32,281 bases of DNA from Fibrobacterota bacterium (GTDB lineage Bacteria > Fibrobacterota > Fibrobacteria > UBA11236). The stretch lies in NCBI GenBank assembly GCA_028287505.1, contig JAQBPN010000086.1, positions 1 to 32,281 of the forward strand, written 5' to 3'. The translations under genes and the position numbers were made by a program. Of the stretch, positions 1 through 32,281 are shown in pieces. The notes below the pieces were generated by a model. That model made no database searches. It worked only from the letters and a program-made list of their open reading frames with translations, and was not told the DNA's origin. How positions within the stretch are numbered: the first letter of the stretch is position 1; every line of letters starts with the position of its first letter.

Positions 1-113
1 TCCCCATCGGCCAAGCGGGCCAGGATGGCGCGCCGGGTGGGGTCCGCGAGGGCGGCGAAGGTGGCGTCCAACTGGTGGGACGAAAAGGCACTTCCATAAC
101 CATGTAGTTGCAT
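1..113 (-). CDS. ArsR-family transcriptional regulator, N-terminal part
   Basis: The reading frame starts at the ATG at 113 and runs off the left edge, giving 37 complete residues. The segment FAALADPTRRAILARLADGE is the classic first part of the winged-helix DNA-binding domain of ArsR/SmtB regulators. The subgroup with this opening often sits beside an AHSA1/SRPBCC gene, but nothing downstream is visible here. Its GC-rich codon use matches the chromosome at the right of the window rather than the cassette genes, so it probably marks the left chromosomal flank of the array. A GTTATG motif occurs twice around the start codon on the minus strand and could be part of an operator; that is a guess. 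Confidence 0.8.
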   Translation of the reverse strand, partial: MQLHGYGSAFSSHQLDATFAALADPTRRAILARLADG

Positions 114-210
114 AACTAAATGGTAATGTACAACAGGCAAACGCTCCTGTCAAGGCGATTTTTCCGGGCCCCCGGTATCTCTTTTTTTGCGAATGGGTCG
201 GTGCGGGGTC

Positions 211-795
211 TTACTTTTTCTTTTCCTTGTCCAAGAATTGTTTCATCTTCAACTTGTTTTCCCCGGTTTTAATCTCAAGAACGGTTTGGATACTTTCCGA
301 TTCGGACCTCCCAATCCATAGATGATTTTCCCTCGCTATTTTTACGGCGTTTGGATCGTTTTCAATCTTGTCTTCTTTGATTTCAAATATCGCCTTCAAT
401 TCCACTTTTTGACTTTTCCAATTTTGGGGATAACCAATCCATGTTTCATCAAAAACCACAGGAATCACATATTGATCCCCGGATTTCAACTGATAAGGAA
501 GAGGGGTATTCGAATCCCCAGCGCCATTTTTCCTTTGCAAAAGGAAATTCGATCCGGTGCTGTCGACAACTTCGAAAGAAAGCAACTGTTCCGACCAGCT
601 ACTCCCGCTTCTCCAAATTGAATATGATTTTTTAGAGGGATTGGTAAGGACAACATAAAAAGGCTGCCAACAGTTAATCCGGTTCCCTTTTTTCTCCGCT
701 GAGGATTGTGGGACGATTCGCGTGGTTAACCTTTCAGAACCCAAACATGCTGCCGAAATTGCGAGAAACATTATGGAAAAGGTTTTAAGCCGCAT
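211..795 (-). CDS. Hypothetical exported protein, last cassette in the array
   Basis: I do not recognise a characterised family. The protein has a short basic start, a hydrophobic stretch (residues about 4-17) and a Cys in ISAAC, so it is exported and perhaps a lipoprotein, though the lipobox is not canonical. The rest reads like a soluble beta-sandwich: a segment PFYVVLTNPS followed by SIWRSGSSW resembles periplasmic Ig-like domains that begin with a statement about additional secondary structure of strands; this is weak. I chose the ATG at 795 because GGGAA lies six bases upstream; an ATG at 807 is also in frame but has AAAGG directly against it. It is the cassette furthest from the presumed insertion end, and I see no attC between its stop and the ArsR gene. 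Confidence 0.65.
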   Translation of the reverse strand: MRLKTFSIMFLAISAACLGSERLTTRIVPQSSAEKKGNRINCWQPFYVVLTNPSKKSYSIWRSGSSWSEQLLSFEVVDSTGSNFLLQRKNGAGDSNTPLPYQLKSGDQYVIPVVFDETWIGYPQNWKSQKVELKAIFEIKEDKIENDPNAVKIARENHLWIGRSESESIQTVLEIKTGENKLKMKQFLDKEKKK

Positions 796-899
796 GATTG
801 TTCCCATCCTTTGAATCAGAGTCGCGCTTCGGACCCGGCCGCTTTGATGATTATTTTATTTTGCTTTAATTTCAATTTCTTTTCCAATTTCTTAAGTCA

Positions 900-1057
900 G
901 TATAGCACATGGGTAAGCGGCGAGCACGGGCGGAGGCGCTGGCAGGGATGGACAAGCCCGGAGGATACCGGCGCGGGGTTTGCGATTACTCAAAAGGGAA
1001 GACCTAGCGAGAGCAAAGGGCGTGACGGCCGAGTACAGTCAAGTTGATACTAGGCGG
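900..1057 (-). other. attC site a (degenerate, long type)
   Basis: Left core reads GTATAGC (900-906) instead of GTATAAC, with the inner box GGGTAAGC at 911-918. The centre keeps ACCGGCGCGG and CGTGACGGCCGAG, both shared with the other long sites. The right inner box AAGTTGATAC is followed by TAGGCGG where GTTATGCGG is expected, so the right core is damaged. The site follows the stop of the 1125-1520 gene and precedes the 211-795 gene in the reading direction. It is probably a decaying attC. Confidence 0.6.
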
Positions 1058-1124
1058 CCGATTTTTACCATTTAGTTTGGATTTCTGTTTGGTTTTCGGG
1101 CTTTGGAACTAAAGCATTACGCCT

Positions 1125-1520
1125 TTAGTCGAAGGAGCCAGGATTAATTTTTCTCATCAAATAATATGCAAATACGACTGCAACCTCCAAATATTTTTCG
1201 GCTACATCGATATCAATTTTCCCTCTTCGTATTTTCATGAATCCAATCCCCTCATCCAGCATTAAAATATCGTAGCTATCCTTGGATTTGGTTGTCAGAT
1301 AAAACATGCCGGCGTGATTTGCAAAGGCCAAGTTGTCGCTTTGAATCACGAAGACTTCTTCATATTTGGTTTTAGCGGTTAGCCTACTAAATTCGATTTT
1401 GAGGTTATCGATGCCTGCACTTCCAGAATTGGCTCCGATATTCAGATTTCCCACTTCCTTTTTTTCGCGCATTAATAGGCAACGACTTGGATGTGGAAAT
1501 GGAAATACTTGGATTTTCAT
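1125..1520 (-). CDS. Hypothetical cassette protein
   Basis: This 131-residue protein is of unknown family. It has a beta-rich middle (YEEVFVIQSDNLAFANHAG, then MFYLTTKSKDSYDILML) and a hydrophobic-helical end (VAVVFAYYLMRKI). The N-terminus is uncertain: the first ATG gives a Pro/His-rich leader, whereas an ATG at 1472 starting MREKKEVGN looks more like a folded domain. Neither start has a clear Shine-Dalgarno sequence. About 150 bp separate the gene from the core of attC b, unusual for a cassette; a small frame sits in that gap. Confidence 0.55.
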   Translation of the reverse strand: MKIQVFPFPHPSRCLLMREKKEVGNLNIGANSGSAGIDNLKIEFSRLTAKTKYEEVFVIQSDNLAFANHAGMFYLTTKSKDSYDILMLDEGIGFMKIRRGKIDIDVAEKYLEVAVVFAYYLMRKINPGSFD

Positions 1521-1571
1521 TTTTATTTCGTCAAGATTTCTTTGGAGTCACCATTGGCCGAAGGCCAAAAT

Positions 1572-1631
1572 TTAGACCGTCGCTTTGAGTCCGCGCCTCC
1601 CATTGGGAACTACTGTCGTGAAGGTTTTCAT
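1572..1631 (-). CDS. Possible 19-residue leader peptide in cassette 5' region
   Basis: A short frame beginning MKTFTTVVPN and ending in TAA follows an AGGAGAG tract directly before its ATG. It lies about 40 bp from the attC b core, where cassette start codons usually sit, and ahead of the 1125-1520 gene. It could be a leader that brings ribosomes to the gene, as described for a few cassette systems, or the broken start of an older gene. The coding evidence is only the ribosome-binding site and position. Confidence 0.25.
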   Translation of the reverse strand: MKTFTTVVPNGRRGLKATV

Positions 1632-1668
1632 CTCTCCTATTCTTCATTTCCTGATATTTTCCAAGTCC

Positions 1669-1835
1669 GTATAATGTCCAATTAACCTGCGAACGAGGCC
1701 CAAAGCCTTGGCACGAAGGGACAAGGGCTGATGGTCACCGGCGTGGGGCTTGCGGAAGAACGGAAAGCGCTTACGGCTTGCGTACGAGGCGAACTCAATG
1801 CGAGAACATCCACTGAGTTCATTGAGGTTATTGGC
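1669..1835 (-). other. attC site b (long type)
   Basis: Left core GTATAAT (1669-1675), left inner box ATTAACC (1681-1687), central GTCACCGGCGTGG (from 1734), right core GGTTATTGG (1827-1835). The TAA stop of the 1828-2280 gene lies inside the right core, so the cassette gene runs into its own recombination site. At 167 bp it is the longest site in the array. Confidence 0.7.
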
Positions 1836-2280
1836 CTTTGCTTTGGACATGCACATCTTGTGGCCTTCTCAAGCCAATTAGGTTGTACTTGAAATTTTTT
1901 GGGTCATCGTTTTTGTTTCGACCTATGTCTTTTCTTATTTCCAATACGAGACGCTTCAATTTGATGTCATGTCCTTCATGCGTTCTGTTTTTGTTTTCCA
2001 TAGAAATTTCCATTCGAAAATCCATTGCCGCATTGATAACTGATTGAGGAGCAACAAGAGCAATCGTATTCATCTCCACGTTAAACTTTTGATTTGACTG
2101 TTCAGCGTCCCTTGTTTGATCGGCCAAGTCTGAAATTGACTTCAAAAGCTCCTTGTAGTGCTTTATTCTTTCATCGATCCATTTCTCTCTTCTTTCAAAC
2201 CTTTTATTTATCAAGTAACCCACGGAACCTGTAAGTACAGCTCCCACGATTCCAATTATCGATAATAAAATATTTTCCAT
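1828..2280 (-). CDS. Membrane-anchored coiled-coil protein, unknown function
   Basis: The 150-residue product begins with one transmembrane helix (about residues 4-24, rich in I, L, V and G), followed at once by a basic, charged helical region (INKRFERREKWIDERIKHYKELL) that should be cytoplasmic and form a coiled coil. The tail is soluble. Small single-span proteins of this design are common in cassette arrays and phages; no function can be assigned. Its stop codon lies within the core of attC b. Only 50 bp, without an attC, separate it from the 2331-2759 gene, so the two share one cassette and are probably co-transcribed. Confidence 0.7.
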   Translation of the reverse strand: MENILLSIIGIVGAVLTGSVGYLINKRFERREKWIDERIKHYKELLKSISDLADQTRDAEQSNQKFNVEMNTIALVAPQSVINAAMDFRMEISMENKNRTHEGHDIKLKRLVLEIRKDIGRNKNDDPKNFKYNLIGLRRPQDVHVQSKGQ

Positions 2281-2330
2281 CTCTCTATCCTTTTTTATCG
2301 CTCTGCCAAATTCATCGATGGTGGAACCAT

Positions 2331-2759
2331 CTATGGCTCAATAAGGTACTCTTTCATAATGCTCAGTATGTCTTCGGATGGCCTACCCATATTATACCCA
2401 CCGTTTATTATCCATGAATCCGTGTTTTTCAAATTGCAAACCAATGCAACTTTTTCGAGGGCTTCATCGTGAGGATACAGATACCACCCGTGCTTACCCT
2501 GAAACATCACGTAAATATTCTTGCCCTCGTACTTTTTTCCAAATGAAAGACGGCCTTTCAATTGAATTTTAAGCGTGATTTCACCGCTGATATGATGGGC
2601 TAAGAAATCTGCGCCGTTCCAATCGTCATCTAACTTTAAAGCGGCGAAGCCATAATCTGCAAGAACGGCGCCAGCCTTTTGAAAGTTAAACCGTTCCTGT
2701 TGTCGAGATTCAAGTTCCGCATAGTTAATTCGGCCAACTTCTTTGCCTTCAACTTTCAT
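2331..2759 (-). CDS. PD-(D/E)XK-like hypothetical protein
   Basis: The 142-residue product belongs to a widespread family of uncharacterised proteins whose signature is FNFQKAGAVLADYGF, DDWNGADFLA, QLKGRLSF and GWYLYPHDE. The Asp in NGADF (D51) followed fifteen residues later by QLK (Q66, K68), with beta strands between, resembles the active-site pattern of restriction-endonuclease-like folds with Gln in place of Glu. That assignment is inference from the motif. The start at 2759 has AGGAAT just upstream. It is the first gene of a two-gene cassette. Confidence 0.7.
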   Translation of the reverse strand: MKVEGKEVGRINYAELESRQQERFNFQKAGAVLADYGFAALKLDDDWNGADFLAHHISGEITLKIQLKGRLSFGKKYEGKNIYVMFQGKHGWYLYPHDEALEKVALVCNLKNTDSWIINGGYNMGRPSEDILSIMKEYLIEP

Positions 2760-2839
2760 CTTTTATTCCTCGTCTTTGGCCGTAGGCCTCAGCTTCTTTA
2801 ACCAAGGCCCGAATAGGGCCCACTATTCTACCCCTGTCC

Positions 2840-2936
2840 GTGTAACAACTGCTTAAGCCGTGAGCACGGACGGAGGGCCGGGACGGACAGCCCGCAGTGT
2901 CACCGGCGCGCAATCGACTTGATCCCTTTGTTATGC
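2840..2936 (-). other. attC site c (short type)
   Basis: Left core GTGTAAC (2840-2846), left inner box CTTAAGC (2852-2858), central GTCACCGGCGCGCAATCGAC, right inner box ending GACTTGATC, right core GTTATGC (2930-2936). The reverse complement of the right half reads GATCAAGTCG against GCTTAAGCCG on the left, showing the additional C typical of the L'' box. Total 97 bp. Confidence 0.85.
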
Positions 2937-2973
2937 GGGCGTACCGTAGCTCAACTCGGTATTCTTATTCTTC

Positions 2974-3495
2974 TCAAATATTTGGTTCAACACCGTCTCG
3001 ATCTCTTATGACTCCGATGAAAATTCCTTCTAGGCCTAGTATGGAAGAAATCAGGTCGTCAATTGCTTTGGAAAAATCTTCCTTCAGAAGTCCTGGAACA
3101 ACTGGTGAATTACTCAAGTCTCTTATGTTCGGAATCATCACTTGCCAAGATCCTTCTGGTAGTTGTTTCATTGCAAGTGGATTGTGGGCTATAACATTTC
3201 TTAAGGAATAAATTTGTTTGATTCTTCCCAAAAGGGCCCGAACTATTTTTAATTCTGTTTCCTCTTTGATTTGTTCATTTACAAATCCGTATATCAATCC
3301 AATCCTGAACTCGAAGTCCTGATTCTTTGCCTTTTCAAATTTATCCCCGCCTATCCAGGTTAACCACTTATATGTCTGAAGCTCTGCGTTTCCCATATTT
3401 ATAAAGAATGCACCGACAAGGCTCGCCCACTCTTTTGCTCCCGCTCCATTTATCTCGATCCCTGCTTTTCTCAATCCCGAGTAACCTACAGTCAT
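2974..3495 (-). CDS. HEPN-like helical protein
   Basis: The 173-residue product is predicted mostly helical. It carries SLRNVIAHNPLAM around residues 98-109: R99 followed by four residues and H104 (RNVIAH). The Rx4-6H motif is the RNase signature of HEPN domains found in toxins, abortive-infection proteins and CRISPR effectors. The general helical layout before the motif (a long helix, then IKQIYSLRN) also fits. No partner antitoxin gene is in the same cassette. Function as an RNase or defence protein is inference; many HEPN-like proteins with this motif remain uncharacterised. Confidence 0.7.
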   Translation of the reverse strand: MTVGYSGLRKAGIEINGAGAKEWASLVGAFFINMGNAELQTYKWLTWIGGDKFEKAKNQDFEFRIGLIYGFVNEQIKEETELKIVRALLGRIKQIYSLRNVIAHNPLAMKQLPEGSWQVMIPNIRDLSNSPVVPGLLKEDFSKAIDDLISSILGLEGIFIGVIRDRDGVEPNI

Positions 3496-3498
3496 TTT

Positions 3499-3611
3499 AG
3501 TTTCCTATCTACTCCATTTTGTATGGAACGGTTCTTACATCTGGCTGACATGCGGATAACCGATGAGCCCTAAAGGAACAAAGCCAATAACATTTTTTCG
3601 TTTCACGTATT
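3499..3611. other. Gap between two cassette genes lacking a clear attC
   Basis: An attC is expected here, between the 3612-3998 gene and the 2974-3495 gene. I see GTATGGAACGG near 3521 where a left core might be, and a weak TGGCT...AGCCA inverted pair, but no GTTATNC right core and no GTCACCGGCG centre. The site is either lost or too diverged to recognise. Confidence 0.4.
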
Positions 3612-3998
3612 TTATTTACTGATCAACTTGGTCTTTGCGTCACCATGGCCAACATGATCGGTAAGCTTTTCGCTCGACTGTTTTACAATTTTTCCCGTCT
3701 TCTTATTCGTGATCAACTCAGAGTACCAATTATTCCCTCTATCCAATATCCTTATTAAATAGTTCCAGACTCCGGTGTTTCTGTGGAAATCATCGCCTTG
3801 AGAAATCTCCAAAATTGGCCTTTTTATTCCGGGTCGCGTATGACTCGCCTTTAGCCGCACTTTCGCTTCCACTTGTGCGGGCAGTATTCTTTGGTGGAGC
3901 CTTGACCTAGATCCACAATTTGGGCAAGGTATTCTATCGCTAACAGATTTTTTGTGATCGTCCCGAATTTCCTGTTGGCAATTTCCACACTGGATCAA
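3612..3998 (-). CDS. Zinc-ribbon cassette protein
   Basis: The product is 128 residues. A zinc ribbon is formed by C4-x2-C7 and C25-x2-C28 (QCGNC and PCPNCGS). The middle carries WNYLIRILDRGNNWYSELITNKKTG and the end KLTDHVGHGDAK. This combination, a CxxC...CPxCGS start and an HxGHGxAK end, recurs in uncharacterised proteins often found in cassettes and accessory islands. The zinc ribbon probably stabilises or binds nucleic acid; no enzymatic residues are apparent. It stands alone in its cassette, with attC e upstream. Confidence 0.75.
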   Translation of the reverse strand: MIQCGNCQQEIRDDHKKSVSDRIPCPNCGSRSRLHQRILPAQVEAKVRLKASHTRPGIKRPILEISQGDDFHRNTGVWNYLIRILDRGNNWYSELITNKKTGKIVKQSSEKLTDHVGHGDAKTKLISK

Positions 3999-4068
3999 AT
4001 TCCACCTCTCAATTCTTGGAATAAATTACGCCAAAATAATAGAAGCTTGATGCGTTGGTTCCTCGTCC

Positions 4069-4207
4069 ATATAACGCCCGGTTAACCCGCAAGCGAGGGC
4101 GAAGGCCCTGGCCTGGAAAGGACAGAGCCTGAGCGTCACCGGCGTGGCCTTTGCGCAAGCAAAGGGCATGACGGCCGAGGCTTGTCGGGTTGAACCGATT
4201 GTTATGC
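4069..4207 (-). other. attC site e (long type)
   Basis: Left core ATATAAC (4069-4075), left inner box GGTTAACC (4080-4087), central GTCACCGGCGTGG, then GGCATGACGGCCGAGG, right inner box GGGTTGAACC (4188-4197), right core GTTATGCGG (4201-4209). Reverse-complementing the right half gives GGTTCAACCCG against GGTTAACCCG on the left: one additional base, as expected for L''. Confidence 0.85.
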
Positions 4208-4288
4208 GGTGGGCTTTATTCATAACGTTCTCATGTTTGAGCACTTCACGTATAAATCCGCCTTCCGAAGAATGCGCGCAATTCATAG

Positions 4289-5095
4289 TTATTCGACTAT
4301 AACGCCATAGTCGATGATGCATACTTGTTTCGGATTCATGATGTTAGACCCGTGATAATACTCTCCAATCGATGCATCTGATGGTGGATGCATCGGTGTT
4401 CCATCCGGGTTATCTTTGTAGAACCACGGAACATCAGCAAATATTTTTCCGGTGTACTTTGGTCCACCTGGATTTTCAGACAATGGCAAATTACCTACAA
4501 GCGCTGGGCAGCAGAGTAAGCATCTAAATGGCTTCGTTTCCTTCTGCTTATTTATTTTTTCAAATGTTACGTTAGGATTTCTTCCCCTAATTTTTTGAAC
4601 AATGTCCGCGGGTGAATAAACACACCCGGTTTGTTGAATATCCACTTGCTGCGTACAATTCCACGTTTCTATAGTCTCGATGCGATTGTAAAACAGATAC
4701 ACGGCTTCCGCGCCGTGGTCTTTCGCCCATTTTTTAATCTTTCTGATCTGGGTACCGTTTTTCCGGCCCTTAAGCGACTCATACACATTCGTATCGTGAT
4801 TCAATATTTTTGCTTGCACTGCATATCGTCTAAAACCAGAAACAGTCGCTCCGATCCAAAGTTCTAATTCAAAGTCACAACCGCTTTTTGCTTCCTTTTG
4901 CCTAGAGTGTGGAAACACTTTCGTTTTCCAAAGTTTGGATTGCAGAAATTCTAGAATCAGATCTTCTGTGAAATACTCCTCTTTTGGTGAATGCCCTCCA
5001 ATATGGAAAGTCTTGATCTTATCCCTAGTTTGAATCGAGACTTTTTCAATCACACGTTGGATCGCTGCTGCCCTACTATACTCGTCCATTTTCAT
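4289..5095 (-). CDS. DUF6615-like PD-(D/E)XK family protein
   Basis: The 268-residue product resembles a family of uncharacterised restriction-endonuclease-fold proteins (I recall it as DUF6615). Visible features are TEDLILEFLQ (43-52), SGCDFELELWIG with D74, RRYAVQAKIL with Q94-A-K96, ESLKGRKNGTQI, and HGAEAVYLFYN (128-137). D74 and QAK fit a PD-(D/E)XK active site in which Gln replaces Glu; E44 could complete it. DNA cleavage is inferred, not shown. The start at 5095 sits 18 bp inside the cassette with AGAGAG just before it. Typical of accessory and defence islands. Confidence 0.75.
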   Translation of the reverse strand: MKMDEYSRAAAIQRVIEKVSIQTRDKIKTFHIGGHSPKEEYFTEDLILEFLQSKLWKTKVFPHSRQKEAKSGCDFELELWIGATVSGFRRYAVQAKILNHDTNVYESLKGRKNGTQIRKIKKWAKDHGAEAVYLFYNRIETIETWNCTQQVDIQQTGCVYSPADIVQKIRGRNPNVTFEKINKQKETKPFRCLLCCPALVGNLPLSENPGGPKYTGKIFADVPWFYKDNPDGTPMHPPSDASIGEYYHGSNIMNPKQVCIIDYGVIVE

Positions 5096-5112
5096 CTCTC
5101 TTTATTCCGTCC

Positions 5113-5212
5113 GCATAACACCTGGATAAGCCGTGAGCACGGACGGAGAGCCTGGCCGGCACGGACAGCCCATAGTCTCACCAGCGCGCAATCGACTTTA
5201 TCCTATTATACG
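5113..5212 (-). other. attC site f (short type)
   Basis: Left core GCATAAC (5113-5119), left inner box GGATAAGCC (5124-5132), central CTCACCAGCGCGCAATCGAC, right inner box GACTTTATCC (5194-5203), right core ATTATACGG (5205-5213). Close sister of site c through the shared CGTGAGCACGGACGGAG and GCGCGCAATCGACTT blocks. Confidence 0.8.
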
Positions 5213-5289
5213 GCGAGAGTATCGTTTGGCTCATCGGATTTTCCAAATATTGTCGTACTCAACGCCGGAGACAGGATTCGAATTAATGA

Positions 5290-6009
5290 TCATTTGAGCT
5301 CCATGAACCCATTTTTCTTCATTATTTCCACAGCAGTCATGATTTTATAGAGTGTAGCCTTTTTGAAACCCTGCTCACCTGGAAATATCTCGTCAAAGAG
5401 TATGAATGCTATCCGAGACATTTCAAATAAAGACCAGATGTGCCATCTAAAGAAATTTTTAGCAGTACCCTCATCAAAACCTGGTACGAAGGATGTTCCG
5501 TATCCAGCTCCTGTTTGATACGAAACGATGGCGCTTTGTATTTGTCCAATACTAGATGGGTGGGCCAAACCATTTATTTCGCCGTAAAATCTTTGGGTTC
5601 CATGAGGGGCGTGCTTCGCATTCGGAACTCTCTTAGACTCTACTATACCCTTTTTTATTTGACCAATTTTAGCCACCATTTCATAGTCCTGCTTTAGGAC
5701 AGCGGCGGCCTTCAAATATTGCCCTTCTGAAATGCAATGCTCAGTGATTCCTATTCCTTGAAGATAGGCGCATAAAACTGTTAAGATGTCGCTGCGTTCC
5801 TTATTGAAGTCTCCGCTTTTTTCATCGTATTTTTCAAAAAGAAGATGAAGGGCTGCCACATAAGCATGTCTTACGACCGATAGATCGCCATAAACATTTT
5901 TGGATAGGGACCTTATTTTTTCACCAGCCGTTACGATAATGTTTTCAAATTCGATACTTTTTTGCAGATAGGCATCGATTTCGGATTCCATTGGTTTTTG
6001 TTCTTCCAT
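5290..6009 (-). CDS. Hypothetical helical protein (DUF5677-like)
   Basis: The 239-residue product is almost wholly helical. It contains a buried-looking segment VLKQDYEMVAKIGQI (about 125-140), then FYGEINGLAHPSS (about 160-172) and a hydrophobic helix WSLFEMSRIAFILFDEIF. The order, an acidic helix followed by a (Y)xxxNxxxHP turn and more helices, is reminiscent of DUF5677 and DUF6988-type proteins found in defence islands, but the match is weak. It begins 20 bp inside its cassette and is followed by attC f. Confidence 0.65.
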   Translation of the reverse strand: MEEQKPMESEIDAYLQKSIEFENIIVTAGEKIRSLSKNVYGDLSVVRHAYVAALHLLFEKYDEKSGDFNKERSDILTVLCAYLQGIGITEHCISEGQYLKAAAVLKQDYEMVAKIGQIKKGIVESKRVPNAKHAPHGTQRFYGEINGLAHPSSIGQIQSAIVSYQTGAGYGTSFVPGFDEGTAKNFFRWHIWSLFEMSRIAFILFDEIFPGEQGFKKATLYKIMTAVEIMKKNGFMELK

Positions 6010-6028
6010 CTTTTCACTTTCCTCGTCC

Positions 6029-6165
6029 GTATAACGGCCGGTTAACCTGCGAGCACGGACGGAGGTATCCGCTGGCTAGCGGAAGCCGAAGTGTCACCGG
6101 CGTAGTTTTCGCATAAGCGAAAGGCATGACGGCCGAGCGCAGTCTGTTCGACCCATTTGTTATAC
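6029..6165 (-). other. attC site g (long type)
   Basis: Left core GTATAAC (6029-6035), left inner box GGTTAACC (6040-6047), central GTCACCGGCGTAG, then GGCATGACGGCCGAG, right inner box GTTCGACCC (6146-6154), right core GTTATAC (6159-6165). The outer boxes are exact reverse complements. This is the clearest attC in the window. Confidence 0.9.
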
Positions 6166-6197
6166 GGCTCTTGTCTACCAATTTAATTGGTCTTTAT

Positions 6198-7061
6198 TCA
6201 TTGAAAATCGATCGGGTCTAAATGCTTTCGAATAAATTCTCCGGGTGACCCTTTACTTAAAAGGCCAGCAAAAGTTTGTTCATTCACAATTACTGAAAGG
6301 CTGGTAGCAAGACATCTACTTACTATTCCAAGAAGTCTATGAATGGACATTAAGGGGTAAATCGCAGCCAACGGATCATCAGGGCCCCTTGGTAATTCGT
6401 TTGAAAATACATGCGCAAAGAAGGAGAGATGCTCGTAGTCGGCGTATTTTTTGGAATTACTGTGTTTCGATTTCAATATTTTTAATGGAAATAAAGAAGG
6501 AGGAACTGATTTCTTTCCCATGATTATTTTTTTGTGGTCTCGAACAAGTCCTTTGAAATGGGGATTTGTCTTCAAATCTCGGACAAGTACTTCGATCGAT
6601 TGATCTGTCTCAGCGTTAATGGCTTGGAAGAATCTTTTCTGGATATCGTTAAAATCCTCTTCTCCCCTCTTGCTACTGAGTTTTACATTGTACCGACCAC
6701 TAAGCAAGTAGAGTTCTTTCCTAAACATGGCTCTTTCACCATCGCTTTTGTAAAGCATCCAATTGAGCAGCAATGAAGCTTCAAATATTGGTCGGCTCAA
6801 ATTGGCAATCGCGTAGACATTTTCTTCCCGTATTCTTGATTTTATTCGAAGATTTTTTCCAATTCCCCGAGTCTCCTTGTAAATTTTCTCTCCAAGGGTA
6901 AGGGCGATTAAAAATATTTTCATTTCGGAAGAATCGAATCGAGCTCTATTTTTCCAAAAATGGCGGCAGGCAATTAGGATTACAGAAAACTCAACGAACG
7001 CTTGATTTGCATTCGAATATATTTGTTCGAGCACGGTTTTTTTATTGATTTCGGTTTTCAT
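6198..7061 (-). CDS. Hypothetical helical protein, first cassette
   Basis: Starting at the ATG at 7061 (MKTEINKKTVLEQ), 15 bp inside the cassette, the product is 287 residues. A longer frame begins at 7139 but crosses the recombination core and is not credible. The protein is helical, with ANLSRPIFEASLLLNWMLYK in its first half and YEHLSFFAHVFSNE in its second. The pattern of a helix with RPxxEA and a later YxxLSxxxH is seen in DUF5677-like uncharacterised proteins. It occupies the position next to the presumed insertion end, where cassettes are newest and expressed most. Confidence 0.65.
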   Translation of the reverse strand: MKTEINKKTVLEQIYSNANQAFVEFSVILIACRHFWKNRARFDSSEMKIFLIALTLGEKIYKETRGIGKNLRIKSRIREENVYAIANLSRPIFEASLLLNWMLYKSDGERAMFRKELYLLSGRYNVKLSSKRGEEDFNDIQKRFFQAINAETDQSIEVLVRDLKTNPHFKGLVRDHKKIIMGKKSVPPSLFPLKILKSKHSNSKKYADYEHLSFFAHVFSNELPRGPDDPLAAIYPLMSIHRLLGIVSRCLATSLSVIVNEQTFAGLLSKGSPGEFIRKHLDPIDFQ

Positions 7062-7075
7062 TTTTATTTTCGTCC

Positions 7076-7095
7076 GTATAACAATATTATTAACC
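7076..7095 (-). other. Terminal cassette core site (attI-like or half attC)
   Basis: The core GTATAAC (7076-7082) is followed by TTATTAACCC, spaced like the R' and L' boxes of the attC sites. No matching right half follows. On the minus strand this reads GTTATACGGACG directly before the first cassette gene, the same sequence that starts the other cassettes. It may be an attI, a secondary insertion site or the remnant of an attC. Confidence 0.5.
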
Positions 7096-7205
7096 CTTCC
7101 ACCCCTTGTCGCTCCCCCATCTCCCTCTCCCCTTTTCACCCCGAAACCGAAGATCTCGCATTCGGTATAGTCTGCGCAAGTCCGAATCGGTAATTGCCGT
7201 TGCCT

Positions 7206-7784
7206 TCACTTTGCAACCTTCTCCTTCATCCCCTTTTTCTCCCCCGTCTCCCTCTTCACTTCCCCCATCACGAACGTCTCATACCCCAACGCATTGAAGC
7301 TTCTCCCCCGCCCCCACGCAAACACCTTCTCGAACACCCTCATCGCCCAATGCCCCTGGGCCCGCTCCAAAAAGAAAATCTCATGGGTCTTTTCCACCCG
7401 CGCCATCTCCCGGATGCACTCGATCTCCTCGTGCATCCCCGCCTCCCGCGCCAGCGTTTCCATGCGCACGTACTCGTTCACGTTTCCGCTTTCCAGCCTC
7501 CCCGCGAAGTACATGGGCATGAACCATCCGATCAAGTGGCAGGATAGCCCGATGCCCTTGCCGATGCAGAAATACTTCATCTCCAGATAAGGAGATGGCT
7601 TCGCGGTCATCTTGGCCAGCATGCGCGCCAGATGCTCCCGGTGCGTCCATTCCTCTTTTTCGATACGCATCAGAGCGGCTTTTTCCATGGGGTCCGCCAC
7701 GGAGGCGGCATGGCCCTGATAGGCGAATGCGGCGGCCCGTTCGGCGGAATAGGCCAAGCGTACCAGATGCAAAAGCTCGCGCAT
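7206..7784 (-). CDS. Ferritin-like di-iron protein
   Basis: The 192-residue product has the spacing of a four-helix di-iron protein: E15 (SAERA), E45-x2-H48 (EEWTH), a Glu near 98-110 and E131-x2-H134 (EKTH). This matches the E, ExxH, E, ExxH arrangement of the ferritin-like superfamily, closest in style to COQ7 and MiaE hydroxylases. A hydrophobic segment (about 72-95) might lie on the membrane. The substrate is unknown. It ends in a Lys-rich tail. The gene is divergent from the outer-membrane lipoprotein gene and marks the return to chromosomal GC-rich DNA. Confidence 0.75.
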   Translation of the reverse strand: MRELLHLVRLAYSAERAAAFAYQGHAASVADPMEKAALMRIEKEEWTHREHLARMLAKMTAKPSPYLEMKYFCIGKGIGLSCHLIGWFMPMYFAGRLESGNVNEYVRMETLAREAGMHEEIECIREMARVEKTHEIFFLERAQGHWAMRVFEKVFAWGRGRSFNALGYETFVMGEVKRETGEKKGMKEKVAK

Positions 7785-7957
7785 GGGCCGGAGTTACCTA
7801 GGGTCCGGAGCGGAAAAGGGCTGTCTCATGGGAATCCTTTACTATCTCTTTTCGACATACGGATTCGTCGATTCGGATGGCATTCCGGAGGGCTGTCTGA
7901 TTGCGCGAAATAAAATCTAATCTCGTTTCACCATTTCCCCCCGGGAAGCGTCCCAGC

Positions 7958-8866
7958 ATGATGAGAAGAATCGTTCCGACCCTGGCCCTGGCTCTCCTGA
8001 CCGCCGCCTGTACCGCGCCCCGCTCCGTCCTGCTATCCCCGGAGGCCCTGCCCAAGGGACGCTGGGAGGCGGGCGCGGGCATGGACTTCAACGTTCCCAC
8101 GCAAACCTCGGATGCGCTGAGCGACGGCCTGAAACAAGGCGTGGGCATGCTTTACGATGATGTTTCCAGTCACGACGTCACCGCCATCTCCGCGGACAGC
8201 CTGAACGTGTTCGCCAAGGCGCTGGTTGCCTATTCGGTCGATCCATTGGGCGCGCAGCCGGGGTTGTTCATCCGTTACGGCTTCTGGCCCCGCCTGGACG
8301 GAGGCTATCACTATACCGGAGGGGCGCATGCCTTCGATCTCCGCTGGCAATTCCTGGGGGCCAAGGCCGGGGACACATTGGCGTCCGGCCAATCGGCGTG
8401 GCAAGCGAGCGTGGGAGCGCAATACAGCTGGCAGAGCTTCGATCTGCCTTCGGTGGCGGGCTTGGACAAACTGCAGGAGATCCTCCAGTACGAGTTCAAG
8501 CGCAAGGACATCCTGATTCCCCTGATGGTGGGCAGGCCTTTTGGGGAACATGGGCGTTACGGGGGGTTCGGGGTGGGGGCCGCATACAATCTCAGCTTCG
8601 TCCAATACGGATCCGACGTGGTCAAATTGGTGGAACAGAAGTCGGACGGCACCACCGCGGCCTTCGCGCCCTTGCGGGGCGACAAAACCATATCCTCCTA
8701 CGGCGGCTTCGCCAATGTCCGCGCGGGCTACCGCTGGGTCTACTTGGTGGCGGCCATGTCCGCATATTGGCAGGACTACGGGGAGTTCGATCTGTTCGGC
8801 GGGAAAAGCGTGGAGCTCAAGGGTTGGACGTATCTTCCGTCCGCGGCCTTGGAGTTCCGCTTCTAG
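7958..8866 (+). CDS. Outer-membrane lipoprotein with beta-barrel features
   Basis: The 302-residue product starts with a lipoprotein signal (MMRRIVPTLALALLTAAC) whose Cys follows LTAA. The body alternates aromatic and hydrophobic residues typical of strands (LFIRYGFWPRLDGGYHYT, GFANVRAGYRWVYLVAAMSA) and ends in EFRF with a terminal Phe, as outer-membrane barrels do. I chose the ATG at 7958 because GGGAAG lies nine bases upstream; a frame opening at 7901 adds residues before the signal and is unlikely. No homologue of known function is recognised. It converges on rlmN with only 3 bp between stops. Confidence 0.75.
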   Translation: MMRRIVPTLALALLTAACTAPRSVLLSPEALPKGRWEAGAGMDFNVPTQTSDALSDGLKQGVGMLYDDVSSHDVTAISADSLNVFAKALVAYSVDPLGAQPGLFIRYGFWPRLDGGYHYTGGAHAFDLRWQFLGAKAGDTLASGQSAWQASVGAQYSWQSFDLPSVAGLDKLQEILQYEFKRKDILIPLMVGRPFGEHGRYGGFGVGAAYNLSFVQYGSDVVKLVEQKSDGTTAAFAPLRGDKTISSYGGFANVRAGYRWVYLVAAMSAYWQDYGEFDLFGGKSVELKGWTYLPSAALEFRF

Positions 8867-8869
8867 CCT

Positions 8870-9988
8870 CTAAGTGACAGCCGGGCTGGTTTCGCCCGCG
8901 AGGGATCGCGCGCCCGTCCGGCGCAGGGCCCGGTTCCCCAGCTGGCCGCAGGCCGCCATGGAATCTTTTCCCTTGGTGCCGCGGATGCGGCAGTATTGTC
9001 CCGCTTCCATGAGCCAATGGTAGAAGTCCGCCACGCCGTCCTTTTCCGGGCGGCCATAAGGCGAATCCAACCTGGGATTGTACGGGATCAGGTTCACGCA
9101 GGCTTTGAGATCGCGCAGGTATTCCGCCACCTCCAGAGCGTGTTCCTTTGCATCGTTGACTCCGGCCAGGAGCACGTATTCCATGAACAGGAAATCGTCC
9201 TTGTGCGCCAAGGGGAAGTTCCGCAGGGCCTCCTTGAGCGCCGCCAGCGGCCATTGCCGGTTGATGGGCATGATACGGGAACGGATGGCATCGTTGGGAG
9301 CGTTGAGGCTCACGGCCAGGCGCAGGCGCGAGAAGCCATGCGGGGGCGGCTGGGCGGCCAGGCGTGCCAGACGGTTGATGCCGTCCACGTGGCCTACCGT
9401 GGAAACGGTGATGGCGGACTGGGCGATGTTGAGGCCGCGCTGATCGGAAAGGATGCGGACGGCTTGGAGCACGTTGTCGAGATTGTCCATCGGCTCGCCC
9501 ATGCCCATGAAGACCACGTTCTGGATGGGCTCTTTGAGGACGTGGCGGGCGACCATCACCTGGGCCACGATTTCGCCCGCGTCCAGGCTGCGCAGATAGC
9601 CCATCTGGGCGGTCTCGCAAAAGGTGCATCCCATCTTGCAGCCCACCTGGGAAGAGATGCACAGGGATTTGTACTGGCGCATGGGAATCACCACGGATTC
9701 GCTTTCCAGACCGTCGCGCAGCTTCAGGATGAACTTATAGGTCTCGCCATCCCCGGAGCGGCCGGCTTCCCGGGGCAATGCGTACTGGAACGCGCCGCGC
9801 ACGGCTTGGGCCAGGGATGGGTTGGCGGCGAACTCGGGCAGAAGCCCGGGATCGGATTCGCCGCGGCGATACAGGGAGCGGAACAGGGCGCCGGCATGGT
9901 ACTCGCCCTTGCCGAAGCGGCGGTCGAACTCGGCGGTCAGGCCGTCGTAGTCATAGCGGAGGATGTCGTCCGGGCCGGAGAGTGGCAT
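8870..9988 (-). CDS. rlmN: 23S rRNA (adenine-2503-C2)-methyltransferase RlmN
   Basis: Radical-SAM enzyme that methylates A2503 of 23S rRNA, and some tRNAs, in the cytoplasm. The iron-sulphur cluster motif is C117-x3-C121-x2-C124 (GCKMGCTFC). The two mechanistic cysteines of the family are present: C110 seven residues before the cluster and C347 in MAACGQLGN. Other signatures are VVFMGMGEPMDN, AITVSTVG and AVSLNAPND. The residues after the cluster read CETAQMG rather than the usual CATGQ-type sequence, a variant I associate with a subgroup of RlmN-like proteins. Length (372) is normal. The minus-strand start at 9988 has AGGATCC upstream. Confidence 0.92.
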   Translation of the reverse strand: MPLSGPDDILRYDYDGLTAEFDRRFGKGEYHAGALFRSLYRRGESDPGLLPEFAANPSLAQAVRGAFQYALPREAGRSGDGETYKFILKLRDGLESESVVIPMRQYKSLCISSQVGCKMGCTFCETAQMGYLRSLDAGEIVAQVMVARHVLKEPIQNVVFMGMGEPMDNLDNVLQAVRILSDQRGLNIAQSAITVSTVGHVDGINRLARLAAQPPPHGFSRLRLAVSLNAPNDAIRSRIMPINRQWPLAALKEALRNFPLAHKDDFLFMEYVLLAGVNDAKEHALEVAEYLRDLKACVNLIPYNPRLDSPYGRPEKDGVADFYHWLMEAGQYCRIRGTKGKDSMAACGQLGNRALRRTGARSLAGETSPAVT

Positions 9989-10089
9989 GGATCCTATATA
10001 CTTAAAATCCCCCGCGGCCGGAAAGGCGCGGCATGTCCTTGGGTTTGGAAGTTATAGCTTGGACGGGCGCGGCCGGCCGGAAGCCCGGC

Positions 10090-10794
10090 TCAGGCCTCGA
10101 TGGAAAAAGGCGTGAAGCGCGTGTCCTTGTCGAAATAATCCTCCTGCTCGGCCTTCTTCAGGAAGATGACCACGCGATAGGTCACCGGAGTCATCACGAT
10201 TTCCCAACCGGTCTTGAGGAGGTACTGGACCATGGCCACTTTTATCACGTCCCCCGTGGCCCAGATGCCGGCGAAGGCGATGACATAGAACAGGGAGGAG
10301 TCGACCAGCTCGCCCACCAAGGTCGATCCGATGGTGCGGATCCACAGCCAGCGGCCGTTGGTTTTGATCTTGAGCTTGGCCAGGGAATAGCTGTTGGCGA
10401 AGCTGCCGGCCCAGAACGCGATCATCGATCCCGCCGCGATCCGCCAGGCGTTCCCGAACACGCCCTCCAGCTGTCCCTGATAGGACTTCATCCATTCGCT
10501 GTCCGCGGCCGGAAGATGGACCACCACCCAGGCCATGAAGGAGGCGAATGCGAGCGCGCCGAATCCGGCCCAGACCACGCGCCGATCCCGCGCGTATCCG
10601 TACACTTCCGTCAGCACGTCCCCGAAGATATAGGAGATGGGGAAGAACAGCACGCCCGCGCCGAAGGTGACCTTCCCCAGGAAAGGCAGGGTCACCACCG
10701 CCTGTTTGGCCGCGCCGATGAAGTTCGAGCACAGCAGCACCGTCACGAAGGCCGCCATCACCAGGTCATAGTACTTGTATTGTCGCTTCTGCAT
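10090..10794 (-). CDS. yhhQ: Queuosine precursor transporter YhhQ
   Basis: The 234-residue product is a multi-pass inner-membrane protein of the YhhQ/VUT family, which imports queuosine precursors such as preQ0 and preQ1. Recognisable segments are LLCSNFIGAAK near the N-terminus, GVLFFPISYIFGDVLTEVYGY (about 48-68), RTIGSTLVGELVDSSLF (about 152-168) and a C-terminal VIFLKKAEQEDYFD. The gene follows the MgtC-family gene by 100 bp on the same strand; two strong hairpins occupy that gap, one of them ending against the ribosome-binding site GAAGGGAAG. Confidence 0.9.
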   Translation of the reverse strand: MQKRQYKYYDLVMAAFVTVLLCSNFIGAAKQAVVTLPFLGKVTFGAGVLFFPISYIFGDVLTEVYGYARDRRVVWAGFGALAFASFMAWVVVHLPAADSEWMKSYQGQLEGVFGNAWRIAAGSMIAFWAGSFANSYSLAKLKIKTNGRWLWIRTIGSTLVGELVDSSLFYVIAFAGIWATGDVIKVAMVQYLLKTGWEIVMTPVTYRVVIFLKKAEQEDYFDKDTRFTPFSIEA

Positions 10795-10802
10795 ATCTTC
10801 CC

Positions 10803-10852
10803 TTCGGCCTCAGGAGCCGAATCGCCCATGCCGCCCCCGGCGGACCATGGGC
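10803..10852 (-). promoter_or_regulatory. Two tandem hairpins ahead of yhhQ
   Basis: Hairpin one is 10824-10852: GCCCATG-CCGCC, a CCC loop, then GGCGG and CATGGGC with a two-base bulge. Hairpin two is 10803-10821: TTCGGC/GCCGAA. On the minus strand both lie between the MgtC-family gene and yhhQ, and the second ends at the yhhQ ribosome-binding site. There is no T-tract. They may end or process the upstream transcript or control yhhQ translation. I could not match a known preQ1 riboswitch core. Confidence 0.4.
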
Positions 10853-10894
10853 CCGTCCGAACGTGCAAACATAACTAGTGGGAGTTGCTTTAGG

Positions 10895-11611
10895 CTAGGC
10901 CGAGAGGCCCCACTTCACGCGGCTTACGCCGGGACAGGCGGTAAGACTCTCCACCACCTGGCGCGAGAGGGTGAAGACTTCGTTGCGGCGCATCTTCACG
11001 TCCCAATGCAAGGTGCGGTTGGAGGCGGACAGATCATAGTCCAGGGCCACGCGCTGCACGCGCACGCCCACCGCTTCCAGGCGTTTGCGTATCTCGTCGT
11101 CGCTCATCCCGTTCAGGCCCATCACCATGGTGACCGTCACGTAGTAGTCCTTCTTGACATGCTGTTCCATGTGCGGCAGCGCGAAGAGCGCGATGATGGC
11201 GATGACGGTTCCGATCACGCCGATGAGGAGATGTCCGCTTCCGAAAGCCAGGCCCAGGATGGTGATGAACCACAGCACCGCCGCCGTGGTCACGCCGCGC
11301 ACCAGGGTGCCTTGGCGGATGATGGCTCCCGCGCCCAAAAAGCCGATGCCGGTGAGGATGCCGGCCGCCAAGCGGGCCCGATCGGGACGGAACATTCCGG
11401 CGGCCTGATTCAGGCTTTCCCGGTAGAAGTCCTCGGACAGGATCATGGCCAGGCAGGACGCCACACAGGCCAGGATAGTGGTCTTGAGGCCCGCCGCCCG
11501 TCCATGGCTCTCACGCTCCAGGCCCAGAATAAGGCCGGCGGCCAGGGCAAAACCGATACGGATCATCACTTCCTTGAAGTCCAAGGCCGCTACAGGATTC
11601 AAAAATGCCAT
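10895..11611 (-). CDS. MgtC/SapB-family membrane protein
   Basis: From the ATG at 11611 the product is 238 residues. The first 145 residues hold about four to five transmembrane helices with the MgtC signature: RIGFALAAGLILGLERESHGRAAGL reduced to its key pieces, GLERE (about 30-34) and HGRAAGLKT (36-44), followed by GILTGIGFLGAGAII. The soluble C-terminal part (about 155-238) resembles the ACT-like regulatory domain of the longer family members. MgtC proteins help growth at low magnesium, partly by acting on F-type ATPase; many homologues have unproven roles. The frame continues upstream but has no family resemblance there. Confidence 0.88.
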   Translation of the reverse strand: MAFLNPVAALDFKEVMIRIGFALAAGLILGLERESHGRAAGLKTTILACVASCLAMILSEDFYRESLNQAAGMFRPDRARLAAGILTGIGFLGAGAIIRQGTLVRGVTTAAVLWFITILGLAFGSGHLLIGVIGTVIAIIALFALPHMEQHVKKDYYVTVTMVMGLNGMSDDEIRKRLEAVGVRVQRVALDYDLSASNRTLHWDVKMRRNEVFTLSRQVVESLTACPGVSRVKWGLSA

Positions 11612-11712
11612 CCTTTCCACAGGTAACTTTGATTTTAAGCCTCTGAATCCGCGAAAGCAACCTTCCACCCCGGATCCGGGACATTTGCCAATAAAAAAAA
11701 GTGAAAACATGC

Positions 11713-11756
11713 TTGCCATGCAAAAATGGTGTAATGGTACAATCATGGCGGAGGAG
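11713..11756 (+). promoter_or_regulatory. Candidate promoter and strong ribosome-binding site
   Basis: TTGCCA (11713-11718) and TACAAT (11738-11743) with a 19-bp spacer, a little long, in an AT-rich stretch. GGAGGAG (11750-11756) lies eight bases ahead of the ATG at 11765 and is a near-perfect Shine-Dalgarno sequence. The divergent MgtC-family gene starts 150 bp to the left. Confidence 0.4.
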
Positions 11757-11764
11757 AACTCTCC

Positions 11765-12301
11765 ATGAAGATGCCGGCACATATATCCCCTTGGTTGACC
11801 GATGAAGAACTCGCGACGTGGGTGCGTGAAGCGCCTACCCTGGACGCCTACAAGAAAAGGCTCGCCATCTGGCTGACCAGGCGCGGGCCATTCCATGCCC
11901 ACAAGGTTTCGGAACTGCTGCAAGTTTCCAAACAGGCGGTATGGCTTTGGATCAAACAGTATAACCAGGGTGGCCCCGACAGCCTCGACCGTAAGGGCCG
12001 GGGTGGAAGACGCCGGGCGTACCTATCCCTGGACCAGGAGCGGGCGCTGGTAGAGCGCCTGCAATCCCAGGTGGCAAAAGGCCAGGGCCGCAAGGCCAAG
12101 GAGCTTCTGCCCGAGGTGCTCGAAGCCGTGGGACAGAACGTCTCCGTGGCTTACGTGTACCGGCTCATGCAACGGCACGAGCGCCGTCGCGGACCGGCGA
12201 CGGCCAAGCCCATGCGCAAACTGGATGGCGAGGACGAACTCGCTCCCATGCAGGCTCCCGGTATCGGCGGCCTGCCGGCGCAGAACCAGACCCTGGGTTA
12301 A
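11765..12301 (+). CDS. Orphan IS630-type helix-turn-helix protein
   Basis: The 178-residue product resembles the N-terminal DNA-binding half of IS630-family transposases. It has a helix-turn-helix (HKVSELLQVSKQAVWLWIKQYNQGG, about 45-69), the linker LDRKGRGGRRR, a second winged-helix region (ERALVERLQSQVAKGQGRKAK...VSVAYVYRLMQRH) and then a short unrelated tail. In IS630 a DDE catalytic domain follows at this point; here the frame stops, and I see no DDE remnant or terminal inverted repeats downstream. It has a strong ribosome-binding site and intact coding sequence, so it may be a domesticated regulator rather than debris. Confidence 0.7.
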   Translation: MKMPAHISPWLTDEELATWVREAPTLDAYKKRLAIWLTRRGPFHAHKVSELLQVSKQAVWLWIKQYNQGGPDSLDRKGRGGRRRAYLSLDQERALVERLQSQVAKGQGRKAKELLPEVLEAVGQNVSVAYVYRLMQRHERRRGPATAKPMRKLDGEDELAPMQAPGIGGLPAQNQTLG

Positions 12302-12338
12302 CACCCCTGTAACAGCCATCTCCAGGTTTCCCCCCTGG

Positions 12339-12358
12339 GCGCGGACGCATGTCCGCGC
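12339..12358 (+). terminator. Hairpin after the orphan helix-turn-helix gene
   Basis: Perfect 8-bp stem GCGCGGAC/GTCCGCGC with loop GCAT, followed by GTTTCCCGCTTT. The weak T-run makes it a possible rather than certain terminator. The remainder of the 240-bp gap to the prenyltransferase gene shows no other gene. Confidence 0.4.
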
Positions 12359-12541
12359 GTTTCCCGCTTTACCATTGTTTGCTCCATCTCTGCTGTAATG
12401 GATTGTCATTCCGATGTGACAAGTCATTGGCAGCAATCATTTTGCCCTTAGGCCCGGAATTCCGTTTATATATATTGCCCCCAATATCCCAAGGCCGTTG
12501 GCCGGCTTCGGATGCTCAACGGATTTGAAAGTGGAGGCTGA

Positions 12542-13426
12542 ATGAATTCACTGCAGTCGCGCATAAGGGAATTGAAGCCGGCCGCCATTCTCCTGTATTT
12601 GTCCCTGATGGGGTTCCTCAGCATCTTTTCCGTGCAGAAATATCTCGGGCTGGGCTTCGAACCGCTCAACTGCCTCAGCTTCATGGGCATCATTTTCGGC
12701 GTATACACGCTTAACCGGTTCACGGATACCACCGAGGATTTCACCAACGATATCGGCCGCCTGCTGTTCTTCCAGCGCAAAAGGGCTTTCCTGTTCCTGG
12801 CGGAGGCATCGCTGGCCGCCAGCATCGGCATTCTACTGTACGTGGGAAAGTTGAACTGGATGCATTTCCTGCTTCTGGCGATGGGCTTTGGATATTCCTA
12901 TCGGCTGGTGCCTTGGTATTCGCGCACCCGGGGCTTCCGCATGTTGCGGATCAAGGAAATGACCTTCGTGAAGAATCTGGCCGTGTCCTTCCTGTGGAGC
13001 TCCTCCGTCTTCGTCGTGCCCGTGCTGTATTCGGGCGCGGCCGGCTTCGACAGGGTCATGGTCTGGCTGCTTGCCGGCGGCCTTTTCATAAGCACCTTCA
13101 ACAACACCCTGTTCGATGACATCATGGACGAACCGGGCGATCGCGTCGCCGGCATCAAGACCCTGCCCACCCTTTGGGGCGGCCGCAAGTCGATAGCGCT
13201 GCTGATGACCGTGGACGTGGCCTGGCTGCTGGCCGTGGCGGCGTTGCGGCTCGCGGGGCGGATCGACTCCGGGCACGCGGCCTTTCTGGCCTTCCTGGGA
13301 TTCTATCCCTTCCTGTACCTGGGATTGTATTCGCGCAAGACGGTGCCGAGCGCATGGATCGATATCCTGTCGGAAACGGATCTGCTCTTCTTCGCTTTGG
13401 GCATGCTGATGCTCAGCGTCCGCTGA
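12542..13426 (+). CDS. UbiA-family prenyltransferase
   Basis: The 294-residue product is an integral membrane protein of eight to nine helices. It has both aspartate-rich motifs of the UbiA superfamily: N58-R59-x2-D62-x3-D66 (NRFTDTTED) and D192-D193-x2-D196-x3-D200 (DDIMDEPGD), which bind Mg and the prenyl diphosphate. The family joins prenyl chains to quinone rings, haem, chlorophyll or lipids; the substrate cannot be read here. The ribosome-binding site GGAGG precedes the ATG at 12542. The gene is alone on its strand and converges with the histidine kinase. Confidence 0.8.
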   Translation: MNSLQSRIRELKPAAILLYLSLMGFLSIFSVQKYLGLGFEPLNCLSFMGIIFGVYTLNRFTDTTEDFTNDIGRLLFFQRKRAFLFLAEASLAASIGILLYVGKLNWMHFLLLAMGFGYSYRLVPWYSRTRGFRMLRIKEMTFVKNLAVSFLWSSSVFVVPVLYSGAAGFDRVMVWLLAGGLFISTFNNTLFDDIMDEPGDRVAGIKTLPTLWGGRKSIALLMTVDVAWLLAVAALRLAGRIDSGHAAFLAFLGFYPFLYLGLYSRKTVPSAWIDILSETDLLFFALGMLMLSVR

Positions 13427-13474
13427 ACCTTCGCCCCATTTCCATCGATCGGGAGGCGGACCATCCGCCGGAAC

Positions 13475-15259
13475 TCAGCCTACCAGATGGTGCTGGCGTT
13501 CCTTCATGCGCACGCGGGGCAGTTGCCGGCGCAGCAGACGGTTGAGAACATACTCTTCGGAGAACATCTCCGGACGGCTGCCCTTGCCGTGGTCCAGGAC
13601 GTACTGGTTGCGCTCATGATGGGAGACCAGGCAAAGTTGCGGATAGACCGCCAGCTTGGTGAAGTTGGCCGCCATGGTCTTGGCGCTCACCAGCACCGTC
13701 ACCGCATCGGGCGCGTATTCCGGATCGAGGAGTTCGTTCACGCTGGGCACGATGCTGGGATTGACCCGGATGTTCTGGAACACGCGGATGAGATCGGACA
13801 TGTTGTCCATCCCGTCCTTGACCACCACGATGGGATGCTTGCGACGCGCTTCCTCCTCGATATGTTCGGCATAGATGGGGAAGGTGATGATGAGCTTGAG
13901 CCCATGTTCCTCTTTTTTCCCCAGGTTCTTGGAGTAGGCGCTGATGCGCCCTCCATGGCTTTCCACGATGGTGCGGGTGATGGACATGCCCAGCCCGGTT
14001 CCGCCCTTGCTTTTCTTGGTGGTATAGAATGCCTTGAAGATGTGCTCCAGCTGTTCTTTGTCGCAACCGGTTCCGTTGTCTTCGATGCCGATCACAAGGA
14101 GCGTTTCGGTGGCCGTGAGCTTGACCCTCACTTCCACCGGGGCGCCGTTCCCGGCTTCAAAGCTGTTGTTGAAGATATTGACGAAAACCTGCTCCAGCTT
14201 GCCCCAGTCCCCGAACATGAAACGATCGCGTTCCAGTCCGGCCAGGGAGAAGGAAGCGCGCCGACCCGGAAAATGCTTCTCGACGGAGCCCTTGATCACC
14301 TCGGAGAGGTTGACGGGATGCTTTTCCCGGATCACTTCGGTGCGTGAGAGCTTCAGGATATCGTCGCTGAAATAGGCAAGCCGCTCCACGGTCGTCACGA
14401 TGTTGTTGACGATGTCCTTGCCTTTTTGGGACAGGGTTTCCACCTCTTGGAGAATCTGCGCGTTTCCGGAAATCATGAACATGTAATTCTTGATTTCATG
14501 GTTGATGATGGCCGTGGACTCGCCCAGTTGCTTGAGGACGTTCACCTGCTCCAAATCCTTATAGGCCGATTCCAGCTTGGTGAAGTTGTTCTCCTTCTCG
14601 TTCAAAAGCATCAGGAACCGCTCGGTGAAAATCATGGAGGCCATGAGCCCATAACCCAGGACACCCAGAATGGTGAAGCTCGGAATTGTCGAAAGAATGG
14701 TATTGGCAAAAGCGACGATGTCCAGGATGCCGCATGCGCACAACCCCAGGAATCCGAATAAGTGGAAAAGGAGGATGCGCCGCTCCCCCGCCTGAGAGCG
14801 GCGGAGCTTGTTTATGATGATGAAGTTGGAGGAGAGGACATACACGAGCACGAAAGGGATGAAAAGCCAGTTGTAAAGAATGCCGGCCCGATAGGTCCCT
14901 TCCGAGATAAAGAGCATTTTGTCGGAGAGGAAGGTCGATGCCAGGAGAAAACTGCTCGCGGCCACCACGGGCATCAGCTTCAGGAACCGGGAGGAAGTGA
15001 GGATGAGCAGATACCAGATGGAAAACGGCATGAAGAGGCATGCGAGCAGATGGTAGACCCGTTGCCAGAACAACAGCTTCAGGGGATCCGTCATCCCCGG
15101 CGTCACCCACAGATCGATGGCCGTCATCGCGCACAGCAGGATGAGGGAAAGACCGAAGAATCGAAAACTCTTATCGAAATCGGTTCTCAAGTCGATGAGG
15201 ATGAACAATGCTCCCACTGCAAATAGAAAGGAGCATATCGCTTGAAGGACCAGTACCAT
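13475..15259 (-). CDS. Membrane histidine kinase with a C-terminal receiver-like tail
   Basis: The 594-residue product opens with about seven transmembrane helices (residues 1-215), similar in layout to 7TM sensor kinases. The HisKA box has H254 (INHEIKN). The ATPase domain has N361 and N364 (NIFNNSFEA), DNGTG (394-398), FKAFYTTK and GGTGLGMS. After the ATPase, about 120 residues (470-594) start with RKHPIVVVKDGMDNM and continue as alternating strands and helices; they resemble a receiver domain that lacks the acidic pocket. The signal is unknown. It lies 1.3 kb from the response regulator gene at 16596, a candidate partner, with an outer-membrane protein gene between. Confidence 0.85.
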   Translation of the reverse strand: MVLVLQAICSFLFAVGALFILIDLRTDFDKSFRFFGLSLILLCAMTAIDLWVTPGMTDPLKLLFWQRVYHLLACLFMPFSIWYLLILTSSRFLKLMPVVAASSFLLASTFLSDKMLFISEGTYRAGILYNWLFIPFVLVYVLSSNFIIINKLRRSQAGERRILLFHLFGFLGLCACGILDIVAFANTILSTIPSFTILGVLGYGLMASMIFTERFLMLLNEKENNFTKLESAYKDLEQVNVLKQLGESTAIINHEIKNYMFMISGNAQILQEVETLSQKGKDIVNNIVTTVERLAYFSDDILKLSRTEVIREKHPVNLSEVIKGSVEKHFPGRRASFSLAGLERDRFMFGDWGKLEQVFVNIFNNSFEAGNGAPVEVRVKLTATETLLVIGIEDNGTGCDKEQLEHIFKAFYTTKKSKGGTGLGMSITRTIVESHGGRISAYSKNLGKKEEHGLKLIITFPIYAEHIEEEARRKHPIVVVKDGMDNMSDLIRVFQNIRVNPSIVPSVNELLDPEYAPDAVTVLVSAKTMAANFTKLAVYPQLCLVSHHERNQYVLDHGKGSRPEMFSEEYVLNRLLRRQLPRVRMKERQHHLVG

Positions 15260-15599
15260 CCCAAACCGCCGTTAACTGGTTGGAGCCAAAGTCTTGGAAC
15301 CCAATAATAGCTTAATCGGGAATCACTATTCAACATTGATTCAACACACAAACAACGCCTTATCCACAAATTAACAACAGCCATATGACAATCGCCTTCA
15401 TCCAAGGACATCACAAAAACCTATACAATCATTCTTTTCAATCGCGGCTTCTTACAAAAACGGCCAATTAGTTGGGTGTTTTCTCGTTTTTAAAAACATC
15501 GGAAAGTAGGGCGATTCGGAGTTTGTGAATGTGAATATAGGGGAATGCATTAAGGAGATACTTTTCAACAATCCATTAACCATCGCTTGAGGACGCCGC
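15260..15599. other. AT-rich divergent intergenic region with a DnaA-box match
   Basis: The 340-bp gap separates the leftward histidine kinase gene from the rightward outer-membrane protein gene and must hold promoters for both. It is clearly AT-richer than its surroundings. It contains TTATCCACA (15360-15368), an exact match to the DnaA-box consensus, but only one. GAGGA six bases before the ATG at 15600 is the ribosome-binding site. I see no gene. Confidence 0.6.
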
Positions 15600-16445
15600 A
15601 TGCGGACAGTGGTTATCGTTTTTCTCACCGCGGCTTTGGCCATGGCCTTTGAAAACCATGAAGCCAAGGAAGATGCCGCGGCTTTGCAAGTGGACGGATT
15701 TTTCGGGCTTCCCGGACAACTGGATTCCGTCTCGGGAGACGTGCCCTTTTCCAGGGCCTATGGGTATTCCTTCTTCCCCATCATGAAAGTCGCGGAAAAG
15801 GATTTGGTGGGAAGCGCTGAGTTTTCCATCATGCCCCGCACATTCCAATCCCAAGGCTCGGACCTTAACGGCCCCATCCTGCAAAGCTACGGACTGGGAT
15901 TGGGGTACCAGGCCTTTCATACCCCCGGCCAAGAGGGCTTTGCGTACGGGATGGTGGGAATCAACGGGGACATGCGGGATTTGGGTCCGGAAAACATCTA
16001 CGGCGATCTGAGCTACACCCACCAGTTCAACGTCTCCAAGCGGTTGATGATCGGGGGCGGCATCGATTTCCATTTTTATTTCGGGGATTATTTTCCCTAT
16101 CCCGTGATCCTGTTGGATTGGCGGATCGCGGATCACACCAAGGTCAAAATCGATTTCGACACCGGCGAACTGAAGCAGTTCCTGACGGACTGCCTGAGCG
16201 TTTCGCTCGGGGCGCAGTACGATATTTTCCACTACGGTTTCGGGCGCCGGGAGGGATATGTCCAGGAAACCATCGATGGCATGCTCAGATTGGAATACCG
16301 GATTTCCGAAAACGTGTACGGCCGCGTGTCGGCCAAAAAACCGGTGTGGGGAGGGGAAAAGGTTTGGACTCGGACGGGTACCGGCTTGGATGGTTCCGGG
16401 AACGAGGGGGGTTCCATAAGGATGCAGATTGCGTATGGAATTTGA
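15600..16445 (+). CDS. Outer-membrane or periplasmic protein (DUF6268-like)
   Basis: The 281-residue product has a short signal peptide (MRTVVIVFLTAALAMA, cleavage near residue 16) and many amphipathic strands. The region LMIGGGIDFHFYFGDYFPYPVILLDW followed by RIADHTKVKIDF recalls DUF6268 proteins, exported barrels of unknown function. It ends IAYGI rather than in Phe. It sits between a histidine kinase and a response regulator and may be part of, or controlled by, that system. A good terminator follows. Confidence 0.65.
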   Translation: MRTVVIVFLTAALAMAFENHEAKEDAAALQVDGFFGLPGQLDSVSGDVPFSRAYGYSFFPIMKVAEKDLVGSAEFSIMPRTFQSQGSDLNGPILQSYGLGLGYQAFHTPGQEGFAYGMVGINGDMRDLGPENIYGDLSYTHQFNVSKRLMIGGGIDFHFYFGDYFPYPVILLDWRIADHTKVKIDFDTGELKQFLTDCLSVSLGAQYDIFHYGFGRREGYVQETIDGMLRLEYRISENVYGRVSAKKPVWGGEKVWTRTGTGLDGSGNEGGSIRMQIAYGI

Positions 16446-16453
16446 ATCCAAAG

Positions 16454-16485
16454 CCGTGCGCTAACCGCGCAGGCGGGATTTTTTT
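16454..16485 (+). terminator. Rho-independent terminator
   Basis: Hairpin with stem TGCGC/GCGCA (16457-16471, loop TAACC), lengthened by CCG/CGG, followed by a run of seven T. It sits nine bases after the stop of the outer-membrane protein gene. Confidence 0.7.
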
Positions 16486-16486
16486 A

Positions 16487-16534
16487 CCTTAACCTTACTA
16501 TTGGTTGTCCCCTTAACCTCACTATTGGCCGTCC
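16487..16534 (+). repeat. Two tandem 24-bp direct repeats ahead of the response regulator gene
   Basis: The units 16487-16510 and 16511-16534 both read CCTTAACCT-ACTATTGG--GTCC, differing at three positions. They lie between the preceding terminator and the response regulator start, 62 bp before its ATG. Tandem near-identical repeats at this place look like binding sites for a regulator, perhaps the response regulator itself. Confidence 0.7.
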
Positions 16535-16595
16535 AAGCATTGGAAATCGCAACCTCGCGATTCTGAGGCCTTAATCCATCAGACAACGGTGCAAC

Positions 16596-17246
16596 ATGAT
16601 TCCATCCGACAGAGTTTCCGTGGTCATGGTCGAGGACAACCGCGATCTGGCCCAGACGGTCCTCGATTTTCTGACCCGGGAACCCCGCTTACAGGTTCTG
16701 GGGACGGCCCATGAGGTCAAAGGTTTCAAAGACCTTATCCAGCAGCATCTTCCCGACCTGGCCTTGATTGACATCGGCCTGGACACCCCCAGGTCCGGTT
16801 TGGACCTGATTACCTGGCTTCGCGAGGAGTTCCCGGTGGTCAAGCCGGTGATCATGACCGTGAACCAGGGCGACGTGCTGGAGGCCTACAATCTGGGCGC
16901 CCGCGGGTACATTCTCAAATCCGGCCTGGAAATCCTGGCCCCGACCCTGTTGGACGTCAGCGAAGGCAAGCTCATCATTCCGCCCAACGTAGGGGAACTG
17001 TTCCTCAGCCAAGTGGCTGCTGCCAAGACAAAATGGAAGAAATCCCTGGAACTGGAGCGGTTTTCCGACCGGGAAAGGGAAATTCTGGGGCTTTTGAAAT
17101 CCGGGCTCAGGCGGGAGGATATCGGAGACCGACTGGGGATCTCTTTCTTCACGGTACGCCGGCACATCCAGAATATGCTCGAAAAAACAGGAGAACCCAC
17201 GGTCCGGTCCATCCTGGAAAAGTTCGGAGAGGTACTGGGCGCCTAG
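16596..17246 (+). CDS. NarL/LuxR-type response regulator
   Basis: The 216-residue product has a receiver domain with E13-D14, phospho-acceptor D59 (LIDIGLD), T88 (IMTVN) and K108 (LKSG), all in place. A LuxR-type helix-turn-helix follows (about 155-198): FSDREREILGLLKSGL, then IGDRLGISFFTVRRHI. The protein should bind DNA upon phosphorylation. Its probable kinase is the one at 13475-15259. Paired repeats upstream suggest autoregulation, and two hairpins follow the gene. Confidence 0.9.
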   Translation: MIPSDRVSVVMVEDNRDLAQTVLDFLTREPRLQVLGTAHEVKGFKDLIQQHLPDLALIDIGLDTPRSGLDLITWLREEFPVVKPVIMTVNQGDVLEAYNLGARGYILKSGLEILAPTLLDVSEGKLIIPPNVGELFLSQVAAAKTKWKKSLELERFSDREREILGLLKSGLRREDIGDRLGISFFTVRRHIQNMLEKTGEPTVRSILEKFGEVLGA

Positions 17247-17374
17247 TCTCCCCTTCGCGGGTAAATGGCCCCTCTTAGGAAATACTTTGGCCGTCCTTAT
17301 GAGGGCCCAAAGGGAAACCCTTCGCTTTTCCCTCTCCTTGACCAAAACTTAACGCCGGAACAGGCGCCGGTAAA

Positions 17375-17397
17375 CACCACTCGGCGTGGTGCTTTTT
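17375..17397 (+). terminator. Rho-independent terminator after the response regulator
   Basis: Perfect six-base stem CACCAC/GTGGTG with loop TCGGC, followed by CTTTTTG. A weaker hairpin AAGGG-AAA-CCCTT (17310-17322) precedes it. Confidence 0.7.
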
Positions 17398-17517
17398 GCC
17401 CTTAAAGGCCCTGTCGAAGGCTTTTCGCATCCAAACCGGGAGCCGCCTTCGGCCGGATTGGTGACCTGGATATTTGGATTTTACGCTAAATTCAATTAAG
17501 AATTAAGTTTTGGGTAG

Positions 17518-17559
17518 CCGGCCCCGCCGGAAGCGGGCGCCCGCCTCCGGCGGGGCCGG
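17518..17559. repeat. 42-bp near-perfect palindrome
   Basis: Left arm 17518-17538 and right arm 17539-17559 are reverse complements at 20 of 21 positions, with no loop between. The arms are G+C only except for the A tract at the mismatch. AT-rich DNA flanks it on the left. There is no T-run on either side, so it is not a standard terminator. The rest of the 358-bp gap 17247-17604 shows the terminators listed and no gene. Confidence 0.85.
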
Positions 17560-17604
17560 AACCCGGGATTTTCAGAGTCAATCTCAGTAAGCAAGGATAG
17601 CCCC

Positions 17605-17913
17605 GTGCTCGTGAACGTCGTGACGGTCTATGTGAAGCCGGAACATATCGCGGATTTTCTGGCCGCCACCGTGGATAACCATACGGGAACCCGGACCGAA
17701 CCCGGCAATCACCGCTTCGACGTGCTGCAATCCGCGGAAGATCCGGGCCGCTTCCTTCTTTACGAAGCATTCGAGTCCCAGGACGCCGTGGAAGCCCATC
17801 GGAAAACCGCCCATTATCTCGTCTGGCGATCCAAAGTGGACGCGTGGATGGCCAAGCCGCGCGAACTCGTATCCCATCGCATTGTCGCGCCGGCGGATCC
17901 CGCCGCATGGTGA
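17605..17913 (+). CDS. LsrG-like antibiotic biosynthesis monooxygenase-family protein
   Basis: The 102-residue product is a single ABM ferredoxin-like domain. The segments NVVTVYVKPEH, NHRFDVLQS, RFLLYEAFES and AHYLVWR follow LsrG, which degrades phosphorylated autoinducer-2 in enteric bacteria, and its relatives that act on small carbonyl compounds. The start is GTG at 17605 with AAGGA seven bases upstream. It overlaps the next gene by seven bases (ATGGTGA), so the two are translationally coupled. A joint role in aldehyde or quinol-type metabolism is inferred. Confidence 0.8.
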   Translation: MLVNVVTVYVKPEHIADFLAATVDNHTGTRTEPGNHRFDVLQSAEDPGRFLLYEAFESQDAVEAHRKTAHYLVWRSKVDAWMAKPRELVSHRIVAPADPAAW

Positions 17914-19109
17914 CTGGATTCACCTTCGCCCGCATCCCCCACGTCTATTTCGGCGCTGGCAAGCTGGCGGAACTCCCCAAAGTGGCCGGCGCTTTCGGCG
18001 CGCAGGCATTGCTCATCACGGGAGCGGCTTCGCTCAAGGCCGCGGGCCGCGTGGAACGCGTGCATGAGGGCTTGGGCAAAGCGGGCATCCGTTTCGAAAC
18101 CCTTGTCATCGACGCGGAACCGTCCACGGACTTCATCGACAAAACCTGCGCCCGCCTCAGGGGACGCGGAGCCGGGGCCCACGGAGATGCCGGCATCCAG
18201 GTGGTGATCGGCATCGGGGGCGGCAGCGTCATCGACGGGGCCAAAGCCATTTCCGCCATGCTGCCGCATGCCAATTCCGTGTTGGATCACCTCGAGGACG
18301 TGGGCCGGAACGTGCCTCACAGCGGCGTCAAGATACCCTACGTGGCCGTCCCCACCACTTCCGGAACCGGCGGGGAGATGACCAAGAATGCCGTCATCAG
18401 CATGGTCGGACCGCAAGGCTACAAGAAATCCCTGCGCCATGACAATCTCATTCCCGACGCGGTCATCGTGGACCCGGAGCTCATGGTCACCTGCCCGCCC
18501 CACATCACGGCCGCCTGCGGCATGGACGCATTCACGCAATTGCTCGAGCCCTACCTGTCCCCCATCGCCTCGCCGCTCACGGACGCCCTGGCCTTCAGCG
18601 GCCTGGAGCGGATCCGCGACAATCTGATCCCGGCCTGCACCCATGGCGGAGGGGATATCGACGTGCGCGCGGGCATGGCCTACGCCTCCATGCTTTCCGG
18701 GGTCGCGCTGGCCAACGCGGGCCTGGGCATAGTGCATGGGTTGGCCTCCCCCATCGGCGGCTTCTTCCCCATCCCCCACGGCGTGGTCTGCGGGACCCTG
18801 GTGGCCTCGGCCACGGAGTCCAATATCGCCGCTCTCCGCAAGCGCGGGGGGAACCCTTCCGGGCTGGCCAAGTACGCCAAGGTGGGCGCGCTGTTCGGAG
18901 GCGATGCGGCCAAGAGCGAAGCCTGGAACTGCGACTTCCTGGTGGAAAAGCTGCGTGAGTGGACCGACACCCTGGCCATCGCGCGCCTGGGAGACTACGG
19001 CATCACCGCTTCGGATTTCGATCGCATCGCGGACAAGACCAGCAACCGCCACAATCCCGTGAAGCTCCAGCGCGAGGAGCTCGACGAACTCCTCTCAAGG
19101 CGCCTGTGA
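17907..19109 (+). CDS. Iron-containing alcohol dehydrogenase
   Basis: The 400-residue product is a group III alcohol dehydrogenase. The nucleotide-binding GGGS is at 104-107, followed by PTTSGTGGEMTKNAV. Metal ligands of the family map to D207 (GMDAFTQ), H277 (IVHGLA) and H291 (PIPHGV); the second position, normally His at D+4, is Q211. That exchange may alter metal choice and seems to mark a subfamily rather than damage. I start at the ATG at 17907, overlapping the monooxygenase stop; a longer upstream frame does not resemble the family. Its stop overlaps the next start (GTGA). Confidence 0.88.
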   Translation: MVTGFTFARIPHVYFGAGKLAELPKVAGAFGAQALLITGAASLKAAGRVERVHEGLGKAGIRFETLVIDAEPSTDFIDKTCARLRGRGAGAHGDAGIQVVIGIGGGSVIDGAKAISAMLPHANSVLDHLEDVGRNVPHSGVKIPYVAVPTTSGTGGEMTKNAVISMVGPQGYKKSLRHDNLIPDAVIVDPELMVTCPPHITAACGMDAFTQLLEPYLSPIASPLTDALAFSGLERIRDNLIPACTHGGGDIDVRAGMAYASMLSGVALANAGLGIVHGLASPIGGFFPIPHGVVCGTLVASATESNIAALRKRGGNPSGLAKYAKVGALFGGDAAKSEAWNCDFLVEKLREWTDTLAIARLGDYGITASDFDRIADKTSNRHNPVKLQREELDELLSRRL

Positions 19110-19822
19110 GCAAGCGACCGGGCTCCGGGGCGGGTCTACGTAAAGAGAGGACCCGGGACGGGAAGCCCCGCGTTCCCAAGCCTCCCTTCGCCAAGGCCAG
19201 GCCCAAGCGGCCGCCGGAATTTCCCGCCGCCCCGCAACGCCTGCGCTATCTGCTCTTCCACAAACCCTATGAGGTCCTCTGCCAATTCACACCCGAGGGC
19301 GGTAAGGCCTGTCTCAAGGATTACGTCAATGTAACCGGCATCTATCCCTGCGGCCGCCTGGATTGGGACAGCGAAGGCCTGGTCCTGCTGACCAATGACG
19401 GCCCTCTCATCGAGAGCCTTTTGTCCCCCAAGTCCAAGCTGGCGAAAACCTATTGGGCCCAGGTGGAAGGCATCCCCGATGAAAAAGCGCTGACCTCCTT
19501 GCGGGGCGGCGTGGTGATCGAAGGCAAGCGGACCCTGACCGCGGGCGCGGAACGATTTCCGCAAGGCGATAAGCTGCCGCCGCGCAGCGTTCCCATCCGC
19601 GTCCGCAAGAACATTCCGGACTCATGGCTGCGTTTGACATTAGTGGAAGGCCGTAACCGCCAAGTCCGGAAAATGACGGCGGCGGTGGGCCATCCCACGT
19701 TGCGTCTAATCCGGTATGCCATCGGCCCTTTCAATCTGGATGGCCTGGAGCCGGGCAAATGGATCGAAGTGGACGAGCGCGACATCAAGCGCAAATTGTC
19801 TACCTTTTCCCCTCGTCCCTAA
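19106..19822 (+). CDS. rluE: 23S rRNA pseudouridine synthase RluE-like
   Basis: The 238-residue product starts at GTG 19106, overlapping the dehydrogenase stop. A basic, Pro-rich leader of about 45 residues precedes the RsuA/RluB/E/F fold. The active-site loop is GRLDWDSEGLVLLTND with catalytic D86. KTYWAQVEG and EGRNRQVRKM are further family marks. LLFHKPYEVLCQFTPEGG and the absence of an S4 domain fit RluE, which makes the pseudouridine at 2457 of 23S rRNA. It is read in the same operon as the monooxygenase and dehydrogenase, though no functional link is obvious. Confidence 0.85.
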   Translation: MSKRPGSGAGLRKERTRDGKPRVPKPPFAKARPKRPPEFPAAPQRLRYLLFHKPYEVLCQFTPEGGKACLKDYVNVTGIYPCGRLDWDSEGLVLLTNDGPLIESLLSPKSKLAKTYWAQVEGIPDEKALTSLRGGVVIEGKRTLTAGAERFPQGDKLPPRSVPIRVRKNIPDSWLRLTLVEGRNRQVRKMTAAVGHPTLRLIRYAIGPFNLDGLEPGKWIEVDERDIKRKLSTFSPRP

Positions 19823-19842
19823 CACTTTCGAGGAGGTCCCGC

Positions 19843-21153
19843 ATGCGGCCAGCCCTGTCCACTCTTTTCCTCTTTTGCGCCCTGCTTCCCGCCGCCGCGC
19901 AGACTCCCGCCGCAGCCAATGCTCCCGCTGGAGCCGCCGCGCCCGTCGCAGCTGCCGCGCCCGGTCAAGCCGCCATCGACACCGCGGGCGCGAAAACGCC
20001 AGCGCCCGCCAAGGTCGCTCCTCCGGCGGCCACGGATTCCGCCACCGTGGCGGCTGACACGGCCACTTCCGCGCCGCCTTCCCAGCTGGATGCTTTCACG
20101 ATCCACAACAGCTTCCTCTCACGGCTGGATCTCTCCGGAACCATCCAGCTCAAAGCCTTGTACCACAACATCTCGGCCGACCGGGACGCGGACAAAAGGC
20201 TGAGCTTCCAATTGCGCCGCTTCAAGCTGGAATTGAACGGCGCCTTCGATGAGCATTTCGGATTCCTGGGCGAATTGCTGGTGGACGGGAACAATCGCAA
20301 CTTCGGCGTAGACAACGCCTATCTCTATTACACCGTCAACGAACTGGTCGGATTCAAGGGCGGCAAAATGAAGAGGCCCTTCTCGCAAGAAGCCCTGCAA
20401 TCCTCCAAATCCCTGTATACCATCGAGCGCGGCGAGCTCTATCAGAACTTCCTGGCCAACATCACCGGCTACTCCTATTTCGACCTGGGCGTGGTCGCCT
20501 ACGGCGGCTTCGTGGAAGAAGAGAAAACCGTGACGTACGAGATAGGCGTGTTCAACGGCAAGCAGAACGACTCGGCCTCCAAGGACTACAGCGGCCAGCA
20601 GGATGAAAACCTGGACAAGGGGTTCAAGGCCAAGGACGTGGTCATGCGCGTCACCGTCACTCCCGTCAGGCCGCTGAAACTGGAAGCCGCCGTCTCCACC
20701 AAGGCCGCGGAAGACAAAAGCAACCCCGCCGATTTCGGCTATGCCGTCAATACGGCCTATGAAGTGGGCGCGGATTTTTCCTACGACCATCTCCGCCTGC
20801 TGGGCGAAGCCGCCTGGGGCGACAACCATAACAGGCTGGACGCCAGGATCATCGACGGCAGCACGCAGTTCTTCACCTTCTATCTGATGGGCGTGTGGCG
20901 CGAAGATTACAGCCGCGGACGCGCCAGCGAACTGGTGCTGAAGGGCGAAGCCTTGGACCCCGACTTCAAATTCGCGAAGGGGGAAGGGACGCCCAACGAC
21001 GGAAAGGCCCGGTATACGTTGGGGGTGAATTATTTCTTCACGCCCAAGGTGAGCGTGATGGCGGACTACGGAGTGCTGCAACCCATCACCAAGGTCGCGG
21101 GGGAAAAGGATCTCACCCACGATGTCGATCTGATGTGGCGTATGAGCTTCTGA
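19843..21153 (+). CDS. OprO/OprP-type porin
   Basis: The 436-residue product has a signal peptide (cleavage near AAA-QTP), then an Ala/Pro-rich segment of about 60 residues, then a barrel of the phosphate-selective porin OprO/OprP type. Marks are QLRRFKLELNGAFDEHFGFLGELL, DNAYLYYTVN, GGKMKRPFSQE and a C-terminal WRMSF with terminal Phe. The Ala/Pro tract may span the periplasm or contact the cell wall. The start at 19843 has GAGGAGG six bases upstream. An ion or phosphate preference cannot be read from the sequence. Confidence 0.85.
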   Translation: MRPALSTLFLFCALLPAAAQTPAAANAPAGAAAPVAAAAPGQAAIDTAGAKTPAPAKVAPPAATDSATVAADTATSAPPSQLDAFTIHNSFLSRLDLSGTIQLKALYHNISADRDADKRLSFQLRRFKLELNGAFDEHFGFLGELLVDGNNRNFGVDNAYLYYTVNELVGFKGGKMKRPFSQEALQSSKSLYTIERGELYQNFLANITGYSYFDLGVVAYGGFVEEEKTVTYEIGVFNGKQNDSASKDYSGQQDENLDKGFKAKDVVMRVTVTPVRPLKLEAAVSTKAAEDKSNPADFGYAVNTAYEVGADFSYDHLRLLGEAAWGDNHNRLDARIIDGSTQFFTFYLMGVWREDYSRGRASELVLKGEALDPDFKFAKGEGTPNDGKARYTLGVNYFFTPKVSVMADYGVLQPITKVAGEKDLTHDVDLMWRMSF

Positions 21154-21179
21154 ATCCTGTTTCTGTCTCATGCTCCGGC

Positions 21180-21388
21180 GGGCGCTCGCTCGCGCGGGGT
21201 TGGGGCTAGGGCAAGCCTTGGCCTTACGCTGATGCCCCTGCGATGTCCATTGGAAGGGGGCGTCGCGATGGTCGGGTCGGCTCGGTGGGTCGGCCAAAGA
21301 CCGCGACTTTCGATTCTGCGTTGACTTCCCCCCTCCCAATGGACATCGTCCGGCTTGATACGCCCCAACCCCGCGCGAGCGAGCGCCC
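21180..21388. repeat. Nested inverted repeats (27-bp outer arms)
   Basis: Outer arms 21180-21206 and 21362-21388 are perfect reverse complements over 27 bp. Inner arms 21241-21260 and 21328-21348 (CGATGTCCATTGG and its complement) pair with one or two mismatches. The centre is about 67 bp. The folded transcript would be a long hairpin with internal loops. It lies between the convergent porin and methyltransferase genes and holds no credible gene. Confidence 0.8.
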
Positions 21389-21614
21389 TCCACAATCCGC
21401 GCCGATACGGGTTCTGATTTCGATCGTCGGGTTGGTGGTCTATTCGCCGGGGGGCGAGATTGGTTTCTCGCGGCGGGTAATGTGTGGGTCGCGTTAGTTG
21501 CAATGTGGGTTTCGCTCGTCGTTGGGTTTCGAGCGGGTGGGAGAGTGGGTCGCGGAGGCGGCAAAGAAGTTATGACGCAGGATTGGGTCGGGGGTCGATT
21601 GGGGCTCGCCGCGG
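21389..21614. other. Gene-free G/T-rich stretch
   Basis: Plus strand is rich in G and T. Long frames on both strands here have strange composition (Pro/Ala/Arg or Gly/Val only) and no family resemblance. I see no gene. Confidence 0.5.
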
Positions 21615-21805
21615 TTCGGTGGGGTGGCTGTTGGAAAACCGCGCGGCGCTTAGGGGGTGGCGCGATCCTGTGTAGACTGTTGGAAAGGCGCGCGGCGTTG
21701 GGGGTGGCGCGATTCGGTGGGTTGATTGGAGAAATACGCGCGGTGTGTGGGGTGGCGTGGTTCTGTGGGGCGGTTGTTGGAAAGGCGCGTGGCGTTGGGG
21801 TCAGG
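21615..21805. repeat. Four imperfect tandem repeats of 45-51 bp
   Basis: Units 21615-21665, 21666-21712, 21713-21760 and 21761-21805 each hold TGTTGGAAA (or a near variant), GCGCGG and GGGGTGGCG in the same order. They are rich in G and T on the plus strand and run into the last codon of the methyltransferase gene. Confidence 0.65.
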
Positions 21806-22619
21806 TTTTTTTGGCGTAGCCTAGGTAGGAGATGTTGAGGGAGGGGGTGAAGGTGAATTTGAAGTCGTTGGGGACGCGGCGGGTGGCGAGCATTTGCCAG
21901 AATGGGCGGCCCAGGCGGGGGCGCATGCCGATCATTTCGGCGGTTTGCAGGCCGCTTCGCGCGCAGTAGGCGCTCATTTCCCTGGGCTTGATGAAGAGGG
22001 GGAGGACGTGCATGCGTTTGGGGGTGTTGCGGACGAACCATTCCAGGCCTTTGATGACGATGAGCCAGGCGAGGTAGTTGCGATTGAAGGTGTGGAAGAA
22101 GAAGAGGCCGCCAGGGCGGAGGACCCGGGCGGCTTCGGCGATGACCCGTTCCGGGGCGGTTACGTGTTCCAGGAAGTCCAGGGCGGTTACGGCGTCGAAG
22201 GAGGCGTCGCGGTAGGGGAGGCGGTAGGCGTCGGCGACGCGGTACATGGCGGGAGTCGGGGCGCGGGAGGCGGCGACCTTGAGGCTGCCGCGGGACATGT
22301 CCACGCCGGAGACCGTGTGGCCCTCGGCGGCCAGGGCGTTGGCCAGGAAGCCGGCGCCGCAGCCGATGTCGAGGATGCGGCCGGGGGCGGCGTTGCGGGC
22401 GGAGCGGATGCGTTGGGAAACCCAGGGGTTCTTGAGTTCGCCTTCCGCGCGCAGCAGGGCTACCGGATCATCGTAGGCTTCGTACCAGCGCTCTCCCAGG
22501 TTGTCATAGAAGGCGTTGTTGACCGTGGCGAGGTCCGCGGCGGCGGTGGCCGCGGGCGGACCGGCCGGGATTTCGGCGGGGAGGGCGGTCAGGGTGTCGC
22601 GGGCAGGGCTGGTTTCCAT
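21801..22619 (-). CDS. SAM-dependent methyltransferase, UbiG-like
   Basis: The 272-residue product is a class I methyltransferase. The SAM-binding loop is ILDIGCGAGF (82-91), then GVDMS, DAVTALDFLEHV and RVLRPGGLFFFHTFNRN, the pattern of UbiG/Coq3 O-methyltransferases. I prefer the ATG at 22619, which overlaps the end of the preceding gene by 31 bp; a GTG at 22649 is possible. As last gene of the type III PKS operon it probably methylates a hydroxyl of the product. Confidence 0.85.
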   Translation of the reverse strand: METSPARDTLTALPAEIPAGPPAATAAADLATVNNAFYDNLGERWYEAYDDPVALLRAEGELKNPWVSQRIRSARNAAPGRILDIGCGAGFLANALAAEGHTVSGVDMSRGSLKVAASRAPTPAMYRVADAYRLPYRDASFDAVTALDFLEHVTAPERVIAEAARVLRPGGLFFFHTFNRNYLAWLIVIKGLEWFVRNTPKRMHVLPLFIKPREMSAYCARSGLQTAEMIGMRPRLGRPFWQMLATRRVPNDFKFTFTPSLNISYLGYAKKT

Positions 22620-23113
22620 GGTCCGTTCCAGTAGAGGAGTTGATAGCACAGGAAGAGGGCGGTGAGGACGGTCTGGCCCGTGAGGAAAAGGGCGAAGAAG
22701 GCGCGGCCGGCGTCGGGAGCGAGGTCGGCGGGGAGGGTGGCCTGCAGGTTACCGTAGGGGGCGAAGACCGGCGCGAAGCGCCAGGCTCCGGCGATTCCGA
22801 GCAGGATGGGGTGCATGACGAAGAGGAATGCGTGCAGCCACATTTCGCCGCCCGAGCAGCGGCGCGCGTGGATCCACTCGTCCTTGGTGACGAACAGGGA
22901 GGAGAATGCCGCCGCCGATACGTAGAGCGCGAGACCGCCCCGGGTGGGGGGCAGGGCCAGCGCGAGGGTGTAACAGGCGAGCACGGTCAGCGTGTCCAGG
23001 GGATGGCCCCAGCGTTCCCAGGGCGGGAGATTGCGGCGGCGATGGAACCAGGCTTCATCGAGAAGCATTCCCAGGGAATGCACCAGGAAGGGGATGGGAG
23101 CCAGGCGCCACAT
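22589..23113 (-). CDS. Membrane protein of a type III PKS operon
   Basis: The 174-residue product has four to five transmembrane helices. A conserved-looking block DEWIHARRCSGGEMWLHAFLF then HP has E, H, C, E, H and H in positions that could bind metal; LLDEAWFHRRRNLPPWERWGHPLDT near the start adds two more His. I recall similar proteins beside type III PKS and methyltransferase genes in other Gram-negative bacteria, none characterised to my knowledge. The start at 23113 is four bases past the PKS stop. An enzymatic role in processing a lipid product is possible. Confidence 0.7.
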   Translation of the reverse strand: MWRLAPIPFLVHSLGMLLDEAWFHRRRNLPPWERWGHPLDTLTVLACYTLALALPPTRGGLALYVSAAAFSSLFVTKDEWIHARRCSGGEMWLHAFLFVMHPILLGIAGAWRFAPVFAPYGNLQATLPADLAPDAGRAFFALFLTGQTVLTALFLCYQLLYWNGPWKPALPATP

Positions 23114-23117
23114 GGGG

Positions 23118-24284
23118 TCAGGCTTTGCGGAGCATGGCGCCGTAGACGGTGAGACCGGGACCGAAGGCCAGGCTGGTGATGAGGGTGCCGGGAGCCACCG
23201 TGTCATCGGCAAGCATGGCGGCCCAGACATGCGGCAGGGTGGCCGAAGACATGTTGCCGTAAGCCTTGAGGGCCGCGCGGCTCGCCGCCACCTGTGCGGG
23301 TTGCAGTTCCAGCAGATCCGCGACCTTGTCTATGATCCGGGGTCCGCCGGGGTGCACGGCGAACAGGCTCTTGGAAAGGGCCTCGGACGGGTCCGCGCCC
23401 ACGCGGTCGAACATCCGCCGCAGGAATCCCTTCAGGGCCCCCGCGATGAGATCGGGCACTTCCCGGGCCAACATCATCTTCATCCCCCTGTCGCCCAGGA
23501 TCCAACCCATGGCGCCCAGGGACCCAGGTATGATTTCTTCGTGCACTCCCAGGAACCGCAATCCCTTGCCGCCGTCGTCGGGGCGCACGCTGTAACGGAT
23601 ATGGCCGTCCGAGAAAAGGCTTTGCACCACCAACTGTTCGGGAACGTGCTGACTGGGGTCCAGATGCAGGGTGCAGGCTTCCGTGTGGACGATGTCCACG
23701 CGCGCCGGAACGGAAGAACGGACGCGGGGCGATGCGGTGAAGGCCGATGCCATGCGCAGGGCAGGCATGGATGCGTAACATCCCATATGATATGCGTGCA
23801 TGACCCCGGTGCTTTCCTGCCAGCCCCGGCGCGTCACCAGTTTCTGCGCGGCGCTGGGCGCCACGTAGCCGGTGCAGGTTACGTGAATGATTTCACCGGG
23901 AGGAGGATCCGCGTCGGCAGGATAGAACTCTTCCAGCATCCGGTCGGCGATTTCCGAAAACACCTCCATGCGCGCGTGCATGCCCGCTCCGCGAGGATCC
24001 TTTTCCAGGTTGAACAGGCGCATGCGCTCCCAATCCAGATGGAGGAAATCCTCCAAATCGTGCCCGCGGGCGGCCAGACTGTCCGGGCCGCATCCGAAGC
24101 GGGCGACGTACCGTTCCATGGAACGGCGGAACGCTTCGCCGTCGAAGCCGGAGCCCCGGGATACCGTTTCGGACTTGGCGTGGGCGGAGGAAAGCCAGCG
24201 TACCGATGCCGCGTGATCCGCCGAGTACCGGGGCCGCAGGATGCGGAAGTCTCCGATGAGGCCTTTCGACGGAAAATCGGCCAT
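23118..24284 (-). CDS. Type III polyketide synthase
   Basis: The 388-residue product has the thiolase fold of chalcone-synthase-like enzymes. The catalytic triad maps to C169 (HMGCYAS), H311 (AVHPGGPRIID) and N344 (YGNMSSATLP). The last segment ends with SLAFGPGLTVYGAMLRKA, including the GFGPG-like loop. Bacterial relatives condense long acyl starters with malonyl-CoA to give alkylresorcinols or alkylpyrones. GAGGAA is six bases upstream of the start. It leads the operon with the membrane protein and the methyltransferase, which points to a methylated phenolic lipid or pyrone. Confidence 0.85.
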   Translation of the reverse strand: MADFPSKGLIGDFRILRPRYSADHAASVRWLSSAHAKSETVSRGSGFDGEAFRRSMERYVARFGCGPDSLAARGHDLEDFLHLDWERMRLFNLEKDPRGAGMHARMEVFSEIADRMLEEFYPADADPPPGEIIHVTCTGYVAPSAAQKLVTRRGWQESTGVMHAYHMGCYASMPALRMASAFTASPRVRSSVPARVDIVHTEACTLHLDPSQHVPEQLVVQSLFSDGHIRYSVRPDDGGKGLRFLGVHEEIIPGSLGAMGWILGDRGMKMMLAREVPDLIAGALKGFLRRMFDRVGADPSEALSKSLFAVHPGGPRIIDKVADLLELQPAQVAASRAALKAYGNMSSATLPHVWAAMLADDTVAPGTLITSLAFGPGLTVYGAMLRKA

Positions 24285-24319
24285 GGTATTCCTCGCCTGG
24301 AAAATCCAGAAGATAAATG

Positions 24320-24345
24320 AAAAGCCCGGCGGGAGCCAGGCTTTT
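24320..24345 (-). terminator. Rho-independent terminator
   Basis: AAAAGCC and GGCTTTT arms, extended by GGC/GCC through one wobble pair, around a TCCC loop. It follows the secreted-protein gene on the minus strand by about 30 bp and stands 36 bp ahead of the PKS start, so the PKS promoter must lie in or just after it. The A/T ends make it usable in both directions. Confidence 0.65.
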
Positions 24346-24375
24346 GAAAGGTGCGGGGGGCGATTGAGCCCGGGT

Positions 24376-25344
24376 CTACCGGGAGTAGAAGAATTTGCCC
24401 AGAATGCGGGCGCCCGATTGCACGAAATAGACGCCCGTGGGGGCTTCCGCGCCGGAGGCGGTCCTTCCGTTCCACTGGTAGAGGTAACCGGTGGGGTGCA
24501 GGGTCGCGATCTTGTTTCCCATCATGCCGTACAGGCTCAAGGGCTCGCTGGAATTCGCGGCCTTCTCACCGGGCTGGATCAAGACCAGGTTGCCGGTCTG
24601 GCTGACCTGGAAGCCCGAGGCCTTGGGCTTCACGGAAGCGATGCGTGTAATCGGCGTTTCCATGGAGTCATAAGTGATGTGGATCAACTGCACGGTGAAG
24701 TCGACATTGCGCGTATCGGTATTGACGGAATCCTTCCACTGGTTGAGAAGGGTTGCGGACAGCTCCGCGGAATCCGGAAAACTCGTCAATTCCGAATAGT
24801 AGTGGGTGAAGGTGCCGGTGATGGCGCCCGTGCCGCTGCGGATGGTGCGCTTCATGGTGGCGTTGCCGTACCACATGTCCAGCTTGGACTTGGCTTTGAA
24901 CTTTCCGATCGCTTCATACAGCGAAATGGAAGTGCCGCTGACGGAGGAGGCGAATCCGAACCAATACTCGTCCCATCCGGGTTTCTTGAACTGGAACTCG
25001 CCGTCGTTGATTTTGACCGAGTAGTCGCTGGTGGCTTCCACGGCGAACTTGGATTCCCCGCGCTTGCGTTTGGCGAATTTGACTTCCTTCTTGACCCAGG
25101 CGTCGCAAGTGCCCGTGCCGTCCCAATCGGTGATCATCCGATATTCGGTGGAATCATTCAGCAAGGTGGCGGCGTTCATTCCCTTGTCGACATGAACGGC
25201 CGCGCCTTGTTGTTTCAACGTGGCGAGGGCGGAGCCCGTGAGCATGAATTGGGTGGCGTCCTGGAGATGATAGGTCTGGTTGCAAACCGAAGCGCCTACC
25301 CATGCCGCCAGAATGAGACCCGTAAGAACCGTTAGTTTTTTCAT
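24376..25344 (-). CDS. Secreted protein with a C-terminal sorting-type domain
   Basis: The 322-residue product has a signal peptide (MKKLTVLTGLILAAWVGAS). The middle (about 30-230) is an unrecognised, mostly beta domain with Trp-rich motifs such as WDEYWFGFAS. The last 80 residues (LYGMMGNKIATL, YLYQWNGRTASGAEAPTGVYFV) form a FlgD/Por-secretion-like beta domain ending in a short basic tail, a layout common in Fibrobacterota and Bacteroidota. Secretion by a type IX-like route is inferred from that tail. A terminator follows. Confidence 0.75.
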   Translation of the reverse strand: MKKLTVLTGLILAAWVGASVCNQTYHLQDATQFMLTGSALATLKQQGAAVHVDKGMNAATLLNDSTEYRMITDWDGTGTCDAWVKKEVKFAKRKRGESKFAVEATSDYSVKINDGEFQFKKPGWDEYWFGFASSVSGTSISLYEAIGKFKAKSKLDMWYGNATMKRTIRSGTGAITGTFTHYYSELTSFPDSAELSATLLNQWKDSVNTDTRNVDFTVQLIHITYDSMETPITRIASVKPKASGFQVSQTGNLVLIQPGEKAANSSEPLSLYGMMGNKIATLHPTGYLYQWNGRTASGAEAPTGVYFVQSGARILGKFFYSR

Positions 25345-25564
25345 ATTGCGTTCTACTAATGTAGGCGAAATGCCCTTAAATGCAAACCCATTTCCTTTAT
25401 TTCTAACTTCTCGGCATGTCTTTCCCTGGGTTCCTGAGTGGGGGGAAATCCCCTGAATTCACGCGATTTCGCCACTTGGGCGCCAATCCCGGCCAAGGTC
25501 ACGCAGCGGAGTTTGAAGCCTTTTCGACCCTGCCTCCGGCTTCCCAATCCACCCGGTCCCGGTT

Positions 25565-26773
25565 ATGACGGCCCCGGCGGAAAAACCCGTCCGCATCCTC
25601 TACATCACTTCCACCTATAGCCGGGACGAAAAGGACAACCAGAATCCCTGGATGATCGACACCATCCGCCATCTCAAGGCCAAGGGGTATGACATTGAAG
25701 TATTGGCCCCTTCTTATAAGGGTTTGCGGACGCACACGGTAGGCGGAGTCCTGGTGCATCGCTTCCGGTACTTCTTCAAGGAGCGGGAAACCCTTACCCA
25801 CGATCAAGGCGCCCCCAACAAGATCCGGGGCAGCCTTTTGTTCAAACTGCTTTTCTTCCCGTACCTGTTTTTCGGAATGCTGGCCGCCATGCGCGTCGCC
25901 CGCAAAGGCCGGTATGATTTCATCCATTGCCATTGGCCGTTTCCCCATGGTCTCATGGGATGGGCCGCCTGTCTGGCGGCGCCGGGCAAGCCCAGGCTCA
26001 TCCTGCATTTCCACGGGGCCTGCCTGCTGCTCGCCGCCAAGTTCAAGCCCATTGCGCCCATCCTCCGTTTCTGCCTGCGCCGGGCGAAGGGCGTGGTATC
26101 CAACTCCACCTTCACCGCGGGACTGGTGACGAAGCTGATGGCGGTGGACCAAAGCGTGATCGGATTCGGTTCGCCGCTGGCCGGCGATCCGCTGCCCCCG
26201 GCCCGCAACGCCACCAAAATCATTCTCACCGTGGGCCGCGTGGTCGAACGCAAAGGCATCGTCCATCTCCTCCGAGCCCTTCCCAAGATCGCCGCGGCCA
26301 TGGACGCCAAGGTGGCCATCGTGGGCAAGGGGGATCCCAAGGTGGAAGCGGACCTGCGCGCGGTGGCGGATGAACTGGGCCTTGGCGATCGCGTCGTGTT
26401 CGCGGGCAAGGTTCCGGAAGCGGACCTTATCGGCTGGTACCGGACCTGCGATGTATTCTGCCTGCCCGCCATCGTGGATTCCCAGGGGGAAACGGAGGGC
26501 TTGGGGGTGGTGCTGCTGGAAGCCCTCAACTATGCCCGCCCGGTGGTGGCTTCCAACGTGGGCGGCATTCCGGACATCATCAAGGACGGCCGTACCGGAC
26601 TGCTGTGCCCGGAAAAGGATCCTGACGCATTGGCCGCGGCCATCCTGAAGCTGCTCGCGGATCCCGTCCTGGGGGAAACCCTGGGCCGGCAAGGCCACGA
26701 GTTCGTCCGCAGGGAATTCTCCTGGGAGCATATCGTCGCCCTTTGGGAGGATTTCTACGCCCGGGCTTCCTAG
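25565..26773 (+). CDS. Glycosyltransferase, GT4 family
   Basis: The 402-residue product has two Rossmann-type halves. The start ILYITSTYSRDEKDNQNPWM binds the acceptor side; the C-terminal half begins ILTVGRVVERKGIVHLL and has the donor-site EX7E motif ETEGLGVVLLE near residue 312. SNVGGIPDII follows. GT4 enzymes add a sugar from a nucleotide donor to lipids, polysaccharides or small molecules. The start has no convincing Shine-Dalgarno sequence. A short tandem repeat begins directly after its stop. Confidence 0.88.
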   Translation: MTAPAEKPVRILYITSTYSRDEKDNQNPWMIDTIRHLKAKGYDIEVLAPSYKGLRTHTVGGVLVHRFRYFFKERETLTHDQGAPNKIRGSLLFKLLFFPYLFFGMLAAMRVARKGRYDFIHCHWPFPHGLMGWAACLAAPGKPRLILHFHGACLLLAAKFKPIAPILRFCLRRAKGVVSNSTFTAGLVTKLMAVDQSVIGFGSPLAGDPLPPARNATKIILTVGRVVERKGIVHLLRALPKIAAAMDAKVAIVGKGDPKVEADLRAVADELGLGDRVVFAGKVPEADLIGWYRTCDVFCLPAIVDSQGETEGLGVVLLEALNYARPVVASNVGGIPDIIKDGRTGLLCPEKDPDALAAAILKLLADPVLGETLGRQGHEFVRREFSWEHIVALWEDFYARAS

Positions 26774-26827
26774 CCCGCCCGGGCCTCTGGGCCCGCCCAA
26801 GCCTCCCGACCCGCCTGAGCCCGGGGC
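26774..26827. repeat. Three tandem 18-bp repeats
   Basis: Units at 26774, 26792 and 26810 share CCCGCC(C/T)-rGCC in order and start right after the glycosyltransferase stop. The arrangement keeps a reading phase of six residues (ARPGLW, ARPSLP, TRLSPG), so an extension of the protein by stop loss could once have been made or may arise. Confidence 0.6.
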
Positions 26828-26856
26828 TTGCGGGGCCTCCATGCCGGTTCGAATGG

Positions 26857-27426
26857 CTATTTGAGCGGATGCAATCCGTTGGCGGCGCGGATGGCGCGCG
26901 CCCTGGCCCACAGACCCTTGTCCGATTTGAAGAAACGCGTCAGCGCCGAAGCCGTGCATCCCAAGGCCGCGGCCGCCGGAGCCGTCTGGCCCGCATGCCA
27001 TGCCAGCAAGTGCAAAGCATGCAAGGCGAAGCGCGGGAAATCGGCATGATCGGGATTCGCGCCCGCGCGGAAGGCCGGCTGCGCCGCGGAAGGGCCTGCC
27101 TCGGCGGGATCGCAACCGGGCAGGGAAGCGGATAGCGCCATGCCCATGCGCAGGCGGGCCAGCGCGGCGTGCAGATTGCGCAAGGACGCCCGGGAATCGA
27201 CGGACTCGGCCGTGAGGCGGGACTCCGGATGCGTCAGGCGCACGCCGCTGTAGACGCGGTTGCGCTTCTGCCCTCCCGGACCGGATCCCTGGAAGCGCGA
27301 TTGCGTGCAGGCGCGGAGAAGATCTTCCGGAAGCAAGGCCAGCCATCGATACGCGGAAAGCACGGGGATGCCGTCCCCGGGTTGATCGGATCGCGGTGAA
27401 GAACCTGTCGCATCGGAAACGCCCAT
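26857..27426 (-). CDS. Release-factor-like protein with GGQ motif
   Basis: The 189-residue product has a class I release-factor-type domain: SRFQGSGPGGQKRNRVYSGVRL with G51-G52-Q53, the peptidyl-tRNA hydrolysis motif. It lacks the codon-recognition domains of RF1 and RF2. After about residue 120 it carries a helical region with HAGQTAPAAAALGCTASALTRFF, which resembles a winged-helix or HTH and is not found in ArfB. It could rescue stalled ribosomes or hydrolyse tRNA on free large subunits. The gene lies between convergent glycosyltransferase and kinase genes. Confidence 0.78.
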   Translation of the reverse strand: MGVSDATGSSPRSDQPGDGIPVLSAYRWLALLPEDLLRACTQSRFQGSGPGGQKRNRVYSGVRLTHPESRLTAESVDSRASLRNLHAALARLRMGMALSASLPGCDPAEAGPSAAQPAFRAGANPDHADFPRFALHALHLLAWHAGQTAPAAAALGCTASALTRFFKSDKGLWARARAIRAANGLHPLK

Positions 27427-27498
27427 GTCCGGGCCGGGAATATAACAATGCCTCGCCGGGGCGGCTGAGGCCCTATTGCGTCAATGCGCGCGGAAAGG

Positions 27499-30336
27499 TC
27501 AGACCGCGGAAATCTGCGGCGACAGGGTTTCCAGGCCGTCGATGACTTCCCGGAGCTTTCGGACCAGGGTCCCGGGGCTGAACGGTTTGCCCAGGAAAGC
27601 CATGCTGTTCTGGAAGACCCCGTGGCGCAACATGGCATCGTCCGTATAGCCGGACATATACAATACCTTGAGGCCGGGCCGCATGGTCAGCAGCTTTTCC
27701 GCGAGTTCCCTGCCGCTCATGCCCGCCATCACCACATCCGTGAGCAGAAGATCGATGGGGCCTTCATGCCGGTCCACCACTTCCAGAGCGGCCAATCCTG
27801 AACCCGCCTCCAGCACTTTGTAGCCGTGGGACAGGAGCACATGGCTTATCAAGCGGCGCACCATGTCCTCGTCCTCGACCAGCAGGACGGTTTCCTTGCC
27901 GGATTTGGCGGACTTGCCGGATTTGGCCGCGCCGGGCAGGGACGGCAGCTTGCGGATCGCTTCGACTTCATCTTCCGCGGAATGCACGGCCGGGAGATAG
28001 ACGGCGAAGGTGGTGCCCTTGCCGGGTTCGCTAGTAACGGATATGTTACCTCCGGCCGTCTTGACGATTCCGTATACCGTGGACAGGCCCAGACCCGTGC
28101 CCTGTCCCGGCGGTTTGGTGGTGAAGAACGGTTCGAAAAGGTGGGTCTTCACTTCCTCGCTCATCCCGAAACCCGTGTCCGCCACCGTCAGGCGCACGTA
28201 CCGTCCCGGGTCGATGGGGAAAAAGGTCATGTCCTGGCCCTTCTCGAGGCGGATGTTCGCGGTTTCGATGGTAAGCCTGCCCCCCGTGGGCATCGCGTCC
28301 CGGGCGTTCAGCGCCAGATTGAGAATCACCTGTTCCATCTGACCGGAGTCGGCGTTGATCTTGGCCAGCGGCATGTCGCCGACCGTCACCAGCTGGATGT
28401 CCTCGCCGATAAGGCGGCCCAGCATCTGCCGGATTTCCGCCACCACCTGGTTGAGGTCCAGCACGCGGCTCTCGAGCACCTGACGGCGGCTGAAAGTGAG
28501 CAGTTGCCGCGTCAGGGAGGCGGCGCGTTCCCCGGCGCGGCGGATCTCCCCCACCGTGGCCTGCAAGGGATCGTTCTCGCGCAGGGACTTCATCGCCATT
28601 TCGCTGTACCCGTTGATGGCCGTCAGGAGATTGTTGAAATCGTGCGCCACTCCGCTCGCCAGGCGGCCCACGGCCTCCATTTTCTGGGATTGCCGCAAGT
28701 GGTCCTCGCTGCGGTGCAATGCCTCCTCGGCCAGTTTCCGCTCCGTGAAATCGTAAGCGGAGGCGATAAGCAGCTGGATACGGCCTTCGCCGTCCCGGAT
28801 GGCGGCGCTGCTGGCCACCAGCCAACGCTCTCCCGCTCCCCTTTTGTTTCCCACGCGCAGGACTTTTCCCGCCACCGGTTCCGTTTCCGGCGCGAAGGCC
28901 GCGGTCAGGGAAGGCCAGCAAACCGGCGAGCCGCTTTCATCGCGCGCGGACAGCGCCGCGGCCAGGTCCTCCAGGGACGTCTCGAGGATTTTCTGCGCGG
29001 AATCCATGCCCAGCATCCGGGCGGCGGCATCGTTCGCGAACACCACGCGGCCGCCGGAATCGGCCACCACCACGGAATCGGAAATGGCGCGCAGGATGGC
29101 TTCCAATTGATCCTTGGATCGCCGCAGGGATTCTTCGAAGCGCTTGTGCTCGGTAATGTCCCGGCACACCGCCAGCAGCCGTTCCGGTTCCCAGGACGGA
29201 TTGAGGATGGGGGTAATGATCACGTCCCACCATTTGGGCTTTCCCGTTACGCTGGGGCAATATCCCTGGAACTTGCCCACGCCGGTGCGCATGGCCGCCC
29301 TCATGGCGTATTCCGCTTTTCCCCGATCCTCGCCCCGCCAGAACTCCAGCCAGGATTGGTTGATGAAAGCCTCCGGGTCCTCTATTTCCATGAGCTTGCG
29401 GCCGCTATAACTGATCGAGAGCAGGTTGCCCTCCATGTTCAGCACCATGATGCAGTCGCGGCTGCTTTCGATGATGCGCCTGCCGAAGGCCTCGCTGGTG
29501 GACAGTTCCTCCTCCGCGCGCTTGCGATCGGTGATGTCCACGCCGAAACCGATGGCGCCGCCGTCGACGGTGTCCGGGGTGAACCAGATCTCATTGACCC
29601 GTTTTCGATCCCCCCGTCCCGATTCGAATTCGAAATGCACGGTCTCTCCGGCCAGCGCCCTTTCCAGATGGTGCCGGCAACCGGGCCAGCCTTCCAAAGC
29701 GCTTTTTCCGATCACGTCCTGGCCGCTCAGGCCGGAAAAGCGCAACGCGGCTCCCCGCGATTCCAGGAACACCCCGTTGCCGTCCAGGCGGCAGGCCATC
29801 ACCGGTAGGTTCTCCAGCAGCATATCCAGCAAGCGGCTCTTGGCGCGCAGATCCGCGTCGGGCGTTCCGGACCCGTTGTTTCCCAGCGATATCGGGTTGG
29901 GTAAATCCACGGTTACCTTACCGGCCGGTTCATGGCCGGCGGCGTCCCGAATCTCCCGCAGGTTGAGGACCAGCCAGGTCTTGCCGGCTTCCCCGCGGCT
30001 GCGGGTTACATGGGCTTCCAGGCGGGCGGGCGGCTTGCGCGACGCGGTCCGGTCCGGATCGCCGCGTTCCCGGCCGCGGCGATCCGGGCGGAACTCCACG
30101 CGGAAGGACGCGTCCTCCGATGCGAGGGCGGAAACGAAAGCGGCCCCCACTTTTTCGCGATCGCCGGCATGGATGCGATCCAGGAACCCTACGGTCCCCG
30201 TGGATACCAACCCCAGCAGGCACAAGCCCGCCGGATTGATGTAGAGGGGGAATCCGTCGCTGTCCAACAAGGCAAAACCGTCGGCACTGCATTCGAGCAG
30301 GGCCTCCGGTGAGGGAAAAGCACGCTCTGAAACCAT
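27499..30336 (-). CDS. Hybrid histidine kinase with four PAS-like domains
   Basis: The 945-residue product has no transmembrane segment. Four PAS-like regions lie at roughly 10-130, 165-275, 280-400 and 410-535, the second and third ending in the usual DITDRK/DITEHK hinge. HisKA has H565 (GVAHDFNNLL), the ATPase domain has N673 and DTGFGM, FEPFFTTK, GQGTGLGLS. After an AKSGKSAKSGK linker a receiver domain carries D867 (LLLTDVVM). The layout matches soluble sensor kinases that use phosphorelay. The signal and partner are unknown. It is 66 bp downstream of the decayed cytochrome gene on the same strand. Confidence 0.9.
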   Translation of the reverse strand: MVSERAFPSPEALLECSADGFALLDSDGFPLYINPAGLCLLGLVSTGTVGFLDRIHAGDREKVGAAFVSALASEDASFRVEFRPDRRGRERGDPDRTASRKPPARLEAHVTRSRGEAGKTWLVLNLREIRDAAGHEPAGKVTVDLPNPISLGNNGSGTPDADLRAKSRLLDMLLENLPVMACRLDGNGVFLESRGAALRFSGLSGQDVIGKSALEGWPGCRHHLERALAGETVHFEFESGRGDRKRVNEIWFTPDTVDGGAIGFGVDITDRKRAEEELSTSEAFGRRIIESSRDCIMVLNMEGNLLSISYSGRKLMEIEDPEAFINQSWLEFWRGEDRGKAEYAMRAAMRTGVGKFQGYCPSVTGKPKWWDVIITPILNPSWEPERLLAVCRDITEHKRFEESLRRSKDQLEAILRAISDSVVVADSGGRVVFANDAAARMLGMDSAQKILETSLEDLAAALSARDESGSPVCWPSLTAAFAPETEPVAGKVLRVGNKRGAGERWLVASSAAIRDGEGRIQLLIASAYDFTERKLAEEALHRSEDHLRQSQKMEAVGRLASGVAHDFNNLLTAINGYSEMAMKSLRENDPLQATVGEIRRAGERAASLTRQLLTFSRRQVLESRVLDLNQVVAEIRQMLGRLIGEDIQLVTVGDMPLAKINADSGQMEQVILNLALNARDAMPTGGRLTIETANIRLEKGQDMTFFPIDPGRYVRLTVADTGFGMSEEVKTHLFEPFFTTKPPGQGTGLGLSTVYGIVKTAGGNISVTSEPGKGTTFAVYLPAVHSAEDEVEAIRKLPSLPGAAKSGKSAKSGKETVLLVEDEDMVRRLISHVLLSHGYKVLEAGSGLAALEVVDRHEGPIDLLLTDVVMAGMSGRELAEKLLTMRPGLKVLYMSGYTDDAMLRHGVFQNSMAFLGKPFSPGTLVRKLREVIDGLETLSPQISAV

Positions 30337-30401
30337 TCGCAGGAAGTAACCTTATTCGCTCCCGTCACGCAAGGAATTATTTCGAAAGGGTTTCTTCCGC
30401 C

Positions 30402-30753
30402 TTATTTCCCCAAGTCGCGTACGAAAGCGATCAGCGGGGCGGATCCAGGCTTGCAGCAAAGAGTCGGTGGGAAAGTCCCGTTTCGACAGTGTCGCATCGC
30501 CGATGCCCATTCCGGTCTCGGTGTGACAGGCTACACATCCATACTTGTGGAAAATCGCCTTCCCGTCCGTCCAGTCGCCTATTCCCGTTTCGGTGTCGGG
30601 AGTGATTTCCACCTTCATTTCCGGCGGCTTGACCGGATACTTGGGGACCCGTCGATGGCAATGAAGGCGGCGATTCCGCCCGCCGCCACCAGGATCAAAA
30701 GGATCAGACCGGCACGATACTGGGCGGGGCCGCTGTTCCGGCCCCTGCTTTCA
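30402..30753 (-). pseudogene. Broken gene for a membrane-anchored cytochrome c
   Basis: A start ATG at 30753 overlaps the flippase stop (ATGA), but the frame stops after 16 residues. A second frame gives a transmembrane anchor LILLILVAAGGIAAFIAIDG, a third gives VPKYPVKPPEMKVE and a haem site CVACH followed by DSLLQAWIR. The typical cytochrome end LIAFVRDLGK-stop (to 30402) lies in yet another frame. The first two shifts are each repaired by one additional base in a G-run; the third also needs missing sequence where a Met ligand is expected. Only a 88-residue fragment around the CxxCH is in one frame (30352-30618). Decay or sequencing errors could explain it. Confidence 0.65.
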
Positions 30754-32274
30754 TGGGACGGAAGCGTCCTTGCGCGGCCCGCGCGCGAAGGCGGGTAGCG
30801 CGCCGCGCAGTTCCCGCGTCGGCAGGGTGCCGGTTATGAAGGGGAGAAGCCAGAAGGCCAACAGCGGACCCAGGCGCATGCCCCAGGAAAAGCGATCCGG
30901 ATGCATCTGAACCGCCGTTCCGAACATCCACCCCAAGGCCAGCCAGACGAGGATGGGCGCGAGACGCTTCCAGGCGAGCGTGATGGGGAAAAGCTGCTGG
31001 CTTTTACGGGTGATCATCACGGCAATCACAAGATAACAGAGGATGGCCGACAGGGTGGCGCCCCACAGGCCCAGGAGCGGGATCAGTACGGCGTTCCCGA
31101 TCAGCGTGACCACGGCCCCGGCGCCATTGATCCACATCAGGTATTTCGTCCGCTTGGCGATGTAGAGGCCGAGGGTGAAATGCACCACCCAGGCTTGGAT
31201 GGCATAGGACAGGAGCACGCCCGGGACGATTACCAGGCCGGGCCAATAGGCGGGCGCGATCACGGTGCGGCCCATTACCGGCAACGCCACCAGCTTGTCC
31301 AGGAAGACCATCAGGGTGACGGATGCGAACCCGATGAAATGGCATAGGTAGGTCAGGATGCGCCCGAACAAATCCGCCGCGTCCGCGTCCTTCTGCCGCT
31401 GTTGGAAGAAAGGCTGCCAGGCCATGCGGTACATCTGGACGAGCAGCAGGCCGAAGACGCCCAGCTTCCAGGCCCAGGCGAAGAGTCCGGAAAGCTGCTG
31501 GACATCGTAGCCCCGGCCGGGATAGAGCCGATCGATGTCCGCCTGGGACAGCAGGCGCATGAAGATACGGCCCGCCATCTCGTTGACCACGCCGTACAGG
31601 CCCGCCGGAACCAGCGGCAGGCCGAAGCGCAGCAACTGGCGGAAGATCGGGCCCTGAAAGGCCGCGCGCACGTTGGCCAGCAGCACCGGCATCACCAGAA
31701 CCAGGGTGAACGCGCTGGCGGCGAGGTTCGCCATGAACACGCCCTCGATCCCCTTGCGCCAGTACAGCACGAAAAGCAGGTTGGCCGCGATGTTCACCAG
31801 CACATTGCCCAGGTTGATGAGCGCGAAGCGCAAGGCCGCATGCTGGCGGCGCAGATGGGCCATGGGCACCACCTTGAGGGTGTCCAGCACCAGGATGCCG
31901 GCCGCGTACAGGAACAGTTTGCGTTGGGAATCCGGCATCAGGAATGCATGCGCCAGGGGACCTGACAGGGCGAGCATGGGCAGGGAGAAGCCCAGGGAAG
32001 CCAGCGCCTGGCTCCAGAAGGCGGTAGAGAACAGCCGCTTGCGGCCTTCCTCGTCTTCGTCCTGGGACAGGCGCAGATAGGCCGCGTCGAACCCGAACTG
32101 GTAGACGATGTTCAGGAAGGCGATGATGGCGAATACGATGTTGCTGACGCCGAAATCCGACGTGGTGAGCACGTGGGTGTAGAAGGGGACCAGCAGGAAA
32201 TTGAGGAAACGGCTGGCGATGGAGGAAACGCCGTACACCAGCGATTCCTTGGCCAGGGCGCGGATGCGGCTCAT
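30751..32274 (-). CDS. Oligosaccharide flippase (Wzx/MATE-type)
   Basis: The 507-residue product has about twelve to fourteen transmembrane helices and belongs to the polysaccharide biosynthesis flippase family of the MOP superfamily. It starts SLVYGVSSIASRFLNFLLVPFYTHVL, the usual first helix, and later has QFGFDAAYLRL and GRIFMRLL. These proteins move undecaprenyl-linked glycans across the inner membrane for O-antigen, capsule or glycan export. The only nearby glycan gene is the GT4 glycosyltransferase at 25565. The gene is intact in the window, and its stop overlaps the start of the cytochrome remnant. Confidence 0.88.
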   Translation of the reverse strand: MSRIRALAKESLVYGVSSIASRFLNFLLVPFYTHVLTTSDFGVSNIVFAIIAFLNIVYQFGFDAAYLRLSQDEDEEGRKRLFSTAFWSQALASLGFSLPMLALSGPLAHAFLMPDSQRKLFLYAAGILVLDTLKVVPMAHLRRQHAALRFALINLGNVLVNIAANLLFVLYWRKGIEGVFMANLAASAFTLVLVMPVLLANVRAAFQGPIFRQLLRFGLPLVPAGLYGVVNEMAGRIFMRLLSQADIDRLYPGRGYDVQQLSGLFAWAWKLGVFGLLLVQMYRMAWQPFFQQRQKDADAADLFGRILTYLCHFIGFASVTLMVFLDKLVALPVMGRTVIAPAYWPGLVIVPGVLLSYAIQAWVVHFTLGLYIAKRTKYLMWINGAGAVVTLIGNAVLIPLLGLWGATLSAILCYLVIAVMITRKSQQLFPITLAWKRLAPILVWLALGWMFGTAVQMHPDRFSWGMRLGPLLAFWLLPFITGTLPTRELRGALPAFARGPRKDASVP

Positions 32275-32281
32275 GGGAATA

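Follow-up and report, generated by a model that had tools for sequence, protein, structure and literature searches.

A gene-cassette array on contig C114 of a Fibrobacteria genome is headed by its own attI site, and the only integron integrase found in that genome is encoded elsewhere, on contig C53. In our best reading the array is an attI-headed satellite; it belongs to a chromosomal integron with several arrays, the sole true IntI of which lies at the C53 locus, and we put the probability of this reading at roughly 0.8. The window, by which we mean the whole of contig C114 (32,281 bases), comes from a 6.07 Mb MAG of 130 contigs (G000), and the host belongs to the class Fibrobacteria, phylum Fibrobacterota. 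Under the working definition (at least two clustered attC sites with no intI close by) the array is a CALIN: six sites are present, no intI lies on C114 and no remnant of one was seen in the flank. A first-pass annotation had given it this label, which is right by definition but describes a bare attC cluster, and what we find is an attI-headed array. A CALIN is mostly an ordinary kind of element; one with its own attI and an integrase elsewhere is unusual and alters how the element is read.

The cassette array and its attC sites

The ORF listing of the window holds nine minus-strand ORFs at about 211-7061, in agreement with the gene count of the first-pass annotation. Each has a GC content of 37-43%, and the region 211-7078 has 42.7% GC vs 61.2% in the remainder of C114. 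We built a covariance model, R1, from an alignment of 13 of the genus's own sites, drawn from four contigs of G000 and from two genus mates. R1 is a family-specific model, not the IntegronFinder attC model, and two window sites (6028-6167 and 4068-4209) served as its seeds. In the window it scored six attC sites, all on the minus strand, with E values of 6e-38 to 9e-6 when the two training sites are included and 1e-11 to 9e-6 for the four others. The first-pass annotation, which had proposed such a check, was right about attC sites in a common orientation, but there is not one site per gene: two of the cassettes hold two genes each (1828+2331 and 2974+3612). The array is real and not a product of chance, because the model finds six sites and its strong class-wide matches are confined to this genus. 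R1 has 22 matches in G000 and matches in 6 of the 126 genomes of the class, and one model fits G000, G002 and G004, as expected of the single host-specific site family that had been suggested.

The consensus fold consists of an R''/R' stem, an L''/L' stem and two inner arms. Within helix 2, where 92.9% of cells are paired, L'' carries one unpaired (extrahelical), orientation-setting base at fixed column 19. Paired cells amount to 95.8%, vs 83.8% in shuffles and 29-41% with one side slid; compensatory, both-side changes occur in 23 of 46 pairs, and the bottom strand of 4065-4209 folds with a z of -5.7. R'' and R', the complementary ends of the sites, carry GTT at R' in four of the six window sites, and the shared blocks that had been noticed earlier, GCCGGTGA and CCGTCC, are found in the site sequences. 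The window sites have the features of attC, with canonical arms and the extrahelical base.

The features of the array all lie on the minus strand. At its head is the 22-nt attI core, GGTTAATAATATTG^TTATACGG (7074..7095), with the crossover between 7082 and 7081. Cassette 1 encodes a 287-aa protein (6198..7061) with no Pfam or NCBIfam match; the ORF listing starts it at a GTG further upstream (7139), and the ATG at 7061 is the likelier start. It is followed by attC 1 (6028..6167, R' GTTATACGG; 115 bits, model seed), by cassette 2 (5290..6009, 239 aa, without a match in the family searches) and by attC 2, a short-type site from outside the model (5112..5213, R' GTTATGCGG; 52.7 bits, E 1.1e-11). 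The 268-aa product of cassette 3 (4289..5095) is DUF6615-like (PF20320, E 2e-5, barely above the gathering score), and attC 3 (4068..4209; 155.5 bits, model seed) is the best site. Cassette 4 contains gene a (3612..3998, 128 aa, a weak zinc-ribbon match below cut-off) and gene b (2974..3495, 173 aa, no match in the family search), between which, at 3495-3612, the covariance model finds no attC. Another short-type site from outside the model, attC 4 (2839..2938, R' GTTACACGG; 48.5 bits, E 1.2e-10), leads to cassette 5, with gene a (2331..2759, 142 aa, no match in the family search) and gene b (1828..2280, 150 aa, a weak 1TM effector-like match, PADLOC E 2.5e-4). Two decayed sites, attC 5 (1668..1803; 29.4 bits, E 9e-6), with ATT for GTT and R'' lost, and attC 6 (899..1057; 41 bits, E 1e-8), with crossover triplet GCT, lie on either side of cassette 6 (1125..1520, 131 aa, no match in the family search). 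The distal AT-rich gene (211..807, 198 aa, 41% GC), where the covariance model finds no attC, is presumably the last cassette, its attC lost.

Searches of Pfam, NCBIfam and PADLOC gave the nine cassette ORFs no confident family besides the borderline DUF6615, and defence-system models gave the cassette genes no convincing match. The nine proteins have no homologues in the other loci compared. The native left flank (1..170, minus strand) holds the start of arsR, recognised by HTH_5, and a promoter, TTGACA-17-TACATT, found by promoter scan; the arsR locus is homologous to that of G004 at 84% identity up to window position 170, where the promoter homology stops. The first-pass annotation had placed the array at 114-7082. 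We put the left edge at ~170-211 instead, and at 7074-7095 there is an attI that the annotation had missed.

attI copies and the integrase

A TIGR02249 profile search of G000 returned one protein above the curated cut-off, a 505-aa product encoded on C53 (381-382.8 bits vs a cut-off of 265). It has the catalytic motifs of a tyrosine recombinase as well as a W-WQWVFP region from the IntI-specific domain, and with the profile score these identify it as an IntI. Its gene is divergent from a cassette array that has its own attI and attC sites of the same family (L027:926-1067 and 1548-1689). On C53, intI, attI and cassettes adjoin as in a complete integron; in the window they do not, and an attI core equal to that beside intI heads the array. 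The description of the array as lacking an integrase is accurate for the C114 locus but not for the genome: the genome-wide search that had been recommended turned up this single complete IntI, accompanied by an attI and cassettes. At the insertion end in the window there is no intI and a ferritin-like gene comes next, as had been reported, and an attI does adjoin the array. The C53 contig is only 11.8 kb, and we infer that the locus is chromosomal.

Window positions 7073-7109 match C53 2395-2430, a segment located between intI and the first cassette. The attI core is exact at C53 and at G004:C13, both beside intI, and at C114 and C29, and the copy next to intI in G002 has one mismatch to it; four of these five copies agree at every position from -14 to +8 relative to the crossover. 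A pattern search of 61 genomes found no further attI site with fewer than three mismatches, and in G000 the attI 20-mer, with up to three mismatches allowed, occurs at array heads only. Positions +1 to +8 of the core are common to cassette starts, which leaves the 14-nt left half, GGTTAATAATATTG, as the portion peculiar to attI; it is absent from every attC here.

On C114 the ferritin-like gene ends ~110 bases beyond attI, and on C29 the ~760 bases beyond attI hold no recognisable intI remnant; tblastn and HMM searches next to both attIs gave no remnant above noise. C114 and C29 are attI-headed arrays without intI. In the 70 bases flanking attI, identity is 27-44%, about the chance level. A search for signs that the C53 platform had recently been duplicated as a segment found chance-level flanks around every attI copy. 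Since genus mates with an intI differ just as much from one another, this divergence gives no date for the copies, and conservation of the core does not date them either, since intI-linked copies of different species share just this core. A core conserved amid drifted surroundings is compatible with use. A hairpin lies 65-70 nt upstream of attI in C53 (CGGGCTATTATAATAGCCCG), with similar ones in G004 and C29; it is not clear in C114.

Origin and present state of the array

The native right flank begins with the ferritin-like gene (7206..7784, minus strand; a weak COQ7/rubrerythrin match in the family search, COQ7 E 3.7e-5), which has orthologues at 72% in G003 and 68% in G005 and is followed by an rlmN-type gene, the G003 order. 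On the left, the first 127 bases of the window are identical, as reverse complement, to C119 1-127; C119 goes on through arsR, AHSA1 and other genes to lgt. The array and an arsR module lie between ferritin and lgt in G000; in G003 these two genes are ~60 bp apart, with almost nothing where G000 has the array and the module. The assembly broke at this 127-mer, from which we infer that the sampled population may carry another sequence at the distal edge. The junction of attI and the ferritin side could conceivably be chimeric; it lies inside one contig, and the genome is a 130-contig MAG.

Decay of the array is polar: the attI-proximal attCs 1-4 keep GTT, and attCs 5 and 6 have ATT and GCT. Such distal decay is predicted by insertion at attI and ageing of the distal cassettes. 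Cassettes would enter at the attI beside the ferritin gene by attI x attC recombination, with IntI acting on the folded bottom strand, and new insertions would push older cassettes towards arsR. Every full attC site of the C29 and C53 contigs is intact, and the window sites besides 4068-4209 are weaker than these. The C29 array looks fit for use and the C114 array half retired; the latter may be retired altogether. Any integrase gene that once accompanied the C114 attI would now be gone, and any present movement at C114 would require the C53 IntI, which may act in trans.

For the origin of the array, we favour an old duplicate platform that lost its intI and kept its attI; the attI would have been copied with an integron platform from which intI later disappeared. 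Proposed CALIN origins are off-target insertion, intI loss and separation from intI (PMC8618304), and attG insertion has been reported, according to an account relayed in PMC12444791. An attI at the head counts against off-target insertion. For a plain CALIN built by off-target (attG) insertion through the C53 IntI, the attI-like head would have to be chance or convergence, and the L half of attI does resemble attC L' boxes (GGTTAA). However, the 14-nt left half is identical at three G000 loci and in G004, attC stretches from L' to the crossover vary, and in G000 the 20-mer with three mismatches or fewer is confined to array heads; we regard this origin as improbable. Less probable still, and largely refuted, is a single integron split among contigs by repeats, with intI really adjoining the array. 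Integron splitting is a known artefact of draft genomes (PMC9024848), and the C53 and C29 contigs both break inside attC sites. Against it, C114 runs into chromosomal genes on both sides, collinear with G003 (ferritin and rlmN on the right; on the left arsR, with the exact 127-nt overlap to C119), and the C53 intI has its own adjoining attI. A search for end overlaps joining C53, C29 and C103 found none. The chance that the sites are some other palindromic repeat, of REP or IS-end type, is slighter again: they are palindromic and genus-specific and an Rfam scan of the window gave no match, but R''/R' and L''/L' arms with an extrahelical base, a single orientation, one or two genes per interval, and an IntI and shared attI in G000 all speak for attC.

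The serious contender, to which we give somewhat less than even odds, is an old integron, inert today, whose own intI has been lost, with the C53 IntI inactive on the C114 array. Its anatomy is that of the preferred reading, from which it differs in present activity alone. The broken distal crossover triplets, the last gene without an attC and sites weaker than those of C29 and C53 argue for it; the intact attI core and four proximal GTT triplets, set in surrounding DNA at chance identity, argue against it and are compatible with use but no proof of it. The multi-array integron that we prefer can also be drawn more boldly, as a distributed integron. In it a single IntI, which has an extra N-terminal core-binding-like domain, would work on three or more attI-headed arrays, each at its own chromosomal locus, and selection on the 22-nt attI would keep the intI-less satellites C114 and C29 functional. 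We hold this extension only tentatively and think it rather less likely than not.

Comparison with known integrons

Keyword searches of the open-access literature found no paper on integrons in Fibrobacterota and no account of a genome in which separate arrays are each headed by a copy of attI, although such searches are not proof of absence. PMC8618304 likewise does not list Fibrobacterota among the phyla with integrons, which supports, as far as tested, the remark in the first-pass annotation that such arrays are little described here; as far as the literature searched shows, the phylum can be added to those bearing integrons. CALINs are about as common as integrons, and their origin is argued from the missing intI alone. 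Where the head keeps a conserved attI, off-target insertion can be told apart from an integron whose own integrase was lost or never present. IntegronFinder 2.0 leaves attI undetected outside class 1 integrons (PMC9024848) and would therefore miss the C114 attI. This suggests that some CALINs, of whose definition attI is not a part, would be reclassified if searches took attI into account. If attI works in trans, the capacity to capture cassettes would be spread over several loci with one integrase.

In Xanthomonas, intI-less arrays occur away from the intI locus (PMC12444791), and mobilisation of CALIN cassettes in trans is accepted (PMC12444791, PMC9668308). The Xanthomonas CALINs away from ilvD (PMC12444791) resemble the present array in lacking an adjoining intI, with intI at another locus, and in being mobilisable in trans in principle; unlike them, two intI-less arrays here repeat the resident attI exactly at their start. 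An integron with a deleted intI would likewise have kept attI and cassettes and lost the integrase, but here a full IntI with an identical attI core persists elsewhere in the genome. Archaeal integrons have a semi-conserved attI beside intI (PMC9668308).

The sedentary chromosomal integrons of the Vibrio and Xanthomonas type share with this system an IntI divergent from the attI-cassette array, cassettes mostly of unknown function and, apparently, a homogeneous genus attC family. Here, in contrast, cassettes are distributed over at least three attI-headed loci, the host is a member of the Fibrobacterota and IntI has an extra N-terminal helical domain; from an AlphaFold model of the G002 IntI (mean pLDDT 57), only the helix pattern of this domain was used. 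A further likeness may be the position of the intI locus beside RND genes. An RND efflux pump gene lies beyond intI on C53 in G000, and apparently one of this kind in G004 and G001 too, where frames were read with no family search; these neighbours point to a settled intI locus.

Integrase, attI hairpin and attC family in the genus

The one true IntI of this genome, on contig C53 (L027:2643-4160), has roughly 80 additional residues at its N-terminus, followed by a variable linker, as do the Fibrobacteria IntIs of genus mates G001, G002 and G004 and that of G010. Structure prediction for the G002 protein yields four helices in the extension, and the N-terminal part is predicted to resemble a second SAM-like core-binding domain. 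This extra domain was not found in the compared IntIs of Methylomonas and Gemmatimonadetes.

On the same contig, a short hairpin, CGGGCTATT..AATAGCCCG, lies at approximately L027:2480-2500. Variants were also seen upstream of attI in G004 (L038) and in the attI-headed array without intI on C29 (L028). The hairpin stands 65-70 nt from attI, on the intI side, at all three loci.

G001 encodes a full IntI (C17, L039; 335 bits), and yet we found no attC in this genome that matches model R1, the covariance model built from the genus's own sites. The attC family of G001 may differ from that type.

An IntI-like recombinase with large repeats

In the window's own genome (G000), contig C85 (locus L113, C85:40000-56000) encodes an IntI-like tyrosine recombinase on the plus strand (L113:3996-5171) that ends in VVSPLD. 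It lacks the IntI-specific insert, as the TIGR02249 profile match covers only 2-181 and 237-315. Downstream on the same strand are genes with large repeats between them (approximately 6429, 7010-7199, 9872-10061, 11277-11549, 12972-13246 and 14233), and main-family attCs occur within this array at 8146-8272 and 13824-13937. The best two repeats, about 270 nt long, 87% alike and ending in GTTGGGC, look attC-like. L113 may represent an integron-like system whose recombinase is I2-less. Similar recombinases are encoded in G002 (L121:7531-8526), followed by an L113-type repeat (L121:10158-10343), and in G001 (L120), with direct repeats nearby.

Array edge and scattered attC sites

At the distal edge of the window's array, positions 1-127 are identical, in reverse complement, to positions 1-127 of C119, the contig that continues past this end. 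This exact shared 127-nt end marks a branch in the assembly graph, which hints at strain variation there. Elsewhere in the window's genome, the attCs on C103 (L029:702-2824) look like an intact array tail, those on C126 (L030:8136-8311 and 9127-9297) are decayed, with crossover triplets ATT and TTT, and a lone attC lies on C46 (L114:6544-6680).

Follow-up and report, generated by a model that had tools for sequence, protein, structure and literature searches.

A type III polyketide synthase operon of Fibrobacterota encoding a UbiG-like methyltransferase and a membrane protein of an apparently undescribed family

Introduction

In the known three-gene pathways built around a type III polyketide synthase (PKS), the synthase is accompanied by a methyltransferase and by either an oxidoreductase or a hydroxylase, and the products are alkylresorcinols or alkylquinones, those of Mycobacterium and Streptomyces being electron-carrying quinones, as far as the available parts of the relevant papers describe them (PMC9927152, PMC8086630, PMC10896814). 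The srsABC operon of Streptomyces, pkqABC of Mycobacterium, hidABC of cyanobacteria and a planctomycetal operon all join in one operon a resorcinol-type PKS, a methyltransferase and a third tailoring enzyme, i.e., an oxidoreductase or a hydroxylase; for some of these relatives, the portion of the source at hand describes the part played by the FAD oxidoreductase as unproven (PMC10896814). In Azotobacter vinelandii, the two PKSs ArsB and ArsC sit instead in the ars operon together with a fatty acid synthase (ArsA), and the ring that is formed is decided at one residue, Trp281 in the resorcinol synthase ArsB and Gly284 in the pyrone synthase ArsC, according to the sections consulted of one paper (PMC6274091).

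The operon described here, from a member of the Fibrobacterota, shares with the srs, pkq and hid operons a resorcinol-type PKS with an adjacent methyltransferase, but its third gene encodes an unrelated membrane protein (hereafter MEM), its methyltransferase is UbiG-like and its PKS belongs to the ArsB/ArsC clade. The class of pathway is known; the membrane protein family is apparently undescribed.

Results

Organization of the operon

The window, i.e., the whole stretch of DNA that was analysed (32,281 nucleotides), is one whole contig of a genome of 6.07 Mb that has its relatives in the Fibrobacterota. Three genes follow one another on its minus strand in the order type III PKS, MEM and UbiG-like methyltransferase, separated by a 4-bp gap and then joined by a 31-nt overlap, which is the position and the coupling that the original prediction had given them. 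The features are the following:

23118..24284, minus strand: type III polyketide synthase of the ArsB/ArsC clade, 388 aa (Pfam Chal_sti_synt N and C; best PDB match ArsC)
23778..23780, minus strand: codon of the catalytic Cys169 of the PKS (coordinates by arithmetic from the residue number)
23502..23504, minus strand: codon of Trp261 of the PKS, at the cyclisation-switch position (ArsB Trp281, ArsC Gly284; Trp in 87/87 rows; role after the available parts of PMC6274091 and PMC9927152)
23114..23117, minus strand: 4-bp gap from the PKS stop to the MEM start (read from the sequence)
22589..23113, minus strand: MEM, five-helix membrane protein of an uncurated family, 174 aa (no convincing Pfam, NCBIfam or PDB match; AlphaFold2 model)
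22994..23059, minus strand: MEM motif 1, residues 19-40, DE...H..R.L..WE..GHP.D (D19, E20, H24, R27, L29, W32, E33, G36, H37, P38 and D40 invariant in 80/80)
22811..22903, minus strand: MEM motif 2, residues 71-101, S.....KDE..H.......E...H...F..H (S71, K77, D78, E79, H82, E90, H94, F98 and H101 invariant in 80/80)
21801..22619, minus strand: UbiG-like SAM methyltransferase, 272 aa from an ATG start, overlapping MEM by 31 nt (Methyltransf_11 E 4e-27; UbiG model 126.8 bits)
24320..24345, minus strand: terminator-like hairpin with an 11-pair stem, located by scan in the interval that separates the PKS from the gene upstream

The coding sequence of MEM runs from the ATG at 23113 to 22589; a longer ORF of 213 aa would begin within the PKS gene, and the shorter start was preferred because it is favoured by the family alignment. 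For the methyltransferase, the most likely start is the ATG at 22619, which gives the overlap with MEM, a GTG at 22649 being the alternative. The hairpin is likely the upstream boundary of the operon; the scan found six such sites in comparison with 4.5 expected, and only the strength of the stem favours this one. No promoter was found by the promoter scan, and searches of the window for Rfam families and tRNA genes gave no match.

Distribution and linkage of the three genes

Within the Fibrobacterota set (the genome of the window and its kin), MEM was found in 9 of the 61 genomes, the same nine that hold the PKS, and the PKS, MEM and the methyltransferase occur together in all eight of the related Fibrobacterota loci fetched; in L018, which is one of the eight, the PKS and MEM lie about 2 kb apart, with two unrelated ORFs between them. 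When GTDB species contigs were scanned with nine aligned MEM sequences, 135 relatives were confirmed and 80 loci returned, from Chlamydiota, Bdellovibrionota, Myxococcota, Fibrobacterota, Acidobacteriota, Pseudomonadota and records titled Verrucomicrobia (some titles of metagenome-assembled genomes being doubtful). The PKS is present in 77 of these 80 loci and the methyltransferase in 75. Among the three loci lacking the PKS, L054 and L093 lie at contig ends; L045 does not, and no PKS was found in its genome. The methyltransferase is missing from L032 and L091, both at contig ends, and from L046, L084 and L093, in whose genomes none was detected at E 1e-40. No further neighbouring gene recurs across phyla in the 80 loci; Tpx, a TauE-like permease, malic enzyme and an ATP/ADP translocase (identified by eye from the sequences) were seen in 20, 19, 18 and 17 loci, respectively, nearly all of them chlamydia-like.

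The genes are also tightly spaced. The PKS-to-MEM distance is at most 30 nt in 71 of the 76 loci measured, the five others including L034, which was counted with a spurious distance of 1166 nt although the ORF ends there at 7974 and MEM starts at 7977, and the MEM-to-methyltransferase distance is at most 60 nt in 63 of 67 loci, a value biased toward small gaps because the nearest possible start codon was taken. In the 64 loci left after the removal of 11 partial or unusual loci and of those missing a gene, the pairwise distances of the three proteins are correlated (PKS-MEM 0.64, PKS-methyltransferase 0.75, MEM-methyltransferase 0.58), none of 1000 permutations reaching values as high. The occurrence of the trio in 8/8 Fibrobacterota loci and in several phyla, together with the PKS-MEM spacing, therefore places the linkage far beyond chance; a chance association is ruled out by the recurrence across phyla, in the 77 loci and in the Chlamydiota genomes described below.

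In four loci (L058, L083, L088 and L090), MEM and the methyltransferase form a single ORF. These loci are split over two separate groups of the PKS tree, Myxococcota and Oligoflexia, and the fusion therefore probably arose independently at least twice.

The polyketide synthase and its putative product

The synthase passes both Pfam cut-offs (Chal_sti_synt_C, 85.7 versus 27 bits; Chal_sti_synt_N, 30.6 versus 27 bits), and the triad C169/H311/N344 of a complete type III PKS is found exactly as originally predicted. In the PKS alignment, Cys is conserved in 85 of 85 readable rows and His and Asn in 87 of 87 each, the 87 rows representing 81 distinct genes because six genes were fetched twice; the Pfam domains and the triad place the enzyme in the chalcone/stilbene synthase superfamily. 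The closest PDB sequences are two entries of Azotobacter ArsC, 3vs9 and 3vs8 (E 7e-68 and 5e-66, respectively), the next match having an E value of 1.5e-24, and wild-type ArsC scores 226.8 bits against the window PKS. ArsC groups among the MEM-linked PKSs in the PKS tree, which was built without six partial rows and without L012-L020 (of these, L016, L018 and L019 do not duplicate any row that was kept); the PKS set A3 consisted of every second of 70 usable PKS genes.

One aligned position differs between the two ArsC entries, with Gly in 3vs8 and Trp in 3vs9, the latter being the G284W mutant in the part of the source available (PMC6274091). At this switch position, the window PKS carries Trp261, the residue that it shares with ArsB, and Trp is found in every row of the alignment, ArsC having Gly. 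A resorcinol is therefore likelier than a pyrone as the product. It might be argued that the PKS makes alkylpyrones and that the tailoring genes act on the pyrone, since the closest solved structure is that of a pyrone synthase and a myxobacterial type III cluster is named an alkylpyrone cluster in the consulted part of its description (PMC12766979); with Trp rather than Gly throughout the alignment, however, this reading is quite unlikely. Thus, of the phenolic lipid or pyrone of the original prediction, the former is retained and narrowed to the resorcinol type by the conserved Trp, the latter becoming less likely, and it is quite probable, judging from the sequences, that the operon is a pathway to a resorcinol lipid.

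A strongly conserved membrane protein family

The comparison of the single MEM sequence, and of all 74 members of the family alignment A2 (built from 73 of the 80 loci), with Pfam and NCBIfam gave scattered weak matches only; the best of them, PF09656 (E 2e-4) and TIGR02611 (E 5e-4), concern one member of the 74 each and were taken as chance. No PDB sequence was matched by MEM at E 10, nor by the family profile. In the literature search, whose coverage left most subscription journals outside, no description of MEM or of the three-gene cassette was recognised, and the family, absent from the libraries and papers searched, is apparently undescribed.

Its conservation is nonetheless marked. Leaving out L077, which contains a run of X, 21 positions are identical in 80 of 80 sequences, namely the residues of the two motifs and Q158, and they include five His, four Glu and three Asp, in agreement with the aligned His and Glu first noticed in this small membrane protein. 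AlphaFold2 predicts a five-helix bundle for the window MEM (pLDDT 91.6, pTM 0.86), and similarly high values were obtained for a compact relative from Bdellovibrio (pLDDT 95.1, pTM 0.89). On the predicted helices, the invariant residues fall at the C-end of helix 1, the N-end of helix 2, the C-end of helix 3, the N-end of helix 4 and the C-end of helix 5, that is, mostly at helix ends sharing one membrane face. On ideal helices, S71, D78, E79 and H82 span no more than 100 degrees of helix 3, and E90, H94, F98 and H101 no more than 80 degrees of helix 4. Since Lys and Arg abound in the loop from helix 1 to helix 2 and at the C-terminus (on average 3.0 and 2.4 K+R, respectively), the invariant face would be cytoplasmic and the C-terminus inside, which fits the MEM-methyltransferase fusions because the fused methyltransferase must be cytoplasmic.

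The invariant polar cluster is probably a metal site, and the Glu and His residues distributed over four helices resemble what a two-metal site can look like. COQ7, the alternative oxidase and the membrane desaturases are diiron enzymes of the membrane or its interface. Like them, MEM carries ExxH- and ExxxH-type Glu/His motifs on several of its helices; it differs from them in the number and the spacing of the motifs, and it gives no sequence, profile or clear fold match to them. More generally, no known oxygenase family was matched in Pfam, NCBIfam or the PDB sequences, nor by a clear fold match. Foldseek searches with the two models gave best E values of 1.4 and 1.9, and the best VIA-align scores, Z 9.9 (bestrophin, rmsd 4.0, 147 aligned) and Z 9.7 (Gip1, rmsd 3.1, 133 aligned), lie below the Z of 13 that helical bundles without kinship can reach; the viral fold library returned nothing under E 1. 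Cytochrome b561 also appears among the fold matches, at Z 6.3-6.5. A reading of MEM as a transporter was unsupported and was abandoned.

The methyltransferase and the quinone background

UbiG O-methylates polyprenyl-catechols. The third protein of the operon, predicted to be UbiG-like, does pass the curated cut-off of the NCBIfam UbiG model (126.8 versus 102.95 bits); the likeness is one of score level, and the gene differs in being tied to a PKS. No ubiquinone hydroxylase (Ubi-OHase) over cut-off was found in the genome of the window, which carries two VitK2_biosynth genes, of the futalosine menaquinone family; for these two reasons, a ubiquinone pathway is unlikely to be the context of the methyltransferase. 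A search for MenD in 11 genomes gave nothing over cut-off, which says little on its own. Annotation pipelines would name this methyltransferase UbiG although no ubiquinone pathway is evident.

Two mutually exclusive layouts in Chlamydiota

Among 232 Chlamydiota genomes, MEM is present in 69, and 66 of these also carry the MEM-linked PKS; in the remaining three, MEM lies near a contig end or is just a fragment. No genome of the 232 has the MEM-linked PKS without MEM. The presence of MEM beside a type III PKS elsewhere, which had been proposed as a check, is thus borne out in Chlamydiota as in the 80 loci and in the nine Fibrobacterota genomes. A second, distant PKS occurs in 29 of the 232 genomes, none of which has MEM. 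Fifteen of these second-PKS loci were fetched, and in 13 of them the PKS has genes for a methyltransferase and an FAD oxidoreductase in its vicinity, the latter at a distance of about 2 kb in L120; neither gene was found in the other two. The nearest NCBIfam model to this oxidoreductase is that of the geranylgeranyl-reductase superfamily, with a score under the cut-off. Chlamydiota therefore possess two mutually exclusive layouts, PKS-MEM-methyltransferase and PKS-methyltransferase-FAD oxidoreductase, the second of which is, by analogy, the known polyketide-quinone layout. In one Myxococcaceae locus (L095), MEM and the methyltransferase adjoin a PKS that groups, on a long branch, with those of the second layout.

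The simplest reading of this exclusion is that MEM performs the redox step of the flavoenzyme, and the chances that MEM is a membrane oxygenase taking its place are about even. The distribution of terminal oxidases is consistent with such a role. COX1 or cytochrome bd is encoded in 66 of the 69 MEM-bearing Chlamydiota, none being found in the other three, versus 140 of the 163 remaining genomes, and in the Fibrobacterota set COX1 occurs in 9 of 9 MEM-bearing genomes versus 5 of 52 others; MEM hosts thus mostly possess oxygen-reducing terminal oxidases, as an oxygenase would need, in a pattern that follows lineage. Both the nominal p of 1.6e-5 for the exclusion of MEM and the second PKS and the naive p of 0.04 for the oxidases in Chlamydiota are overstated, because the two patterns follow lineages and the events are not independent.

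Discussion

No FAD oxidoreductase or hydroxylase was found among the scanned genes of the window, and none recurs in the 80 MEM loci. Since such an adjacent gene is a defining feature of the srs, pkq and hid operons, the window operon was not classed with them, even though it probably works as they do. We infer, with even chances, a minimal three-step route to a modified 5-alkylresorcinol, in which MEM would be a membrane oxidising enzyme replacing the flavin oxidoreductase. The PKS would load a long acyl starter, add three malonyl units and, through an aldol condensation, form the ring of an alkylresorcinol; MEM would then carry out an oxidation of this lipid on the surface of the membrane, most likely a ring hydroxylation, at a His/Glu/Asp site on the cytoplasmic face that would probably hold two metal ions, most likely iron; finally, the UbiG-like methyltransferase would O-methylate a ring hydroxyl. 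The end product would be a membrane phenolic lipid, possibly a redox-active quinone, and MEM would have taken over the role of the srs/pkq/hid flavin oxidoreductase without kinship to it.

The second of these steps is the one for which other roles of MEM can be considered. MEM might be a non-oxidative lipid-modifying enzyme, e.g., a metal-dependent hydrolase, isomerase or transferase, acting on the alkylresorcinol or on its acyl chain, with the resorcinol hydroxyl being O-methylated directly. The invariant His/Glu/Asp site would suit a hydrolase or an isomerase equally well, and the methylation of a resorcinol needs no prior hydroxylation, as with HidA in the part of the hierridin work available (PMC10896814); nevertheless, the partner with which MEM exchanges in Chlamydiota is an FAD oxidoreductase, which speaks for a redox step and makes this possibility rather unlikely. 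It is also unlikely that MEM is no enzyme at all, but a membrane anchor or lipid-presenting partner that joins the PKS product to the methyltransferase: the four fusions and the tight coupling would agree with such a function, for which, however, there would be no need to keep 21 residues invariant over several phyla, five of them His and seven acidic. The proposal that MEM is a new tailoring enzyme, in turn, gains strength from the invariant polar residues and from what looks like an exchange with the FAD oxidoreductase, and the enzymatic role may be put forward on these grounds.

As for the physiological role of the operon, the product might be a respiratory electron carrier, i.e., a methoxylated alkyl-benzoquinone completed by MEM, rather than a structural lipid. 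This narrower reading, compatible with the oxidative route outlined above, is a real but minor possibility. The gene logic is that of pkqABC, whose products carry electrons under low oxygen according to the part of the source at hand (PMC9927152), and most MEM hosts have terminal oxidases; given the two VitK2_biosynth genes of the window genome, the quinone made by the operon would be a second one, as in actinomycetes. On the other hand, structural phenolic lipids such as the cyst lipids of Azotobacter arise from the same PKS clade. A more specific proposal, which we regard as somewhat doubtful, is that MEM would be the first of a new class of dimetal oxygenases embedded in the membrane, without kinship to flavin monooxygenases, COQ7 or desaturases, and would convert alkylresorcinols to methoxylated alkyl-quinones.

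The MEM family is represented in several phyla, with 69 of the 232 Chlamydiota genomes among its hosts, and is uncurated, yet its genomic context supplies a hypothesis for both the substrate and the reaction. If MEM is an oxygenase, it would be a new class of membrane enzyme and would point to a phenolic lipid or quinone not yet described from intracellular chlamydiae and bacterial predators, organisms whose membranes and respiration are poorly known. If the dimetal-oxygenase reading is true, a polyketide quinone would be formed in addition to menaquinone, by a route not yet described, in environmental chlamydiae, bacterial predators and aerobic Fibrobacterota.

Gene neighborhood of the operon

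Beyond the 3' end of the operon embedding the type III PKS, the five-helix membrane protein (MEM) and the UbiG-like methyltransferase, and directly upstream of it, the following features were observed in the window:

12542-13426, UbiA-type prenyltransferase gene, separated from the end of the operon by roughly 8 kb
21177-21206 / 21362-21391, inverted-repeat pair
21241-21260 / 21329-21348, inverted-repeat pair nested with the former
21610-21801, GC-rich tandem repeat, four imperfect copies of a 48-bp unit
24376-25344, gene directly upstream of the operon, putative secreted protein

One end of the tandem array coincides exactly with the methyltransferase stop, and the inverted repeats, whose complementarity is 97% and 95%, are placed between the array and a porin gene. 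The prenyltransferase (PF01040, 36.7 bits; cut-off 34.2) lies outside the conserved cassette, and the upstream product has a type IX sorting-like C-terminus, at a subthreshold score (CHU_C, E 0.17).

Other organizations of the cassette

In a Blastocatellia MAG (L045, 2028-3253), MEM and the methyltransferase are present, and no PKS was found in either the locus or its genome, which might reflect either an incomplete genome or another source of the substrate. The gene order is altered in a Myxococcaceae MAG (L095, 7959-10330), where MEM and the methyltransferase come first and the type III PKS after them is a divergent one.

The cassette is also present in a record titled Chlamydia trachomatis (L087); since a published survey reports no biosynthetic clusters in Chlamydiaceae (PMC9666466), this title is very likely wrong. 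Chlamydiota also harbor a second, flavin-type PKS operon (L107-L121), whose PKS occurs in 29 of 232 genomes and which is seemingly of the pkq/hid kind.
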